From: Planctomycetota bacterium
GTDB lineage: Bacteria; Planctomycetota; UBA1135; GCA-002686595
Direction: 5' to 3'
NCBI GenBank assembly: GCA_014237855.1
Contig: JABACD010000004.1
Location: 186,001 to 250,000, forward strand
DNA length: 64,000 nt
Part shown: piece after piece, positions 1 through 64,000 of the stretch
How the letters are laid out: every line of letters starts with the position of its first letter
How positions within the stretch are numbered: position 1 is the stretch's first letter
Program-made: the position numbers and the translations under genes
The notes under the pieces: model-generated
Seen by the model: the letters and a program-made list of their open reading frames with translations, nothing else
Database searches by the model: none
What the model was told of the DNA's origin: nothing

Positions 1-177
1 GGGGCGCGTCCGCTGACCAGGTGCTGTTCGAGGTCCCGCGCGAATTCCCGCAGACAGATCTTGCGCCGATGGAGGCCTCCGAGCAACCAAGGAGGTCGCC
101 TGGGAACGTGGAAAAGAGGTGGCTAGTTCTGCCGGAACGCCTTGCTCTCGGCCTTTCCGCTCGCCACAGTGGCTCCC
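1..177. other. Left-edge region, unresolved coding content
   Basis: A plus-strand frame is open from base 3 and stops at 215. Its third codon positions are GC-rich up to about base 100, as expected for the tail of a truncated upstream gene, but it would overlap the next gene by 38 bases and I do not recognise the peptide. The opposite strand is also open with the same codon boundaries, so the direction cannot be settled from this window. Confidence 0.25.
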
Positions 178-1797
178 ATGACAACGATCTCGGCCTGTCT
201 GATCGTCCGCGATGAGGAAGAAAACCTGATGGCGTGCCTGGAAGCCCTCGATCCCTGGGTGGACCAGATCTGCGTCCTCGACACCGGTTCCAGGGATCGA
301 AGCGTGGAAATTGCCCGGGAATTTGGTGCCCGGCTGGGGAGCTACGAGTGGGACGGAGACTTCTCGGCGGCTCGAAATGCCTGCCTGGAGCTGGCCACCT
401 GTGACTGGATCCTGTCTGTGGATGCGGACGAGCTCTTGGATCCGGAGAGTGCTGGAGGGCTCCGTGGCCTGGTCGATCTGGAGGAGAACCTGGCCTACCT
501 GGTCTGGCTTGACAACCTGGATGGGGGAACCGATGCCAACGGGAAGCCGAGCATGCAGTCTGTCGGAATTCCCAGACTCTTCCGACGGCTACCGGAGATC
601 CGCTGGGAGCGCCCCGTGCACGAGTCGGTCATGCGCAGCCTGCTAGCCCTCGGTGTGGGGCAACTTGAGCACTCGCACCTGCGTCTTGTTCATCACGGGT
701 ATCTCCCCGAAGCCATCAGTCGCGGGAAGAAGCACGAGCGCAATCTGAGCATCCTCGAGGAGCACAATGCCCGTGAACCCGAAGACCTGTTCAACAGCTA
801 CAAGCTGGCCTGTACCTACGGTGCTCTGGTACGTAATGACGAGGCCAGTGAGCTTCTGGAGGTGGTCTGGAGTCGAGCTCGTGCCTGCAGCTCAAGAGAG
901 CGAGCTCAGCTACCCTTTCTGCCGCTGGTTGCTGCCCAGCTCAGCCGTTTGCTCGCGGCGAAAGGGGAGCTGAGCCGAGCCTGGGAGTTCGCGCAGCAGG
1001 GACTGGAGGATTACCCCACGGTGAGCGAGGTCCTCTTCGAGGCCGCCGAGATTCAGCGCCTCGCGGGTGTCCTCGAGCGTGCGGGTGAACTCTATGCCGG
1101 GGCCAAGGGCTGCGAGTCCTGGACCGATCTCTACTCCGGAGATCCATCCACCCGGGCAGAGCGACCGCTCTTCGGGCTCGCGCGAGTCTCGGCCTTGGCC
1201 GGGGATCTCGACCTGGCGCGGGGCTGTGTGGATCGAGGGCTGGAGATGGCACCCAGGTCGATCGAGGGTCGGGCACTCAGCGTACGGCTACTCTCGGTGG
1301 CCGGCCGGGAAGCCGACTCGTGGGCTGGTCTGCAAGGGCTCCTCGAGGAGAGCCCCGGGAACTCCGAGGTGATGCTGCTGGCTGCCGAGATGGCCTGGTC
1401 GCGAGGGGAAGTCGAGACAGCCAGGGGGTTCTGGGATGGAGCTCTGGCGGATCCCCGGTCCGCGCAGACGTCCCGCGCATGGATTGCCGTCGCAACCCTG
1501 GTCGCGGGGGATCTGGAGAGCGCTTGCGAGATTGGTTCCAGCTTGGAGGCTGTCGATCTGCCAGAAGCGGGTGCACGGGCTGTTCTCGCTGCCGTGGCCG
1601 GAAGGCCGCTCGAGCTGGATCCCCTGTTCGTGCCAGCCGCTGTGCTGGGAGAGGTGGCCGCCTGGCTCGCCGAGCTCGGGCGAGATCCATCTGGAAAGGC
1701 CCTGTCGGCCTTCATTGAGGGAGCGGCGGCTCTCGAGGTTGATCTGCCAGGGGTCACTGCCCTGCTCGGGAGCCCTGAGGGCGGTTCCCTACCTTGA
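178..1797 (+). CDS. Family 2 glycosyltransferase with C-terminal TPR-like repeats
   Basis: Predicted cytoplasmic GT-A glycosyltransferase of 539 residues. The N-terminus ISACLIVRDEEENL (4-17), the LDTGSRD segment (34-40) and the metal-binding DAD motif (82-84) are the standard family 2 signature; donor and acceptor are unknown. From about residue 210 to the end the protein is Ala/Leu-rich, helical and repetitive, resembling TPR repeats, an architecture common in GT2 proteins that modify peptides or surface glycans. I chose the ATG at 178 because the conserved fold begins directly after it; an in-frame TTG at 142 would add 12 residues unlike the family. No clear ribosome binding site precedes either start. 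It stands alone, followed by glutamine synthetase after 309 bases. Confidence 0.85.
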   Translation: MTTISACLIVRDEEENLMACLEALDPWVDQICVLDTGSRDRSVEIAREFGARLGSYEWDGDFSAARNACLELATCDWILSVDADELLDPESAGGLRGLVDLEENLAYLVWLDNLDGGTDANGKPSMQSVGIPRLFRRLPEIRWERPVHESVMRSLLALGVGQLEHSHLRLVHHGYLPEAISRGKKHERNLSILEEHNAREPEDLFNSYKLACTYGALVRNDEASELLEVVWSRARACSSRERAQLPFLPLVAAQLSRLLAAKGELSRAWEFAQQGLEDYPTVSEVLFEAAEIQRLAGVLERAGELYAGAKGCESWTDLYSGDPSTRAERPLFGLARVSALAGDLDLARGCVDRGLEMAPRSIEGRALSVRLLSVAGREADSWAGLQGLLEESPGNSEVMLLAAEMAWSRGEVETARGFWDGALADPRSAQTSRAWIAVATLVAGDLESACEIGSSLEAVDLPEAGARAVLAAVAGRPLELDPLFVPAAVLGEVAAWLAELGRDPSGKALSAFIEGAAALEVDLPGVTALLGSPEGGSLP

Positions 1798-1829
1798 GCC
1801 AGGGGATGAGCCGCCCTGATGGGGTTTTT
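1778..1829 (+). terminator. Weak candidate terminator after the glycosyltransferase
   Basis: A 7-bp stem (AGGGCGG at 1778-1784 with CCGCCCT at 1811-1817) encloses a long loop of 26 bases and is followed by GATGGGG and a run of five T. The stem overlaps the stop codon and the loop is long, so this is only a tentative terminator. Confidence 0.3.
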
Positions 1830-1903
1830 GTGCTCATTTGACACTTTGTGTTTGGCGGAGCGGCGGAAATAGACGATTCTTTGGCTGAGCTGACCGCCAG
1901 TTA

Positions 1904-1918
1904 CTGCAATTATTGCAG
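1904..1918. promoter_or_regulatory. 15-bp palindrome upstream of glutamine synthetase
   Basis: CTGCAAT-T-ATTGCAG is a perfect inverted repeat with 7-bp arms around one base, about 190 bases before the chosen glnA start and inside a gene-free stretch (1798-2106). Its symmetry and place suggest an operator, but no known nitrogen-regulator consensus was matched. A TTGACA box at 1838-1843 lies upstream without a convincing -10 partner. Confidence 0.3.
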
Positions 1919-2106
1919 GAATGGGTGATCAGTGGCCGATCTCTCCAGGTGCCTCAATTAGCCTCTCACGGCCCATTTTCGGTGCATCCGGACCTCCTCG
2001 ACCCACCTGACGAGCCTTCTGGGCTTGACCCAATCCGATGAACGAGCTGATGACATCCACCCTCAAGGATGAGGATCTCGAGGCCTGCCGGACCGCCGGC
2101 GAGAAC

Positions 2107-3450
2107 ATGGACAAGAAACAGATCCTGGAGCACATGCGTGCTCAGGGCGTTCGTTTCCTGCGCCTGCAGTTCACCGATATCACGGGGATGAACAAGAACG
2201 TCGAGGTGCCCTCGAGTCAGTTCGAAAAGGCGCTCGATGGCGAGATCATGTTCGATGGATCATCCATCGAGGGGTTCACTCGAATCGAAGAGTCCGACAT
2301 GCTGCTCAAGCCGGACCTGACCTCCTACCGCATCGATCCCTGGGTCTCGGTGGGCTCCGGGGGGCGTGGCCACGGTCGCGTGGCTCGCTTGATCTGCGAC
2401 GTCTACAAGCCGGATGAGACTCCCTTCGAGGGCTGTCCACGTCAGGTTCTCAAGCGAGTCTGTGCGCAGGCCAGCGAGCTTGGCTATGCGATGAATGCCG
2501 GTCCTGAGGCCGAATTCTTCCTGTTCGCACGGACGCCCGAAGGCAAGGCGACGACTGTTACCCATGACTCTGCCGGGTACTTTGATCTGGCGCCCAATGA
2601 CCTTGGAGAAGCGTGCCGCCGTGAAATCGTGATCGCGCTTGAAGCCCTAGGCTTCGAGATCGAGGCAGCGCACCATGAGGTCGCAGCGGGTCAGCACGAG
2701 ATCGACTTCAAGTATGGTCCAGCGCTCGCCTGCGCTGACCAGCTCTCTACCTTCCGCTTCGTGGTCCGTCGTATTGCACGAGCCATGGGCTTGCATGCGA
2801 CCTTCATGCCCAAGCCGCTGTTCGGATTGAACGGTTCTGGGATGCATGTTCACCAGTCCCTGTTCTCAGGCAATGACAACGTCTTCTACGATGAGAAGGG
2901 TGATCATGATGGGATCAGCGATGTGATGCGCTGGTACGTCGGCGGTCTCTTGAAGCATGCGAGAGGTTTCTGTGTGATCACCAATCCGCTGGTGAACTCC
3001 TACAAGCGCCTGGTTCCCGGATTCGAAGCCCCTACTGACCTGGCCTGGTCCATGCAGAACCGTTCGCCGTTGATCCGTGTGCCAGCCCGCCGGGGTATTG
3101 GGACGCGCTGTGAGGTGCGAATGCCTGATCCTTCCTGCAACCCGTACCTGGCCTTCGCGGCCATGCTGGCCTCTGGGATCGACGGGGTGAAGAAGAAGAT
3201 CGAACCGCCCCAGCCGGTGGCCGCCAATGTCTACACCATGAGCGCCCGTGAGCGCTCACGGCTGAAGATCAAGAGTCTCCCCGGAAACCTGGGCGAGGCG
3301 ATCTCCATGCTGGAGAAGGACGATGTCGTCAAGGACTCCCTGGGGAGCCATATCTATGAGCAGTTCATCACCGCCAAGAAGGCCGAGTGGTCGGACTACA
3401 TTGCCGCTGTTCACCCGTGGGAGGTCGACAGGTACCTGACGAGGTACTAG
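2107..3450 (+). CDS. glnA: Glutamine synthetase, type I alpha
   Basis: Makes glutamine from glutamate, ammonia and ATP as a cytoplasmic dodecamer. The 447-residue protein follows the short GSI-alpha pattern: FDGSSIEGF (49-57), the catalytic GPEAEFFLF (132-140), HHEVAAGQHEIDFKY (189-203), the ATP-site NGSGMHVHQSLF (242-253) and NRSPLIRVPA (318-327). The residue after the GF motif is Arg (RIEESDM, 59-65), as in the feedback-inhibited Bacillus-type enzymes, and the adenylylation-site sequence of the enteric type is absent (NVYTMSARE at 374-382). The ATG at 2107 matches the family N-terminus; in-frame ATGs at 2038 and 2050 would add a tail unlike homologues. The gene is monocistronic, ending in a strong terminator. 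Regulation by product inhibition rather than adenylylation is therefore likely. Confidence 0.96.
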   Translation: MDKKQILEHMRAQGVRFLRLQFTDITGMNKNVEVPSSQFEKALDGEIMFDGSSIEGFTRIEESDMLLKPDLTSYRIDPWVSVGSGGRGHGRVARLICDVYKPDETPFEGCPRQVLKRVCAQASELGYAMNAGPEAEFFLFARTPEGKATTVTHDSAGYFDLAPNDLGEACRREIVIALEALGFEIEAAHHEVAAGQHEIDFKYGPALACADQLSTFRFVVRRIARAMGLHATFMPKPLFGLNGSGMHVHQSLFSGNDNVFYDEKGDHDGISDVMRWYVGGLLKHARGFCVITNPLVNSYKRLVPGFEAPTDLAWSMQNRSPLIRVPARRGIGTRCEVRMPDPSCNPYLAFAAMLASGIDGVKKKIEPPQPVAANVYTMSARERSRLKIKSLPGNLGEAISMLEKDDVVKDSLGSHIYEQFITAKKAEWSDYIAAVHPWEVDRYLTRY

Positions 3451-3491
3451 TCGCAGGTCAGCGACGGAAGGGCGCTGCTCCTTCAGCCTTT

Positions 3492-3535
3492 CGAGCGGAC
3501 ACGGCCATCTGTGGTTGGGTCCGCTCGCGGTTTTT
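3492..3535 (+). terminator. Intrinsic terminator of glnA
   Basis: A perfect 9-bp stem, CGAGCGGAC (3492-3500) with GTCCGCTCG (3519-3527), encloses an 18-base loop and is followed by CGG and five T. It lies about 40 bases after the glnA stop codon. Confidence 0.87.
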
Positions 3536-3755
3536 CTGGAGGATGAGGGGGCTGCCGAGGCAGGGTCTTCATTCTGCCGGGACGATTCCTACAATTTCTG
3601 CGCGGGCCACTGGTCCTCGAGAGGTTGTTTTCGGTTACTGAGAAGGCCCCTTCCACGCAATCGAGCAGGATTCTGCCTGAGTGGGCTCCATCAGATGATG
3701 TGGCGCATCCGAAGAGGAGGCACGGCCAGGCACTGGCCGCAGAACTGCACACACC
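3536..3755. other. Gene-free stretch before the FemAB-like gene
   Basis: With the terminator this completes a gap of about 300 bases. I see no credible reading frame, RNA gene or clear promoter here; it presumably holds the promoter of the next gene. Confidence 0.5.
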
Positions 3756-4880
3756 ATGTCCCCAGCCATCCCCGTGAGCGAGGAGCACCAAACCACGTCC
3801 AGGCCTGCCAGCGGAGACGCTCCCGGCCCGGGCCCCGCTCATCCGCAGATCGATGTGCGCCTGGCGACCAGCTCTGATGACCCCGGGATCGAGAGGCTGC
3901 TGACCACCCTGGGGGGAAGTGTCTTCCAGAGTCCAGCCTGGCGGCGGTCAGTACAGAGGGTCTTTGGCCACCAGCCAAGGGACCTCGTGGCCTATCGTGA
4001 TGGTGAGCTGCTCGGGGTGCTGCCACTGATGAGGTGCCGCTCCTTGCTGGGGAGCAGTCACCTGATTTCGACTCCCTATGGGGTGTACGGCGGCCCGCTA
4101 GCCGCTGACCAGCGAACTCGTACCTTGCTCGTGGATAGGGCGCTCAAGGAAGCTCGCGATGGGAAGGTCGGTCGCCTGGAGTTGCGCTCACGGGAGGACC
4201 TCAACCATCCCGGGCTGGCATCCTCGGATCGCTACGTGACCTTCGTGAAGGAGCTCCCTGCCGACCCGGAACTGGTGATTGCCTCGATGAAGAAGGACGA
4301 GCGTCGCCTGGTACGCCGAGCAGCTGACAAGCACGGACTGGAGCTGGATGAAGGTGCCTGGTACCTGGAGGACCTTGCGCGCTTGTTCCACTCCAGCAAG
4401 CAGCGCTTGGGATCACCTGGTCTCCCAAGAGAATGGTTTCGCGCGCTGATCACTGAGCTGGGTGAACGGGCTCCAGTGCACATCGTGCGGAGGGGATCAG
4501 AGGTTCTGGCGGCGAGCATGAGCTTTGTCGATGGCCAGGCCCTGCGCATGTATTACATCGGTACCGCCACCGAGGCCAATCGAAGCTATGCGGCAACGAG
4601 CTTCATGATCTCGCAGCTCCAGCAGTGGGCCATTGAGCGAGGGCTGGCCGAGTTTGATCTCGGCCGCTCACGTAGCGATGCAGGTGCCGTCAGGTTCAAG
4701 ACCAACCAGGGCTTCCATGGGCAGCCCTTGCACTATTGTTACGGCCTGATTCGTACCAAGACGCTTCCTAGCTTTACTCCCTCCAATCCCCGTACCAAAC
4801 TGCTGCGAAAGACCTGGGCAGGGATGCCAGCATGGACCTGCAAGCAACTATCCGCCCGACTTTCGCGCTTCCTCCCGTAG
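3756..4880 (+). CDS. FemAB-like GNAT-fold acyltransferase
   Basis: 374-residue protein of the FemAB/GNAT fold, close in layout to the FemAB-type proteins found beside exosortase/PEP-CTERM exopolysaccharide loci. Visible landmarks are the N-terminal FQSPAWRRSVQRVFGH segment (about 48-63), a central pair of GNAT-like halves, the GSEVLAASMSF strand (about 245-255), and the C-terminal block EFDLGRSRSDAGAVRFK (about 305-321) that typifies this subgroup. Such proteins transfer an aminoacyl or acyl group in cell-wall or exopolysaccharide synthesis; the substrate here is unknown. No exosortase gene lies in the window. The first ATG is used; the fold starts about 30 residues later, so a shorter start is possible. 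It is a single gene. Confidence 0.8.
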   Translation: MSPAIPVSEEHQTTSRPASGDAPGPGPAHPQIDVRLATSSDDPGIERLLTTLGGSVFQSPAWRRSVQRVFGHQPRDLVAYRDGELLGVLPLMRCRSLLGSSHLISTPYGVYGGPLAADQRTRTLLVDRALKEARDGKVGRLELRSREDLNHPGLASSDRYVTFVKELPADPELVIASMKKDERRLVRRAADKHGLELDEGAWYLEDLARLFHSSKQRLGSPGLPREWFRALITELGERAPVHIVRRGSEVLAASMSFVDGQALRMYYIGTATEANRSYAATSFMISQLQQWAIERGLAEFDLGRSRSDAGAVRFKTNQGFHGQPLHYCYGLIRTKTLPSFTPSNPRTKLLRKTWAGMPAWTCKQLSARLSRFLP

Positions 4881-5003
4881 GACAAGGAAGCGCGCGGGAT
4901 GGCCCCAAGAGAGGCCGTATGAAGGTAGAAGCTCGTGAATTGTTGGACGGTTGAGCGAACTGTGCCTGTCCCTTGAAGGAGCAGAAGGGCAGAATGTCGC
5001 TCC

Positions 5004-7289
5004 ATGAGCTCACTGACTACATCCAAGGAAGCCCTCGACTATCACAGTCAGGGACGCCCGGGCAAGCTCGAGGTCATCGCCTCCAAGCCCTGCCTGACGC
5101 AGATCGACCTCTCACTGGCCTACACCCCTGGCGTCGCAGAGCCCTGCAGGGAGATCGACAAGGATCCCTCGAAGGTCTACGAGTACACGGCCAAGGGAAA
5201 CCTCGTTGCGGTTGTCACGGATGGATCCGCCGTGCTGGGGCTGGGTAACATCGGTCCAGAGGCGAGCAAGCCGGTCATGGAGGGCAAGGCAGTCCTCTTC
5301 AAGCGCTTCGCAGACATCGATGTCTTTGATATCGAGCTGGGCACACAGGACCCAGACGAGATCGTGGCAGCCGTCAAGGCCATCGCGCCGACTGTCTCCG
5401 GCATCAACCTCGAGGACATCTCGAGTCCGCGTTGCTTCGACATCGAGCGTCGGCTTACTGAAGCTCTCGATATCCCTGTCTTCCATGATGACCAGCATGG
5501 AACCGCCCTGATCACGGGCGCGGCCCTGATCAATGCGCTCGAGATTGCAGGTAAGGAGCGCTCGAAGGCGAGGATTGTGGTCAATGGAGCGGGCGCTGCC
5601 GCCGTGGCCTGCGCGAACTACGCGATCAGTCTGGGGTTCACCCGCGAGAACATCGTGATGTGTGACTCGGTGGGTGTGATCCATGCTGGTCGGACTGAGC
5701 GAATGAACAAGTACAAGGACCCCTTCGCCGTCGAGACTGATGCCCGCAGCCTCGCAGACGCCATGGTGGGGTCAGACGTATTCATTGGTGTTTCGGTTGG
5801 TAACGTGGTCACCCCCGACATGCTCCGGTCCATGGCCGACAATCCGGTGGTCCTTGCCATGTCGAATCCTGATCCGGAGATTCCCTATGCGGATGCCGTG
5901 GCCGCGCGGTCGGATGTGATCATGGCAACTGGCCGCTCCGATCATCCGAACCAGGTGAATAACGTCCTCGGCTTCCCCTTCTTGTTCCGAGGTGCGCTCG
6001 ATGTCCGTGCACGCTGCATCAACATGGAAATGATGCACGCGGCGACAAGGGCTCTGGCAGATCTGGCGAAGCAGCCCGTTCCCAGTAGCGTCGAGCGAGT
6101 CTATGGTGGAGACACGCTTGAGTTTGGTCGGGACTACCTGATCCCCAAGCCCCTTGACCAGCGCGTCCTACCGACAGTCTGCTGCGCTGTAGCAAGGGCC
6201 GCCATGGCCTCGGGGGTTGCGCGCCGAGAGGTTGATCTCGATTCCTACGAACGTGAGGTCATGGAGCGCCTGGGCCCGGGAAGAGACTTCATGAGTCGGG
6301 TCGTGTCCCGAGCAAGACGCAAGCCCGTCCGGATCCTGTACCCCGAAGGTGCCCATCCACGGACGATTCGAGCCGCCCAGGCGGTTGCTCGAGAGAAAAT
6401 AGCTGCCCCTGTACTGGTTGGAGAGCCCACGGAGATTCACCGCAACGCCGAGAGTATTGCGGTGTCGCTGGACGGAATCGAGATCATCGATCCATCGACT
6501 GACCCGCGCCTGACGCCCCTGGCTCAGGAGCTCTGCGCCATTCGCTCACACCGCTCCAACCTCTCCACCGATGAAGCGCTTGAGCGCCTCCAGGACTCGA
6601 CCTGGTTCTCATCGATGCTGCTGCGCAAGGGCGATGCCCAGGGCATGGTCTGTGGTGTCACACGGCAGGTGCGCAAGACCATCCAGCCGATTCTCAAGGT
6701 GATTCCAATGAGGCCTGGTTACCGCCTGGCCGCGGGATTGAGCATCACGGCGACCAACAAGGGACCCCTGTTCATGACTGACACAGCCGTGAACATCGAG
6801 CCCAGCGCGGAGGACCTCTCGGACATCGCGTTGCTGGCGGCCGAGACGGTTCGACGATTCGGTATCGAGCCCGTGGTCGCGATGATCTCCTTCTCAAGCT
6901 TTGGCGGCAGTCCGCACCCTCGTAGTGACATGGTCCGCCGTGCTGTAGAGCTTGTTCGTGTGGAAGACCCGCAGCTCATCGTTGATGGTGAAATGCGGGT
7001 TGATGCCGCGCTGGATCCTATCCTCCAGCAGAGCTACGCCGACTGTCGGCTGGGGGGAAGGCCCGCCAATGTCCTCGTCTTCCCCAATCTCGAATCTTCC
7101 AACATCAGCTTCAACCTGCTGCGGATGCTGAGTGATGCTGACACGATCGGCCCCATGATGCTTGGGCTTGAGAGGGCGGTCTCCGTGCTGCAGCCGCACA
7201 GCAAGGAAGTGGAAGACATCATCCGTGTCACCGCCTTGACCGTGGTTCAGGCTCAGGACAAGGCGCTCACTGCAGTCTTGGAGCCATGA
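5004..7289 (+). CDS. maeB: NADP-dependent malic enzyme with phosphotransacetylase-like C-terminus
   Basis: Oxidatively decarboxylates malate to pyruvate, linking the TCA cycle to pyruvate and NADPH supply in the cytoplasm. The 761-residue length is that of MaeB-type enzymes. The malic domain carries AYTPGVAEPC (39-48) with the catalytic Tyr and GKAVLFKRFADIDVFDIE (94-111) with the Lys; GINLEDI (133-139) and VFHDDQHGT (159-167) are metal and substrate sites; the NAD(P) loop is VNGAGAAA (193-200). From about residue 425 the protein is a phosphate acetyl/butyryltransferase-like domain, which in this family is regulatory (acetyl-CoA sensing) rather than catalytic. The stop codon overlaps the next start in an ATGA, so the two genes are probably translationally coupled. 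Confidence 0.96.
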   Translation: MSSLTTSKEALDYHSQGRPGKLEVIASKPCLTQIDLSLAYTPGVAEPCREIDKDPSKVYEYTAKGNLVAVVTDGSAVLGLGNIGPEASKPVMEGKAVLFKRFADIDVFDIELGTQDPDEIVAAVKAIAPTVSGINLEDISSPRCFDIERRLTEALDIPVFHDDQHGTALITGAALINALEIAGKERSKARIVVNGAGAAAVACANYAISLGFTRENIVMCDSVGVIHAGRTERMNKYKDPFAVETDARSLADAMVGSDVFIGVSVGNVVTPDMLRSMADNPVVLAMSNPDPEIPYADAVAARSDVIMATGRSDHPNQVNNVLGFPFLFRGALDVRARCINMEMMHAATRALADLAKQPVPSSVERVYGGDTLEFGRDYLIPKPLDQRVLPTVCCAVARAAMASGVARREVDLDSYEREVMERLGPGRDFMSRVVSRARRKPVRILYPEGAHPRTIRAAQAVAREKIAAPVLVGEPTEIHRNAESIAVSLDGIEIIDPSTDPRLTPLAQELCAIRSHRSNLSTDEALERLQDSTWFSSMLLRKGDAQGMVCGVTRQVRKTIQPILKVIPMRPGYRLAAGLSITATNKGPLFMTDTAVNIEPSAEDLSDIALLAAETVRRFGIEPVVAMISFSSFGGSPHPRSDMVRRAVELVRVEDPQLIVDGEMRVDAALDPILQQSYADCRLGGRPANVLVFPNLESSNISFNLLRMLSDADTIGPMMLGLERAVSVLQPHSKEVEDIIRVTALTVVQAQDKALTAVLEP

Positions 7290-8323
7290 ATGCGTGGGGA
7301 GCAACGGGGCTCATTCTCTTCGCTGCACTGACACCTGCCGCCAGTGAGTGGATAGACAAGGGGCCCCATCAGCTTCGCTTTCATCCTGCTGATGGTTCTC
7401 GACTGGCTCTGGACTACGAGCGGGTTCTTGAGCTCGAGTTGACAGACACGAGTCGCAGCATCATTTACGACGATGAGGAGCAGCCGGTAGAGGAGGACCC
7501 AGGTCCCGAGGTCAGGCTGAGTGAGACCGAGTCGATTCGCTTTGCGGATACGATTGGAATGGCGGATGGCGATATCGTGAGCCTGCGGCGAACCTTCGAG
7601 CACATTTCGAACACTTATACCCAGCAGATCAGCAGTCCTGATACCGAGCGTATCGAGACGGAGAATGTTGGTACCTCGAAACTGGAGGGTGTCACCCTGA
7701 ACTTCGTTCGGGACTCCGACACAGATGACTTTCGTGTCACCTTCGCCGACGGCTCTTCAGCGTTGGACGAGCAACTGCTGATTGATCTGGACCCTCGGGC
7801 AAACCTGGCTGGGTTCCTGCCAGGTGCGGCAGTCGACGTGGGGGACTCCTGGGAGGTGGAGATCGGAAGTTTCGTGAACATGACCAATCTTGGCGGAGAC
7901 CTGAAGGTCATCCAAGAAGGTGAGGAGGACGGTGAGGATTCCGCCGAGTACGGCCGCATCTTCGACGACAATCTCAAGGGCCGTATTGTCGCTCGCCTGA
8001 AGGAGGTCTCCGACGCTGCAGGAGAGCGCGTGGCGAAGATCTCGATCGAGATGGCGCTGACCACCGCAATTGACCTTGCTACGCAGGTCGATTCAGAAGA
8101 GGCTACCGGTCAGGAGGAGGAGTCCCATGCCATCGAGCTTGACCTGGATGGGGAGCTTCTTTGGAACCTGGATACAGAAGTTGCGCACTCCCTGGAGATC
8201 TCCGGGGATGTGGAGATCGCCATCCGCTCTAAGAGCTCCTATGAGTTCAATGGCCACACCATGGTGATCGAGGAGTCGCAGGACCTGGATGGAACAATCC
8301 AGTACTCTGCTTCTTTCGAGTGA
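7286..8323 (+). CDS. Exported acidic protein of unknown function
   Basis: A 345-residue protein I do not recognise. Residues 1-20 form a signal peptide (GATGLILFAALTPAAS), so it should act outside the cytoplasm. The mature part is strongly acidic, with runs such as YDDEEQPVEEDPGPE and EEDGEDSAE, and alternates beta-strand-like segments, suggesting a beta-rich fold. No enzyme motif or Cys pair is visible. It overlaps the malic enzyme stop by 4 bases, so it is co-transcribed with it, although a shared role is not obvious. It converges with the ABC exporter on the other strand with 2 bases between the stop codons. Confidence 0.75.
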   Translation: MNAWGATGLILFAALTPAASEWIDKGPHQLRFHPADGSRLALDYERVLELELTDTSRSIIYDDEEQPVEEDPGPEVRLSETESIRFADTIGMADGDIVSLRRTFEHISNTYTQQISSPDTERIETENVGTSKLEGVTLNFVRDSDTDDFRVTFADGSSALDEQLLIDLDPRANLAGFLPGAAVDVGDSWEVEIGSFVNMTNLGGDLKVIQEGEEDGEDSAEYGRIFDDNLKGRIVARLKEVSDAAGERVAKISIEMALTTAIDLATQVDSEEATGQEEESHAIELDLDGELLWNLDTEVAHSLEISGDVEIAIRSKSSYEFNGHTMVIEESQDLDGTIQYSASFE

Positions 8324-8325
8324 GC

Positions 8326-10224
8326 CTAGCTGGCTGGGCAAGACGGAGCCGTACCCCAAGCACCACCTTCGTCTTCGGGGACAGAAGAGCGCAGGCTTTG
8401 CTGGGTGTACAGCGTGTTGTAGCGCCCCCTGTTGGCAATCAGCTCCGAGTGGCTGCCGCATTCGACGATCTGGCCTCCCTCGATCACGAGTATGCGATCC
8501 GCATTTCGTATCGTGGAGAGCCGGTGGGCGATGACGAAGCTCGTTCGACCCTTGAGGACCCTCGCAAGAGCCGTCTGGATCCGTCTTTCCGTCTCCGTGT
8601 CGATTGACGAGGTTGCCTCATCCATGACAAGAAGCTGTGGGGACTTGAGGATCGCCCTGGCGAAGGAGATCAGCTGCTTCTGCCCGGTTGATAGCCGTCC
8701 GCCGCCCTCGCCAACCTGGGAATCGTAGCCCTCCTCCATCTTGTCAATGAACTCATGGGCTCCAACAAGCTCTGCTGCATCACGCACCGCCTGATCGGAG
8801 GCTGAGAGGTCTCCATAACGAATGTTCTCGGTGATGCTCCCGCTGAACAACTGCGGCTCCTGGAGCACGATACCGAGGTTCGATTGCAACCAGTGCAGAG
8901 ACCGTTCGCGGTAGTCGACCCCGTCGATCAGGATCTCTCCGCAGGTTGGCTCATAGAACCGACACAGCAGGCCCAGGATAGTGGACTTTCCGCCACCTGT
9001 CTGGCCGACGAGTGCGACGGTCTCGCCTGCACGAACCTCGAGATCGAAGCCCCTCAGGATCTGTTCGCCCTCCTTGTAGCCGAAGTCCACGGAGGCGAAT
9101 GCAATTGTCCCGATCTTGTCCGGTCCACCGTCCTCAGCAAGACCCTCAGGAGCTAGAGCTTGCTTCTTGTAGGTCTCTATTCGCCGTAGAACCTCGTCCG
9201 AGTCCTTGATCTCGGGCGTCGCCTCGATCAGAGAGATCACCCGCTCTGCGGAAGCCTGTGCCATTTGCATCTCGGCAAAGAGCCTGGCGAGTTCCTGGAT
9301 TGGATCGAAGAAGAGTCGGGAGTAGGAGATGAACAGTACCAGGGTCCCCAGCGGTATGGCCAGCTGAACGACTCGGCCCCCTCCAACGCCCATGATCAGG
9401 GCCAGGGCCAGGCTGGAGAAGACAAGGACCAGGGGAAGGTAGACCGCGGACTGCAACGCATTCCGCATCGAGACGGAGTTCATCGTTCCGGTGAGCTGAC
9501 TGAATTCCTCCAGGTTTGCCTGCTCGCGCACGAAGACCTTGGAGGTGCGCACGCCCATGATGCCCTCGTTGTAGGCCGCCGTGATCCGGGAGTTTGTCTT
9601 TCGGACAGCACGGGAGCTGTTAAGGATGCGCTTCTGGAAGCTCTTGGAAATCCAGGCCAGTAGGGGCACTACAATCAGCAGGGTCAAGCCAAGTCTCCAG
9701 TCGACAATCATCATGGCCACCGTGACACCGGTCATGGTTGCGACACCCCACACGATGTCGAGCAGGCCCCAGGCCAGGATGTTGGTCAGTCGCTCGCAAT
9801 CGGAGGTCATCCTCGCCATCAACCAACCAACCGGGCGACGGTCGAAGTAGGAGAAGGACAGGCGTTGTAGGTTACGAAAGCCTGCGGATCGAATGTCGTG
9901 GCCGACACTGGTCCTTAGTTTTCCGCCAGCCCTGATGAAGCCGAAGACGGAAGTGGCCAGCCCCGCCGAGAGGGCTGCGTACAGGAGTCCATAGTGGCGC
10001 AGGTCCAGGGTCTGCTGGTCATCAATCAGGATGTTGACCACGTCTCGCGTAACCCATGGCAGTGCCGCATCGAAGAACGCGGTCGTCAGAGCGAACAGGA
10101 CGATCAATGACACGCTCCACCTGTAGACCATGGCGAAGCGCCAAAGCTTGCGCCAGATCTTGAAGTCCACCCCTTCACCCGAGCTCTGGGGTTCGATGAA
10201 GGCTCCCTTGTCTTGTTGTGTCAT
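8326..10224 (-). CDS. ABC exporter half-transporter, subunit with intact Walker B and altered signature
   Basis: Type IV ABC exporter subunit: six membrane helices (about 30-310) followed by an ATPase domain. Walker A is GQTGGGKS (407-414), Walker B LLVMDE keeps the catalytic Glu (536), and the H-loop His is at 567. The signature motif is LSTGQ (511-515) instead of LSGGQ. The gene overlaps the upstream exporter gene by 4 bases, which implies coupled synthesis and a heterodimer of the BmrCD/TM287-288 type. Together with the partner's Asp541 this changed signature would form the degenerate ATP site. Substrate cannot be read from the sequence; lipids or drugs are usual for the family. The C-terminal 25 residues are a divergent tail. 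Confidence 0.93.
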   Translation of the reverse strand: MTQQDKGAFIEPQSSGEGVDFKIWRKLWRFAMVYRWSVSLIVLFALTTAFFDAALPWVTRDVVNILIDDQQTLDLRHYGLLYAALSAGLATSVFGFIRAGGKLRTSVGHDIRSAGFRNLQRLSFSYFDRRPVGWLMARMTSDCERLTNILAWGLLDIVWGVATMTGVTVAMMIVDWRLGLTLLIVVPLLAWISKSFQKRILNSSRAVRKTNSRITAAYNEGIMGVRTSKVFVREQANLEEFSQLTGTMNSVSMRNALQSAVYLPLVLVFSSLALALIMGVGGGRVVQLAIPLGTLVLFISYSRLFFDPIQELARLFAEMQMAQASAERVISLIEATPEIKDSDEVLRRIETYKKQALAPEGLAEDGGPDKIGTIAFASVDFGYKEGEQILRGFDLEVRAGETVALVGQTGGGKSTILGLLCRFYEPTCGEILIDGVDYRERSLHWLQSNLGIVLQEPQLFSGSITENIRYGDLSASDQAVRDAAELVGAHEFIDKMEEGYDSQVGEGGGRLSTGQKQLISFARAILKSPQLLVMDEATSSIDTETERRIQTALARVLKGRTSFVIAHRLSTIRNADRILVIEGGQIVECGSHSELIANRGRYNTLYTQQSLRSSVPEDEGGAWGTAPSCPAS

Positions 10225-12128
10225 GACTGGAGTTTGGGGGTTTGCTTGGAGTGCAGATCCTCACGAATCTCCTCTTCAAGAACGCCTTGGATCTCCCAGA
10301 GGTCTCGATAGGGGCCCTCCTCGCGGATAAGATCCCGGTGATTGCCCGACTGCACGACCCGTCCCTTGTCCATCACCAGGGTCAGATCGGCGTGCAGCAC
10401 AGAGGAGAGACGGTGCGCGATGATGATGCTCGTTCGGCGACCCCTCCGCTCTTCGAGGGCTGCAAGGATCCGCGATTCGGTCTCGGTGTCCACGGCAGAT
10501 AGAGCGTCATCAAGTACGAGAATGGCAGGGTCACGAAGGAGAGCACGAGCCAGAGCAATCCGCTGGCGCTGCCCACCCGAGAGGGTGACCCCGCGCTCTC
10601 CAACCTGGGTCTCGTAACCGTCGCTGAAGTCCAGGATGGCATCGTGGACAGCTGAGGCCGTGGTTGATTCAAAGACCTCATCATCGCTCGCACCGCGGTG
10701 ACCAATCATCAGGTTCTGCTTGACGCTCTTCGAGTAGAGAAAGGGCTGCTGGAGGACGACGCCGAATTGGGTACGGACGTAGCGCCTGGGCAGCTGCTGC
10801 AGGTTGCGACCATCCAGCTCGATGGAGCCCTGGTCCCCGTCATAGAGACGCAGCAGGAGCTGTACGAGCGTTGTCTTGCCGGATCCCGGAGGGCCGATGA
10901 GTGCAAGGGTCTCTCCGGCCTTGAGATGAAAGGAGACTCCCTCCAGGGTCGCTGACTTGGGCTTGAAGGAGAACCCAAGATCCCGAACTCGAATATCACC
11001 GCTCACCGCAGAGAACTTCTCGCCCGGCCTTGGATTCAGGTGTGTCTCCTCGGGCTCCTCCAGCACGGTGCGGAGCCTTTGTAGTGAGACCATGGCCTTG
11101 CCAGAATCAGAGAGCACCCGACCGAGCTGTCGCACAGGCCAGATAATGAGGAACTGATACTCGACGAAGGCCGTCAGGGTACCGACGGTGATGGTGCTGT
11201 CGTTCACGAGCATCGCGCCGCCTAACAGCACCATTCCGATCTGCGCCAGGCAGAGGAAATCAGAGCTGGACCAGTAGATCCCGAGCAGCGCAATGAACCG
11301 TCGGTGGTGATCTCGGAACTCGCTGTTGCGCGCCGAGAATTTCTCCATCTCGAAGTCCTGTCGGGCGAAGGCGCGAACCACGCGTATCGCCGTAAGGTTC
11401 TCTTGCAGCACAGTGGTCATGCGACCCTCCGAGGCATCCATGCGCTCGAAGAGGACCTTTATCCGGCGAAAGAAGACCAGCGCGAAGATGATGATGACCG
11501 GGAGCAGGGCTACCGACACCCATGCCAAGGCAGGGCTGAGGGTGAAGAGGATTGGAACTGCCAGCAGGATGAGAAGTGTTGCCCTGCCGATCTCGACCAC
11601 CTGGGTGGAGAGAAACATTCGAACCGTCTCCACATCCGACGTGCAGCGTTGAACAAGGTCTCCTGTATCAACCTGGTCGAAGTAGGTGCAGGGGAGGTTC
11701 GCGAGGTGACGATACAGGTCGTCTCTCAGGCGCCTTACAATTCCCTCAGACGCCCTGGCTGCGAGGCGAGCGCGAAGATAGAGGCAAAGGCCGGAGAGCG
11801 CAGCCAGGAGGAGGATCAATCCACTTGCAAGCCAGATTTGCCCGGAGCTGCCGAGTCCGAAGCCCTGTCCCAGATCCTGCAACCAGGTCCTGCCGGTCTC
11901 TGCCGCCGAGAGGGGGGCAACTTCGCCAAGGCTAGAGGGCTGGTCATCCAATGCCCCGCTCTTGTCTCCAAGCACTGTGGCAAGCGGACCGTCGATGGTG
12001 GCCTGCGTCACGAGCGGAATCCCGAAAGACAGACCGATCCCCAGGGCCATGGCGGCAATGGCGCAGAAATAGCGCAGCCGGTGGCCTCTTCCTAGCTTCC
12101 AGAGAGTGTGTTGCTTGTGGTTATGCAC
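10221..12128 (-). CDS. ABC exporter half-transporter, subunit with Asp in place of catalytic Glu
   Basis: First gene of the two-gene exporter operon, 635 residues. Six membrane helices span about 20-340, with an unusual loop of about 45 residues between helices 1 and 2 (about 50-95), predicted to face outside. The ATPase domain has Walker A GPPGSGKT (412-419), canonical signature LSGGQ (516-520), and Walker B ILVLDD (536-541), where Asp541 replaces the catalytic Glu. The H-loop His is at 572. In heterodimeric exporters this Asp marks the subunit whose own Walker A/B forms the non-hydrolysing site, while its normal LSGGQ completes the active site with the partner. The pairing is therefore internally consistent. 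Substrate unknown. Confidence 0.93.
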   Translation of the reverse strand: MHNHKQHTLWKLGRGHRLRYFCAIAAMALGIGLSFGIPLVTQATIDGPLATVLGDKSGALDDQPSSLGEVAPLSAAETGRTWLQDLGQGFGLGSSGQIWLASGLILLLAALSGLCLYLRARLAARASEGIVRRLRDDLYRHLANLPCTYFDQVDTGDLVQRCTSDVETVRMFLSTQVVEIGRATLLILLAVPILFTLSPALAWVSVALLPVIIIFALVFFRRIKVLFERMDASEGRMTTVLQENLTAIRVVRAFARQDFEMEKFSARNSEFRDHHRRFIALLGIYWSSSDFLCLAQIGMVLLGGAMLVNDSTITVGTLTAFVEYQFLIIWPVRQLGRVLSDSGKAMVSLQRLRTVLEEPEETHLNPRPGEKFSAVSGDIRVRDLGFSFKPKSATLEGVSFHLKAGETLALIGPPGSGKTTLVQLLLRLYDGDQGSIELDGRNLQQLPRRYVRTQFGVVLQQPFLYSKSVKQNLMIGHRGASDDEVFESTTASAVHDAILDFSDGYETQVGERGVTLSGGQRQRIALARALLRDPAILVLDDALSAVDTETESRILAALEERRGRRTSIIIAHRLSSVLHADLTLVMDKGRVVQSGNHRDLIREEGPYRDLWEIQGVLEEEIREDLHSKQTPKLQS

Positions 12129-12208
12129 CGGTACGGGTCTGTGACGGAGATAATCCTTCGGGGTGGTTGATGTGGAATGCGGCCTCTACCGGGCCTTCGG
12201 GTGATGAT

Positions 12209-12246
12209 CAAAAAAGAACAAGCCCGCTCGTCTTACTGAGCGGGCT
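12209..12246 (-). terminator. Intrinsic terminator on the minus strand
   Basis: Read on the minus strand, AGCCCGCTC and GAGCGGGCT form a perfect 9-bp stem (12221-12229 with 12238-12246) around an 8-base loop, followed by TGTTC and a run of T (A-run 12210-12215 on the plus strand). The nearest upstream minus-strand stop codon is at 12571, about 325 bases away, so it may end a long 3' tail of the SRPBCC operon or an unannotated small transcript. Confidence 0.8.
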
Positions 12247-12570
12247 ATCGAGATTGCCGTAGGCCAGAGGGCCTGGTTGCGGTCAATGCCGCTGGCGCAC
12301 GAGTCCACTCAGAGGAGGCGCGGGACCTCCTCTTGGATGTGTTGACCTTGATAGGTATTCATCATGCAACCTCTTGCTTGGGCGTGTTCTAGGCCTGTCA
12401 CTGCGCTGGCCACCTGGCCCTGAGAAGGGCTCTCACCAGGCGTCATGCCGCCTTGGGGGCTGTGGTGGGGCTGAATTCGCCCTGAAACCTTATCGAGGCT
12501 CTTCAGGCACGCAAGTCTGGAAAGTGGAAAACTTGCCGCTTGTAGCTGGGGCCCGAGCCCCAAGTACATG
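12247..12570 (-). other. Gene-free stretch leading into a terminator; possible small RNA or short ORF
   Basis: About 320 bases between the SRPBCC stop and the isolated terminator. It contains a perfect GAGGAGG/CCTCCTC hairpin (12312-12332) and a GGCC-rich hairpin near 12262-12275. One minus-strand frame stays open (12309-12569) and ends in a short peptide starting at an internal ATG near 12448, but its codon use is mixed, no ribosome binding site stands out and I do not recognise the peptide. It does not match tmRNA, SRP RNA or RNase P RNA by their conserved segments. Confidence 0.35.
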
Positions 12571-13005
12571 TCAGTCCTCTTCGAGCAAGACCTTCAGTCG
12601 ATCGAGATCAGCCTTGAGGCGATCGCGGACGGCGTTACCGACGGCGCCCCGCATGAGCTTGAGCGCGACACTCTTGAGCTCGATCTTGGTGCTCTGGTTT
12701 AGCTGGCAGCGTTCACCCAGATCTCGGAAGGTGAGATCGGTGAAGATGGTGAAGTCGTCGTGTTTCAGGTGGGTGGAGATACGGCGGTTATCCTGCAGGT
12801 CCAGGACAACTCCATCGAAGACCTGCCGCATCCCGGAGATCTCGTGAATCTGGCGGAAGGAAGAGCCCACACCCCAATCCTTGCCTGGGTCGATCTCGAC
12901 CTCCATGAGGGACGCCATCCACCGGACCTGATGCTCCGCCGAAGTGCAAGCCAGGAAGGCCTGCTCCACCGGGCACTCGACAAGGATGTCCAACTCGATG
13001 TCCAC
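12571..13005 (-). CDS. SRPBCC (START/polyketide cyclase-like) domain protein
   Basis: A 144-residue single-domain protein with the helix-grip pattern of the SRPBCC superfamily: N-terminal strand IELDILVECPVEQAFL (3-18), a central run of strands including GVGSSFRQIHEISG (45-58), and a long C-terminal amphipathic helix (about 112-142) that closes the hydrophobic pocket. Members bind lipids or other hydrophobic ligands, or act as small cyclases; the ligand is unknown. It follows slyD with a 15-base gap on the same strand, so the two are probably one transcript. No signal peptide, so cytoplasmic. Confidence 0.75.
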   Translation of the reverse strand: MDIELDILVECPVEQAFLACTSAEHQVRWMASLMEVEIDPGKDWGVGSSFRQIHEISGMRQVFDGVVLDLQDNRRISTHLKHDDFTIFTDLTFRDLGERCQLNQSTKIELKSVALKLMRGAVGNAVRDRLKADLDRLKVLLEED

Positions 13006-13020
13006 TCGTAGAATAAGGAG

Positions 13021-13506
13021 CTAGTGACTATGTCCGCCCTCTCCATGAGAGTGCCCGTGGGTGAGCTCTTCTTCAGTGGCATCGCGTACCTCGACCACCT
13101 TCACCTTGAAGGTCAGCTCCACGCCTGCGAGGGGGTGGTTGGCATCGAGGACAATGGACTCCTCCTCGATGTGGACGATCGTGACCATTCGCTGGTTCCC
13201 CTGCGGGTCCTGTACGGGGAACTGCAAGCCGAGCTCGAACTCCAGCTGACCGTTGAAGGCCTCCTTGGGAACCCTGCTGAGCAGGTTGTCCTGCCGCGCT
13301 CCGTAGGCCCTCTCCGGGGGGATGACCGCCTCGAACTCGTCACCCACCTGCTTGCCCGAAAGTTCCTGCTCCAGACCGGGGATGATGCCGCCCTTTCCGT
13401 GGAGGTAGGCCAGAGGTCCGCGACCCTCGGACTTGTCCAGGACGGTGCCCTCGGAGTCGGTCAGGGTGTACTCGATACCGACAATCTTGTTTTCTGTGAT
13501 CTCCAC
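13021..13506 (-). CDS. slyD: FKBP-type peptidyl-prolyl isomerase, SlyD family
   Basis: Cytoplasmic prolyl isomerase and chaperone that often binds nickel. The sequence shows the split FKBP fold typical of SlyD: GTVLDKSEGRGPLAYLHGKG and IIPGLEQEL in the first part, the inserted flap domain (about 65-120) with VPPERAYGA-like PPERAYGARQ, and the return strand HPLAGVELTFKVKVVEVRDA. The tail ends in HGHSHGEGGHSH, a metal-binding His-rich segment. I place the start at the GTG at 13506, which gives 161 residues beginning at the conserved strand; the longer frame to 13650 would run into the divergent ABC transporter gene and has no homology-like content. The SRPBCC gene follows 15 bases downstream. 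Confidence 0.9.
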   Translation of the reverse strand: MEITENKIVGIEYTLTDSEGTVLDKSEGRGPLAYLHGKGGIIPGLEQELSGKQVGDEFEAVIPPERAYGARQDNLLSRVPKEAFNGQLEFELGLQFPVQDPQGNQRMVTIVHIEEESIVLDANHPLAGVELTFKVKVVEVRDATEEELTHGHSHGEGGHSH

Positions 13507-13590
13507 GACGTCTGCTGGTTGGTTCCAGGGAGTGGCAAAGTGGCGCAAGATTCTACTCGGGCTTACAGCCCAGGACCATAAACTCCCGGC

Positions 13591-15375
13591 ATGGCCGAGT
13601 CTTCCTTGCTGCAACCGCTGCGTCGCTTGATGGGCTTCGCACACGCCCATCGGCGCCGAATCCGGCTGGCGACCTTCTTCTCGATCCTCAATAAGATCTT
13701 CGACCTGGCCCCGCCGGTCTTGATCGGAATGGCCGTGGACATCGTTGTGGAACGTGAGGACTCGATTATCGCCTCATGGGGAATCGTGGACCTCGAGGAT
13801 CAGTTCTACCTGCTGGCCGCCCTGACAGTCCTGATCTGGGTCCTGGAGTCGATCTTCGAGTATGTCTACAAGGTGTACTGGAGGAATCTGGCCCAGACTG
13901 TCGAGCACGAGCTACGCATCGCCTCCTACGCGCATGTGCAGGGGCTCGAGCTGACCTATTTCGAGGACTCGAGTACCGGGCAGCTGATGGCCGTGCTCAA
14001 TGATGACGTCAATCAGCTCGAACGTTTTCTGGATGTTGGAGCCAACGACCTCCTACAGGTGTCCACCACAGTCCTCTGCATCGGTTCGCTGTTCTTCTAT
14101 CTCGCGCCGTCGATTGCCTGGATGGCGGTCCTTCCCATGCCCTTCATCCTGTGGGGGTCCGTTCACTTTCAGCGAAGGCTGGCACCGCGCTATGCTGGAG
14201 TACGTCGGACCGTCGGTGACTTGAATGCGGACCTGGCGGGAAACCTGGGTGGCGTGGCAACGATCAAGAGCTTCACCGCCGAGGATCGCGAGGTCCAGCG
14301 CATCTCTGCTTCAAGCGCGGACTATCGCGAGGCAAACCGCCATGCGATCGCCTTGTCCTCCGCGTTCTCCCCACTGATCCGAATGGTCATTGTCTGTGGG
14401 TTCACGGCAATGATGGTGGCGGGCGGGTTGCAGGCTCTAAATGGTGAGATGGATGTTGGCATCTACACCATCTTGATCTTCATGACCCAGCGCCTTCTTT
14501 GGCCGCTTACGAGGCTGGGTGACACCTTTGACCTCTTCCAGCGAGCGATGTCCTCGACCCGACGCATCTTCGCGTTGCTGGACACCGAGTCAGCCATGAA
14601 GAACGGCTCGCGAAGGGTAGACCCTGCGAGCGTCGAGGGACACTTCACCTTGGAGGGAGTCGACTTCTCCTATGGGGATCGAGAAGCACTCTTCAGCGAC
14701 CTGGACGTCTCCTTTGAGGCGGGGCGGACGACCGCCATCGTTGGGGCCACAGGATCGGGAAAGAGCACCCTGCTGAAGCTCCTCCTGCGCTTCTACGACG
14801 TGGCGGGGGGCGCGGTCCTTCTGGATGGTACTGACATTCGAGAGCTGGATACGGGGGACCTGCGCCGAGCTGTCGGTCTTGTCAGCCAGGACGTCTTTCT
14901 CTTCCACGGTAGCGTTCGGCAGAACATTGCCTACGCAAACCCTGAGGCCAGCCTGGAAGAGATCAGGGAGGCGTCTGGGATCGCCGAAGCCGAGGAGTTC
15001 ATCTCCCAGCTCCCTGAGGGCTACGAGACCATTGTTGGTGAGCGAGGGCAGAAGCTCTCCGGCGGCCAGCGGCAGCGAATCTCGATCGCCAGGGCAGTCC
15101 TCAAGGATCCTCCGGTCCTGATCCTGGACGAGGCCACCTCCTCGGTGGACAACGAGACGGAGGCGGCTATCCAGCGTTCCCTGGCTCGGCTCTCGCAGGG
15201 GAGGACGACGATCGTGGTGGCCCACAGGCTCTCCACGGTTCGGCACGCGGCGAGGATCTACCTGCTCGAGCAAGGACGCGTGCGGGAGGTTGGCACCCAC
15301 GAGGAGTTGGTGGCCCAAGCGGGGCCGTATGCAGCGCTCTGGCAGGTGCAGACAGGAGAAGCCGTGGCCCGCTAG
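13591..15375 (+). CDS. ABC exporter, homodimer type (MsbA-like)
   Basis: 594-residue half-transporter with six membrane helices (about 25-310) and an ATPase domain with all canonical motifs: Walker A GATGSGKS (385-392), signature LSGGQ (489-493), Walker B VLILDE with Glu514, and a normal H-loop. Because nothing is degenerate it should work as a homodimer, unlike the exporter pair at 8326-12128. It is divergent from slyD, with 84 bases between the starts. The family exports lipids, lipid A cores, peptides or drugs; this one's substrate is not evident. The gene ends 33 bases before the convergent carboxypeptidase. Confidence 0.92.
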
Positions 15376-15408
15376 CCGGGCCAGGCTGCCCCTGCTCCCC
15401 CTGCTGCG

Positions 15409-17982
15409 TCAGTTACAGAAGATCACCTCGAGGGCATTGGAGAGGTTGTAGCCCAGTGGACCACCCGCCACATCGCGGTACCAGAACTGAAAGTTCCAGC
15501 TGCTGCCAGCCACGATTGGGCCAGCAAGATCGAGGAGCTGCGAGACCTCACCAGCAGAGTCCGTCTGTTGAACTGTCAGCCTGGTGAAGGGAGATGATAC
15601 GCACAACCTGCCTTCACCTAGCGGGACGTCGTTCACTCCCGAGCCGTAGAAGAAGAGTCCGAAGGTGGTCGGGGGAACCCCGCTCGCGTTCAGACGGAAG
15701 TCGGCGTCGCTCACCCCCGTGGACCCCGTGCTGTAGATCTGAGCCCCGGGACCAACGGAGTTTGGTTCCCCCGTGCAGTAGACCACTGGTGCCGGACAGT
15801 CTCCGCTTGCGTTGGAGAAGATGGTGAGGTCGTCTATCGCCGCCTCGATGATGGATCCATCCCCAAGATCCGAGGCTCGAAAGCGCAGACGCATCTGATC
15901 CGTGGGCAAGAGCAGGTCCTCCACGTTGATGAGGGCCTCGACCCAGCCTCCACTGGTCCCCGGTCCTGCGGGGCCGACCGTCTCGGCGTTCGTCCAGCTG
16001 GCGCCACCATCATTGGAGATGTCGACCTCGAAGACATCGGCATTGGGAGAGCCTCCCTCCGAGTTGGAGTACCAGCGGAAGTAGCTGATCTTGGGTTCCA
16101 GGCTCCCGCTTAGATCGAAGAGCGGGGAGATCAGCGATGTCGTACCACCGTCGACATCGTTCTCACCAATTGAGCCTCCTACAGATCCCTGACCGGTGAC
16201 CCAGCAGATGGTATTCCCGCCGCCAGGCGTGTGGTCATCCTCGGGTTGGGCATCGGTGCCTCTTGGATTGACCCGCGTCCAGTTACCCGTGCTGGCGTTA
16301 TCAGGAGCTCCAACTGCCCAGCCCTGAGCGCCGCCTGCCTCAAAGTCATAGCTGATGAGGGTCTCCGTGGAGCCAATGGTCAGTGAACCGGGGTAGTTCT
16401 CTTGCCAGCCAGCAGAGCTGACCTGTACATCGAAGCTGTAGGTCCCAACCGGGGTTCCGGGTGGAATACGTAGAATCGGATGGGCGCTCGTCGATGCAGT
16501 TGAAAAGGAGTTGATCACTCCCAGGGTCTCACTCCCGTTGATGACCTGTAGCGGCGGCTCGACGTTGATCAACTGCACAGTGGTTGCAGCCGAGTCCTGC
16601 ATCCCACTGTTGCGTACATCGACCTCGACACGGACGAGCTCTCCGCCCTCCAGGTCACCGTCTCCGTCACCGGCGTTCTCTACGGGCTGAATGGCTTCGA
16701 CCCGCAGGTAGCTGCCAGCAGCTAGAGCCGTGCGTGCAAGGGCCAGTCTGTTCTGTTCCGCGAGCGGGACAATCCGGGACTGAACGGGCCAGAAGCCATC
16801 GTCGCTACTTCCAATCTCGGGGGTCCAGGCCATCGAGTCATGGACCCCGTGGTCGTAGTCGAGAGTTGTACCGTTCGCCAGGTAGAGGATGATTGATGCT
16901 GGGCCGTAGGGATAACCGTTGAACTCTGTGGCCAGCGCGCCGACCTCCTCGTAGTCAGCCGCATTGGTCGGGGCTGCCTCGACGTAGCCGAGGGGGGAGA
17001 GCCAGACATCAGAGAAGCTGTGAACCGAAAGGGCAGTCCTGAAGTCCCGCGAGGAGATGAAGCTGACCATGGCCTGCACCTCGGGTTCGCTGGCGGGACC
17101 AGAGCCTCGAAAGACCTCGCTGCTGGGAGAGGAGGAAGAGCCCTCGTCGTCGATGCCCCACTGGTAGGGATAGTTCCTGTTCAGATCGACGCCTATCTCT
17201 CCACCGCCATTGTTGCGCCGGTTCTTGCGCCAGAGACCACCTCCCGAGGGGAAGCTCTGCTGGTTGTAGACGTAGCCATCCGGATTCACACAGGGGATGA
17301 TGTAGATCTCTCTCTCATCGACGAGGTAGGTTGCCAGAGGGTCGACACCGTAGCTCTCCACCAGCCAGAGCAGGAACCAGAGTGTGGTCTGCATGCTCTG
17401 GGGCTCCCTCGCGTGGTGCAGGGCGTCGAAGCGCACCTCGGGTTCGTTCTCGTCGACGTTTGGATTGTCCGAGACCTTGACCATCCAAAGGTCGCGCCCC
17501 TGAAGGCTCTGGCCGATGGAGGTCTTGGTGCTGACGATGGAGGGATAGGCACCTTGTATCTGGTCTAGAACGGATGAGACCTCGGCGAAGCTGTAGAAGC
17601 CAGACATGGCTCCTGATGCATAGGGAGGTGTCAGCCAGCTTCCATGGGTCGTACCCGCAAAGGAGGTGCTGAAGCCCTCTTGAAGCCGCTGTGCGTAGTG
17701 ATTAGCCAGGTCGTCTATGACGACGTCGATCTTCCAGCCAGCCCTCCGGAGGGCCTCCAGGTGATCCTGGCCAATGACCAGCTCTGCCGTTCGAATTCCC
17801 GGACCAGCATCACCCGGTGCACCGAGGTACATGTGCGAGACATCGATGCCCTGGGCGGCGAGATCATCCAATCCCTGTCGTTGGGCCCCAAGCTCGACGT
17901 TGACAAGATAGAGCGGGTCTACATCAGTTTCTTGCGGAACGGTAGCGCCGAGGGCCAGACTGAAGAGGGTGCTGAGAATCAA
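15409..17982 (-). CDS. Secreted M14 zinc carboxypeptidase with lineage-specific C-terminal domain
   Basis: Exported metallocarboxypeptidase of 857 residues. Residues 1-15 are a short signal peptide. The catalytic domain (about 125-430) has the zinc ligands HAREP (His190, Glu193) and SVHSF (His321), the substrate-binding GVDLNRNYP (264-272) and the catalytic Glu389 in WTPEIG. After it come a CARDB/NEW3-like beta-sandwich (about 435-540), a jelly-roll domain of the MAM/concanavalin type (about 545-735), and a C-terminal domain from YCTGEPNS (about 743) to the end. That last domain, with paired Cys and a YRD motif near the end, recurs in 25751-26725 and in many secreted proteins of Saltatorellus-like planctomycetes. 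Role: extracellular peptide degradation. It may follow the RlmM-like gene 116 bases upstream, but co-transcription is uncertain. Confidence 0.92.
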   Translation of the reverse strand: MILSTLFSLALGATVPQETDVDPLYLVNVELGAQRQGLDDLAAQGIDVSHMYLGAPGDAGPGIRTAELVIGQDHLEALRRAGWKIDVVIDDLANHYAQRLQEGFSTSFAGTTHGSWLTPPYASGAMSGFYSFAEVSSVLDQIQGAYPSIVSTKTSIGQSLQGRDLWMVKVSDNPNVDENEPEVRFDALHHAREPQSMQTTLWFLLWLVESYGVDPLATYLVDEREIYIIPCVNPDGYVYNQQSFPSGGGLWRKNRRNNGGGEIGVDLNRNYPYQWGIDDEGSSSSPSSEVFRGSGPASEPEVQAMVSFISSRDFRTALSVHSFSDVWLSPLGYVEAAPTNAADYEEVGALATEFNGYPYGPASIILYLANGTTLDYDHGVHDSMAWTPEIGSSDDGFWPVQSRIVPLAEQNRLALARTALAAGSYLRVEAIQPVENAGDGDGDLEGGELVRVEVDVRNSGMQDSAATTVQLINVEPPLQVINGSETLGVINSFSTASTSAHPILRIPPGTPVGTYSFDVQVSSAGWQENYPGSLTIGSTETLISYDFEAGGAQGWAVGAPDNASTGNWTRVNPRGTDAQPEDDHTPGGGNTICWVTGQGSVGGSIGENDVDGGTTSLISPLFDLSGSLEPKISYFRWYSNSEGGSPNADVFEVDISNDGGASWTNAETVGPAGPGTSGGWVEALINVEDLLLPTDQMRLRFRASDLGDGSIIEAAIDDLTIFSNASGDCPAPVVYCTGEPNSVGPGAQIYSTGSTGVSDADFRLNASGVPPTTFGLFFYGSGVNDVPLGEGRLCVSSPFTRLTVQQTDSAGEVSQLLDLAGPIVAGSSWNFQFWYRDVAGGPLGYNLSNALEVIFCN

Positions 17983-18098
17983 GGGGATAGCTCCGTGAAT
18001 GGGGGATTCAGTTGCCTGCCTTCAGCAGGTTGAAGGGTCGGCAGAGCCTTCAGCCTAGCAGCGATTTGATGGTTCCCCCAGGGGTGCTGTGCTCTCTC

Positions 18099-19004
18099 TT
18101 ACACCGGATCAAGACGTATCCAGGTCAGCTCGTGCTTGTTGTGCCACAGGTGCACCACTCTTGAACCTGGGATCGATCGAAAAGCCTCGAGCTCAATCAT
18201 GTCGACCTGGCCCTGCAGCTTGATCGTACAGACGAAGTTCCGGCAGTTGCCAGAGCTGATCCAGCGCTGGATCATCGTCAAGAGTCTCCTGGGGTAGCAG
18301 GCAATGTCACAGAAGAGCCAGTCGACGGGCCCCACCTCTTCTGGGATCAGTGCGAAGGCGCTCTGCTCGCGAAACTCAACGCGCTCGAGTCGGTCGATGC
18401 CGCCTTCCAGGCCTGCCTTGTCAACCGAGAGCACCCTCGCACCCAGGGACTGCAGCACCCACGTCCATCCTCCCGGCGAGCTTCCCAGGTCCAGGCAAAA
18501 GTCCCCAGGACCAGGTCGATCAGGTAGCCGCGTGAGAACTTCCCACAGCTTCAGATAGGCTCGGTTAGGTGGGGTCTTCTTGTCCTCGATGAACTCGGGC
18601 CGTCCGTTCTGGAAGGGGCTGGAGCACCTCGAGGCCGCCAGCAATTGATCCGGCTCGGTAAGCGTCCAGGAGCCAAGTGGTGCTGAGGGCGGCTCCGATC
18701 CGAAGGCCAAGGGCTTTGCACTCACATGCGGGAGCTTCTCCTGAATCAAGGTGCAGCGCCTGTGCCATCTTGTCGGGTAACAGGCCCAGTTGCGCTGAAT
18801 GGCCTTGAGCTGGGCAGCGGCCTTGCCTATCGATGGAGCTGGAAGGTACCTGGCGTCGAACCAGATGTTATCGACCCATACAACCCCCTGCGGAGCACCG
18901 TGGCAGACAACCAGATGGTCGTGGACCAGCTGCACCTCACGCACTTCAGCAAGGAGTTCCTCCAGGAATCCTCGAGGTGCGAGATAGGCGGTGAGCTCGG
19001 GCAT
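18099..19004 (-). CDS. RlmM-like 2'-O-ribose RNA methyltransferase
   Basis: SAM-dependent methyltransferase of the RrmJ/FtsJ fold, 301 residues, with the layout of RlmM (23S rRNA C2498 methyltransferase): a THUMP-like or divergent N-terminal part (1-130) and a C-terminal Rossmann domain. The SAM loop is LDLGSSPGGWTW (171-182). A Lys-Asp-Lys-Glu tetrad typical of 2'-O-methyltransferases can be placed at Lys152, Asp233, Lys262 and Glu292. The HLWHNKHELTWI segment near the end also matches the RlmM group. The exact RNA target is inferred from the family only. The gene lies between a divergent secreted protein gene and the carboxypeptidase gene. Confidence 0.82.
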   Translation of the reverse strand: MPELTAYLAPRGFLEELLAEVREVQLVHDHLVVCHGAPQGVVWVDNIWFDARYLPAPSIGKAAAQLKAIQRNWACYPTRWHRRCTLIQEKLPHVSAKPLAFGSEPPSAPLGSWTLTEPDQLLAASRCSSPFQNGRPEFIEDKKTPPNRAYLKLWEVLTRLPDRPGPGDFCLDLGSSPGGWTWVLQSLGARVLSVDKAGLEGGIDRLERVEFREQSAFALIPEEVGPVDWLFCDIACYPRRLLTMIQRWISSGNCRNFVCTIKLQGQVDMIELEAFRSIPGSRVVHLWHNKHELTWIRLDPV

Positions 19005-19195
19005 GGGGCCAGATTACCGGCCTGCAAGCCTCGGGTCAGGCGACTTTCGTGAATCAGGGACCGTCAGCTGTGGTCCCCGCTACAAATCGTCCGATTGTTC
19101 CATCATGATTCGCAGCTTTGCGTACTGGACCTATTACAGCCGAGTTCTATCCTGAAGGACTCGTCAGGCCCCACCATGAAGAATCCGTCAAGATC

Positions 19196-20155
19196 ATGAA
19201 GCATCGACACCTAGCCCTCTGCGCAGCGTTGGTTGCCCTCACCGGCCTCCAGGCCAAGGGCTCAAGCAGCCCGGTTCCGCTTTCGTCGGGCTCGGAGACC
19301 TTGGCGTCCCCCTCGACTGCACTCATCAATGCTGGGCAGGATTCAGATCAGAAGCCTCAAGGGCGAGACGCCAAGAAGGGTGGCGATGGCCCCTATGGTC
19401 GCGAGAGTCGTCAGCGCAACCAGGAGAGGCGCAAGCAGCAGACAGAAAGGAACAAGGCCCGTACTCAGGGCGCTGGAACTGGGGAAGGTGAGAGCAGTCG
19501 TGTCCGTGGCCAGAACAAGGACAAGGGGGGCCCAGCTCGCGTGAATGCCGAGAGTAATCGAGCTCGCGAGCAACGCCAGAAGCGCGCTGCAGCTGCTCGA
19601 AGCAGCGCTGAGAAGGAAAAGGATGAGGCCTACGAGAAACGTCTGGAAGAGGCCCTTAACAAGGACACCGCAGGAGAGGGTGACGAGGCCGCAAGGATCG
19701 AGGCTGCCCGTGAGGCGAATACAGCCAAGGCCACGCGCATCAGCAATGCTCGCCTGCAGTACACCCAGGCTGAGAGAGCTGAACGGATTTCAAGAGCACG
19801 GAAAGACCTTGCCGATCTGGATGAAGGGCAGCTGAGGACCGTCAAGCGCTTCTTGCTCGAGCAAGAGAAGCACATTGAGCGTCTGGCAAGATTGGATCGA
19901 GTGGGACGCATCCTCGAGGGAAAGGATGATCAGGCTGCGTTGAACCGGGTGGAGGCCCTGCGCTCAAAAGAGAAGGCCTCCTTCGAGAACTTCAAGGCAT
20001 CCATGCGAAAGGCACTCAGTGACAGACAGGCCAGTGCCGTGGAGTCCGCAGGCCTGGTAGGAACCCGCCCGGTGAAGTATCAGAAGCTCGACGGGAGAAA
20101 GGCGCAGAAGATGAAGTCCAAGGCACAAACCGAGGCCCCCAAGAGCAAGCTCTAG
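19196..20155 (+). CDS. Exported, highly charged coiled-coil protein
   Basis: A 319-residue protein I do not recognise. The ATG at 19196 gives a clean signal peptide (HRHLALCAALVALTGLQA); the longer frame from 19118 puts 26 unlikely residues before it. The mature part begins with a low-complexity, Arg/Lys/Gln/Asn-rich stretch (about 50-150), then long Ala/Glu/Arg helices with coiled-coil character (about 150-290), and a basic Lys-rich tail. There are no Cys residues after the signal peptide. The helical part resembles periplasmic helical-hairpin proteins in general terms only. A lipoprotein gene starts 2 bases after its stop, so the two are an operon and may form a membrane-linked pair. Confidence 0.72.
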   Translation: MKHRHLALCAALVALTGLQAKGSSSPVPLSSGSETLASPSTALINAGQDSDQKPQGRDAKKGGDGPYGRESRQRNQERRKQQTERNKARTQGAGTGEGESSRVRGQNKDKGGPARVNAESNRAREQRQKRAAAARSSAEKEKDEAYEKRLEEALNKDTAGEGDEAARIEAAREANTAKATRISNARLQYTQAERAERISRARKDLADLDEGQLRTVKRFLLEQEKHIERLARLDRVGRILEGKDDQAALNRVEALRSKEKASFENFKASMRKALSDRQASAVESAGLVGTRPVKYQKLDGRKAQKMKSKAQTEAPKSKL

Positions 20156-20157
20156 GC

Positions 20158-20433
20158 ATGCAGTCCCTTGAACTCAACAAGCCGGTAGGCCTTGCGATCA
20201 TCCTTGCCAGCCTGAGCCTGCTGCTCTCCTGTCCTGCGGAACCGATTGCCGAGAGCAGTGACTCCCTCCAGCCCCTTGCTGGGGACCAAGAGGGCGCCAC
20301 GTCCGCGCCATCTGTCCTGGACGATGTCCAGGTCATCGGCGTGGATGAGGCCGCGCAGAAGGCGGAGCAGGAGATCAACGAGGAGAACGTGATGGACGCA
20401 CTGAACGATCTGGAGCGTGAGATCAACGGGTAG
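20158..20433 (+). CDS. Small lipoprotein
   Basis: A 91-residue protein with a hydrophobic signal segment (10-24) and lipobox LLSC, Cys25 being the predicted lipidation site. The mature 67 residues are acidic and end in a predicted amphipathic helix. It starts 2 bases after the stop of the charged coiled-coil protein. The opposite charges (basic partner, acidic lipoprotein) suggest they could interact, but that is inference. No family recognised. Confidence 0.65.
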   Translation: MQSLELNKPVGLAIILASLSLLLSCPAEPIAESSDSLQPLAGDQEGATSAPSVLDDVQVIGVDEAAQKAEQEINEENVMDALNDLEREING

Positions 20434-20581
20434 CGTCAGCCGATAGAACTGGTCCATGAGGAGCGGCGGTTGGTGAGGTCACCTATCGACGCTCCTTTCC
20501 ATTCCACTTGTGGATGAGCGGAGTGCAACAGCCGGCGAGCTTTCAGCGGGTTGCTCAGCTTGCCCAGGTGGCAGCCGGGGG

Positions 20582-20791
20582 CTAGTAGTGGGGAGGCCGC
20601 TCCTCCAGCGGATCAGCCTCCGACTCGGCGCCCTCCTCCGGCTTGGTTGCCACGCGGCTCTCGAGCTCAGCTACCTGCCGTCTGAGTCGTTCGATCTCTC
20701 GGCCCTGCTCGAGGACCACATCGTTGAGGTCGTCCACTGTCTGTTCGAGAAAGGCGAACTTGGATTCCAGGTCAACCAGGCGTGTATCCAT
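20582..20791 (-). CDS. slyX: SlyX family protein
   Basis: A 69-residue coiled-coil protein that matches SlyX in length and pattern: N-terminal RLVDLESKFAFLEQTVDDLN (4-23), continuing heptads to about residue 47, and the characteristic C-terminal PPHY. SlyX function is not established; the name comes from its place next to slyD in Escherichia coli. Here slyD is 7 kb away. It starts 2 bases after the fhs stop codon on the same strand and is therefore co-transcribed with it. Confidence 0.88.
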   Translation of the reverse strand: MDTRLVDLESKFAFLEQTVDDLNDVVLEQGREIERLRRQVAELESRVATKPEEGAESEADPLEERPPHY

Positions 20792-20793
20792 GA

Positions 20794-22428
20794 CTAGCGA
20801 AGCCCCTCTATCTTCGAATCGATCACGTCGATGTGTTGTGCCTGGGGGACTCGGGGCAAGCCGGGCATTCGAAGGACATCCCCAGTCAAGACCACCAGGA
20901 ATCCTGCGCCAGCATTGATCTTGACCGCGCGGACGGTCACGTCGAAGTCTCTAGGTCGGCCATGCAGCTTTGGATCATCTGAGAGTGAGCTGGGTGTCTT
21001 GGCCACGCAGACTGGCAGATTGGAATATCCGAGCCTCTCGATCTGCCGGAGGTCACGCTCTGCCGACTTTGTGTAGGCGACATCTCGAGCCCCATACATC
21101 TTGCGTGCGATGCATTCCACCTTCTCAGGAACAGTCTGCCCCAGGTCGTAGAGCTGCTGGACGGGGCGTTCGCTCTCGCGGGCTTGCTGCATGACCAGCT
21201 CTGCCAGCTCAACAGCGCCCTGTCCTCCATTGGCAAAGTGGGTCGAGATGGCGCAGGGAAGGTCCCGTGCCTCGCACCAGGACAGCACCCGCTCAAGCTC
21301 CTCGCTGCTGTCGGAGGGGAATCGGTTGAGGGTGATGACGGGGCGTTGACCAAAGTGGCCGATGCTCTCCACGTGCTTCTCAAGATTCTCGAGGCCTCGC
21401 TCAACAGCCGCTATATCTGTTTGGTTGAGCTCTGCAACCGGTACGCCTCCATGCATCTTCAGCGCCCTTGCGGAGGCGACAAGAACGACCGCTGCTGTGT
21501 TCAAACCCGCCAGTCGACACTTGATGTCGAAGAATTTCTCCGCACCGAGATCAAAGCCAAAGCCAGCCTCGGTGATGGTCCAGTCGGCCAGCTGGAGGGC
21601 GCTGCGTGTGGCCACGACGCTGTTGCAACCATGGGCAATGTTTGCAAAAGGGCCGCCATGAACCATGGCCGGAGTGCCTTCGAGGGTCTGCACAAGGTTT
21701 GGCATTCCCGCGTCAAGCAGCAGCGCCATCATGGCCCCGGTTACCTTGAATTCCTCTGCAGTGACGGGGGCCCCGTCCATGTCGAAGCCAATCACGATAC
21801 GGTTGATGCGTGCACGTAGATCCTCGGCGTCGCCGGCCAGGCAGAGGATGGCCATCAACTCCGAGGCCGCGGTGATGTCGAAATGTGCTTCTCGTGGCAC
21901 TCCATGGATCTTACCACCCAGTCCAATGGTGAGATTTCGAAGGGCTCGGTCGTTCATGTCGATGACCCTGGGCCACACGACGTTGCGAGGTTCTAGACCA
22001 AGCGCATTACCAAAGTGCAGGTGGCTATCGATGGCTGCGGCCAGGAGGTTGTGCGCGGAGGTGATCGCGTGAAAATCTCCAGTGAAGTGCAGGTTGATTT
22101 TCTCAGCTGGGCTGAGCTGCGCACGACCACCGCCGGTCCCGCCTCCCTTCATACCGAAGCAGGGTCCCAGAGAAGGCTCTCTGAGCGCGAGGCAAACCGA
22201 TTCCCCCAGGGAGTGAAGCGCGTCTCCGAGCCCGATTGTCGTGGTTGTCTTTCCTTCACCGGCCGGGGTCGGAGTGATGGCCGAGACCAGGATGAGCTTG
22301 GGAGCTTTATCTCGGGTACGCTCGCGCTGCAGGAGCTCCAGATCAACCTTTCCGGCGAACTGGCCATAGGGGTGGAATAGCTCGCCCGGCAGGTCGAGGG
22401 AGTCAGCGATGGTTTGGATCGGGTGCAT
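20794..22428 (-). CDS. fhs: Formate-tetrahydrofolate ligase
   Basis: Joins formate to tetrahydrofolate with ATP, giving 10-formyl-THF for one-carbon metabolism in the cytoplasm. The 544-residue length is typical. The P-loop is TPAGEGKTTT (54-63); EPSLGPCFGMKGG follows at about 85-97, and INLHFTGDFHAI (about 111-122) is the conserved formyl-phosphate region. The C-terminal region has the expected GMPGLP-like turn, here MPGLPRVPQ. slyX follows 2 bases downstream. The rnhA gene lies 34 bases upstream in the same direction, so all three may share a transcript. Confidence 0.96.
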   Translation of the reverse strand: MHPIQTIADSLDLPGELFHPYGQFAGKVDLELLQRERTRDKAPKLILVSAITPTPAGEGKTTTTIGLGDALHSLGESVCLALREPSLGPCFGMKGGGTGGGRAQLSPAEKINLHFTGDFHAITSAHNLLAAAIDSHLHFGNALGLEPRNVVWPRVIDMNDRALRNLTIGLGGKIHGVPREAHFDITAASELMAILCLAGDAEDLRARINRIVIGFDMDGAPVTAEEFKVTGAMMALLLDAGMPNLVQTLEGTPAMVHGGPFANIAHGCNSVVATRSALQLADWTITEAGFGFDLGAEKFFDIKCRLAGLNTAAVVLVASARALKMHGGVPVAELNQTDIAAVERGLENLEKHVESIGHFGQRPVITLNRFPSDSSEELERVLSWCEARDLPCAISTHFANGGQGAVELAELVMQQARESERPVQQLYDLGQTVPEKVECIARKMYGARDVAYTKSAERDLRQIERLGYSNLPVCVAKTPSSLSDDPKLHGRPRDFDVTVRAVKINAGAGFLVVLTGDVLRMPGLPRVPQAQHIDVIDSKIEGLR

Positions 22429-22462
22429 GGAGGGAGGCTTGCGGGATCATCAGCTGCGGAAT

Positions 22463-23101
22463 TCAGACCTCTTGCCGCATCCAGGCAGTGGCAAGGCAGT
22501 CGGCGTATTCATTCCAGCGATTCCCCGAGTGTGCGGCGATCCACTCGAGGGTGCAGCCGGGATGTGAACGGTAGAGGCCCAGGAGTTCCTGAACCAGCTC
22601 GAGATTCTTGATCGGCCCCCCCTTCTTGGTCCACGCTTTTCTCTCCCAGTTAGGAGCCCACTTCGTGATCGTGTCGACGCACAGGCGACTGTCGGTGTGA
22701 ATGGTGACCTCTGCATCCTCTGGGAGCATCGAGTAGGCCTCGATCAAGGCCTGCAGCTCCATGCGATTGTTGGTGGTAGCTGGCTCAGAGCCATGCAGCT
22801 CGGCCCGAATCTCACCCGACTCGACCCAGACGGCGCCCCATCCACCGGGACCAGGATTCGGTGAGGCACTGCCATCGGTGAAGACGCCGTCTTCTGGACC
22901 GTCGGAGTACTTCTCGAGCACCTGAGAACGAGTCAGGTTCTCCTCAGTGCGACGGTCCCGCTTGCCGTTGGACTTGCCTGCGCCCCTCTTCGGAGAGTGC
23001 TCTCTACAGTACTTGGGAGTCCACCCCGGATACTTGTTGAGGGCGTTTTGGGGGACATCGAAGGACTTCGAGCAGGTCTCGCAGGCAAAGGTCGGGGACA
23101 T
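22463..23101 (-). CDS. rnhA: Ribonuclease HI with N-terminal zinc finger
   Basis: Cleaves the RNA strand of RNA-DNA hybrids. The catalytic domain (about 70-212) shows TDGSASPNPGPGGWGAV with Asp76, NNRMELQALIEA with Glu115, IHTDSRLCVD with Asp137, the catalytic-loop His191 in AAHSGN, and Asp201. In front of it is a small domain not present in standard RNase HI: CETC (7-10) and YCREH (31-35) can make a CxxC...CxxH zinc site, followed by a basic Lys/Arg linker (38-55). The extra domain probably helps bind nucleic acid. It is divergent from the secreted protein gene at 23294. Confidence 0.9.
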   Translation of the reverse strand: MSPTFACETCSKSFDVPQNALNKYPGWTPKYCREHSPKRGAGKSNGKRDRRTEENLTRSQVLEKYSDGPEDGVFTDGSASPNPGPGGWGAVWVESGEIRAELHGSEPATTNNRMELQALIEAYSMLPEDAEVTIHTDSRLCVDTITKWAPNWERKAWTKKGGPIKNLELVQELLGLYRSHPGCTLEWIAAHSGNRWNEYADCLATAWMRQEV

Positions 23102-23293
23102 GCCCGGAGAATAGCGCTTGCTGTGGCTTTACCAAGGCCGGCCTTCATTCCTGACGAAAGATTGTCAGTTGTTCTCCTGGTGGAGCAGGTGGACTGAACC
23201 TGACGGTCGCGAGACGCTACAGTGGGGGACCTCTGACCAGCCGATGCGCATGGCTACGCCGACCCTCGACACCAAGTAATTCTGAACACGGAA

Positions 23294-25579
23294 ATGTTGC
23301 GAATATTGACCTGCTTCCTGGTTCTGCTGTGCACGAGCCAACCCTCGGTGGCTCAAGCCCAGGGAGGTTCGAGCCAACCCGCACGTGCCCCGCAGCAGGG
23401 TGGTACGGCGCCCCTCTCGCGAGAGCAGATGTGGTACGCACCCACGGCAGAGGATTGGGCCAAGCCTTGTCTCATTTCCTGGCAGCGTAACTACGAGGAC
23501 GCGATGCGAGTTGCTGAAGAGACCGGCAAGCCAATCCTGGTCTGCATCAACATGGACGGCGAAATCGCAAGCGAGCATTATGCGGGCATCCGATACCGGC
23601 AGCCGGAAATCGCAAGACTCTACGAGCCCTATGTAACCGTGATAGCCTCGGTCTACCGGCACAACCCGCGTGACTACGATGATGCCGGGAATAGAATTCT
23701 CTGCCCTCGCTTCGGCAGTGTGACCTGCGGGGAGCACATCCGGATCGAGCCTGGACTGTTCAACAAGTTCCTCGACGACACCCGGGTAGCCCCGCGCCAC
23801 ATCATGGTTGAGAACGGTACAGAGGAGCAGTATGACGTCTACTATGCCTTCGATACCGATTCGGTCTTCAACACGATCAAGGAAGGCATCGATAACAGAC
23901 CACCCGCACAGCCCACGGTTGACAGGGGTGACCAGTCCCTGGTTCAGAGGGTCGACAGTCGTGACGTCCTGGATCGAACTGCGATTGAGCAGGCCTACGT
24001 CGAGGGGGATCGAGTCTTGAAGCGCTCGCTCCTGCTCAAGGCCGCAGAGGCCACGAGCTTGACTCAGGTTGATCTCCTGCGACTCGCTCTCTTCGATGGC
24101 GATCCTGAATTGAGCCAGCTTGCCTGGAAGGCACTCATCAAGACATCCTCACCAGAGGCCATCGATCTGATCACGGAAGTGCTTCGCTTTCCCCTGGAAG
24201 AGGATGAGCAGGGGCCACTCGTTGACGCTCTCGAACGGATCGGCCAGGTATCCCCGCGAGCCGCACGGCTGGCCAGCGTTCATCGGGGGCTCTCCGGGCC
24301 AGCGCTCGGTATCGATCAACTGGCCTGGACCCGGGCCCTCGAGTTGCCGCCTGCGGAGGGGGGGCTCACTGCGATTCACTTGCTTCGAGAGCGTGCAGAA
24401 ATTGTCACGGCACGAGTGCTGGAGGGTCCCGATGACGCGGCCCAGCAGCTCGAATTAGCGCTGATTCTCTATGACCTGGCTGTTCATCCGGATCTAACTC
24501 CAAAACTGGCTGGAACGATCATGGGAGATGCTCGTGCTGCGGCGCTTCAGGCCAAGGCGAAGGGAGCTACTGGCTGGGATGTGAACTCCGTCATCGCAGC
24601 TACGGCCAAGGGACGCTGGAGGAACAGGGGTGGCTATGAGGCTGCCATCGACGCTGTTCGGGATGTACCGCGCGATGTTCACAACCTGCGCGCCAGGGAG
24701 ACCCTGGCTCTGTTTGCCGAGGCACGTCAGCGGGCCATCTTCCGTGCCCTGGTCCGGAAGACCGACTGGCCAACCTCCTGGCTGGCGGACGCCCATGCGG
24801 CCTTCGAGCTCCTCGCCATTCACCCCCTGGGGACCGACCAGGACGTGGTCGAACACCATGACTATCTGAAGGCGCTGGAGGCACGTGGTTACGCGAACCG
24901 TTCCTTGGATCGAAGCTTTGAGAGGTTTCCAGATTCAGCTCTGCTGCACGACAGACTCCGTGCACGACTTCTTGATGAGAAGGAGCTTGACTCATTGGTT
25001 GGTTTGGAGGCTACCTACGAGGCGATGCTTCGCGACCAGGACCCGGAGACTCTTGGAGAGAACTCGAATCTTCATTGGTATGCGGGGTACGCGTCCTTCA
25101 TTGCCGCTGAGTTTCATCGTCGCGCTGGAAGCTCGTCCCAGGCGCAGGCCGCCTATGGGCGAGCTATTGGTCATTATGAGGACTCATTGACGGCAAACCC
25201 GGCGCGCAGTGACAGCTGTGATCATTACATTGCACTCGCCCATGCTGGACGGGCGCGCCTCCACCTGGAGTTCCGTGACTACGAAGAGGCTGTCGAGCAA
25301 CTACTCGTCTGTTTTGAGCGCGAGCCGCTTGCGGCTGACAACCTTGATGGACTGGGTATAACGCCCGTCATGACCGCTACCACCCTGCAGTCTCGCCTGG
25401 AGGAAAACAGCCTGGATGACCTCCTTGCGCGGCTGTCCACAGCGCTTGCGGCCCTTCCGCCGGAAGTTCTTGAACCGCCAGACTTTGAACGGGTAGCCCC
25501 AGGGACTGGAGAGGCCGGGCGGAGAGGCCTGAGCCCACGTGGAGGGGGCGAGCGGCGCCAACGACGAGGTGGTCGATAG
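23294..25579 (+). CDS. Large exported protein with thioredoxin-like and TPR-like regions
   Basis: A 761-residue secreted or periplasmic protein without a recognised function. Residues 1-20 are a signal peptide. Residues about 55-180 resemble the thioredoxin-like fold of the DUF255/thioredoxin_7 group (a Trp then YEDAMRVAEETGKPILVCINMDG-type start), but where these proteins carry CxxC this one has NMDGE, so redox activity is unlikely. The middle (about 210-500) is helical and HEAT-like; 590-700 looks like TPR repeats. The last 35 residues are Gly/Arg-rich (RRGLSPRGGGERRQRRGGR). It is a single gene flanked by gaps of 190 and 170 bases. Confidence 0.72.
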   Translation: MLRILTCFLVLLCTSQPSVAQAQGGSSQPARAPQQGGTAPLSREQMWYAPTAEDWAKPCLISWQRNYEDAMRVAEETGKPILVCINMDGEIASEHYAGIRYRQPEIARLYEPYVTVIASVYRHNPRDYDDAGNRILCPRFGSVTCGEHIRIEPGLFNKFLDDTRVAPRHIMVENGTEEQYDVYYAFDTDSVFNTIKEGIDNRPPAQPTVDRGDQSLVQRVDSRDVLDRTAIEQAYVEGDRVLKRSLLLKAAEATSLTQVDLLRLALFDGDPELSQLAWKALIKTSSPEAIDLITEVLRFPLEEDEQGPLVDALERIGQVSPRAARLASVHRGLSGPALGIDQLAWTRALELPPAEGGLTAIHLLRERAEIVTARVLEGPDDAAQQLELALILYDLAVHPDLTPKLAGTIMGDARAAALQAKAKGATGWDVNSVIAATAKGRWRNRGGYEAAIDAVRDVPRDVHNLRARETLALFAEARQRAIFRALVRKTDWPTSWLADAHAAFELLAIHPLGTDQDVVEHHDYLKALEARGYANRSLDRSFERFPDSALLHDRLRARLLDEKELDSLVGLEATYEAMLRDQDPETLGENSNLHWYAGYASFIAAEFHRRAGSSSQAQAAYGRAIGHYEDSLTANPARSDSCDHYIALAHAGRARLHLEFRDYEEAVEQLLVCFEREPLAADNLDGLGITPVMTATTLQSRLEENSLDDLLARLSTALAALPPEVLEPPDFERVAPGTGEAGRRGLSPRGGGERRQRRGGR

Positions 25580-25663
25580 CACGGCAAGCTGGGCCGTCCG
25601 TGCTGTCCACCTCGGTCCCACCAGGCCTGTTCCTGTTTGGGGTGAACCTTCGCTTGTCCCTCC

Positions 25664-25680
25664 ATCTGGGCCCCCCAGAT
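25664..25680. other. Perfect inverted repeat in intergenic gap
   Basis: ATCTGGG-CCC-CCCAGAT forms a 7-bp hairpin with a 3-base loop, 85 bases after the preceding stop. No T-run follows, so it is not a clear terminator. The stretch 25580-25750 holds no other credible feature apart from AGCACGG/CCGTGCT arms at 25578-25604. Confidence 0.3.
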
Positions 25681-25750
25681 CAAGGAGTTTGGGTACTTTG
25701 GAGGTTGAGTGTTCTCTCCTTTTCCCCTGGTTGCTGGACATGCAAACTTC

Positions 25751-26725
25751 ATGAAAACTCTGGTCTTTCACCTTCAAGCTTCCTCGCTCCTCTTCCTGAT
25801 CGCCCTGCCGTCGACAGCGCTCGCGCAAGATTGCAATGAGGGCTGTACTCCTGGCTACTGGAAGAACCACCCAGAACGCTGGGATGGTGCTGGTGGGGAC
25901 GACTTCACCACCACGGTTCAACATCAACTCTCTTTCAACGCTGTCTTTGGCGTGACAGTGGCAGAGTCGAAAATGGCCGACGATGTGACCCTCCTTGAAG
26001 CCCTCAGCTCAAGCAACATCACCGCACTGTCGGCGGCTAACGAAGGGAACATCTATGCCCTCAACCGTCATTCAGCAGCAGGCTTGGCCGATGCCGACTC
26101 TGCCATTCTCTATCCTTTCACCACCATTCAGGTCATCGATCTCTACCGTGATGCGGTCGGCGCCGTGGCTGGGCCTGCCAGCATCAGATCAGCGCACCTG
26201 CTTCTAGAGGCAGCCAATGAGCTAGGGTGCCCGCTCAGCAACAGCTGGCAACCAGATGGGATCTGCACCTACTGCTATGCGGACGAGGGCGACTGCCCCT
26301 GTGGCGTGCCTTATCCCAATGGTGGATGCACCAATTCGACGGGGTTGGGGGGAGTTCTCACCTACTCAGGCACTGCCAGCATGGCTGCGGATGACCTTGT
26401 GCTAACTGCCTCGCAACTGCCGGCCAATCGTCCGGTCATCTGGATAATGGCCCCTGCCCAGAACCGTACGGTCATACGTGACGGCTTGCTCTGCATCAGC
26501 CCTGGTCACTTGAAGATCTACCGGTTCCCGGCGACTACATCCAACAGTAACGGAGTCTCCGTCTTTGGGCCGGGCATCGTTCAAAAGAGCATTGATCACC
26601 CCGTCGAGAGCGCCGAGATCTTCCCTGGCGACACTCGTAACTTCCAAGCCTACTACCGAGACGTGGGCAGTCCGTGTGGCAACGATGCCAACACGACCAA
26701 CGCCGTGAGAGTGGACTTCTACTAG
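25751..26725 (+). CDS. Secreted protein with CTPGYWKNH domain and lineage-specific C-terminal domain
   Basis: A 324-residue secreted protein. The ATG at 25751 gives a good signal peptide cleaved after ALA (residue 25); the longer frame from 25709 adds nothing recognisable. Directly after it comes GCTPGYWKNH (31-40), the start of a domain known from many secreted and S-layer-like proteins that carries GYWKNH, a following FNAVFGV segment and a helix-rich body (to about 170). A Cys-rich linker (CTYCYADEGDCPCG) leads to a C-terminal beta domain (about 205-324), which ends in NFQAYYRDVGS and matches in layout the end of the carboxypeptidase at 15409. Function is unknown; attachment or display at the cell surface is plausible. 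Confidence 0.78.
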   Translation: MKTLVFHLQASSLLFLIALPSTALAQDCNEGCTPGYWKNHPERWDGAGGDDFTTTVQHQLSFNAVFGVTVAESKMADDVTLLEALSSSNITALSAANEGNIYALNRHSAAGLADADSAILYPFTTIQVIDLYRDAVGAVAGPASIRSAHLLLEAANELGCPLSNSWQPDGICTYCYADEGDCPCGVPYPNGGCTNSTGLGGVLTYSGTASMAADDLVLTASQLPANRPVIWIMAPAQNRTVIRDGLLCISPGHLKIYRFPATTSNSNGVSVFGPGIVQKSIDHPVESAEIFPGDTRNFQAYYRDVGSPCGNDANTTNAVRVDFY

Positions 26726-26762
26726 GAGAGGATCACGGTTGGGCCTGCCAGGCCAGTCATGA

Positions 26763-26800
26763 GCGAGCGCGGCTTCCACTTCGGTGGGGGCCGCGCTCGC
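26763..26800 (+). terminator. Strong hairpin after the CTPGYWKNH protein
   Basis: GCGAGCGCGGC (26763-26773) pairs perfectly with GCCGCGCTCGC (26790-26800), and the inner part CCAC-TTCG-GTGG extends the stem with a stable tetraloop. CTTGGTTTGG follows rather than a clean T-run. It lies 38 bases after the stop codon and is probably a terminator or an RNA-stabilising 3' end. Confidence 0.65.
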
Positions 26801-27036
26801 CTTGGTTTGGCAGTCTTCAAGCCCACTCGCGGGGGCGCTGCTGACCTCTGATTGGCACCGTTACGAACTTGCACGCAATTCTCGTCGATTCATGTCTCGC
26901 CAGCTAGCGGGGCAGGGCTTTGCAGCTAGGCGCCCAGTGTGGCGTCCAAGGGCATCAGAGGGGTCCTGCCTGCCCTGGCAGGCAGGTTCCCAGTGAAGGC
27001 CTTCCTCCAACCCCCAATCAACGCCGGAGTGCGATC
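26801..27036. other. Intergenic stretch with a second hairpin
   Basis: With the preceding terminator this makes a 310-base gap. It holds the palindrome CCTGCCTGCC/GGCAGGCAGG (26965-26986, centre CT) and a good ribosome binding site GGAG at 27026-27029, 7 bases before the next start. No gene or clear promoter is visible. Confidence 0.45.
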
Positions 27037-28311
27037 ATGCGATTCCATCTACTCACCCTTCTGCTCTCTACAGGGACCCTCCTGGGGTCCGCCCATGCTG
27101 ACACATGGATCATCGATGACGGCGGCGGGGCGGGTGTCGACTTCACGGATATCCAATCCGCGATCAATGTTGCTAGCCATGGTGACATCCTCATCGTCAA
27201 TCCAGGAACCTATGCGGGCTTCACGCTCAACCTTGGCCTGACCATTCTTGGTTCGGAGGCCAGCAATACCAGCGTGGTCACGAGTGCGAGCACCATCGCC
27301 AGCGTCAATGGCAACCGTCGTGCCGTCCTCACCGGTCTCCGGATGGAGGGACTTGGAGTGAGTTCGAACACCGGGCACGTCATCCTCGACTCTCTCGAGC
27401 TGGTGCCGAATGGTCTGGCTCCCGCTACTCTCGTGGTCTCGAACTCGAATGATGTCAGGCTCTATCAGTGCACAGTCGAGGGGCTAACGGACACTCCTTT
27501 CAACGATAACACCCACGCCCTCAAGGCGGACAACTCGCGCCTTGAGGTGATCAATTCGGACCTTGTGGGAGGTGCTGGGTTCGACACGGATTGCTGGTCC
27601 GACGGTGGGCATGGCGGTTCTGGGGTGTGGGCCTCGGGGGCCTCGCTCGTCGCAGTCTTCGATTCTCGCCTGACGGGTGGAGATGGGGGAGACACGGGAC
27701 TGCCAGACATCTTTTGCGAATGGAGTGATCCCATTGGTGGAGATGGAGGCCATGGACTCCTGCTGCAAGGCGGCTCTGTAGCCGTCCTTGCCGGCGGCGC
27801 TGATGACCTGCTGGATCATGGCCGTGAGGGCTACAGCGAGTGCTGGCCGATATGCTTCGATGGAGACGTGGGTGAGGGATTAGCCCTCGAGGGAGCCAGT
27901 ATCGCAGAGTACTCGGGCCTGACGATCTCATCCATCAAGGCCACAGGCGGCTCGATCGCAACCGAGAGCAGCCCTTCTGACCCGTACCTGGAACGCTACG
28001 GGACCTTGAAGGCTGGTCGCCAGCAGACCTTTTGGATCAACGGGGCCCCTGGGGATCAGGTCATCTTCTATATCGGGCGTAGCCCGTCGATCACGATCGA
28101 CTCGACACAGACCATGGATGACCTCGTGAGTCACGAGCGCGCTTACAGCCTGGGAGCAATCGATGGGACTGGCCGCAAGAAGTTCCTGTTCACCATTCCC
28201 AGCTGGTTCCCTGAGGCCTTCAACTTCTACGTGCAGGCAGCGACGATTGATGGAACAGGTCAGCGAACTCTGACCAACTCCATGCCCATTGTGCTGCGCT
28301 ATCTGCCCTAG
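27037..28311 (+). CDS. Secreted right-handed beta-helix protein
   Basis: A 424-residue exported protein. The ATG at 27037 is preceded by GGAG at proper spacing and starts a signal peptide ending SAHA (21). The mature N-terminus DTWIIDDGGGAGVDFTDIQ and the phrase INVASHGDILIVNPGTYAGF (about 45-64) are the hallmark start of pectate-lyase-like beta-helix proteins (DUF1565 type), followed by successive short strands and Gly/Asp-rich turns such as GGDGGDTG to about residue 300. The last 90 residues (from about 335) form a separate beta-sandwich seen behind many planctomycete beta-helix proteins. No catalytic residues of polysaccharide lyases could be placed, so adhesion or glycan binding is as likely as catalysis. 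Confidence 0.78.
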   Translation: MRFHLLTLLLSTGTLLGSAHADTWIIDDGGGAGVDFTDIQSAINVASHGDILIVNPGTYAGFTLNLGLTILGSEASNTSVVTSASTIASVNGNRRAVLTGLRMEGLGVSSNTGHVILDSLELVPNGLAPATLVVSNSNDVRLYQCTVEGLTDTPFNDNTHALKADNSRLEVINSDLVGGAGFDTDCWSDGGHGGSGVWASGASLVAVFDSRLTGGDGGDTGLPDIFCEWSDPIGGDGGHGLLLQGGSVAVLAGGADDLLDHGREGYSECWPICFDGDVGEGLALEGASIAEYSGLTISSIKATGGSIATESSPSDPYLERYGTLKAGRQQTFWINGAPGDQVIFYIGRSPSITIDSTQTMDDLVSHERAYSLGAIDGTGRKKFLFTIPSWFPEAFNFYVQAATIDGTGQRTLTNSMPIVLRYLP

Positions 28312-28334
28312 GAGCGCCAGCAGGAGCTATTGTG

Positions 28335-28361
28335 CGGCTGGCCCTTCTCTCGGGCCAGCCG
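28335..28361. terminator. Shared hairpin between convergent genes
   Basis: CGGCTGGCCC (28335-28344) and GGGCCAGCCG (28352-28361) form a perfect 10-bp stem with a 7-base loop between two convergent stop codons. No T-run follows in either direction, so bidirectional termination is likely but not certain. Confidence 0.6.
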
Positions 28362-28372
28362 GCTGCTCGCCT

Positions 28373-29233
28373 CTACCAGTCGTAGAAGCCCTGACCGCTC
28401 TTCTTGCCAAGTCGCCCTGCTGCCACCATGGTCCGCAGCAGCTCGGGGGGGTCGAAATGAGCGCCAACCTCCTTCGCCAGGTACTCAGCGATCTTGAGTC
28501 GAACATCAAGACCAACGAGATCTGTCAGCTTGAGTGGGCCCATCGGAAAGCCGTAGCCCAGGGTCATGGCCTTGTCGATGTCCTCTGCTGAAGCCACGCC
28601 GCTCTCGAGCATTCGTATTGCCTCCAGGCCAATAACCAGACCAAGTCTTGATGAGGCAAAGCCAGGGCTGTCCTTGACCGTGATCGGCTCCTTCCCCATG
28701 CGCCTGGCGAGGGCCACCGAGGTGGCCACGGCAAGCTCGGAGCTCTGCTCGGCACTCACAACCTCCACCAGCTTCATGATATGCACGGGGTTGAAGAAGT
28801 GCATGCCCGTGACCCGCTCCGGATGGCGAGCGGCACTCGCGATCTTCGAGATCGGTAGTGATGAGGTGTTGGTCGCCAGGAGCACGTCCGGCCCCAGTAA
28901 TTCTCCAAGCTGGGCAAAGATCTTCTGCTTGAGATCGAGGCTCTCAGGGACAGCCTCGATCACGACCTGCACGCCGTCCAGAGACTCGGACAGGTTGGTA
29001 GCGGTGGAGATCCGTGAGAGCGTCTCGCCGCGCTGTTGCTCATCGAGCTTGCCTCGATCGACTCCCTTGTCGAGCGCCGCAAGGATCCCCTTGTAGGCTG
29101 CCTCGAGCACCTGATTGTCAAGGTCGACAAGAGTGGCCTCGATACCACTCATTGCCAGGACCTGGGAAATGCCCCGGCCCATTGTTCCTGCGCCGATGAC
29201 GACGGCGCGTTCGGTGGTTTCGGCGTTCATCAT
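28373..29233 (-). CDS. 3-hydroxyacyl-CoA dehydrogenase, likely for the 3-hydroxyadipyl-CoA step
   Basis: NAD-dependent oxidation of a 3-hydroxyacyl-CoA. The 286-residue protein has the Rossmann motif IGAGTMGRG (13-21), the catalytic HFFNP (around 140), TNTSSLP just before it, and KDSPGF before the C-terminal helical domain, which ends KKSGQGFYDW. It is of the short 3-hydroxybutyryl-CoA/PaaH type. It lies 22 bases after boxD as the last gene of the box operon, so the likely substrate is 3-hydroxyadipyl-CoA, as in the lower benzoyl-CoA epoxidation pathway (inference from context). The start at 29233 follows a GGGAG ribosome binding site; an ATG at 29230 and a GTG at 29239 are alternatives. Confidence 0.92.
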   Translation of the reverse strand: MMNAETTERAVVIGAGTMGRGISQVLAMSGIEATLVDLDNQVLEAAYKGILAALDKGVDRGKLDEQQRGETLSRISTATNLSESLDGVQVVIEAVPESLDLKQKIFAQLGELLGPDVLLATNTSSLPISKIASAARHPERVTGMHFFNPVHIMKLVEVVSAEQSSELAVATSVALARRMGKEPITVKDSPGFASSRLGLVIGLEAIRMLESGVASAEDIDKAMTLGYGFPMGPLKLTDLVGLDVRLKIAEYLAKEVGAHFDPPELLRTMVAAGRLGKKSGQGFYDW

Positions 29234-29255
29234 TGGCACTCCCTCGTCGTCTTCC

Positions 29256-30797
29256 TCAGGCGTCCAGAATCTTCTCGATCATGGGGCGTGAGCCCTGCAC
29301 AGCACAGGTCTGCATGTAGAGCTTGAGCCCGCGTAATCCTCCCAGCTCAAGGCCGCCACCTGCGCGGCCTGGTCCTCCATGGACGAGCTGTGGTAGTACG
29401 ATTCCTGGTCCGGTCGAATGCTCCGCAATCCGCTTGCTGCCCAGCAGCACCCGTCCATTCCAGGGAGCCAGCTCGAAGAGTAGCTCCCGACAGAAGCTCA
29501 GGTCATCGGAGTAGCTGGTCGCGACCAGGCAGCCATTGGCCCGCGCCACCATCTCGCCCCCTTGGATGGGATCACCCGAATAGGGCATGAGCGTGCAGCA
29601 AGGTCCAAACACCTCGAGCTCATGAACGAGACTGGCCCTGGCAGGATCCTTGCAAACAAAGACAACCGGCTCGATCAAGGCCCCATTGGCTCCATCACCA
29701 TCGGGGATCGATCCAATGGCGATCTCCGCGACCCCAGCCAGCTGCCGGAGCCCCTCGACCACGTCTGGGTACTGATCGGGGGTCGAGAGGGGGCCCATGC
29801 GAACGCTGTCATCGGTAGGCAGGCCGGCGGGGAACTCCGCAAGGCTCTCTCGCAGGGCCTCCACGGCAGGATCAATCAGGTTCGGCGGCAGGAAGACCCG
29901 TCGTGTGGCGGTGCACTTCTGCCCGCTCTTCTGAGTGATCTCTCGAGTCAGCTCGCGTATGAACAGGTCCCAGGTGTCAGAACCCGGTTCGACATCGGGA
30001 CCGATGACCATGGCATTCAGGCTGTCGGCTTCGGCATTGACGCGAACTGACTGCTCCACAATGCGGTCTTGAGACCTGATCTTGCGCGCAGTCTGTGCAC
30101 TGCCGGTAAAGGCCACGACATCCTGGGCAGTCGTATGACTCAAGAGGTCTCCAACGCTTCCGCACAGGAAGGACCAGCTGCCCGCGGGGCAGAGGCCGCT
30201 GTCCACGACGATTTCGGCGATGCGGTGGCTCGGGAGGGAGGTTCCCGTTGCTGGCTTGGTGAGGGCTGGCATGCCGGCGAGGAACGAGCAGGCAAGCTTC
30301 TCTGCAAAGCCCCAGGCCGGGAAGTTGAAGGCGTTGATGTGAATGGCGACGCCCCTCAGGGGCACCTGGATGTGTTGCCCGTGAAAGCGCGGGGAACGCC
30401 CAACTTGCAGGCCATCCCCATCGAGCAGAAAGGTGCGCTCGCCCAGCTCCGCTCCCAGGGCACCGTAGGCCGCAAGTGTTCCTGTGGCACCGTCGATGTC
30501 GAACTTGCTGTCCTTCAGCGTGGTGCCGGTGTTCAGGGTGCTGATTTCGAGCAGCTCGCTGCGATGGGAGTGAATGGCCTTCGAGAGACCGGTGAGTATC
30601 TCTCCACGTTGCGCGAAGCTGAGCTCCCTGAGTGCAGGGCCTCCCTCCTTTCTGGCAAAGGAGAGCGCCGCCCCCAGGTCCAGCCCGGTGGTGGAGGCTC
30701 GGGCGATTGCCTCGCCGTTAGCGGGGTTGAAGAGCGTGGCGCCGTCGCCACTGCCGCTCTGCCACTCGTCTTGCAGGTAACTCTTGAGCTCGAGCAT
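29256..30797 (-). CDS. boxD: 3,4-dehydroadipyl-CoA semialdehyde dehydrogenase
   Basis: Oxidises the semialdehyde made by ring cleavage of epoxidised benzoyl-CoA to 3,4-dehydroadipyl-CoA. The 513-residue protein belongs to the PaaN/PaaZ/BoxD branch of aldehyde dehydrogenases: INAFNFP (154-160), FTGSAQTA at the NAD(P) site (230-237), general base Glu256 in VNAEADSLN and nucleophile Cys295 in SGQKCTATRR, and C-terminal HGGPGRAGGG. PaaZ-type proteins have a hydratase domain after this one; it is absent here, which favours BoxD. The ATG at 30797 starts the conserved fold, while the longer frame to 30890 adds an unrelated stretch. It follows boxB after a 174-base gap and precedes the hydroxyacyl-CoA dehydrogenase. 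Confidence 0.88.
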   Translation of the reverse strand: MLELKSYLQDEWQSGSGDGATLFNPANGEAIARASTTGLDLGAALSFARKEGGPALRELSFAQRGEILTGLSKAIHSHRSELLEISTLNTGTTLKDSKFDIDGATGTLAAYGALGAELGERTFLLDGDGLQVGRSPRFHGQHIQVPLRGVAIHINAFNFPAWGFAEKLACSFLAGMPALTKPATGTSLPSHRIAEIVVDSGLCPAGSWSFLCGSVGDLLSHTTAQDVVAFTGSAQTARKIRSQDRIVEQSVRVNAEADSLNAMVIGPDVEPGSDTWDLFIRELTREITQKSGQKCTATRRVFLPPNLIDPAVEALRESLAEFPAGLPTDDSVRMGPLSTPDQYPDVVEGLRQLAGVAEIAIGSIPDGDGANGALIEPVVFVCKDPARASLVHELEVFGPCCTLMPYSGDPIQGGEMVARANGCLVATSYSDDLSFCRELLFELAPWNGRVLLGSKRIAEHSTGPGIVLPQLVHGGPGRAGGGLELGGLRGLKLYMQTCAVQGSRPMIEKILDA

Positions 30798-30954
30798 ATC
30801 GGGAGAGGGGGTGGGCTGGAGAGCCCTGATGGGCCTGGAAAGGCCATGATGGGAAGAGCTTGGTTCAGCAGAGCAAGCGCGCCCCTCCACCTTTCCAGCG
30901 TGGTCTTCTCGACCGCGAACCAGACGAAGCGGGGCGCGATGCTCCGAGCCGTAG

Positions 30955-30970
30955 AGACTCTATAGAGTCT
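30955..30970. promoter_or_regulatory. 16-bp perfect palindrome between boxB and boxD
   Basis: AGACTCTA-TAGAGTCT sits one base after the boxB stop codon (minus strand), in the 174-base gap before boxD. It is AT-rich against a GC-rich background and exactly symmetric, suggesting a dimer operator, or a small hairpin at the boxB 3' end. No T-run follows. Confidence 0.4.
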
Positions 30971-30971
30971 T

Positions 30972-32375
<1,404 letters not shown>

Positions 32376-32376
32376 A

Positions 32377-34035
32377 TCAGGTGCGATTGAAGTCGAACTC
32401 GGGTCGAGTAGGTTGGCCGTAGCTGGTGATGGCGCCCTTGGGGCCCACCGCATTGGGGCGTTGGAAGATCCAGTTCTGCCAGGCCGAGAGGCGGCCGAAG
32501 ATCTTGCTGTCACAGTTCTCCGCTCCGGGGAAGCGCAGCGAGGCCTCCATGCCAGTGAGGGCATCGGGAGAGAAGCTGGCACGCTCCTCGAGGGCAAGGC
32601 GTACCTCATCCTCGTAGTCGAGGTCGTCAAGCGACATGGTGACCAGGCCCGCTTCCTCAGCTTCTTCGGCGTCGAAGGACTGGCCGATCTTCTCCAGAAC
32701 GGTGCCCACCTGACTCTCTTCGCCATGGAAGCGGTTCTGGAGGCGACTCTTGCCGTGTGACATGGAAAAGCTTCCTCCGTTCAGCGCAGACAACGCGACC
32801 TGGTTCTCGCCTTCTTCGGGGATCTCCATGTAGCTGCGATCAGCGGCGAGCGCCAGCTCGAAGAGAGAGCCGGCAAAGGACGACCCTGGCTCGATCAGGG
32901 CGTAGAAGCTCTTGGCCGTGAGGTCGAGTCGACGAAGTACACGGCCCATGTGCAGCAGGACCTCCTTGACGAAGCCGTGCTCCCGGTGTTCGAAGAGCGC
33001 AGCGTCGAGGCGCAGCACATCCTTCACCTGGCCCGTGGTCACGAGTCGCACCACGTTGATACCCGGATAGTCCATCCGCAGGTGCAGCAGGGCCAGGTCC
33101 AGCTCACGGAAGGCTTGAAGTGCCCAGAAGCGACAGCCCTCGGAGAGCATGCCCTCGGCGGTGGTGGGGGCGTTGCTGGCTGGTGCCTTGACCTCCAGGG
33201 TCGCTGTTCGTGACTGCTCGTCCAGCTGCAGGCTGACGTGATCGAACTCGAGCCCCGACTCCGTGATCGTCATCCTGACCGGATCGAGTGAGATCCCCTG
33301 CCAGTCCGTCGCACGTGTGCTGTTATCCGAGGCCGCCTGGCAAACTTCTGCGATCTTCTCGTCCCACTTGCTGCGTGGGAAAAAGTCGTCAACCAGTCCC
33401 CATTGCTTGGCCCGCTTGCCCTTGAAGCCCTCCGCCACCGTGCAGAAGATGTCAGCGACGTCACGTCGAACCTTGCGCTTGTCAACCAGTCGCGTCAGCC
33501 CACCGGTACCGGGCAAGACGGCGAGCAAGGGCACCTCCGGAAAGGAGACAGCGCTCGAGCCGTCATCGACGAGGTAGATCTGCTCACAGGCCAGGGCCAG
33601 CTCGTATCCTCCTCCGGCGGCTGTCCCGTTGAGGGCTGCAACGGTTCTTACTCCGCTGCCCTCCGCAAGGTTCTCGATGCCCAGGCGTGTCTCGTTGGTG
33701 AACTTGCAGAAGTTCACCTTGAACGGATGGCTGGACTTGCCAAGCATGTAGATGTTCGCGCCAGCGCAGAAGACACGGGCAATGGCGCTGTCAAACACCA
33801 GCACCTTCACCTCCGGGTGCTCGAAACGCAGGCGTTGAAGCGCGTCGGCGAGCTCGATGTCCACCGAGAGGTCGTAGGAGTTCTGCTTGAGCAGGTAGTC
33901 CGGCCCCTCATCCTGGTCCTGCACGTTCAGGGACAGACGAGCGATGGATCCCTCGAGCTCGAGCTTCCAGTGCCGGTATTGCTCGGGCCGAGTCTGAAAT
34001 TCGGTCAGTGCGGTGGTGGTCTGTATGGCTTCCAT
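32377..34035 (-). CDS. boxC: 2,3-epoxybenzoyl-CoA dihydrolase
   Basis: Opens and cleaves the ring of 2,3-epoxybenzoyl-CoA, releasing formate and an aliphatic CoA semialdehyde. The 552-residue length and two crotonase-like halves are those of BoxC. The N-terminal half carries the CoA-binding and oxyanion-hole block FCAGANIYMLG (about 90-100) and LNGTAAGGGYELALACEQ (about 134-151), then FPEVPLLAVLPGTGGLTRL. The C-terminal half is the more divergent crotonase repeat and ends with the QNWIFQRPNAVG segment. First gene of the boxC-boxB-boxD-dehydrogenase run, divergent from boxR with about 96 bases between starts. The formate produced could be used by fhs, which is encoded 12 kb away. Confidence 0.95.
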   Translation of the reverse strand: MEAIQTTTALTEFQTRPEQYRHWKLELEGSIARLSLNVQDQDEGPDYLLKQNSYDLSVDIELADALQRLRFEHPEVKVLVFDSAIARVFCAGANIYMLGKSSHPFKVNFCKFTNETRLGIENLAEGSGVRTVAALNGTAAGGGYELALACEQIYLVDDGSSAVSFPEVPLLAVLPGTGGLTRLVDKRKVRRDVADIFCTVAEGFKGKRAKQWGLVDDFFPRSKWDEKIAEVCQAASDNSTRATDWQGISLDPVRMTITESGLEFDHVSLQLDEQSRTATLEVKAPASNAPTTAEGMLSEGCRFWALQAFRELDLALLHLRMDYPGINVVRLVTTGQVKDVLRLDAALFEHREHGFVKEVLLHMGRVLRRLDLTAKSFYALIEPGSSFAGSLFELALAADRSYMEIPEEGENQVALSALNGGSFSMSHGKSRLQNRFHGEESQVGTVLEKIGQSFDAEEAEEAGLVTMSLDDLDYEDEVRLALEERASFSPDALTGMEASLRFPGAENCDSKIFGRLSAWQNWIFQRPNAVGPKGAITSYGQPTRPEFDFNRT

Positions 34036-34082
34036 GGCGGTGTTCTAGCCAAGTTGATCGACCAGGGGAAGTAGAATAATGC

Positions 34083-34110
34083 TTGCGCCCCAAAAGTTAT
34101 GCAGTATAGT
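34083..34110 (+). promoter_or_regulatory. Candidate sigma-70 promoter of boxR
   Basis: TTGCGC (34083-34088) and TATAGT (34105-34110) are separated by 16 bases on the plus strand, 22 bases before the boxR start used here. The box overlaps an in-frame ATG at 34099, which argues against that codon as the start. A TGCA motif at 34100-34103 lies within it; TGCA elements are reported in BzdR operators, so autoregulation is possible. Confidence 0.45.
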
Positions 34111-34131
34111 GCGACAGGCACTCCTGATTCG

Positions 34132-34887
34132 ATGACACCAGCTCCCAACCCACTCTTGCAGGCCGTCGGTGGCCGCCTTCGTAGGCGCCGCCTTGGCCGC
34201 AACCAGACTCAAAAGGACCTGGCTGAGGTCACTGGCCTCTCCCTGAGATTCATTGCCCAGGTCGAGGCCGGTCAGGGAAACATCGCCCTGACGCGACTGG
34301 CCACCCTGGCGCGAGTGCTCGAGATACCGCTCGAGGAACTGGTGGCCGACTTGCCGCCGGTGGGAGCCAATTGTGGCACCGTCGCCTTGCTGGGTCTACG
34401 CGGGGCGGGCAAGAGCTCCCTGGGCAGTGAACTGGCCCTGCGCCTGGGGGTGAGCTTTGTCGAGCACGACGACCTGATCGAGGAAGCTGCCGGAATGGCT
34501 CGCGGGGACATCTTCAGTATCCACGGGGAGAGTTACTACACGACCCTGGCGCGCCGCACCCTCGACCGGCTCCTTGTGAAGAAGAACTCGCCCATGGTCC
34601 TCGCCACGGCGGGCAGCGTTGTCACCGACGCCGAGAGTTATGAACTCCTGCAGCGAAACGCCCAGACGATCTGGCTCAAGGCCGATGGAGAGGCCCACTG
34701 GGAGCGGGTGCTGGCTCAGGGCGACTATCGTCCCATGAGTGATCGACCGGACGCTCGACAGGAGCTGGAACGAATTCTCGAGCGGCGTCAGCCGCTCTAC
34801 TCCCAGGCCCACTTCACGGTCGACACCTGCGCGCTCGGGCGAGAGAAAGCCCTCGACGCGCTGATGACCCTCGTGGTCGACACCTAG
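34132..34887 (+). CDS. boxR: BoxR/BzdR-type transcriptional regulator (HTH plus shikimate-kinase-like domain)
   Basis: Predicted benzoyl-CoA-responsive repressor. Residues about 11-72 form an XRE-type helix-turn-helix (QTQKDLAEVTGLSLRFIAQV). Residues about 80-250 are a shikimate-kinase-like domain with P-loop GLRGAGKSS (88-96), which in BzdR/BoxR binds benzoyl-CoA instead of catalysing phosphorylation. The combination and the position divergent from boxC are the signature of box/bzd loci. I use the ATG at 34132; the ATG at 34099 would add 11 residues and lies inside the probable promoter. It likely controls the divergent boxCBD operon and itself. 251 residues. Confidence 0.9.
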   Translation: MTPAPNPLLQAVGGRLRRRRLGRNQTQKDLAEVTGLSLRFIAQVEAGQGNIALTRLATLARVLEIPLEELVADLPPVGANCGTVALLGLRGAGKSSLGSELALRLGVSFVEHDDLIEEAAGMARGDIFSIHGESYYTTLARRTLDRLLVKKNSPMVLATAGSVVTDAESYELLQRNAQTIWLKADGEAHWERVLAQGDYRPMSDRPDARQELERILERRQPLYSQAHFTVDTCALGREKALDALMTLVVDT

Positions 34888-34930
34888 GGACCCAGGTCAA
34901 CTCTTCCGTGCACGTCAGGTCGGGGGTAGG

Positions 34931-35476
34931 ATGCTCCCCATGGAATTCGTGACCATCGGACTGGCCATCGTGGCCCTGTTGCTCGTCTTGAAGAGTCGGG
35001 GTGAGCTCACCCTGCTCAAGGAACGCCTGGAGAGGCTCGACCAGGGGCTTCGAGAGAACGACGCCAGCGGTGCCGAGGAGCAGGACATCGAGGTCAACCG
35101 AGCCTTCATCGCGAGATTGGCCGCGGGCGAGACTCTCGACCCGGAGCAGGTGCTGGAAGGACGTACCTGGGGCGACGTCAACCAGACCAGAGCCCTGGAG
35201 CTGCTGGACGAGGGTGTCCGGATCCTGGATGTGCGAACACCCCAGGAAACCCTGGCAGGGATCATCCCAGGAGCGCTCCAGATTCCAGTAGACGACCTGC
35301 CCATGCGCTTCGGCGAGCTGGGACGCTCCTCCACTCCGACCCTGGTTTATTGCGCCATGGGGGTGCGATCTGCCGCGGCCTGTGAGTTTCTGAGTCGCCA
35401 GGGATTTGCTGCCTTGCACAACCTGGAAGCCGGCTTTGGCAGCTGGTCAGGGCCCACCGTCAAGCCCGACGAATGA
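34931..35476 (+). CDS. Membrane-anchored rhodanese-domain protein
   Basis: 181-residue protein with an N-terminal membrane helix (about 5-20), a short coiled-coil stretch (24-45), and a rhodanese domain from about residue 83. VRILDVRTPQE is the family's first conserved block and YCAMGVRS holds the catalytic Cys (about 140), so sulfur-transferase or persulfide chemistry is possible on the cytoplasmic side. An alternative start is the ATG at 34940. It lies 43 bases after boxR and 46 bases before the DUF4863 gene, all in the same direction. Its link to benzoyl-CoA metabolism is unclear. Confidence 0.82.
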   Translation: MLPMEFVTIGLAIVALLLVLKSRGELTLLKERLERLDQGLRENDASGAEEQDIEVNRAFIARLAAGETLDPEQVLEGRTWGDVNQTRALELLDEGVRILDVRTPQETLAGIIPGALQIPVDDLPMRFGELGRSSTPTLVYCAMGVRSAAACEFLSRQGFAALHNLEAGFGSWSGPTVKPDE

Positions 35477-35522
35477 GGCCGGGGATGAAGAGCCCCCGGG
35501 AGGGGCTCGCTTCCTCAACGAG

Positions 35523-36017
35523 ATGGTTAGACTTCGCTTCATGGGAACCCCCGAGACGAGCCTGTTGAACTTATTCGAGCCGCTCCTGAGCGCCGCCCAA
35601 GGAGTGGACCTTCATGACCCCGCAGCTGCCAGGGAGGAGCTGGAGTCCCGCTACCCCGCTGGTGGCGAGGCTGCAAGTGCCTTGAAGAGGGAGCTCTTGA
35701 GCCTCCTCGATGAGGGGCGCATCTGCGAGAGGGGCGAGCTGCCCATGCGCTGGGGCCGAGTCACCAAGGCCCTGCCCGAGAGCCAGCAGTTCTCGATCGA
35801 CATCGTTCAGATGAACGGAGCTGGCCCCAAGCACAGGCACCCGGCAGGTGAGGTCAACTTTTGCATCGCCACGGAGGGCTCACCAACCTTTGATGGCAAC
35901 CCGCCCGGTTGGGTGGTCTTCTCTCCCGGCTCTCAGCACATCCCCACCGTCGAGGGTGGCATGATGCTCATCGTCTACCTGCTACCCGATGGAGCGATGG
36001 AGCTCCTGAAGAGCTGA
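35523..36017 (+). CDS. DUF4863 cupin-like protein of box gene clusters
   Basis: 164-residue protein matching the DUF4863/4-hydroxylaminobenzoate lyase-like family in its key blocks: RWGRVTKALPESQQFSIDIV, the metal-binding-type KHRHPAGEVNF (three spaced His/Glu), FDGNPPGWVVFSPGSQH and the ending YLLPDGAMELL. These suggest a cupin-type metal site. Members occur in proteobacterial box clusters, so its place 46 bases after the rhodanese and 3 bases before the Rieske gene supports a role in aromatic-CoA catabolism; the reaction is not known to me. The ATG at 35523 is chosen because the frame upstream to 35406 overlaps the rhodanese gene and has no family content. Confidence 0.8.
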   Translation: MVRLRFMGTPETSLLNLFEPLLSAAQGVDLHDPAAAREELESRYPAGGEAASALKRELLSLLDEGRICERGELPMRWGRVTKALPESQQFSIDIVQMNGAGPKHRHPAGEVNFCIATEGSPTFDGNPPGWVVFSPGSQHIPTVEGGMMLIVYLLPDGAMELLKS

Positions 36018-36020
36018 TTC

Positions 36021-36374
36021 ATGTTCAAGCGCCTCGTTCAGCTATTCCGCGGCCGACCCCACCGGGTCGAGGGTATCGCCAGTCTTCCTGACGGCGAGGC
36101 GCGCGCCATGATCGTTGGAGACCCGTTCAATGAGGGAGCTCAGATCGTCATTGCCCGAGTTGAAGGACAGCTCTACGCACTCGATGCTCTGTGTCCACAT
36201 GCCACGGATGGTCACTTCAACGAGGGAAAGCTGATCGAGGGACGCTATGTCTGGTGCCCCGCGCACAACTACCGCTTTGATCCAGCAACTGGCAAGCCCA
36301 TCGGGGCGGTCTGCAAGAAGGCCACCTGTTATCGCCTCGAGGTCGATGGGGATGACTGTGTTGTCTACGTCTAG
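36021..36374 (+). CDS. Small Rieske [2Fe-2S] protein
   Basis: 117-residue ferredoxin-like Rieske protein. The cluster ligands are visible as CPH (Cys58, His60) and CPAH (Cys79, His82), with the expected spacing. The N-terminus is a short basic stretch without a signal peptide, so it is cytoplasmic. Its start is 3 bases after the DUF4863 stop. Small Rieske proteins carry electrons to oxygenases; since no BoxA reductase is present nearby, it is a candidate electron carrier for BoxB, but this is inference from context and a BoxA gene may lie elsewhere. Confidence 0.88.
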   Translation: MFKRLVQLFRGRPHRVEGIASLPDGEARAMIVGDPFNEGAQIVIARVEGQLYALDALCPHATDGHFNEGKLIEGRYVWCPAHNYRFDPATGKPIGAVCKKATCYRLEVDGDDCVVYV

Positions 36375-36394
36375 CGCAAGGAGATCGCGAAGCC

Positions 36395-37177
36395 ATGCAG
36401 TGGAGTGATCTTGGCGCCCAGTTCTGCCTGCAGCTGACCTTCGGGACCTTGCTGGCCCTGGCCTTCGTGCCCAAGGCACCCGTCGGGGTGCTCTTCTACA
36501 GGGTGATGGGGACGGCTGCTCTGGTGCCGCTGCTGGTCGCCATCCTGCTGTTCGTCGGCTACGGAGGCCTTCACTGGAACGAACCTGCGGTCATGGTGAC
36601 CTGGTTGGGGGCGCTGGCGTGGCCCTTTTATTCTGGCAAGACCCGTGGACTCGCCTGGGGGGTGGCGATCGCCTGGGGTATGGGCTGCAGCCTGGCAGGC
36701 ATCGCCTTCGCCATCAGCCGCATGTCCGACCTCTCCAGCCTGGAGTTCCTGCTCGCCACCCTGTCGGTCCTGGCCACGGGAACGGTGGCCGGTAGTGTTG
36801 GTCTGGCAATGGTCCTGGGTCACTGGTACCTGACCGTGCCCAAGCTCAAGGTCAGCCATCTGGGACGCCTGAACCTGGTGACAATCGGAGCCATGATGGC
36901 GTCGTTGCTGCTAGTGGCTACCAGTTGCCTGCTCTTTCGCGACACCTTCGAGCACGCTGCCACCCCGCTCTTTGGCCCTCGCGGCCTGTTCAGTTTTGGT
37001 ACACGAGTGGTAGTCGGCCTCCTGCTACCCCTTCTGTTCGCCTGGATGGCGCGAGAGTCGCTCAAGTACGGCAACACACGCTCGGCGACGGGCATCCTCT
37101 ACGCCTCGACAGTGATGGTTCTGATCGGCACGGCACTCTCCATCAACTTGCAGGACAGCTACGGCCTGCCACTCTAG
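36395..37177 (+). CDS. Eight-helix membrane protein of unknown function
   Basis: A 260-residue integral membrane protein. Eight hydrophobic segments lie at about 6-24, 33-55, 66-81, 84-108, 115-141, 157-180, 197-219 and 231-249. Polar residues of possible interest within or near helices are His60, His142 in LGHWYL and Arg203 in GTRVVVGLLLP. No family recognised; the His/Arg pattern could suit haem or quinone contact, but I cannot support that. It lies 20 bases after the Rieske gene and 4 bases before the zinc-ribbon gene, so an electron-transfer or membrane role next to the Rieske protein is the best hypothesis. Confidence 0.78.
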   Translation: MQWSDLGAQFCLQLTFGTLLALAFVPKAPVGVLFYRVMGTAALVPLLVAILLFVGYGGLHWNEPAVMVTWLGALAWPFYSGKTRGLAWGVAIAWGMGCSLAGIAFAISRMSDLSSLEFLLATLSVLATGTVAGSVGLAMVLGHWYLTVPKLKVSHLGRLNLVTIGAMMASLLLVATSCLLFRDTFEHAATPLFGPRGLFSFGTRVVVGLLLPLLFAWMARESLKYGNTRSATGILYASTVMVLIGTALSINLQDSYGLPL

Positions 37178-37181
37178 CGCC

Positions 37182-37685
37182 ATGCCCAAGGCTCTTCCCT
37201 GGATTGATGTTCCGTGTGACTGTGATCGTTACACGCCATTGCGGATCGACCCAGCCAGGGGTTCGGACGATACCCTTGCCTGCCGCGAGTGCGGGGAGGT
37301 CAAGACGCTGACTCCTGGCAAGCTCGATGAAGCGGGCGGACTGTGGGGCTGCCAGGTTTGTGGTCACCCCGAGCTGTACACCTCCAAGGATATGCCCAAG
37401 GCGCTTGGTATCGGCATCGTCGTCATCGCCGCCATTCTTGCTCCCTGGACCAATTACATCAGCCTCTTTGTTGCTGCAGCCCTCGACTTTGCCTTGTGGT
37501 ACCTGCTACCGGAAACGGTGTCATGCTACCTGTGTGAGACCGAGCACCGTGGCTTCGCATCCAAGCCAAAGCACCCACGGTTTGATCTCCAGGTAAGCGA
37601 CCGTCTCAAGTACGGCAAGAAGGCCGTGATGGGCAAGCCGATGCGGGAAGGGGGCACGGCCAATGCCCCAGAGCCGGAGCACTGA
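37182..37685 (+). CDS. Zinc-ribbon membrane protein
   Basis: 167-residue protein with three Cys pairs: VPCDC (11-14), ACRECG (33-38) and GCQVCG (55-60), so a zinc ribbon is likely, followed by one or two membrane helices (about 74-105) and another Cys pair SCYLC (113-117). The remainder is a basic cytoplasmic tail. Function unknown. It begins 4 bases after the eight-helix protein and its end overlaps the Deg-like protease start by 23 bases, which points to a translationally linked operon. Confidence 0.75.
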   Translation: MPKALPWIDVPCDCDRYTPLRIDPARGSDDTLACRECGEVKTLTPGKLDEAGGLWGCQVCGHPELYTSKDMPKALGIGIVVIAAILAPWTNYISLFVAAALDFALWYLLPETVSCYLCETEHRGFASKPKHPRFDLQVSDRLKYGKKAVMGKPMREGGTANAPEPEH

Positions 37686-39093
37686 CCAAGACGCTGCTGA
37701 TCGAGACCTGATTATCATGGAACACTCTGCCGTCGTCCGACTCTACACCACTACCCAGGCTCCGGATCACGAGTCCCCCTGGCAGTACCAGTCTCCCCAG
37801 AAGGCAACGGGATCCGGTGTCGTGATTGGCGAGGGGCTCGTCCTGACGGGTGCTCACGTGGTCGCTGATGCCACCTTTGTTCAGGTTCAGAAGCTGGCGG
37901 ACCCAGGCAAGTACGTGGCCCGGGTGGAGTCCGTCTGCCACGATGCTGACCTGGCCGTTCTGCGGGTCGACGAAGCCGAGTTCATGGCGGAGGTCATGAT
38001 CCCAGAGCTAGGTGACCTGCCTGCCTTGGGCGATCCCGTCTCCGTGGTCGGGTACCCAGTGGGTGGAGAGGAGATCTCCATCACAGAGGGAGTTGTCAGT
38101 CGGATCGAGGTGCAGCTCTACGCACACTCCCAGCGGCACCTGCTCGCCATCACAGTGGATGCCGCCATCAATCATGGAAACAGCGGTGGTCCAGTGATCA
38201 AGGATGACAAGGTGATTGGTATTGCCTTTCAGTCACTCCAGGATGCTGAGAACATCGGCGAGATGGTTCCTGCGCCCATCATCCGGCACTTCCTCGAGAG
38301 TCGCTCTGCACAGCGGGAGGTCAAGCTACCCAGCGTGGGCATCCACTGGCAGAACCTGGAGAACCTGGTCCTGCGCGAGTCTGTCGGACTGAAGCGTCAG
38401 ACGGGAGTGCTGGTGCGTGCCATCGAGTTCGGCTCATCGGCCTGGGGGGCGCTGGAGCCCGGAGACGTGTTGCTTGAAATCGACGGGCACGCAATCGCCA
38501 ACAACGGGACCATCCGGTACGCCGATCGCTACAGGACCTCTTTCTGGGTCTTGCTGGGGGAGCGCTCCATAGGTGAGTGCCTGGACTTTCGGGTGCTTCG
38601 TGGTGAGCGCGTTTTCAATGTCGCGATAACCCTTGCCGCTGCGCGCTACCTCGTCCCTCGGAGGACCTACGACCGGAGACCCACCTGGTTTATCTATGGT
38701 GGGGTGGTCTTCCAGGTTCTGTCGGCCGACTTCCTGCGATGCTGGGAAGACTGGACGAACTACGGCCCGAAGGAGTTCCTCAATCTCTACTTCCTCGGCA
38801 GGGTGAGTGAGCAACAGCAGGAGGTGGTGATCATCAGTCAGGTGCTGGCTGATGAGGTCAATGTTGGATACGAGGTGATGCACACCGAGGTTCTCAAGAG
38901 CGTGAATGGCTGCGCCCCCCGCGACATGGCTCACTTTGTCGGGCTGATGGACGAGTGCGTGGGAACGGTCGAGCTACTCACCTCACGCGACAGTCGGATC
39001 GTCTTTGATGCGGAGAAGACGCGGGAGGCGGGCCCGCGTATCCTCGCTCAATACGGAATCCCCGCTGACCGTTCACAGGACCTGATGGCGTGA
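37663..39093 (+). CDS. Deg/HtrA-like serine protease with PDZ domain
   Basis: 476-residue trypsin-fold protease resembling the plant Deg2/Deg9 group rather than periplasmic DegP. Catalytic triad: His65 (GAHVV), Asp96 (HDADLAV) and Ser174 (HGNSGGP). A PDZ domain follows (about 225-320, GVLVRAIEFGSSAWGALEPGD). The C-terminal 130 residues resemble the second PDZ-like region of that group. There is no signal peptide, so it is probably cytoplasmic. The ATG at 37663 has a GGAAGGGGG ribosome binding site; an ATG at 37717 would remove the overlap with the previous gene. Confidence 0.88.
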   Translation: MPQSRSTDQDAADRDLIIMEHSAVVRLYTTTQAPDHESPWQYQSPQKATGSGVVIGEGLVLTGAHVVADATFVQVQKLADPGKYVARVESVCHDADLAVLRVDEAEFMAEVMIPELGDLPALGDPVSVVGYPVGGEEISITEGVVSRIEVQLYAHSQRHLLAITVDAAINHGNSGGPVIKDDKVIGIAFQSLQDAENIGEMVPAPIIRHFLESRSAQREVKLPSVGIHWQNLENLVLRESVGLKRQTGVLVRAIEFGSSAWGALEPGDVLLEIDGHAIANNGTIRYADRYRTSFWVLLGERSIGECLDFRVLRGERVFNVAITLAAARYLVPRRTYDRRPTWFIYGGVVFQVLSADFLRCWEDWTNYGPKEFLNLYFLGRVSEQQQEVVIISQVLADEVNVGYEVMHTEVLKSVNGCAPRDMAHFVGLMDECVGTVELLTSRDSRIVFDAEKTREAGPRILAQYGIPADRSQDLMA

Positions 39094-39102
39094 TCGCGGG
39101 GG

Positions 39103-40722
39103 TCAGTCCAGGGCGACCAGGCCCAGGCGCTGGTTGGCGTAGTCGAAGATCAGGCGCTGCTCTGAAAAGAATCCCGTGCCCAAGAAGCCAGCGGTGTAGG
39201 GGTCTGATAGATCGTCGGGCTCGGTGCTGAGATAGACCACAGCGGGGGAGTGGCGTTCTCCGCCCACCTCGAACCACTTGAGCTCGGCACTTGCCAGCCT
39301 GATCGTTGGCGCCTGGCGACCCCGCCTGCTCCGCAACGCCAAGCTCCACTCAGGAGGCGAGAGAAGAGGACCGTCCCCCTTGTCGCTGGGCCCATCCTGA
39401 TCGGACCCTCCTTGGAGCCCCAGTCGCCTGACGGCTGAGTGCTGAAAGAGCGCGGTCAGCTCGCCAGCCCCTGTATCGAGCCCAAGGTAGGCCAGGCGCT
39501 GGCCTTCGAGCACTGCCCTGAGATAGGGGCTCCTGCGGTAGAAGAGCAAGGACTCCCAGTGAGCAAGAATACTTGAGTAACGGGCTGGATCGTGGATCTT
39601 CAGCCGGTCCGTCCGGGGATCCAGTTCAACAATCGAGCGCAGGAAGACGTCCCATCCCAGGGCACCCGCACAGCGCTCTCCATTCAACATCGAGTCGGCA
39701 AGAGCCATGCTGGGAGCTTCTATCATGACCAGGCCCTCGATGAGGAGTGGGCCGAGTTGGAGCACATGGCTCTGACGAAGGGGGACCTCCAGCTGGGCCT
39801 GGGGGGTAATTCCCATCAAGCGCGTCTGACCAAAACTGCCGAGCTTCAGGAGGTCGGCGGTGTCCTTGGTGATGATCGAGGAGCCCAGACCGCTATCCAG
39901 CAGGAACCAACCAACAAGCTGACCATCGATCTTTGGCTGAACAAAGATCTGCCCACCTTCGACCCTGCGCACCTTCACATCCGTGCTCACACCTTCGAGG
40001 AACTGGAAGTCCAACCGCGGAGGCGCGGCCGGATAGAAGGCAGGCCGTACTCCGGTCCAGGGACGTGCGTCCTGGGCCAGGTACTCGGTTGTCGTCCCGC
40101 GGTGGTCTATCTCGGTGACCTTCCAGGGCAAGGCCACCTTGAGGTCTCCATTCCAGGCTTCGAACTCAAACGAGCCGGCTCCAAGTTCGGGCTGAAAGAG
40201 CAGCCGATGAGGCAGGTGGGTCTCATCGTTGATCTCGAGGGTCCCCGCCAGCCGACCCTTCTCAAGTCGAATTTCAAGGCGAGTGACACCCGCTTTCTCC
40301 GCTGGTAATGACTTCAACAAGAAGGGAGAGTCCGGAAGGGACCAGAGTCCGGACCAGATCCAGGCGATTGTCAGCCAGCGCTCTTCTTCCAGGAGTGACA
40401 GTGAATGGGCCGGCGAGCGCCCCTCCACCCTTCGAACGTCGCTACCTGCATAGCCGACGGACTCCGGGAAGGTGCCGCGCATGTCCCGGCGAAAGAAGCC
40501 ATCGGGGCCAAAGACCCAGCGGTAGGAGGCCGGCATTCCATTTCTGGTGGTCTTCCCCGAGGTCTGGACGATCTCTCCAGGTTGGTCAGTTCCGAGGTGC
40601 TCCCTGACCTGCTGGAGATAAAGCTCGAGCTCAGTGTCCGGCTCCGAAACTGAATCCTGAGCCAGAAGTAGCGGGCTCAGGGCCAGCGAGACGAGCAAGA
40701 ACCTGGGGCTGTGAAGGCGCAT
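39103..40722 (-). CDS. Secreted tandem retropepsin-like aspartyl protease
   Basis: 539-residue exported protein. Residues 1-21 are a signal peptide; 40-230 is an LolA/outer-membrane lipoprotein-carrier-like beta region without recognised motif. Two aspartyl-protease lobes follow: LLDSG (274-278) with partner motif GALGWDVF (353-360), and LGLDTGAG (413-420) with GFLGTGFF (512-519). Each lobe has the DT/SG plus hydrophobic-GxLG pattern of retropepsin-like domains, so one chain can make a pepsin-like active site. The substrate is unknown. The ATG at 40722 puts the signal peptide at the N-terminus. It converges with the Deg-like protease with 9 bases between stops. Confidence 0.82.
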   Translation of the reverse strand: MRLHSPRFLLVSLALSPLLLAQDSVSEPDTELELYLQQVREHLGTDQPGEIVQTSGKTTRNGMPASYRWVFGPDGFFRRDMRGTFPESVGYAGSDVRRVEGRSPAHSLSLLEEERWLTIAWIWSGLWSLPDSPFLLKSLPAEKAGVTRLEIRLEKGRLAGTLEINDETHLPHRLLFQPELGAGSFEFEAWNGDLKVALPWKVTEIDHRGTTTEYLAQDARPWTGVRPAFYPAAPPRLDFQFLEGVSTDVKVRRVEGGQIFVQPKIDGQLVGWFLLDSGLGSSIITKDTADLLKLGSFGQTRLMGITPQAQLEVPLRQSHVLQLGPLLIEGLVMIEAPSMALADSMLNGERCAGALGWDVFLRSIVELDPRTDRLKIHDPARYSSILAHWESLLFYRRSPYLRAVLEGQRLAYLGLDTGAGELTALFQHSAVRRLGLQGGSDQDGPSDKGDGPLLSPPEWSLALRSRRGRQAPTIRLASAELKWFEVGGERHSPAVVYLSTEPDDLSDPYTAGFLGTGFFSEQRLIFDYANQRLGLVALD

Positions 40723-40987
40723 TGAGTGGGAGGTGGTGACTCTGGCTGAGCCGGGCGGCAAGGTCGTTGAAGGGGCCGGTCCCCTGGCAGTTGTTTCAGT
40801 CGCCCTACCAGGCCCCCCTTGGAAACGCGATCACCGTAACTTTCTGCCGCACTCATGCGACTATTTCTCCGACTCTTCGCAGCTGCCGCGGTGGGCGGGG
40901 TTCTTCTCGGCTTGCAGGACCTCGCCGAGGATCAAGCCGATTTACGTCTGGCACCCAGGACATTCGGTCCCAAGGCCTCTGTAGCTA

Positions 40988-42247
40988 CTAGAGGTCAGCC
41001 TGGTCACCCTGTGACTGGCCGCCCCGTTGTGTGCCAGAGCCGCTCGAGGTTACCGGTCCGAAGCGGCTTCGAAGGACCTCCTCGATCTTCAAAAGGCGGT
41101 GTTCGTACTGATGTTCTCTCTCCACCCGCAAGCCTGCCCTGGCCGCGATTCGCTCCCGTTCAGCGGAATTCACGGTGTAGAACTCGGCCTTGTCGCATGC
41201 CTCGTCCAGGCTTGCATAGGTGACCATCTCACGCCCCTCATCAAAGTGCTTGAAGATGTCCTGTTGGGCATCCGTCAGCAGGAAGCTGCCGGCTGCCGGT
41301 ACATCCCAAACTCTTTGATTGACCGCAGTGGGCATCTGCGCGGCGGTCACATTCAGATTGATCGTTGAGCCTGCAAAGAGGGCTGGCAGTTCACTCACGG
41401 GATCGACGGCCGGTTCCAGGGAGACCCCGGGGACGAGTTCGCGCCAGGCCTCGTCCCCAAACACGCTCGGCTGCAGCGGCAGTAGGGCCTTGACAAGCAC
41501 TTGCCTGCGCTCCATGGAGGCCTGTGCCAGGCACACCTGGGCACCGTCGTACCAGGCCCGCTCCTGCCCGCGACCACATCTCGATAGCTCTCTTGTCAGC
41601 GACTCCACCAGGTTCGTTGTGCCCCCCTGGCTCAGAGCGCTGAGCACCTTGGCAGCCTTTCGAGCCTCGGTTGAAAAAGAAGCCCTGGCCTTCTTCCACC
41701 AGGAGCCCGCCACGAGCGCCAGCGGTCGTCCCAGCCTGGCGGCCTTGGAGCCCACGATTGCCCTGGGATGGAATCGTGCAGTGTTCGAGGCGGTCGGTAA
41801 GTAGGCGGGATCCACGAAGCCAGCTTGTTCCAACCAGGGGAGGGCCGTCTCTTCGAAGCAGAAGACCTGGCAATTATCCCGAGCATTGCCCTCGGCACCT
41901 CCAAGGATGGGCATGGGGTGATCGACGAACCAGGAGACTAGCGGGACCTGGAGGTCACTTAGCACCGCCGCCAGCACACCCTGCTCATCGAAACCAAGGT
42001 GGTTGATTGTGAACAGGCAATCGGGTTTGAAGGCTGCCAGGGTAGTGAGGAGTTGCCCCAGGAAATCCGAGTTCGACTGGCCCTCAGTAGCAACCTCCAG
42101 GACCTCGACCTTCCAACCAAGTCCCCGAGCCGCTTGAAGTAAATCAGCGTACACGTAGTAGTCGGCCTGAAGAACCAACAGGCGTGGTCTGGTTCCAGGT
42201 CGAAACTTTCGGTACCCAAGGGCCCTTGTCAGTGCGGATTGATTCAT
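40988..42247 (-). CDS. CgeB/DUF3880-like glycosyltransferase
   Basis: 419-residue GT-B-fold protein. The N-terminal half has RPRLLVLQADYYVYADL and later INHLGFDEQGVLA and VPLVSWFVDHP, as in DUF3880/CgeB proteins. The C-terminal half holds LFAGSTINLNVTAAQMP..VNQRVWDVPAAGSFLLTD, the conserved donor-binding block, followed by a helical segment. Related enzymes modify flagellin, spore-coat or surface glycans; the acceptor is unknown. The ATG at 42247 is preceded by AGGAGG at 8 bases; the TTG at 42253 is not needed. The C-terminus is Gly/Ser/Gln-rich. Upstream is a 276-base gap with the divergent PilZ gene. Confidence 0.83.
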   Translation of the reverse strand: MNQSALTRALGYRKFRPGTRPRLLVLQADYYVYADLLQAARGLGWKVEVLEVATEGQSNSDFLGQLLTTLAAFKPDCLFTINHLGFDEQGVLAAVLSDLQVPLVSWFVDHPMPILGGAEGNARDNCQVFCFEETALPWLEQAGFVDPAYLPTASNTARFHPRAIVGSKAARLGRPLALVAGSWWKKARASFSTEARKAAKVLSALSQGGTTNLVESLTRELSRCGRGQERAWYDGAQVCLAQASMERRQVLVKALLPLQPSVFGDEAWRELVPGVSLEPAVDPVSELPALFAGSTINLNVTAAQMPTAVNQRVWDVPAAGSFLLTDAQQDIFKHFDEGREMVTYASLDEACDKAEFYTVNSAERERIAARAGLRVEREHQYEHRLLKIEEVLRSRFGPVTSSGSGTQRGGQSQGDQADL

Positions 42248-42523
42248 GGTCAATGCCTCCTGACTTGTTTTCGACCGAATCAGGCAGCGGCTGGGGGGCG
42301 CGGGGGTGGATGTCCCTGCATTTACACCCCTCAGCCCCGATCACGGGAGAGCGTCGAGGGCTGAGAATCGACCCCCACGAGAGCGCAGGGGCATCCTCCC
42401 GCTGGGGTGGAAAAAAATACCACTCCGGGCCCGTCTTGCTATTGACGATGGTCCTCAAGTGAATGGGCGATCACTCCGATTCAGTTACCCGATGGCCAGT
42501 GCATTGAGTGCCCCGGTTAGGTC

Positions 42524-43276
42524 ATGGTCCCGTCCCAAAGCAAGAAGAACCAGAAGTCAACCACCCGGCGTGGTGCAAGACGCGTCGAATGGGCTCCCGA
42601 GTCAGAAATGACCGTGGATGTACTGCGGCTTGGTCGTGAGTCGTCACCCGCCTGCTGGGCAGACCTGAGCCTCACGGGGGTGATGCTCATCGTCCCCTTC
42701 GAGGCTGGTGTCGACCTTCAGGTTGGCGCCATGGTGAACCTGGGCTTTACCTGCGAGGGCATCCGCATTCCCATGAAGGGGCAGGTAGCCTGGTCAGTTC
42801 CTGACGACACCGGGAAGATCACCAAGGCGGGCATTCAGTTCGAATCCTTCACCGAAGACGCTGACAGTATCGAGTCACCTCTCTGGGACTACCTGAATCG
42901 GCGGGAGGCCATTCGGGCGGGTGTCACCGACGACGAGACGGTCAAGGTCTCGGTCAAGGGCCCGATGGCGGATTGCTCGGGCAACCTCCTCGATATCTCC
43001 ACGAACGGTATTCGAGTGATCCTCGACGGCAAGGTGGCGGAAATAGCCTGCCTGCAATTCAACATGGGCAAGCAGTTCTCGCTCGCCATGAAGTTGAGCA
43101 AGGACCTGCCGAGTATCTCGCTCACAGCCATGGCCAGTAACTTCGAGCTCGTAGGCCCGATCAGCGTCTTGAGCTTTTCCTTCTCCGAAGAAGAGTATGG
43201 CGCCCTGGAAGAGCTAAATGTGATCTCCGACTTCATGGTGCGCCGTGAGCGCAGCATGCGTGACTCGGACTTTTGA
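42524..43276 (+). CDS. Tandem PilZ-domain protein
   Basis: 250-residue protein with two PilZ-type c-di-GMP-binding domains. The first has RRGARRVEW (about 15-23) and ADLSLTGVM (about 46-54). The second has NRREAIR (about 125-131) and LLDISTNGIRV (about 155-165). Both show the RxxxR and D-x-S-x-x-G motifs, so each may bind c-di-GMP. There is no output or membrane domain, so it acts by protein contact, for example on motility or the neighbouring glycosyltransferase (inference). It is divergent from that gene and converges with the methyltransferase gene. The gap 42248-42523 has no clear promoter. Confidence 0.85.
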   Translation: MVPSQSKKNQKSTTRRGARRVEWAPESEMTVDVLRLGRESSPACWADLSLTGVMLIVPFEAGVDLQVGAMVNLGFTCEGIRIPMKGQVAWSVPDDTGKITKAGIQFESFTEDADSIESPLWDYLNRREAIRAGVTDDETVKVSVKGPMADCSGNLLDISTNGIRVILDGKVAEIACLQFNMGKQFSLAMKLSKDLPSISLTAMASNFELVGPISVLSFSFSEEEYGALEELNVISDFMVRRERSMRDSDF

Positions 43277-43289
43277 GCGCCAGCTGCCT

Positions 43290-44117
43290 TCAGTGCACGA
43301 CCGCTCGGGCCTGCACGAAAGAGTAGTAGAAGACCGCGTTAGGGTCGTGCCCTACCAGCTCTAGCTCGCTCTTCATTCCCTCAACTACCTGCGGGGGAAC
43401 TTTTCCCGAGACCTCAAGCTCTGCTGCGCCACTTAGAAGCAGTTCAGTCCAGTAGGCGAGGAACTCCTTGCGCTCGCCTGGCTGTCGGTTGTCCAGCAGG
43501 AAGGTCTTGACCTCCGTTGAGACGTCCTTGAAGCCGACTGCCTGCAGCAGATTTCCAAGCTTGGCGCCGACGAATGGGTCTCCGCCAATCTCCAGCTGGT
43601 GATCATTGAACGCCATCCAGTAGGCCAGGGTCTGTGGACTGTAGGGATCGACGAAGAAGGAGGCGTTTTGAACCTCCGATACCACGACCTTCGAACCAGG
43701 GCGCAGGCAGCGACGCACCTCGGACAGGACCTTTGATGGATCTCGGACGTGTTCCAGGATGAAACACAGGAAGGCACCGTCGAAGCTCTCGGCATCAAAG
43801 GTCAGGTTCTCAGCCGAGCTCTCTACAAGCGTGTAACGTCCTTCTGTCCAGGGGCGACGTAGGAGATTTGCTTGCGCCTTTTCCAGGTTCTCCTTGGAGA
43901 GGTCTACGCCGGTTACATGCAGGTCAGGGAAGTGGCGTAGCAAGATCTCGGTCTGTGCACCGACTCCACAGCCAACCTCGAGCAAGCTACGAGCTCGTCG
44001 GAAGGGTAGCCGGTCATGCACCACATGCTCGAGCTGACCAGCCTGCCGGTAGAGCCGATCTTGCTCCTGGGGAGAGTAGCCGTGCAGGTAGGCGTTCTGC
44101 CGTTCCTCGGCGGTCAT
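43290..44117 (-). CDS. SAM-dependent methyltransferase
   Basis: 275-residue class I methyltransferase. The SAM-binding loop is LLEVGCGVGAQTE (about 45-57), followed by VTGVDLS (about 68-74), the acidic motif FDGAFLCFILEHV and the post-motif LRPGSKVVVSEVQ. The C-terminal third is a lid region of about 90 residues. The family is broad (small molecules, quinones, sugars), and the substrate cannot be named. It lies downstream of the sulfatase gene on the same strand with a 35-base gap, so it may be co-transcribed. Confidence 0.85.
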   Translation of the reverse strand: MTAEERQNAYLHGYSPQEQDRLYRQAGQLEHVVHDRLPFRRARSLLEVGCGVGAQTEILLRHFPDLHVTGVDLSKENLEKAQANLLRRPWTEGRYTLVESSAENLTFDAESFDGAFLCFILEHVRDPSKVLSEVRRCLRPGSKVVVSEVQNASFFVDPYSPQTLAYWMAFNDHQLEIGGDPFVGAKLGNLLQAVGFKDVSTEVKTFLLDNRQPGERKEFLAYWTELLLSGAAELEVSGKVPPQVVEGMKSELELVGHDPNAVFYYSFVQARAVVH

Positions 44118-44152
44118 GTGTTTTTCCTTTTCGGAAGGTGGGATGCGTGAGA

Positions 44153-45715
44153 TCAGTGCTTTCCGCGAGCTACATCTGCTGGTGAGAGGATCTCATGACC
44201 AGTCGCTGTGTCAATGGAGAGCTGCGCTCCCGTGAGGTCGATCCACTCCTGCATCCTGTCAGCCATCAGGACCACACGCCCCGGTTGCGTCTGAGCCTGA
44301 TCTGTCATTTCGCCCAGGTCTTGGGTGAGGTCGTAGAGTTCGAAGCGCCGCCCTGGATGGAAGTAGATCAGCTTCCAGTCTCCACTCCGGATGGCAGTAA
44401 AGGGCTCTATCCCCGGACCCTTCGCTCCCCATTGGTGGGGCTGGTTCCACCCCAGGGTCCGCGGGGCTAGAGGTGCAGTTCCGGCGAGTAGCTCAGTCAG
44501 GTCCCGGCCATCGACAGCCCTGGTCACCTCTGGTGAGGCTGCTGCCAGTACCGTTGGGAAGAAGTCCTGGCTGATAACTGGTGTGTCATCGCGTACTCCG
44601 GCCCGTGCGACCCCCGGCCATCGAATGACGGTCGGCACGCGGACTCCGCCTTCGTAAGCGGAGCCTTTCCCACTGCGAAGCGGAGCATTGTGGACGTGGG
44701 CTTGACCACCTCGGGCATGAGCTGAAAGACCCCCATTGTCCGAGGAGAAGATCACGAGCGTCTGGTCCGCGATACCCAGGGAGTCCAGCTCCTTCAGGAT
44801 AGCGCCCAGGGCCCGGTCGTAGCTCTCGACCATGGTAGCGTAGGCAGCTTCAGGCCCCTCGAGATCCGGATAGCCCGCAAGCAGCCGTTCGTTGGCCATG
44901 AGTGGTGCGTGGACTGCATAGGGGCAGAAGTTCAGGAAGAAGGGCTGCCCATCCGCATGGGCCGCGCGAAGCTGCGGCAAGACCTCCGCAGTCAGCGCTT
45001 CGGTCAGATAGATTTCCTGACCGTGATACTGCTCCAGCCCAGGCACGTCCCAGACCGTGGGCTTCTCACCGGGATTGCCCTTCCGCCCCGCCACGCTGAA
45101 ATTGTGCCGGCCGTAGTAGCTCGCCGGTCCTCCTGAAGCGTGGCCTGCAATATTCACATCAAAACCAAGATTGCTCGGGTCAGCTCCCGTTGTCGAGTGG
45201 GCCCCGAAGTGTGCCTTGCCAGCGTGAATGGTGCGGTAGCCACTGGCCTGAAGTAGGCCTGCGAGGGTCTCGTCCTCCTGGTTGAGACCATTCATGCGCC
45301 AGGCAGGCGCGGCCAGATCTGCTCGCTTCTTGGAAGTGTCCTGATCCTGATGGAGGGTCCAGTAGGTGATGTGCGTCCGGGCCGGATCCTGACCAGTCAT
45401 GATGCTGGTGCGGGTTGGAGTGCAGACGGGCGCCGCCGCGTAAGCGTTGGTGAACGTGACACCCTCTCGGGCCAGTCGCTCGACGTTGGGAGTGCGGTAG
45501 CGCCGGTTGAATTCCGTCCGGGACGTGTGAAGGGGCAGCGACGTGTCCTGCCAGCCCAGATCGTCGACCAGGAAGAGGACGACATTGGTTGGTCGATCAA
45601 CCGGACGTGATTGGGAGCTCTGGTCTTGGTAACCCTCCGGGACAGTGCAACAACCTGCCTGGAGTGCCCAAAGGACCAGGGCAGGGAGCAGGGGGGCTGG
45701 GAGTCTCAGTCTCAT
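44153..45715 (-). CDS. Lipoprotein sulfatase
   Basis: Removes sulfate esters, probably from marine polysaccharides, at the outside of the cytoplasmic membrane. The 520-residue alkaline-phosphatase-fold protein has VLFLVDDLGW (46-55) with the metal Asp pair, and CTPTR (98-102), in which Cys98 is the residue converted to formylglycine. Later ligands include GIADQTLVIFSSDNGGLSAH with the DN pair. The signal ends LQAGC (18-22), a lipobox, so it is membrane-anchored. The start at 45715 is needed since a longer frame would overlap the divergent argS gene. The C-terminal region has the typical FELYDLTQD element. Confidence 0.92.
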   Translation of the reverse strand: MRLRLPAPLLPALVLWALQAGCCTVPEGYQDQSSQSRPVDRPTNVVLFLVDDLGWQDTSLPLHTSRTEFNRRYRTPNVERLAREGVTFTNAYAAAPVCTPTRTSIMTGQDPARTHITYWTLHQDQDTSKKRADLAAPAWRMNGLNQEDETLAGLLQASGYRTIHAGKAHFGAHSTTGADPSNLGFDVNIAGHASGGPASYYGRHNFSVAGRKGNPGEKPTVWDVPGLEQYHGQEIYLTEALTAEVLPQLRAAHADGQPFFLNFCPYAVHAPLMANERLLAGYPDLEGPEAAYATMVESYDRALGAILKELDSLGIADQTLVIFSSDNGGLSAHARGGQAHVHNAPLRSGKGSAYEGGVRVPTVIRWPGVARAGVRDDTPVISQDFFPTVLAAASPEVTRAVDGRDLTELLAGTAPLAPRTLGWNQPHQWGAKGPGIEPFTAIRSGDWKLIYFHPGRRFELYDLTQDLGEMTDQAQTQPGRVVLMADRMQEWIDLTGAQLSIDTATGHEILSPADVARGKH

Positions 45716-45835
45716 GCTCAAAGGGTCGCGATCGGGGCTGTCAAGGTCAATCGGTGGTTCGGATGAAGAGGCCCAGGTGAAAGCCTTTTTGAGCTTTTCG
45801 GTGGGATCGATCGGAGACTCTGGAACTATACCGAT

Positions 45836-47959
45836 ATGCAGTATCAAGCGCAGATTGCCCAGCTCCTGGCCAGCGTGCTGGGGGACGCCCCCCATGGCCT
45901 GAGTCTTTCTACCGCCGAGCTTGAAGGGTGGCTGGAACGCCCCAAGGACTCGAAGATGGGGGACTTTGCCTTTCCATGCTTTCGCCTGGCCAAGGAGCTT
46001 CGCAAGGCGCCACCCCAGATTGCAGGAGAGCTACTCGCGGCTGTCGAGGGCAAGCTCGACCCTGTCTCCGGGCTGGAGAAGGTGGTTGCCGCTGGACCGT
46101 ATCTGAACTTCTACATCAGCCGTAGCCAGCTGGCTGCAGAGACCCTTCCCGCCATCCTCGCAGGTGACTTCCTGGCGGCCAGGCCTGCCCTCGCGGACAG
46201 GGTGATGGTGGAGTACTCCCAGCCGAACACGCACAAGGCCTTTCATGTCGGCCACATTCGCTGCGCATCCCTGGGCGATTCAGTGGCGCGCATCCTCGAG
46301 TGGTGTGGACATGAGGTGATTCCGGTGAACTACATCGGTGACGAGGGTACCCACGTGGCCAAGTGCTTGTGGCACCTTCAAGAGCACTTCGACGGTCAGT
46401 ACCCCGCCGAAAACCGTGGGGAGTTCCTCGGGGATCAGTACACAAGCGCCACCGACATGCTTGATCTGAGCACCCTGACCCGGGCGCCGCTTCCCGGGGT
46501 CAAGGCCGTGGAGATCAAGACCGTGGAGGTGCATCCGGAGAACCCCAAGTGGTTCGTGTCCACGATCGATGCGAGCGATGGGGAACACACCGTCGTCGTC
46601 GGGGCCGGTGGCTTCAAGGTGGGTGACCTCTGTGCCTGGGCAGCGCCCGGAATGCGGGTGGCCAGCAAGGAGGTCGGGCAGGTCGATCGCAAGGGCGTGC
46701 AGAGCACCGGGATGCTCCTCAGTGAGAAGGAGCTCGGCATCTCTGACAAGGATGACCGCATCGCTGTTCTTCCCACGAAGGCCTCCATCGGTGACGAGGT
46801 GGCCGAGCACTACCTGGTCGATGGCGCCTTGCCGGACGGTGTTTCTGTCATCGAAGAATTCAATCGGCGCTCAAGCGCCGTGAGCGCAGTCCTGCAGGGA
46901 ATTGAGAGTGGCCAAGGAGAGACGTTTGAACTCTGGCAGCTGACCAAGGACTGGTCGATGGAGGAGTTCCAGAGGATTTATGACTGGCTCGGGTGTCGCT
47001 TCGATCACGTCTTCTTCGAGTCCGAACTTGGAGAGCCCTCCAAGGCTCTGGTCCGCGAGCATCAGAAGTCAGGCATCTTCATCCAGTCCGAGGGGGCTGT
47101 AGGGGCTGACCTCGCGGAATACGACCTGGGCTTTTGCGTGTTGATCAAGCGAGACGGGACAGCGCTCTATGCCACGCGTGATCTGGCCCTGGCGAAGCGC
47201 AAGTTTGAGGAATTCGGTGTGGACCGGTCGCTCTACGTCGTCGACTCTGCTCAATCACTTCACTTCCAACAGGTCTTCAAGTGCCTCGAGCTGATGGGGT
47301 ACGCGCAGGCATCCAAGTGCGAGCACCTCCCCTATGGTCAGGTGGTTCTTCCTGATGGGAAGATGAGCAGTCGCAAGGGCAATGTGATCCTCTTCTCTCA
47401 GCTTGAAGCTCGCCTCCTGGAGAAGATTCATTCCGAGTTCCTCGACAAGTACGTTGGCGACTGGGAACAGTCGGAGATCGATCAAGCGGCGCACCTGATC
47501 GCCATGGCAACCATGCGTTATGGGATGCTGAATCAGGTGCACAACTCCAAGATCGTATTTGACCTTGACGAGTGGAGCGCTCGTACCGGAAATACAGGGC
47601 CCTACCTGCTCTATGCCTACGCTCGGACGCGGTCCATATTGCGGGAGGTGGGGCAAATCGACACATCCGTGGTGGACTGGTCCCTGCTGACGCACGAGAC
47701 CGAAACGGACCTTCTCGGCTTCCTGGCGGACTACCAGCGATACATCGAGCGAGCCGCGGAGGCGCTCTTGCCACAAATCCTGTGCGCGTACGTGTATGAT
47801 CTGTCAAAGAAATTCAGCCGCATGTACAAGGAGTGCTCGGTGCTCCACGCTGAGACTGAAGCGCTCAAGGCCACCCGTCTTCAGCTGATCGATGCCACCG
47901 GGCGGGTGATTCAGCACGCGCTTGGTTTGCTCGGCATACGGACAATTGAGAGGATGTAG
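45836..47959 (+). CDS. argS: Arginyl-tRNA synthetase with inserted tRNA-binding OB domain
   Basis: Charges tRNA-Arg; cytoplasmic, essential. The 707 residues exceed the usual 550-600 by one inserted domain. N-terminal Add1 domain 1-115; class I signature HVGH at 137-140 (the HIGH motif); KMSSR at 509-513 (KMSKS motif); DALR-type anticodon-binding domain about 585-707, ending typically in LGIRTIERM. Between the HIGH-motif half (ending about 205) and the EEFNRRSSAVSAVLQGI helix (340-356), residues about 216-328 match the PheT/EMAPII/MetG-C tRNA-binding OB fold: KTVEVHPENPKWFVST, TVVVGAGGFKVGD and GVQSTGMLLSEKELG. Catalytic motifs are intact, so the enzyme should be active. It is divergent from the sulfatase gene, 120 bases apart. 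Confidence 0.95.
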   Translation: MQYQAQIAQLLASVLGDAPHGLSLSTAELEGWLERPKDSKMGDFAFPCFRLAKELRKAPPQIAGELLAAVEGKLDPVSGLEKVVAAGPYLNFYISRSQLAAETLPAILAGDFLAARPALADRVMVEYSQPNTHKAFHVGHIRCASLGDSVARILEWCGHEVIPVNYIGDEGTHVAKCLWHLQEHFDGQYPAENRGEFLGDQYTSATDMLDLSTLTRAPLPGVKAVEIKTVEVHPENPKWFVSTIDASDGEHTVVVGAGGFKVGDLCAWAAPGMRVASKEVGQVDRKGVQSTGMLLSEKELGISDKDDRIAVLPTKASIGDEVAEHYLVDGALPDGVSVIEEFNRRSSAVSAVLQGIESGQGETFELWQLTKDWSMEEFQRIYDWLGCRFDHVFFESELGEPSKALVREHQKSGIFIQSEGAVGADLAEYDLGFCVLIKRDGTALYATRDLALAKRKFEEFGVDRSLYVVDSAQSLHFQQVFKCLELMGYAQASKCEHLPYGQVVLPDGKMSSRKGNVILFSQLEARLLEKIHSEFLDKYVGDWEQSEIDQAAHLIAMATMRYGMLNQVHNSKIVFDLDEWSARTGNTGPYLLYAYARTRSILREVGQIDTSVVDWSLLTHETETDLLGFLADYQRYIERAAEALLPQILCAYVYDLSKKFSRMYKECSVLHAETEALKATRLQLIDATGRVIQHALGLLGIRTIERM
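46481..46819 (+). other. tRNA-binding OB-fold domain inserted in ArgRS
   Basis: Residues about 216-328 of ArgRS. The block order (VEVHP start, Gly-Ala-Gly loop, GDL, Gly-Val-x-Ser-x-Gly-Met-Leu, Lys-Glu-Leu-Gly) is that of the PheT N-terminal and EMAPII-type domains. The reading frame and codon use continue without a break, so it is a real insertion and not a frameshift artefact. Confidence 0.85.
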
Positions 47960-48008
47960 AGCGTCAGGCCCGGTGCCCTCACTGGATGCCTCGGGCTCCA
48001 ACGGATAA

Positions 48009-49337
48009 ATGAACAGCAGAGCTTATTCCAAGCAGGTCAAGGTCCGAGGCAATGAAGGACCTCGCGAGGATTCCGCTCCGCCCGCCGCAAGCAATGGCCT
48101 GCCCAGGAAGCTACTCGTTGCGGCCGGTAGCCTCGTGATCGGCCTGGTCGCGGCAGAGGGCTTCAACCGCCTCCGTTTGAATGCCGCTGGGAGGACTTAC
48201 CATGCTGCAGGTGTTCGAGCCGAACTGGAGCGTGAGAGCCAGAATCCCGATCAGCTTGATGGGGCCGCCCCCGACGGCAAGAAGGACAGCCTCAGGGTGC
48301 TCAATCCGTACACGGGATTTGACCTCTTGCCTGCTCTCCGACAGGTCCAAAGGGATGCCTCCTACTTCTCGGAACCAGTAGCCGAGGAGAAGTTCGAGAT
48401 ACTCATCCTTGGGGGATCCGTGGCCAATGGATTCTGCCGTGATGCGTCGGGTCGCTTGATCGAGCGGCTGCAGGAGGACTCCCGGTTCAAGGGCCGCTCC
48501 ATGCGTACACTTGCTTACGCCCGGCCAGCCTTCAAGCAACCCCAGCAATTGATCAGTCTCTCGGTCTTGCTGTCCATGGGGTTGCGGCCCGATGCCGTGA
48601 TCAACCTCGATGGGTTCAATGAGGTTGCCGTGGCGAACTTCAATCGCAAGTATGACGCTCACCCCTTGCAGCCAGCAATTGCGCAGTGGAGCCCTCATGT
48701 GTTGGGCTTACTCGATCAGCCGGACGTCCTGGATGCCCTGCTGGATCTCCGCCTGCTCCGTCTTCGTGTCGACGCAGTGGCAAGCAGGTCGTCGAAGTCG
48801 ATCTTTCTCTCGAGCAGCCTCTATGGCAACTGGGCGCTCAACCGGGTCCGCGCGATGCGCGGCCAACAGGCTAAGCTGCAGCAAGAGCTCCTGAACAGCA
48901 TGAACGGGAAGGACCAGAGCCCGGTCATCAAGGGGCCCGTGTTTGATGGCGGGATTGATGAGGTCATGGACTTCTCAGTGGAAGCCTGGAAAGGCTGCTC
49001 GCTGTCGATAGACGCTATCTGTCGGAGCCGCGGTATCCCTTATCTTCACGTACTTCAGCCGACCCTACATGCAGAAGGCAGCAAGCCCCAGACAGATCGC
49101 GAAGTGGAAATCGGGGTAGCCCCCCAGCGCTGGATGGAGGCCGTTGAGTTTGGCTACCCCAAGCTGATCGAAGCTGGGGCCGAGCTGCAGGCAGAGGGCG
49201 TGGTATTCCTCGATGCGACAGACATCTTTCGAGATGTGAAGGAGACCCTCTACCTGGACGCCTGTCACTTCAATGTTGCTGGTCAAGAGATGCTTGCAGA
49301 CCTGGTTGCCGAGAGCTTCCTCCAGCACTACCCCTGA
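48009..49337 (+). CDS. Membrane-anchored SGNH/GDSL-like hydrolase
   Basis: 442-residue protein with one N-terminal membrane helix (about 34-50) and an extracytoplasmic SGNH-fold domain. ILILGGSVANG (131-141) supplies the nucleophile Ser137 in a GGS variant of the GDS motif; VINLDGFNEV (about 195-204) holds the Asn block; the Asp-His pair is D417 and H420 in LDACHFN. SGNH proteins with this layout are seen in planctomycete surface-polysaccharide regions as acetyl or acyl esterases or transferases; the substrate is unknown. It lies 49 bases after argS but is unrelated in role. Confidence 0.8.
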   Translation: MNSRAYSKQVKVRGNEGPREDSAPPAASNGLPRKLLVAAGSLVIGLVAAEGFNRLRLNAAGRTYHAAGVRAELERESQNPDQLDGAAPDGKKDSLRVLNPYTGFDLLPALRQVQRDASYFSEPVAEEKFEILILGGSVANGFCRDASGRLIERLQEDSRFKGRSMRTLAYARPAFKQPQQLISLSVLLSMGLRPDAVINLDGFNEVAVANFNRKYDAHPLQPAIAQWSPHVLGLLDQPDVLDALLDLRLLRLRVDAVASRSSKSIFLSSSLYGNWALNRVRAMRGQQAKLQQELLNSMNGKDQSPVIKGPVFDGGIDEVMDFSVEAWKGCSLSIDAICRSRGIPYLHVLQPTLHAEGSKPQTDREVEIGVAPQRWMEAVEFGYPKLIEAGAELQAEGVVFLDATDIFRDVKETLYLDACHFNVAGQEMLADLVAESFLQHYP

Positions 49338-49355
49338 TTCCGGGCGAGCGCTCCT

Positions 49356-50006
49356 TCAGGCCTGCTCCTCCCGGGTCATCTCCTTGGCCTGGCGAGCAGC
49401 TCGCAGGAACCTCTTTCTCGCGCTGCTCTCGGTGATGCTCAGCTGGCTGGCGATCTCCGGAAAGCTGCGGCCATCCAGGTAGAGCTCCAAGACTGAGGAG
49501 TACTTGTGATCAAGGCGAGAGACCAGGCGACGCAACCAGAGGTTATGATCTCTCAACGTGACCGGGCCCATGCTCTCCGGCTCGGGGCTGATGGGCTCGT
49601 GATCTTCTGAGGGCTCCCCTCCATCTGGCTGCCCTCTTGCCATTACCGAGTCGCCTCGGAAGTTGCTTGATCCCCGCCCGGCGTTGAGCAGCACCCAGCT
49701 GGCGTGCTGCAGGAGTAGCGCCTTGAACTCGTCCGGTCTGGCGCCTTCCTTCAACTTGGAGACTGCAGCCATCCCGCGGGCGTAGACCTGCTGCATGAGG
49801 TCCTCCACGGTGATGAAGCGCGAGAGACGTGCACCCGCGCCTCGTTCCAGATACCGCCGAAGCTGGTCCTGGTAGCGCAAGACGAGCAGGTTCCAGGCTT
49901 CTCCTTGGCCTGCCTTGACGGCTGCGATCAGCAGCTGCTCTTCGTCCCAGTCTGGATGCTCTTCCTCCATTGGTCCATGGTGATCCTCTCCTTCCTTCCG
50001 GCTCAT
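49356..50006 (-). CDS. ECF-type RNA polymerase sigma factor
   Basis: 216-residue extracytoplasmic-function sigma factor. Region 2 contains EDLMQQVYARGM (-10 recognition) and is preceded by the helix EQLLIAAVKAGQGEAWNLLV; region 4 is RSFPEIASQLSITESSARKRFLRA, the helix-turn-helix for -35 binding. The long acidic linker between them is characteristic of planctomycete ECF factors, which often use a Ser/Thr kinase instead of an anti-sigma factor; none is adjacent here. ATG choices are 50006 and 49970; I use 50006. The glycosyltransferase gene lies 55 bases upstream in the same direction. Confidence 0.85.
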   Translation of the reverse strand: MSRKEGEDHHGPMEEEHPDWDEEQLLIAAVKAGQGEAWNLLVLRYQDQLRRYLERGAGARLSRFITVEDLMQQVYARGMAAVSKLKEGARPDEFKALLLQHASWVLLNAGRGSSNFRGDSVMARGQPDGGEPSEDHEPISPEPESMGPVTLRDHNLWLRRLVSRLDHKYSSVLELYLDGRSFPEIASQLSITESSARKRFLRAARQAKEMTREEQA

Positions 50007-50061
50007 GTCCAGTGGGTCTCTCTGGCTAACCTGAGCTGGAGCAAGTGGACTGAACTGGCCA

Positions 50062-51156
50062 TCACCGTCTTCCCCTGACAGCTGAGGCCGTTGCACTTGA
50101 CGGGGCCTGGGAGCTGAGCCCAGAGAGCAGATCTTCGGTGCCAGGAAGGCCCTTGAGCGCTGCCAGCATCGCTCGGCCCGTTCTCCAGGCGTTCCAGCGC
50201 TTGGCCTGCACCAGGCTCAGGGCCTTCATCTCGTCCCTCAAGGCCTGGCTTCGAAGTGTTTCTTGCAGGATCTGAGAGAGCCCAACGGTGTCGGTGGGCG
50301 AGAAGTAGCTACAGGCACTCCCCAGGACCTCGGGGAGGCTGGTCCAGTTCGACGCGATGACTGGAGTTCCGCAGGCCATGGCTTCGAGCGGAGGTAATCC
50401 AAAGCCCTCCGAATACGAGGGACATACGAAGAGTGCGGCGCTTCGAAGCAAGGCCGGCAGCTGAGATTCCGGAATCCGCCCTGGCATGTAGATGTGCTCT
50501 GCGACCGCAAGCTGCCTGGCCAGTGCCGCTGGACGCCCGGCGGCTCGAGCGGCATCGCCTGCCAGGATCAATGGATGGGCCGCGCGCAGCTGGGGCGGAA
50601 GCGAGGCCCAGGCTCTCAGCAAGGTTTCCCAGTTCTTGTGGCGCCGGAGGGCGGAGAGAAAGAGAACGCCTGCCCGGGGTAATCCGCTCCTCTGGACAGC
50701 ACGCAGGTCTTGAGCTGAATCGTCGGTTGACGGATGAAAGCAGGGTGCTGCATAGCTCGGAACCACCCTCAGTCGTCCCGCCAGCTCCGGAAACTCCGCT
50801 GCGATCCCCCGACGAGCGTACTCCGAGCCCGTGATGATCCTGGCCGCCCAGCGATTGAGCCTGGACACGTTTCGTCGAAAGCGGCTCGTGTTGCGCCAGC
50901 GCCGCAGACCACCGCGCCCGTCCTGCAGCAGCGGGGTGATGTCGTGTAAGCTGGCGATCACCGAGAGCTGCTGGCGAGGCACCAGAAAATGAGAAGAGGG
51001 GCTCCAGAGGATGGGGGCCTCACACCTGCCTTCAAACCAATCGACGTGAGCCAGCCCAACTGCTTGGGCGGCACCTCGCAGCAGTTGCAAGACTCTCGTG
51101 TAGGACGAAGCCTTGGTTCGTTCTGCCCTGCAGTCGAGGGCTAGCTGGGGCCTCAT
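50062..51156 (-). CDS. Family 4 glycosyltransferase
   Basis: 364-residue GT-B glycosyltransferase of family GT4. The acceptor-side half contains SVIASLHDITPLL (about 63-75) and IITGSEYARRGI; the donor-side half has YMPGRIPESQLPALLRSA, then the key CPSYSEGFGLPPLEAMACGTPVIAS, where Glu and the EGFGLPPLE motif bind the nucleotide sugar. No membrane segment. Likely acts in surface polysaccharide synthesis. The sigma factor gene follows after 55 bases; a divergent cytochrome gene starts 126 bases upstream. Confidence 0.9.
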   Translation of the reverse strand: MRPQLALDCRAERTKASSYTRVLQLLRGAAQAVGLAHVDWFEGRCEAPILWSPSSHFLVPRQQLSVIASLHDITPLLQDGRGGLRRWRNTSRFRRNVSRLNRWAARIITGSEYARRGIAAEFPELAGRLRVVPSYAAPCFHPSTDDSAQDLRAVQRSGLPRAGVLFLSALRRHKNWETLLRAWASLPPQLRAAHPLILAGDAARAAGRPAALARQLAVAEHIYMPGRIPESQLPALLRSAALFVCPSYSEGFGLPPLEAMACGTPVIASNWTSLPEVLGSACSYFSPTDTVGLSQILQETLRSQALRDEMKALSLVQAKRWNAWRTGRAMLAALKGLPGTEDLLSGLSSQAPSSATASAVRGRR

Positions 51157-51248
51157 GGGCGATGGTGGGACATGGTACAGAGCCTACCCAAACCCTGGCC
51201 GATCCCTAGCTGAACGCGGAGTGGGGCTCGATTTTGGGCCTGAAATAG

Positions 51249-51268
51249 GGCAGTCGGCTCGGACTGCC
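51249..51268. promoter_or_regulatory. Inverted repeat before the giant cytochrome gene
   Basis: GGCAGTC (51249-51255) and GACTGCC (51262-51268) form a 7-bp stem with a 6-base loop, ending 13 bases before the ATG at 51282. It could be an operator or a hairpin that hides the translation start. Confidence 0.35.
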
Positions 51269-51281
51269 GTATCCTGTTTCC

Positions 51282-54200
51282 ATGCTGATTCCCAGGAGTG
51301 CGGTTCGATGCCTGGCCCTGCTTGTCGTGGGGGCCCTTTCCAGTGGTTCTCCAGGCCAGGACAGCCAGTCCGGCGTCTCTTTTGGGAGGGACATCCGCCC
51401 GCTCCTCTCGGATCGGTGCTTCCAGTGCCATGGTCCCGACTCCAACAAGCGGCAGGCGGGTCTGCGGCTGGACACCTTCGAGTTTGCGACCAAGGTGGAG
51501 TCATGGGGTGCTGCCATTGCTCCAGGGCGACCGCAGGAGAGCGAGCTGATCAAACGCATCAGCAGCGCGGACCCAGGCGAGGTCATGCCCCCGCCGGAGG
51601 CCCATCGCAAGGCGCTCACCCCCGAGGAGCAGGACTTGCTGGTCCGCTGGGTAGCTGACGGGGCGACCTATGAGGAGCACTGGGCATTCGTCCCTCCCCG
51701 TCGCCAGGCGCTGGAAGGAGCGCAGGTGCACCCCATCGACGCCCTTGTACACTCCCGTCTTGAACAGGCAGGACTCAGCCCCTCGCCGCGCATCGAGCCT
51801 GCGCTGGCACTACGCAGGCTCTTCCTGGACCTGACCGGACTGCCACCGACACCAGGGGAGCTGGACGCCTTTCTTGCTCAATTGGAGGAGGGAGCTCCCG
51901 AGGAGGTATGGCGTCTGTGGATTGCCCGGATCTTCAAGGAAGAGCCCTACGCGTCTCGCTACGCCGAGCGAATGGCAAGCCCATGGATGGACCAGGCGCG
52001 CTACGCGGACACGAGTGGCATTCACATGGATGCCGGACGTCAGATCTGGCCCTGGCGTGACTGGGTTCTCGAGGCTTATCGGCAGAACATGCCCTTCGAC
52101 CAGTTCCTCACCGAACAGCTGGCTGGAGACCTGCTTCCCGAGGCGAGCGTGGCCCAACGGGTGGCCAGCGGCTTCAATCGAAACCATGTTACCACCGATG
52201 AGGGTGGAGCAATTGACGCGGAGTACCTGGTCGAATACGCCGCGGACAGGGTGGAGACCACCTCGTCCGTCTTCCTTGGACTCACCGTGGGGTGCGCACG
52301 CTGCCATGACCACAAGTTCGACCCCATCACGCAGGAGGATTACTACGGGCTCTTCGCCTTCTTCGCCTCCAATGAGGAGCCGGGTCTGTACTCACAAAGA
52401 CCCGACCCCCGGCGAGCCTTCGAGCCCTTTCTCGAGGTGCCCAGCGAGGAACAGGCAGCGAAGCGCCTGGGGCTTGGGGACGCGCTTGCGCAGGCTCGCC
52501 AGGAGCTGGCCGAGCCCAGCCCGGAGGACCTGATTGCCCTGCAGGGCTTTCGCGGGGAGCTGGCCCGGCAGCTTGAACTCGAGTGGGCTCCGGCTGAGGT
52601 CGTCGAGGCCAGGTCAACCGGTGGCGCGACCCTGACGGTCGATGAGGAAGGGGTGGTGCTCTCGAGCGGAGAGAATCCAGCGACGGATGTTCAGCACATC
52701 CGCCTGCGGACGGACGCCACGGGACTACGTCTGGTGCAGCTGGACGTCCTCGGCCACGAGACCTTCACCAAGGGAGCACCGGGCAGAGCGAGCAATGGCA
52801 ATGGGGTGCTCACTGGAGTCAAGCTCAAGGCCACCTCCGTCCGCGATCCAAAGCAGCAGCAGGACTTGCAGGTGCGATGGCTCTGGTCCGATGTCGACCA
52901 GGACAATGAGGACTGGAGCCTGCATCGTTCCCTCGATGCCAGCTCTGACAAGGGCTGGGCGATCGCCGGCCACACCGACGGGGCGGAACGAGCCGCGTTC
53001 TTGCTGACGGATGCGCCCTTTGGCTTCGATGGTGGAACTCTGGTCGACGTGACCCTCGAGTATCAATCCATCTACGCCAACCACGTGTTCGGGCGCATCA
53101 GGCTGTCGCTCGCAAAGCTTGCTGATGAGGGCCTCGCGAGCTTGCCGCTATCCCAGGGCCATTGGTATCACGCGGGCCCCTTCACGCCCTCCGGAGAGAC
53201 CTCGATCTACGAACAGGCTTTCGGACCGGAAGGCGTGGCAACCCTCAACCTCGACGAGGACTTCGAGGAAGCCAGTGGTAAGCGAGTGCGCTGGCAGTAC
53301 AAGGAAGAGTTTGTCGATGGCAAGGTGACGGCTCTCCCAGGTGGGATCAACACTCACTACGTGGCCAAGGAGATCTTCTCCCCGGATCGAAGATCTGTAG
53401 AGGTCAGCCTTGGATCGGATGACGGCTTCGTGATCCTCCTCAACGGTATGAAGGTCGCTGACCGAGAGGTTCCTCGTGGGGTCGCACCCGATCAGGATCG
53501 GGTCACCTTGGACTTGCTTCCGGGTCGAAACCTCCTGACCTTCAAGGTCATCAATACCGGGGGAGCGGCGGGCTTCTACTTCAAGGCGCTCGAAGGCACG
53601 GAATGTCTCTCCGATGACCTGGTCTGTGCCCTCCTGGAGACCAGCGCTCGCGGTGATGGCGGAGATGCCTACACCGATCGCGTCAATCATGCCTGGCGCC
53701 TCCAACGCTCGCCCGAGTACAAGCAAGGGCTCTCCAAGATCGCCACGCTGGAAGAAGAGCTGACAGCCCTCGAGGGCGGGATCGCTCGCACCATGGTCAT
53801 GCGCGAGCGCGCTGAGCCCCGACCGACCTTCGTTCTCGAGCGCGGCCAGTACGATCACGCCAACGAGGAGCGGCCCGTATCCCCCAGGATCCCGGTCGTG
53901 TTTGGGGACCTTCCCAGTGATGGAGAGAGATCGAGCCGACTGGACCTGGCCAGATGGATGACCTCACCCCAGAACCCCCTGGTCGCCAGGGTGGCGGTCA
54001 ATCGGCTCTGGCAGCTCGTGTTTGGAACAGGGCTGGTGGTGTCCTCCGGTGACTTCGGTTTTCAGGGCAACTGGCCAAGTCATCCCGAGCTCCTCGACTG
54101 GTTGGCTGTCGAATTCGTCGAGAGTGGTTGGGATGTTCAAGGTCTGCTGACCACCATCATGACCAGTGAGACCTACCGTCAGTCCTCTGCGGTCCGGCCT

Positions 54201-54881
54201 GAAGTCCTGGAGATCGACCCACAGAACAGACTCCTGGCTCACTATCCGCGTAGGCGACTCGAGGCCGAACTCTTGCGTGACCAGGCGCTCTACACGGCCG
54301 GCCTGCTCGTTGAACAGCTCGGAGGCCCATCGGTCAAGCCCTATCATCCCGAGGGGCTGTGGCGGGAGGTGGCCATGCTGCAGTCCAACACCCGCATTTA
54401 CGAGCGGGGTGAGGGCGACGACCTATGGCGGCGAAGTCTCTACACGTACTGGAAACGAGCCTGCCCGCCGCCCTCCATGATGACCTTCGATGCACCGACT
54501 CGCGAGGCTTGCGTCATCAAGCGAGCCACCACCAACACTCCTCTCCAGGCCCTCGTGCTCTGGAACGATGAGCAGTTCGTGGAGGCCGCGCGGGTGCTGG
54601 CCGAGCGAACCCTCCAGGCGGGCAAGAGCGACTCCGCAGCACTGGATGAGATGTTCCGTCGGTGTACCGGGCGCCACCCCTCGGAGAGAGAAGCTGGGCT
54701 GCTTCTGGAGGCGCTGGCCGATCATCGGGAACGATATCGGGGAGGTCTTGAAGACGCGGCTGAGCTGATCTCGGTCGGTGAGCGTCCGACGGCCACGGAC
54801 GTCGATCCCGGCGAGCTGGCCGCCTGGACCATGCTGGCCAGTGCGCTTCTCAATCTGCACGCCACGATCACCCAGGGCTAG
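51282..54881 (+). CDS. Planctomycete giant cytochrome: PSCyt1, DUF1549, DUF1553
   Basis: A 1199-residue exported protein of the paralogue family abundant in planctomycetes. Signal peptide 1-25; PSCyt1 haem domain with CFQCH (46-50) and the following GPDSNKRQAGLRLD; DUF1549/PSCyt2 about 150-360, with WMDQARYADTSG; a central beta-sandwich region (about 430-790, including a module resembling carbohydrate-binding domains with GSDDGFVILLNG); and DUF1553/PSD1 about 860-1180, with NPLVARVAVNRLWQ and RRRLEAELLRD. These proteins are thought to take part in extracellular polymer breakdown or electron transfer. The DUF1501 gene starts 10 bases downstream with a good ribosome binding site, so they form an operon. 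Confidence 0.93.
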   Translation: MLIPRSAVRCLALLVVGALSSGSPGQDSQSGVSFGRDIRPLLSDRCFQCHGPDSNKRQAGLRLDTFEFATKVESWGAAIAPGRPQESELIKRISSADPGEVMPPPEAHRKALTPEEQDLLVRWVADGATYEEHWAFVPPRRQALEGAQVHPIDALVHSRLEQAGLSPSPRIEPALALRRLFLDLTGLPPTPGELDAFLAQLEEGAPEEVWRLWIARIFKEEPYASRYAERMASPWMDQARYADTSGIHMDAGRQIWPWRDWVLEAYRQNMPFDQFLTEQLAGDLLPEASVAQRVASGFNRNHVTTDEGGAIDAEYLVEYAADRVETTSSVFLGLTVGCARCHDHKFDPITQEDYYGLFAFFASNEEPGLYSQRPDPRRAFEPFLEVPSEEQAAKRLGLGDALAQARQELAEPSPEDLIALQGFRGELARQLELEWAPAEVVEARSTGGATLTVDEEGVVLSSGENPATDVQHIRLRTDATGLRLVQLDVLGHETFTKGAPGRASNGNGVLTGVKLKATSVRDPKQQQDLQVRWLWSDVDQDNEDWSLHRSLDASSDKGWAIAGHTDGAERAAFLLTDAPFGFDGGTLVDVTLEYQSIYANHVFGRIRLSLAKLADEGLASLPLSQGHWYHAGPFTPSGETSIYEQAFGPEGVATLNLDEDFEEASGKRVRWQYKEEFVDGKVTALPGGINTHYVAKEIFSPDRRSVEVSLGSDDGFVILLNGMKVADREVPRGVAPDQDRVTLDLLPGRNLLTFKVINTGGAAGFYFKALEGTECLSDDLVCALLETSARGDGGDAYTDRVNHAWRLQRSPEYKQGLSKIATLEEELTALEGGIARTMVMRERAEPRPTFVLERGQYDHANEERPVSPRIPVVFGDLPSDGERSSRLDLARWMTSPQNPLVARVAVNRLWQLVFGTGLVVSSGDFGFQGNWPSHPELLDWLAVEFVESGWDVQGLLTTIMTSETYRQSSAVRPEVLEIDPQNRLLAHYPRRRLEAELLRDQALYTAGLLVEQLGGPSVKPYHPEGLWREVAMLQSNTRIYERGEGDDLWRRSLYTYWKRACPPPSMMTFDAPTREACVIKRATTNTPLQALVLWNDEQFVEAARVLAERTLQAGKSDSAALDEMFRRCTGRHPSEREAGLLLEALADHRERYRGGLEDAAELISVGERPTATDVDPGELAAWTMLASALLNLHATITQG

Positions 54882-54891
54882 GGAGCACAAG

Positions 54892-56400
54892 ATGAAGAAG
54901 GTAGTCCAATCCGAAGAGAATCCCGATCCGATTCGCGCCCGTGAGCTCCTGCATACCAGGAGGAGATTCTTCGGTCTCGGCGCTGGTGCGCTCGGCAGCG
55001 TGGGGGCCACCATGGGCCAGCTGTCTCTGGGGTCCATGCTGCTGGGTGGCAAGGCGGGTGGAACATCGCAGCCGACTTCGAGCTCCTTACCGGTCGGGAC
55101 TCACTTCCCGGCCAAGGCCAAGCGAGTCATCTACCTGCACATGGAGGGCGGCCCCAGTCACCTGGATCTGTGGGATTACAAGCCGGGTCTTCGCAACCTC
55201 TATGATCTCGATCTGCCTGATTCCGTCAGAAACGGTCAGCGCCTGACAGGCATGACCAGTGGTCAGGTGCGCTTTCCGGTCGCGCCGTCGCTGTTCCGCT
55301 TCAGCCGCTATCCCAATGCACAGGACGGGGCCTGGATCAGCGAGCTGATGCCGCATACAGGTGGGATGGCTCGAGAGCTTTGCATTGTGCGTTCCATGCA
55401 CACAGATGCGATCAACCACGAACCAGCAATCACGTTCTTCCAGACCGGCAGCCAGATCCCGGGGCGGCCTAGCTTTGGCTCCTGGTGTAGCTATGGACTC
55501 GGCAGCGCCAATGAGAACCTCCCAACCTTTGTCGTCCTGATCGCACAGGGCTTCGGGAACATGCAGGCCCTCTCCGAGCGCTTCTGGAGCTCGGGCTTCC
55601 TGGATGGACGGCACAGCGGGTGCAAGATCCGCGGGGGAGCCAACCCTGTGCTCTACCTCAAGGATTCCGCCGGTATCAGCCGCGCTGATCGGCGCCGGAT
55701 GTTGGACCTTGTCGGAGAGCTGAACGAACAGGAAGAGGCTCGCAGTTTCGACCCCGAGGTGGCCACCCGCCTGGCGCAGTACGAGATGGCTTATCGGATG
55801 CAGATGTCAGTGCCGGAGCTGGTGGACTTCTCGGATGAGAGCCAGAAGACCCTCGACATGTACGGCCCTGAGGTCCAAAAGCCGGGCACCTTCGCCGCCA
55901 ACTGTCTGATGGCCAGGCGCCTGGCCGAACGGGGAGTGCGGTTCATCCAGCTCTACATGCGCGGCTGGGATGCTCACGGGAACCTACCGAACGAAATTCG
56001 CCTGCAGGCGAAGGCTGTCGACCAGCCGCAAGCGGCTCTGCTGCGGGACCTGGCCCAGCGGGGCCTCCTGGAGGACACCTTGGTCCTGTGGGCAGGAGAG
56101 TTTGGCCGAACCGTCTACAGCCAGGGAACGCTGACCAGGACCAACTACGGGAGAGACCATCACCCACGAGCCTTCTCCGTGTGGCTCGCCGGGGGAGGGA
56201 TGGCGCCCGGGATCGTTCACGGAAAGACTGACGACTTTGGTTACAACATTGTCGAGAACCCTGTCTCTGTACATGACCTGCAGGCCACCATGCTCAACCA
56301 GCTTGGCTTTGATCACGAGCGCCTCGTGCACCGCTTGCAGGGGCGCGACTACCGACTGACAGATGTTGAAGGCACCGTACTCCAGGAACTGCTTAGCTGA
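54892..56400 (+). CDS. Tat-exported DUF1501 protein
   Basis: 502-residue protein with a twin-arginine signal (TRRRFFGLGAGALG, 22-35), so it is exported folded by Tat. The body has an alkaline-phosphatase/sulfatase-like fold, as in other DUF1501 proteins: HMEGGPSHLDLWDYKPG near residue 85, AGEFGRT and DHHPRAFSVWLAGGG near 430. No function is proven for the family, but it nearly always follows a DUF1549/DUF1553 partner, as here. The ATG at 54892 has GGGAG 6 bases upstream; the longer frame from 54778 lies within the previous gene. Confidence 0.93.
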   Translation: MKKVVQSEENPDPIRARELLHTRRRFFGLGAGALGSVGATMGQLSLGSMLLGGKAGGTSQPTSSSLPVGTHFPAKAKRVIYLHMEGGPSHLDLWDYKPGLRNLYDLDLPDSVRNGQRLTGMTSGQVRFPVAPSLFRFSRYPNAQDGAWISELMPHTGGMARELCIVRSMHTDAINHEPAITFFQTGSQIPGRPSFGSWCSYGLGSANENLPTFVVLIAQGFGNMQALSERFWSSGFLDGRHSGCKIRGGANPVLYLKDSAGISRADRRRMLDLVGELNEQEEARSFDPEVATRLAQYEMAYRMQMSVPELVDFSDESQKTLDMYGPEVQKPGTFAANCLMARRLAERGVRFIQLYMRGWDAHGNLPNEIRLQAKAVDQPQAALLRDLAQRGLLEDTLVLWAGEFGRTVYSQGTLTRTNYGRDHHPRAFSVWLAGGGMAPGIVHGKTDDFGYNIVENPVSVHDLQATMLNQLGFDHERLVHRLQGRDYRLTDVEGTVLQELLS

Positions 56401-56405
56401 TCATC

Positions 56406-58022
56406 GTGCGTAACTGGGAAACCATTGACTGGGCCGAGCTCTTTGCGCGGCTACATCCGGTCCTACTCCATCTGCCGATTGGCCTGTTCGTGGCTCTGGC
56501 CTGGCTCCAATGCTGGAGCCGCTATTCCCGGCCCGCCCCAGGGCAACCAGACCTGCGAACCCCGCTGATCTGGCTACTCCTCATCTCAACCTTGCTCTCT
56601 GCAACCAGTGGATGGTTACTGCATGAGGGTGGAGGCTACCCGGAGATCGTGGAGTGGCATGAGTGGGGCGGCATCGGGCTGACCGCTGTGGCAATCGGCA
56701 TCACCGTGACCCATCTTCGCAAGTCCCCCTGGTATCCGCGGCTCGTCTGGGTGGGCTTCTTCTTGTTGCTGCCGACGGCCCACCTGGGAGGCAGCCTGAC
56801 ACATGGCGAGGACTTCCTGATCGAGCCGCTGCTGAAGCCGGAGGATCCTGGGCCAAGGAGCTTGCCGGATGGAGCCTCCACTCGTGAGGTCGAGCCGACT
56901 GAGCCCAGCGGTACGAAGCTCGTGGCTGCTCCCATGACCTTTGAGGAGATCGCACCCGTCTTCGAGCAGCTCTGTTCACGTTGCCATGGTGAGCGCAAGC
57001 AACGGGGTGGCCTTGCTCTGCACACCCTGGAAGAAATACTGCGAGGTGGAGACAGTGGCCCGGGCATGGTCGAGGGCGACGCGCGGGGAAGCCTGCTCCT
57101 CCAGCGGTTACTTCTACCACTGGACGACCCGGATCACATGCCTCCCGATAACAAGCCGCAACCCACCCAGTTGCAGCTTGCTGCGATTGAAGCCTGGCTG
57201 TCGGGATCTCCTGCACCACCCGGTTTCCTCTCCACCGCCGGTGCTCAGCCCGCAAGCGCTCCAGCATCAATCCCTGAGCCTTCACCGGAATCCGCGCGTG
57301 GCGAGGACGATCAGGCGGCCCAAGATACGGCGATTGAAGGCCTTCGGCGTGGCCTGGCGCACGTGCAACCGATCCAAGTTGGTTCGCCTCTCCTGTGGAT
57401 CAACCTGGCGGCCAGTGAACTGCGTCCTGGCGACCTCCAGTCCTGGCTTGCTCCCCTGGCTGATCGAGTCTTCGAACTCTCGTTGGCAGGCAGGCCTGTC
57501 ACAGCTGGTGACCTTGAATTCCTGGGCACCCTGCCTGTCCTGGAGCGTCTTGATCTGCGTCGCTATCCCGGCGACGCTCTTGATCTCGGCGGCCTGGCGA
57601 CTTCGACATCCCTGAGGGTCCTGAACCTCGCAGGATCCAAGCTCGCACCTGGTTCTGACCAGATCCTGGTGAACATGAGACACCTCGAGCGGGTCTATCT
57701 TTGGGACACGGGAATCGAACAATCAGCCGATGAGATCATTGCTCGTCGGGCGGGATTGGAGATCATCGGTGCCAGCGCGCTCCCGGACGAACCTCTCGAG
57801 GTGGAGCCGGAGGTGGTTTTTCAAGAGCAGGAATCGGCGCAGGAGGAAGATCATGAGGATGGCGATGCGCTGGGGCTCAACGAGACCTGCCCTGTGACAA
57901 AGAGTCCCGTTGATCCGCGCTTCACCACAGAGCACGAGGGACGCACCATTGCCTTCTGCTGCCCAAGCTGTCCAAAGACCTTTGAGGCCGACCCTCAAAA
58001 ATACCTGTCCGAGCTGGACTGA
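56406..58022 (+). CDS. DUF2231-like membrane protein fused to cytochrome c, LRR-like and YHS domains
   Basis: 538-residue multidomain protein. N-terminus: four membrane helices (about 15-36, 52-72, 87-104, 112-130) with conserved His residues (HPVLLHLPIG, WHEWGG, HLGGSLTHG), resembling DUF2231 or cytochrome b-like modules. Then a haem c site CSRCH (190-194), a Pro/Ala linker, leucine-rich-like repeats (about 305-460), and a C-terminal YHS-like domain with four Cys (CPVTKSP..CCPSC, 495-522) that may bind metal. The start is a GTG 5 bases after the DUF1501 stop. Context suggests it is a membrane electron-transfer partner of the two preceding proteins. Confidence 0.88.
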   Translation: MRNWETIDWAELFARLHPVLLHLPIGLFVALAWLQCWSRYSRPAPGQPDLRTPLIWLLLISTLLSATSGWLLHEGGGYPEIVEWHEWGGIGLTAVAIGITVTHLRKSPWYPRLVWVGFFLLLPTAHLGGSLTHGEDFLIEPLLKPEDPGPRSLPDGASTREVEPTEPSGTKLVAAPMTFEEIAPVFEQLCSRCHGERKQRGGLALHTLEEILRGGDSGPGMVEGDARGSLLLQRLLLPLDDPDHMPPDNKPQPTQLQLAAIEAWLSGSPAPPGFLSTAGAQPASAPASIPEPSPESARGEDDQAAQDTAIEGLRRGLAHVQPIQVGSPLLWINLAASELRPGDLQSWLAPLADRVFELSLAGRPVTAGDLEFLGTLPVLERLDLRRYPGDALDLGGLATSTSLRVLNLAGSKLAPGSDQILVNMRHLERVYLWDTGIEQSADEIIARRAGLEIIGASALPDEPLEVEPEVVFQEQESAQEEDHEDGDALGLNETCPVTKSPVDPRFTTEHEGRTIAFCCPSCPKTFEADPQKYLSELD

Positions 58023-58130
58023 GGCTCTCCCGGTTGGCCGCCTGAGGCTCCTGGGTAAGTACAGTTCGCTCCACTCCATCCGCCCCTGGTGACCTGGAAC
58101 GGGGGCACGAACACCAGCTCCGACCAGACC

Positions 58131-59270
58131 ATGATGCCGTTCTTTCTGGCCCTTGTGGCTCTTCCTCTGACTCTCGGACATGATCCACTCCACGACCCCG
58201 ACACTGGGGGTCATGGGGGACACCACCACGACGTCGACGAGCCGAGCTGGAAGCGCCCGGCCGCCTCGGCGACTCCCGTGTACGTCGGGAGTGGCGCTCA
58301 TCGCTACAGGTGGGATGCTGAGTGGATGAAGCTGCCAGAGGGGCGCGATTGGCTCGGTAGTACCCACGGTTGCATTGTCATTGATCGTAGCGACCGGGTC
58401 TACCTCAGTGCCGAGCAGGGTCCCGCCGTGCTCGCTTTCACCCGTGACGGGAAGCTGGCCTTCTCATTTGGAGAGGAGTGGGGTCCCGGCCTGCATGGGA
58501 TCTCGCTTGTGACGGAACTTCGAGATGTTGTGCTCGAAGATGGCGAGCGTAGTAAGGCGGCGCGAGAGGTGCTCTACCTGGCGCACACGGCCCGGCGAGA
58601 GGTCTACAAGACCGGGCTTCAGGGTGACTTGCTCCTGACGATTGCTGCCCCTCCTGTTGAAGCGGGGCTCTACAGCACTCCCGATCAGTACAAGCCAACC
58701 AGTGTGGCTGTAGGCCCCGATGGGACCATCTTCGTTGCCGACGGTTACGGGCTCTCCTGGGTGCATCGTTACTCCTCGGAAGGCGTCTATCTCGACAGCT
58801 TTGGAGGTCTGGGGGATCAGCCGCAGCACTTGAAGACTCCCCATGGGCTTTGGATGGATCAGAATACGTCTCCCCATTCGCTGTTGGTGGCGGATCGCGA
58901 GAACCATCGCCTGGCTCGGTTCGACCTCGCGGGCAACTACCTCGACGGAACTGATCCCGACTCCGGGCTCCTGCGGCGGCCCTGCCACATCCAGTTCCAC
59001 GGTAAGCTGGGCGCTGTCTCCGATCTCGCTGGCAGAACAACCTTGCTGAACCCGGACCTTGACCTTGTGATGCATCTGGGAGACAACCCCGACCCCGCTC
59101 AACGGGCGAAGTACAACGTCATTCCCGACCTGTGGCGTGAGGGTGTCTTCTTCGCCCCGCACTGCGCGCGCTTCAATTCAACGGGAGATCTCTTCGTCAT
59201 GGATTGGAATGTCGCGGGGAGGGTGACCAGGCTCGTTCACGCACCGGAGAAGGTGGCAGAGGGAGAGTAG
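58131..59270 (+). CDS. Exported NHL-type beta-propeller protein
   Basis: 379-residue secreted protein. The ATG at 58131 gives a signal peptide MMPFFLALVALPLTLG; a His/Asp/Gly-rich stretch (HDPLHDPDTGGHGGHHHD) that may bind metal follows. From about residue 45 the sequence repeats strands with the NHL-like phrases GCIVIDRSDRVYLSAEQGP, PTSVAVGPDGTIFVADGYG and SLLVADRENHRLARFDLAGNYL, giving a six-bladed propeller. Similar proteins are peptidyl-glycine lyase-like or bind ligands. It lies 108 bases after the DUF2231-cytochrome gene in the same direction, probably in the same region of control. Confidence 0.83.
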   Translation: MMPFFLALVALPLTLGHDPLHDPDTGGHGGHHHDVDEPSWKRPAASATPVYVGSGAHRYRWDAEWMKLPEGRDWLGSTHGCIVIDRSDRVYLSAEQGPAVLAFTRDGKLAFSFGEEWGPGLHGISLVTELRDVVLEDGERSKAAREVLYLAHTARREVYKTGLQGDLLLTIAAPPVEAGLYSTPDQYKPTSVAVGPDGTIFVADGYGLSWVHRYSSEGVYLDSFGGLGDQPQHLKTPHGLWMDQNTSPHSLLVADRENHRLARFDLAGNYLDGTDPDSGLLRRPCHIQFHGKLGAVSDLAGRTTLLNPDLDLVMHLGDNPDPAQRAKYNVIPDLWREGVFFAPHCARFNSTGDLFVMDWNVAGRVTRLVHAPEKVAEGE

Positions 59271-59359
59271 CTGGACTCAAGAGTCTTCCGACGGCGCTCC
59301 AGTCGGCGGGCAACTACAAGTGCTGACCGGAATTTGTACCAGGAAGAAGAGGCCTCCAA

Positions 59360-60670
59360 TTGAACAAGAATCATCAGGTACCAGCGCAAAGGTCGCGTCG
59401 TGGCTCCCTCTGGCTGACAACCGGTTGCCTTGTGCTCCTCGCCACCTCAGCGACAGCACAGAAGGGTGCTCCCTCAAAGAAAGAGGCCAAGGAGCTCTTC
59501 GGTGAATACCTGACCATTGACGGCCGTAGCCAGGCCGGGATTGAGGAGCGCAAGGCGATTCGTGAGCGCCTCGAGTCATTTCACACCCTGAGAAAATCGG
59601 AGGTAAAGACCTGGAGGAAGGACCTGCTCAAGATCTGGGGCAAGGGGCCCGAACTGGAGGGGGAAGGAACGCACTTCTTATGGCCTCAGGAGTCTCGCGG
59701 TAAGTACATCGTCGGTGGCGTGACCAAGAGACCCAAGGGGCTTGCCATCTGCATGCATGGTGGTGGGGTCGGTTCAGGTGAGGCCACTTCCGCGAAAGGG
59801 TCTTACGAGGAGGCCATTCGAGCCATGGGCTGGCTGGCCATCTATCCCGAGGTCCTCGAGAAGACAGAGCGTGGATGGACGGACTCCGGCACTGAGGAGT
59901 TCGTGCTGGAGCTTGTGGATCGAGCACTCCGGACCTGGGACATCGATCATGACAGGGTCTACTTCATCGGCCACTCGATGGGGGGCTACGGGAGCTGGAC
60001 GCTGGGGGCGCACCATGCCGACAGGGTGGCAGCACTGGGACCCTCGGCCGGGGCACCTTCACCGCTGCTCGGCCCTGATGGCCTGGCCATGGACCTCGTA
60101 CCCGGGGTTGTTCCCAGCCTTCGAAACGTCCCCATGGTGGTCTTTCAGAGCGCCGATGATCCGAAGGTGGGCCCCGACGCGAACCGTATTGCCAATCAGA
60201 AGATCAAGGAGGCCAAGAAGCGCTGGGGGGGCTACGACGACTTCGTCTACTGGGAGGTGACTGGGGTCGGCCACGGCGCACCCCCCGGTGGCTTCGAGGC
60301 TCACCTCCTGAAGCTCGCAGGGTTTGTCCGTGGGCCATTGCCAACCAGGGTTGTCTGGCAGCCGGACCTTACGTGGAAGCAGCAGTTCTACTGGCTCTGG
60401 TGGGAGAAGCCTCGGCTGGGGGTGACACTGAGGGCGGATTACGATCCAGAGGCAGGGCTCTTTGACATCACAGCGGACAAGGCAGCCTTTGGGATCCACG
60501 TGCTGCTCAATGAAGAGATGTGTGACTTCAAGCAGGAAATCCGTGTCCGCTTCAATGGGCGTCAGGTCTGGCAGGGAGTTCCAGAGAGGGACCTGGAGGT
60601 CATGATGTCCACGGCAACCCACGGAGATGAAAAGCTGATCTTCGAGGCACGTATTCCTGTCATCCTCTGA
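59360..60670 (+). CDS. Exported alpha/beta hydrolase, esterase/PHB-depolymerase-like
   Basis: 436-residue protein that starts with a TTG codon (59360) preceded by a GAGG-type ribosome binding site; no ATG fits. A signal peptide with a basic N-region ends about residue 33. The catalytic domain has oxyanion region CMHGGGVGSG (131-140), nucleophile Ser206 in IGHSMGGYGS, and a His in the later block VGHGAPPGG; the Asp is probably in ADDPKVGP. This pattern is close to polyhydroxybutyrate depolymerase or feruloyl-esterase-like enzymes. The C-terminal 100 residues form an extra beta domain. Likely an extracellular esterase acting with the neighbouring polymer-degrading genes (inference). Confidence 0.83.
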   Translation: MNKNHQVPAQRSRRGSLWLTTGCLVLLATSATAQKGAPSKKEAKELFGEYLTIDGRSQAGIEERKAIRERLESFHTLRKSEVKTWRKDLLKIWGKGPELEGEGTHFLWPQESRGKYIVGGVTKRPKGLAICMHGGGVGSGEATSAKGSYEEAIRAMGWLAIYPEVLEKTERGWTDSGTEEFVLELVDRALRTWDIDHDRVYFIGHSMGGYGSWTLGAHHADRVAALGPSAGAPSPLLGPDGLAMDLVPGVVPSLRNVPMVVFQSADDPKVGPDANRIANQKIKEAKKRWGGYDDFVYWEVTGVGHGAPPGGFEAHLLKLAGFVRGPLPTRVVWQPDLTWKQQFYWLWWEKPRLGVTLRADYDPEAGLFDITADKAAFGIHVLLNEEMCDFKQEIRVRFNGRQVWQGVPERDLEVMMSTATHGDEKLIFEARIPVIL

Positions 60671-60718
60671 CGGGGCCCCACACTTGCTGCTGACTGAAGT
60701 CCTACAGAAAATAACGAG

Positions 60719-60922
60719 ATGGAGTTTCCTTCCGATTCATTGCACGACGAGGCGAGCTATGTCTGTGACGGCTGCGGTGAGGACATAGTGATCCCCCTTG
60801 ATCCCTCTGCAGGTGAAGCTCAGGAGTACATCGAGGACTGTCCAGTGTGCTGCCAGGCAAACATCATCCAGGTCAGGTTTGAAGAGGGGCAGGCGCCCGT
60901 GGTGACCGCTCAGCCAGAATGA
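60719..60922 (+). CDS. CPXCG-motif Cys-rich small protein
   Basis: 67-residue protein with CDGCG (16-20) and DCPVCC (40-45), matching the short Cys-rich CPxCG family in length and spacing, including the YIEDCPVCC block. Four Cys can hold one zinc ion. Function unknown. Its end overlaps the next small gene by 4 bases (ATGA), so the pair is translated together. Confidence 0.8.
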   Translation: MEFPSDSLHDEASYVCDGCGEDIVIPLDPSAGEAQEYIEDCPVCCQANIIQVRFEEGQAPVVTAQPE

Positions 60923-61107
60923 ACATGACGTCTCTCTGTGAAGCTTGCGCTCACAACAAGCCTGTCATCTCCTCCAGCGGTTCACGCTTTCTCAGGTGCA
61001 TGCTATCCAAGCACGACTCTCGGTATGCGAAGTATCCACCTCAACCAATCGTGAATTGTGAGGGGTTTCAGCCACCCGAGGATTCCAAGGAGCGAGCGCG
61101 CCCGTAG
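60919..61107 (+). CDS. Tiny Cys-rich protein
   Basis: 62-residue protein with CEACAH (7-12), a single Cys at about 27 and Cys48, giving four Cys that could bind zinc. The phrase KYPPQPIVNCEGF near the end looks like a conserved motif of small planctomycete proteins, but I do not recognise a named family. Overlap of start and stop with the CPxCG gene argues strongly that it is real. Confidence 0.65.
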   Translation: MNMTSLCEACAHNKPVISSSGSRFLRCMLSKHDSRYAKYPPQPIVNCEGFQPPEDSKERARP

Positions 61108-61147
61108 CGGGGCTTCCCCTGGAGCACGATCCCAAGCAGCGCCACTC

Positions 61148-62578
61148 TCAGTTCGGGTCGAATTCGCCTTTGGCCCTCCAGGGCTCCAAGGGCTCCTGAT
61201 AGTCAGGCGTCGGGAGGTGCCGCGGATGGTGGTCATCGCTCCATTGCACCCGCGCAATACCGGTCAGGTTGGCTTCGCCCGACCAATCCCCTTGCTCGAG
61301 TGCAGCCGCCGAATAGTAGAAGCCACCCAGCCCGATGGAGTGGACCAGCACACGCTTGAAATCGCTGGCCAGGGGCTCGGTGAGGACATTGATCCTCGCG
61401 CACTCCGAATCCAGATTCTCGTGATTGGCTGTGGGAGGGGCGATCTTGCGTCTGAGAGTCAGGGCGGCGCTGGCACATTGAAGCATCGATGAACCGGCCC
61501 CGTGTTGACCAAGCATGGACTTGATCGAGTGTACGGGTGTGTCTGTCCTGGTCAGCACCTCCGCAATGGCGTGGGACTCCAGCGGGTCATAGAGCCTGGA
61601 AGAGGAGCCGTTGGCATTCACGAGGTCCACCTGATGGTCCTCCCAGCCAGCATCATCCATGCTCGCGCGCATGGCTCGCACTGCAGGGCCAGGATCGAGG
61701 TTGGGCTTATCGTGGGAGTAGCGTCGACCACCGCCGGCCGATGACATGTGATAGCCGGCCACGCGTGCATAGATCCGAGCGCTTCTGGCGAGGGCATGGT
61801 CCTCGTTCTCCAGCAAGAGAGCACAGGCACCCTCACCAATCACATTACCATCGCGTTCGGAATCGAAGGGGCGCGAGGCTAATTCGGGCGTCTCGTTGTA
61901 GCGCGTGGTCAATGACCCCGAGGCTGTCAGGGCTGCCAGGATTTCGGGAACCAACTCCGAGTCAACACCCACCACCAAGACAGCCTTGGCCGCTCTTGCT
62001 TGCAGGACACGGAGGGCTTGTCCCAGCCCATCAATGCCTGAATTGCAACCTGTGCTCACCGTCGTCATGGTCCCTCGAATGTCGAGGAATGATGAGAGTA
62101 CACAGGGGATTGACTGATGAATCGCAGTGAATGCGGCATGTGTCGGCATCTGGCGGCCAGTGTGCCAATGACTGCTGAGCTGGAGCACGTTCCCCAGATT
62201 GCCCACACCTGTGCCCACAATCAGGCCCAGCCTGTCAGGGTCGATCTCGTGCAGGTCAAGCCCGGCATCGTGCAAGGCCAGGATCGAAGCGGCCAAGGCG
62301 AGCTGGGTTGGCCTTGGTGCCCAGCGCTCGATGGCACGGCCATGCTCCACAAAGGATGCCAGCGCGAAGTTCTTCACCTCGGCGCCTATCTTCGAAGGTG
62401 ATCGCGAGGCATCGCAAAGGGTGATAGGCCCGAAGCCGGTCCGGCTTTCCAGCAGGGCCTGATAGAAGTCGTTACGCCCCAATCCAACTGCCGAGATAGG
62501 CCCGATACCCGTGATCACCACCCGGGGAATCTGGTTCTCGATGGTCGCTTCATCTCGCTTGCGCTGGAACAGTGTCAT
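61148..62578 (-). CDS. Ketosynthase (KAS II-like) lacking the usual catalytic histidines
   Basis: 476-residue thiolase-fold protein like FabF. The nucleophile Cys178 lies in VSTGCNSGIDGLG, and the GEG and GLGGFYYSAA elements are in place. The first catalytic His (NAHG in FabF) is replaced by Asn323 in VNANGSSSRLYD. At the second His position (KSMTGH in FabF) the sequence is KSMLGQHG, with Gln358 at the usual place and His359 one step further on. So Lys353 is kept but the canonical Cys-His-His set is not. It may be a specialised condensing enzyme of a secondary-metabolite or polyene-like pathway, or have altered activity. It is divergent from the PqqB-like gene. Confidence 0.88.
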   Translation of the reverse strand: MTLFQRKRDEATIENQIPRVVITGIGPISAVGLGRNDFYQALLESRTGFGPITLCDASRSPSKIGAEVKNFALASFVEHGRAIERWAPRPTQLALAASILALHDAGLDLHEIDPDRLGLIVGTGVGNLGNVLQLSSHWHTGRQMPTHAAFTAIHQSIPCVLSSFLDIRGTMTTVSTGCNSGIDGLGQALRVLQARAAKAVLVVGVDSELVPEILAALTASGSLTTRYNETPELASRPFDSERDGNVIGEGACALLLENEDHALARSARIYARVAGYHMSSAGGGRRYSHDKPNLDPGPAVRAMRASMDDAGWEDHQVDLVNANGSSSRLYDPLESHAIAEVLTRTDTPVHSIKSMLGQHGAGSSMLQCASAALTLRRKIAPPTANHENLDSECARINVLTEPLASDFKRVLVHSIGLGGFYYSAAALEQGDWSGEANLTGIARVQWSDDHHPRHLPTPDYQEPLEPWRAKGEFDPN

Positions 62579-62673
62579 GGGAAAAGCCTACAGTCCTTAT
62601 CACGTGGGAGCGAATTCCAGCCCCCATACAGCCCCCATGGCGATCAATGACCGCCGCTGAAGGACACGCACTC

Positions 62674-63636
62674 ATGGATCCGTTACCGAGAGTCTCCGGG
62701 CTCTTCTTGTTGTTGATGTCAGCCTGCGCTGCCCCTGATGCACAGGATTCCACAGCCGGGCAGCCCTACGTGCTTGTCCTGGGCAGTGCACAGGATGGCG
62801 GGCTTCCTCAGATCGGTTGCCAGCAGGACCTTTGCAAGCAGGCGCGTCGGGATCCTTCCATGCGACGCATGGTCTCCTCCCTTCTTCTTGTCGACCCTCG
62901 CAACAAGAAGCGCTGGCTGATCGATGCCACTCCCGACTTGCCGGAGCAGTTAGAGCTCGCCAATCAACACGCACCCCGGCCCATGGAGCAGGGCAGACCA
63001 CCGCTATTCGATGGAGTCTTCCTGACTCATGCCCACATGGGACATTACACGGGGTTGATGTATCTCGGTCGGGAAGTCTACGGTTCGGACCGGACGAAGG
63101 TCTGGTGCTCGCGGAGGATGGCAAACTTCCTGCAGGACAATGGTCCCTGGAAGCTGCTGGTGGAAGAGGACCACATCCAAGTCGAGACTCTCGTCCTCGG
63201 CCAAGAGCTGGAGCTCGCCACGGACCTGGGGGTGACCGCCTTCCAGGTTCCCCATCGAGACGAGTTCAGCGATACCCTGGGGTTCAGGATTGAGGGTCCC
63301 TCAAAGACACTCATCTTCATCCCCGATATCGACAAGTGGAGTCAATTCGATGGAGATATCGAGCTGATGATCGAGGGAGCGGACCATGCCCTGCTCGATG
63401 GCACCTTTTTCGCAGATGGAGAGATTCCAGGGCGGGCGATGGCTGATATTCCCCACCCCTTCATCGAGGAGAGCCTGGATCGCTTCTCCGCCATGCCTGC
63501 GAGAGAGCGCCTCAAGATTCAGTTCATTCATCTCAATCACACAAACCCGGCCACTGATCCTGAAGGGGATGCGGCCGCAACGATCACTGCGGCTGGTTGC
63601 GGAATTGCCAGTGACGGGCAGGTAATCGAGCTCTGA
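62674..63636 (+). CDS. PqqB-like metallo-beta-lactamase-fold lipoprotein
   Basis: 320-residue protein. The ATG at 62674 follows a GAAGGA ribosome binding site and gives a lipoprotein-type signal with MSAC (15-18; Met at -3 is slightly unusual). The mature start YVLVLGSAQDGGLPQIGC and the MRRMVSSLLL segment match the PqqB subgroup. The metal motif is THAHMGHYTG (118-127: His119, His121, His124), with HRDEFSDT and FIPDIDKW later and NHTNPATDP near the end. PqqB is a hydroxylase-like enzyme in PQQ synthesis, but no pqq genes are here and the protein is exported, so another hydrolytic role is likely. Confidence 0.85.
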   Translation: MDPLPRVSGLFLLLMSACAAPDAQDSTAGQPYVLVLGSAQDGGLPQIGCQQDLCKQARRDPSMRRMVSSLLLVDPRNKKRWLIDATPDLPEQLELANQHAPRPMEQGRPPLFDGVFLTHAHMGHYTGLMYLGREVYGSDRTKVWCSRRMANFLQDNGPWKLLVEEDHIQVETLVLGQELELATDLGVTAFQVPHRDEFSDTLGFRIEGPSKTLIFIPDIDKWSQFDGDIELMIEGADHALLDGTFFADGEIPGRAMADIPHPFIEESLDRFSAMPARERLKIQFIHLNHTNPATDPEGDAAATITAAGCGIASDGQVIEL

Positions 63637-63710
63637 TGAGGGGACGAGAGCGGCCCTATCACGGCGATACGCCTGGCTGATAGAAAGAGCAGCTGCAGCC
63701 GGACAAGAAA

Positions 63711-63745
63711 GGACGGCCCGGCTTCTTGCTGAAGCCGGGCCGTCC
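63711..63745 (-). terminator. Terminator of the right-edge gene
   Basis: GGACGGCCCGGCTT (63711-63724) and AAGCCGGGCCGTCC (63732-63745) form a perfect 14-bp stem around a 7-base loop. On the minus strand it is followed by TTTCTTGTCC and stands 25 bases after the stop codon of the truncated gene. Confidence 0.82.
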
Positions 63746-63769
63746 CGTTAGCTGGCTGTGCCGCAGCCT

Positions 63770-64000
63770 CTAGAGCGTGGTTCCGATCAACTCAATGTCG
63801 TCGATGTCGGCTCGCTCGTTGTTGCGGTTGCAGTTTGTAGTGAAGCGAATCATGAAATTCGAGTTGTTGTCAGCGTCTGCACCAAGCGACCAGGTGGGCA
63901 CGCCCCAGCTCGTCGATTGAGTGGACTCAACCGTGATCCAGCTCGAACCATTCCAGTAGTCAAAGTTCAGGCTCTCACCACTATCCATGTTTCGCGTGCG
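63770..64000 (-). CDS. C-terminal end of a secreted protein, cut by the window edge
   Basis: About 77 residues are visible, open through the right edge. The sequence (NFDYWNGSSWITVEST, FMIRFTTNCN, ADIDDIELIGTTL) is a beta jelly-roll like the MAM/concanavalin-type domain inside the carboxypeptidase at 15409-17982. The final DIDDIELIG strand is typical of such domains in secreted planctomycete proteins. Everything upstream, including signal peptide and any catalytic domain, lies outside the window. Confidence 0.7.
   Translation of the reverse strand, partial: RTRNMDSGESLNFDYWNGSSWITVESTQSTSWGVPTWSLGADADNNSNFMIRFTTNCNRNNERADIDDIELIGTTL

Follow-up and report, generated by a model that had tools for sequence, protein, structure and literature searches.

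What is an additional domain doing in the middle of the catalytic domain of a bacterial arginyl-tRNA synthetase (ArgRS), and how did it get there? The question is raised by the argS gene in a stretch of 64,000 nt from a Planctomycetota genome (contig JABACD010000004.1, here called the window). A sequence-only reading of this stretch had recognised an OB domain of the PheT/EMAPII type that separates the HIGH-motif half of the ArgRS catalytic domain from the remainder.

Identity and position of the insert

The features of the gene are listed in Table 1. As had been described, the HVGH and KMSSR motifs are intact and the frame of 707 codons is continuous. The protein matches the NCBIfam model argS (TIGR00456) with 392.5 bits (cut-off 261.65) and has, besides both synthetase motifs, the N-terminal (PF03485) and anticodon-binding (PF05746) domains. 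The tRNA_bind domain (PF01588) falls between two tRNA-synt_1d stretches, of which the second is the better match. No second argS was found in the source genome (94% complete), making this the sole ArgRS found there. Read in its longest ORF (44153-45895, minus strand), a divergent sulfatase gene shares 60 bases with the start of argS (45836-45895); the sulfatase gene probably has a later start than this ORF.

Table 1 Features of argS and of the encoded ArgRS (positions refer to the window)
Feature	Position	Strand	Basis
argS, 707 aa	45836..47959	+	Frame, Pfam, NCBIfam
Arg_tRNA_synt_N, tRNA D-loop-recognition domain, residues 6-94	45851..46117	+	Pfam
HVGH (HIGH-type) motif, residues 137-140	46244..46255	+	Invariant in 50 homologues
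Hairpin helix 1 carrying the insert, residues 194-209	46415..46462	+	AlphaFold model
Inserted segment, residues ~211-336	46466..46843	+	Alignment with non-carriers, which have ~10-25 residues there
OB core, tRNA_bind, residues 225-320	46508..46795	+	Pfam; model pLDDT ~95
Insert-specific basic residues R274 and K278	46655..46669	+	R/K in 24/25 and 25/25 inserts
tRNA_bind signature GVxSxGM....E, residues 287-299	46694..46732	+	G287, S290, G292 and E299 invariant, 25/25
Hairpin helix 2, residues 338-357	46847..46906	+	AlphaFold model
Remaining catalytic domain, tRNA-synt_1d, residues 352-576	46889..47563	+	Pfam
KMSSR (KMSKS-type) motif, residues 509-513	47360..47374	+	Sequence; homologue alignment
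DALR_1, anticodon-binding domain, residues 591-707	47606..47956	+	Pfam

When the insert alone was searched against domain profiles, it was not left without a match: tRNA_bind is hit with 33 bits (27.8 bits in the whole ArgRS) at a cut-off of 27. Among the NCBIfam models, the insert corresponds to positions 43-154 of pheT_bact (E=5.2e-15) and more weakly to YtpR (E=3.2e-10), and the top matches in a sequence search of the PDB are PheRS beta chains of known structure. An AlphaFold model of the insert alone is an OB domain with a pLDDT of 94.8. Foldseek places PheRS beta chains first (E=2.4e-7), the YtpR type among them (3bu2, rmsd 1.8), and ranks Arc1p, the C-terminal domain of MetRS and Trbp111 lower. 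A chance match is excluded because tRNA_bind is matched by 24/25 aligned inserts taken individually (E<=0.01) and the fold prediction agrees.

The place of the insert within the enzyme follows from the Pfam order, from the alignment with non-carriers and from the AlphaFold model of the full protein (pLDDT 93.4; best PDB match the yeast ArgRS-tRNA complex 1f7u). This model shows a helical hairpin between the HVGH half and the KMSSR half, with the OB domain at its tip. The nearest non-carriers run from GEWLGxLYTAAT... straight into ...EVSRVLQALESG, with ~10-25 residues where carriers have ~130. The span originally proposed for the OB domain (residues 216-328, 46481-46819) is right for the core, and the extra sequence relative to the closest non-carriers is slightly longer (Table 1). 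An assembly or frame error as the source of the insert is ruled out by the continuous frame together with the 25 aligned homologous inserts. It is thus confirmed that the insert is an EMAPII/PheT-type OB domain spliced into the catalytic domain of ArgRS.

Distribution and origin of the carrier enzyme

A scan of a genome collection yielded 24 loci with the insert; the scan patterns favour the carrier ArgRS type, so that inserts which arose independently in ArgRS of another type may have escaped it. The carriers belong to Planctomycetota, Acidobacteriota (Acanthopleuribacterales and related MAGs), Bdellovibrionota and a few further MAGs, including one or more named 'Deltaproteobacteria'. The insert is present in 4/154 genomes of the window's class, in 3/392 genomes sampled across its phylum, in 10/144 Bdellovibrionia genomes and in 1/90 sampled Acidobacteriota. 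These frequencies rule out that it is an ordinary ArgRS loop of most bacteria. The carrier enzyme is also the sole ArgRS found in Poly30, Acanthopleuribacter pedis and Sulfidibacter corallicola. In a Bdellovibrionales MAG (G748; loci L080 and L227), the frame of the carrier ArgRS is broken after ~447 aa.

The alignment of inserts comprised 25 sequences from Planctomycetota, Acidobacteriota and Bdellovibrionota. In an ArgRS tree calculated without the insert columns, the carriers form one clade (support 100/99), and two wider ArgRS trees recover the same clade with a support of 99. Non-carriers from the classes and families to which the carriers belong fall outside it, and carriers of different phyla interleave inside it. 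The inserts likewise form a single clade (100/100), which groups with PheT B2 and not with MetRS or Trbp-like domains. Similarly, PheT B2 domains score 39-80 bits with a profile built from the inserts, the MetRS/Trbp-like types 14-27 bits. Since the host enzymes form one clade and the inserts do as well, a single fusion is concluded for the sampled set, for which the ArgRS trees rule out several independent insertions. No loss of the insert was seen inside the sampled carrier clade. The interleaved phyla and the patchy distribution point to later whole-gene transfer, in which the entire carrier argS probably moved between phyla.

Within one family (genomes G000-G060), the ArgRS types, which include the carrier type, the type of G017, G029 and G031, and others, have 30-41% identity to the window's enzyme in the aligned C-terminal part. 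This suggests that the essential ArgRS has been replaced repeatedly within that family.

The ArgRS of Thermomicrobia (L089, L090) is extended by ~120 residues at the position of the insert. This segment is unrelated in sequence to the insert and has no Pfam match to tRNA_bind, and Thermomicrobia were therefore excluded as further carriers. An unrelated insert in the same hairpin is found in Thermomicrobia and relatives (L089, L090, L091, L093, L099, L100, L102, L105) and also at L094 and L097; the site seems prone to insertion.

Conserved residues and possible roles of the insert

By profile, insert profile, fold and tree, the insert is of the same OB subtype as bacterial PheT B2 and YtpR. The two enzymes differ in where they hold the domain: that of PheT, part of a class II enzyme, is embedded in B1 close to the N-terminus, that of ArgRS in a class I catalytic domain. 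The residues differ as well. Position 274, R or K in all but one of the inserts, is mostly V or K in PheT, and position 278, always R or K in the inserts, is D in most PheT proteins. Conversely, N259, K281 and R286 of PheT (window numbering) are lost in the inserts, and D284-K285 is mostly gained.

Trbp111, Arc1p, EMAPII and the C-terminal domain of MetRS belong to the same Pfam family, but are free-standing or terminal fusions, whereas the ArgRS insert is internal. OB folds of the Trbp/EMAPII kind bind the 3'-CA end of tRNA, and when fused to synthetases they lower the Km for tRNA (PMC11286949). Trbp111 grips the 3'-CA via R75, F78, S82 and M85, with R75 as the strongest contact and F78 as the stacking residue (PMC11286949). 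The equivalent positions in the insert were assigned by motif spacing. S82 corresponds to S290, present in 25/25 inserts, and M85 to M293, present in 19/25. R75 and F78 have no equivalent: they fall on V283 and K286 of the window's insert, and neither column is conserved among the 25 inserts. The 3'-CA pocket of Trbp111 is thus only half kept, with S290 and M293 retained and the R75 and F78 equivalents not.

We propose that the hairpin in the connective region of this sole, predicted functional ArgRS once received, in an ancestor, a PheT-B2/YtpR-like OB domain at its tip, and that the domain would provide an extra, amino-acid-unspecific tRNA contact. Given the place of the OB domain in ArgRS, the contact would most likely lie near the acceptor or 3' end. 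It would raise the effective affinity for tRNA and so assist in loading or release, an effect reported for other synthetases that carry this domain as a fusion (PMC11286949). We assign a probability of roughly 0.58 to such an accessory contact, in which tRNA binding itself is inferred. An added tRNA contact, which the sequence-only reading had put forward, is therefore plausible as far as the S..M signature and the new conserved basic residues go, but the key Trbp111 contacts R75 and F78 are missing. The acidic character of the insert (pI 5.1, net charge -5) also speaks against it; PheT B2 is often acidic too.

The absent R75/F78 contacts and the acidity would suit the main rival, a protein-protein or structural module that serves in dimerisation, in docking to another translation factor or in stabilising the connective hairpin. 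OB folds frequently bind proteins, and a tRNA role of PheT B2, the nearest relative, is not firm: to our knowledge, contact with the cognate tRNA is not established for it in PheRS complexes. The conservation of GVxSxGM and of the new basic residues in 24-25 of the 25 inserts, which is expected of a nucleic-acid face, argues against this, and taken together the three module roles appear possible but rather doubtful.

A more specific form of the proposed tRNA contact is tentative: beside the catalytic centre, the OB domain might capture the tRNA 3' end as a second acceptor-end site. Such a relay could load tRNA before catalysis, or hold and hand over Arg-tRNA afterwards.

It is unlikely that the insert is a neutral passenger that fitted by chance and spread with argS. 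In favour of a passenger, most relatives manage without it, and it evolves faster than the catalytic core, with an amino acid identity to two close homologues of 55-59% compared with 65-79%. In the same comparison, the insert has a dN of 0.39-0.43 (ArgRS core 0.15-0.29) and a dS of 0.86-1.99, which is partly saturated, so that its dN/dS of roughly 0.2-0.5 is approximate. This ratio is nevertheless below 1, and judged from these substitution rates the insert is under purifying selection, weaker than that on the core. The domain is moreover present in every carrier examined over a deep divergence, its signature residues are invariant, and a single origin without loss in the sampled clade is not the pattern of a passenger.

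The sequence-only reading had also considered that the insert replaces an editing or specificity element, which is not favoured. We know of no editing domain in ArgRS that could be replaced. The one point for a substitute tRNA-Arg specificity element, or for a new identity rule, is the position inside the catalytic domain. The D-loop-recognition and anticodon-binding domains are both present, and A20 and C35, which make up the bacterial identity set for arginine (PMC9976931), are retained in each of the four tRNA-Arg genes found (CCG, UCU, CCU, ACG). No altered tRNA-Arg identity was seen in these four genes. With A20 and C35 being ordinary, the insert did not replace the normal specificity system, and either version is very improbable.

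Least probable of all is that PheT passed its own OB domain directly to ArgRS and was left without one: PheT lacks B2 in 9/17 carrier genomes, the B1 sequence there continuing directly, but PheT without B2 is the rule across the 90 sampled Acidobacteriota (nearly all), most of which have no ArgRS insert, and PheT of the Bdellovibrionota carriers, of Poly30 and of the window's genome retains B2. Loss from PheT is rejected as a general cause of the insert by this control and by the carriers that keep B2, and a handover of the domain is, as a general cause, largely refuted. In Acidobacteriota PheT (L165-L173, L188 and the 90-genome sample), B2 is apparently cleanly absent inside B1, and B2 is likewise missing from PheT in two carrier genomes whose names do not place them in Acidobacteriota (L172, L173).

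Significance of an OB domain in a class I catalytic domain

The sequence-only reading knew of no described case inside ArgRS, and the open-access literature searched yielded no report of tRNA_bind within ArgRS. The architecture may already be present, without comment, in domain databases. The OB domain and ArgRS are each known; their combination and the position are new to us. Extra domains between the halves of a class I catalytic domain are known from the CP1 editing domains of IleRS, ValRS and LeuRS. The ArgRS insert has a similar place in the connective region, but a different fold, and no editing is suggested for it.

OB domains of the tRNA-binding type are known from stand-alone proteins, from fusions at protein termini and from PheT. 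In the carrier enzymes, one lies inside a class I catalytic domain, spliced in once and carried by a gene now present in three phyla, and the carrier enzyme is the only ArgRS wherever this was checked. It is a clear case of domain insertion combined with the probable replacement of an essential enzyme across phyla. If the relay were true, a module would have been recruited to the region that houses the editing site in other class I enzymes. The carrier enzymes offer a natural test of whether OB domains of this type act on the tRNA 3' end beside an active site.
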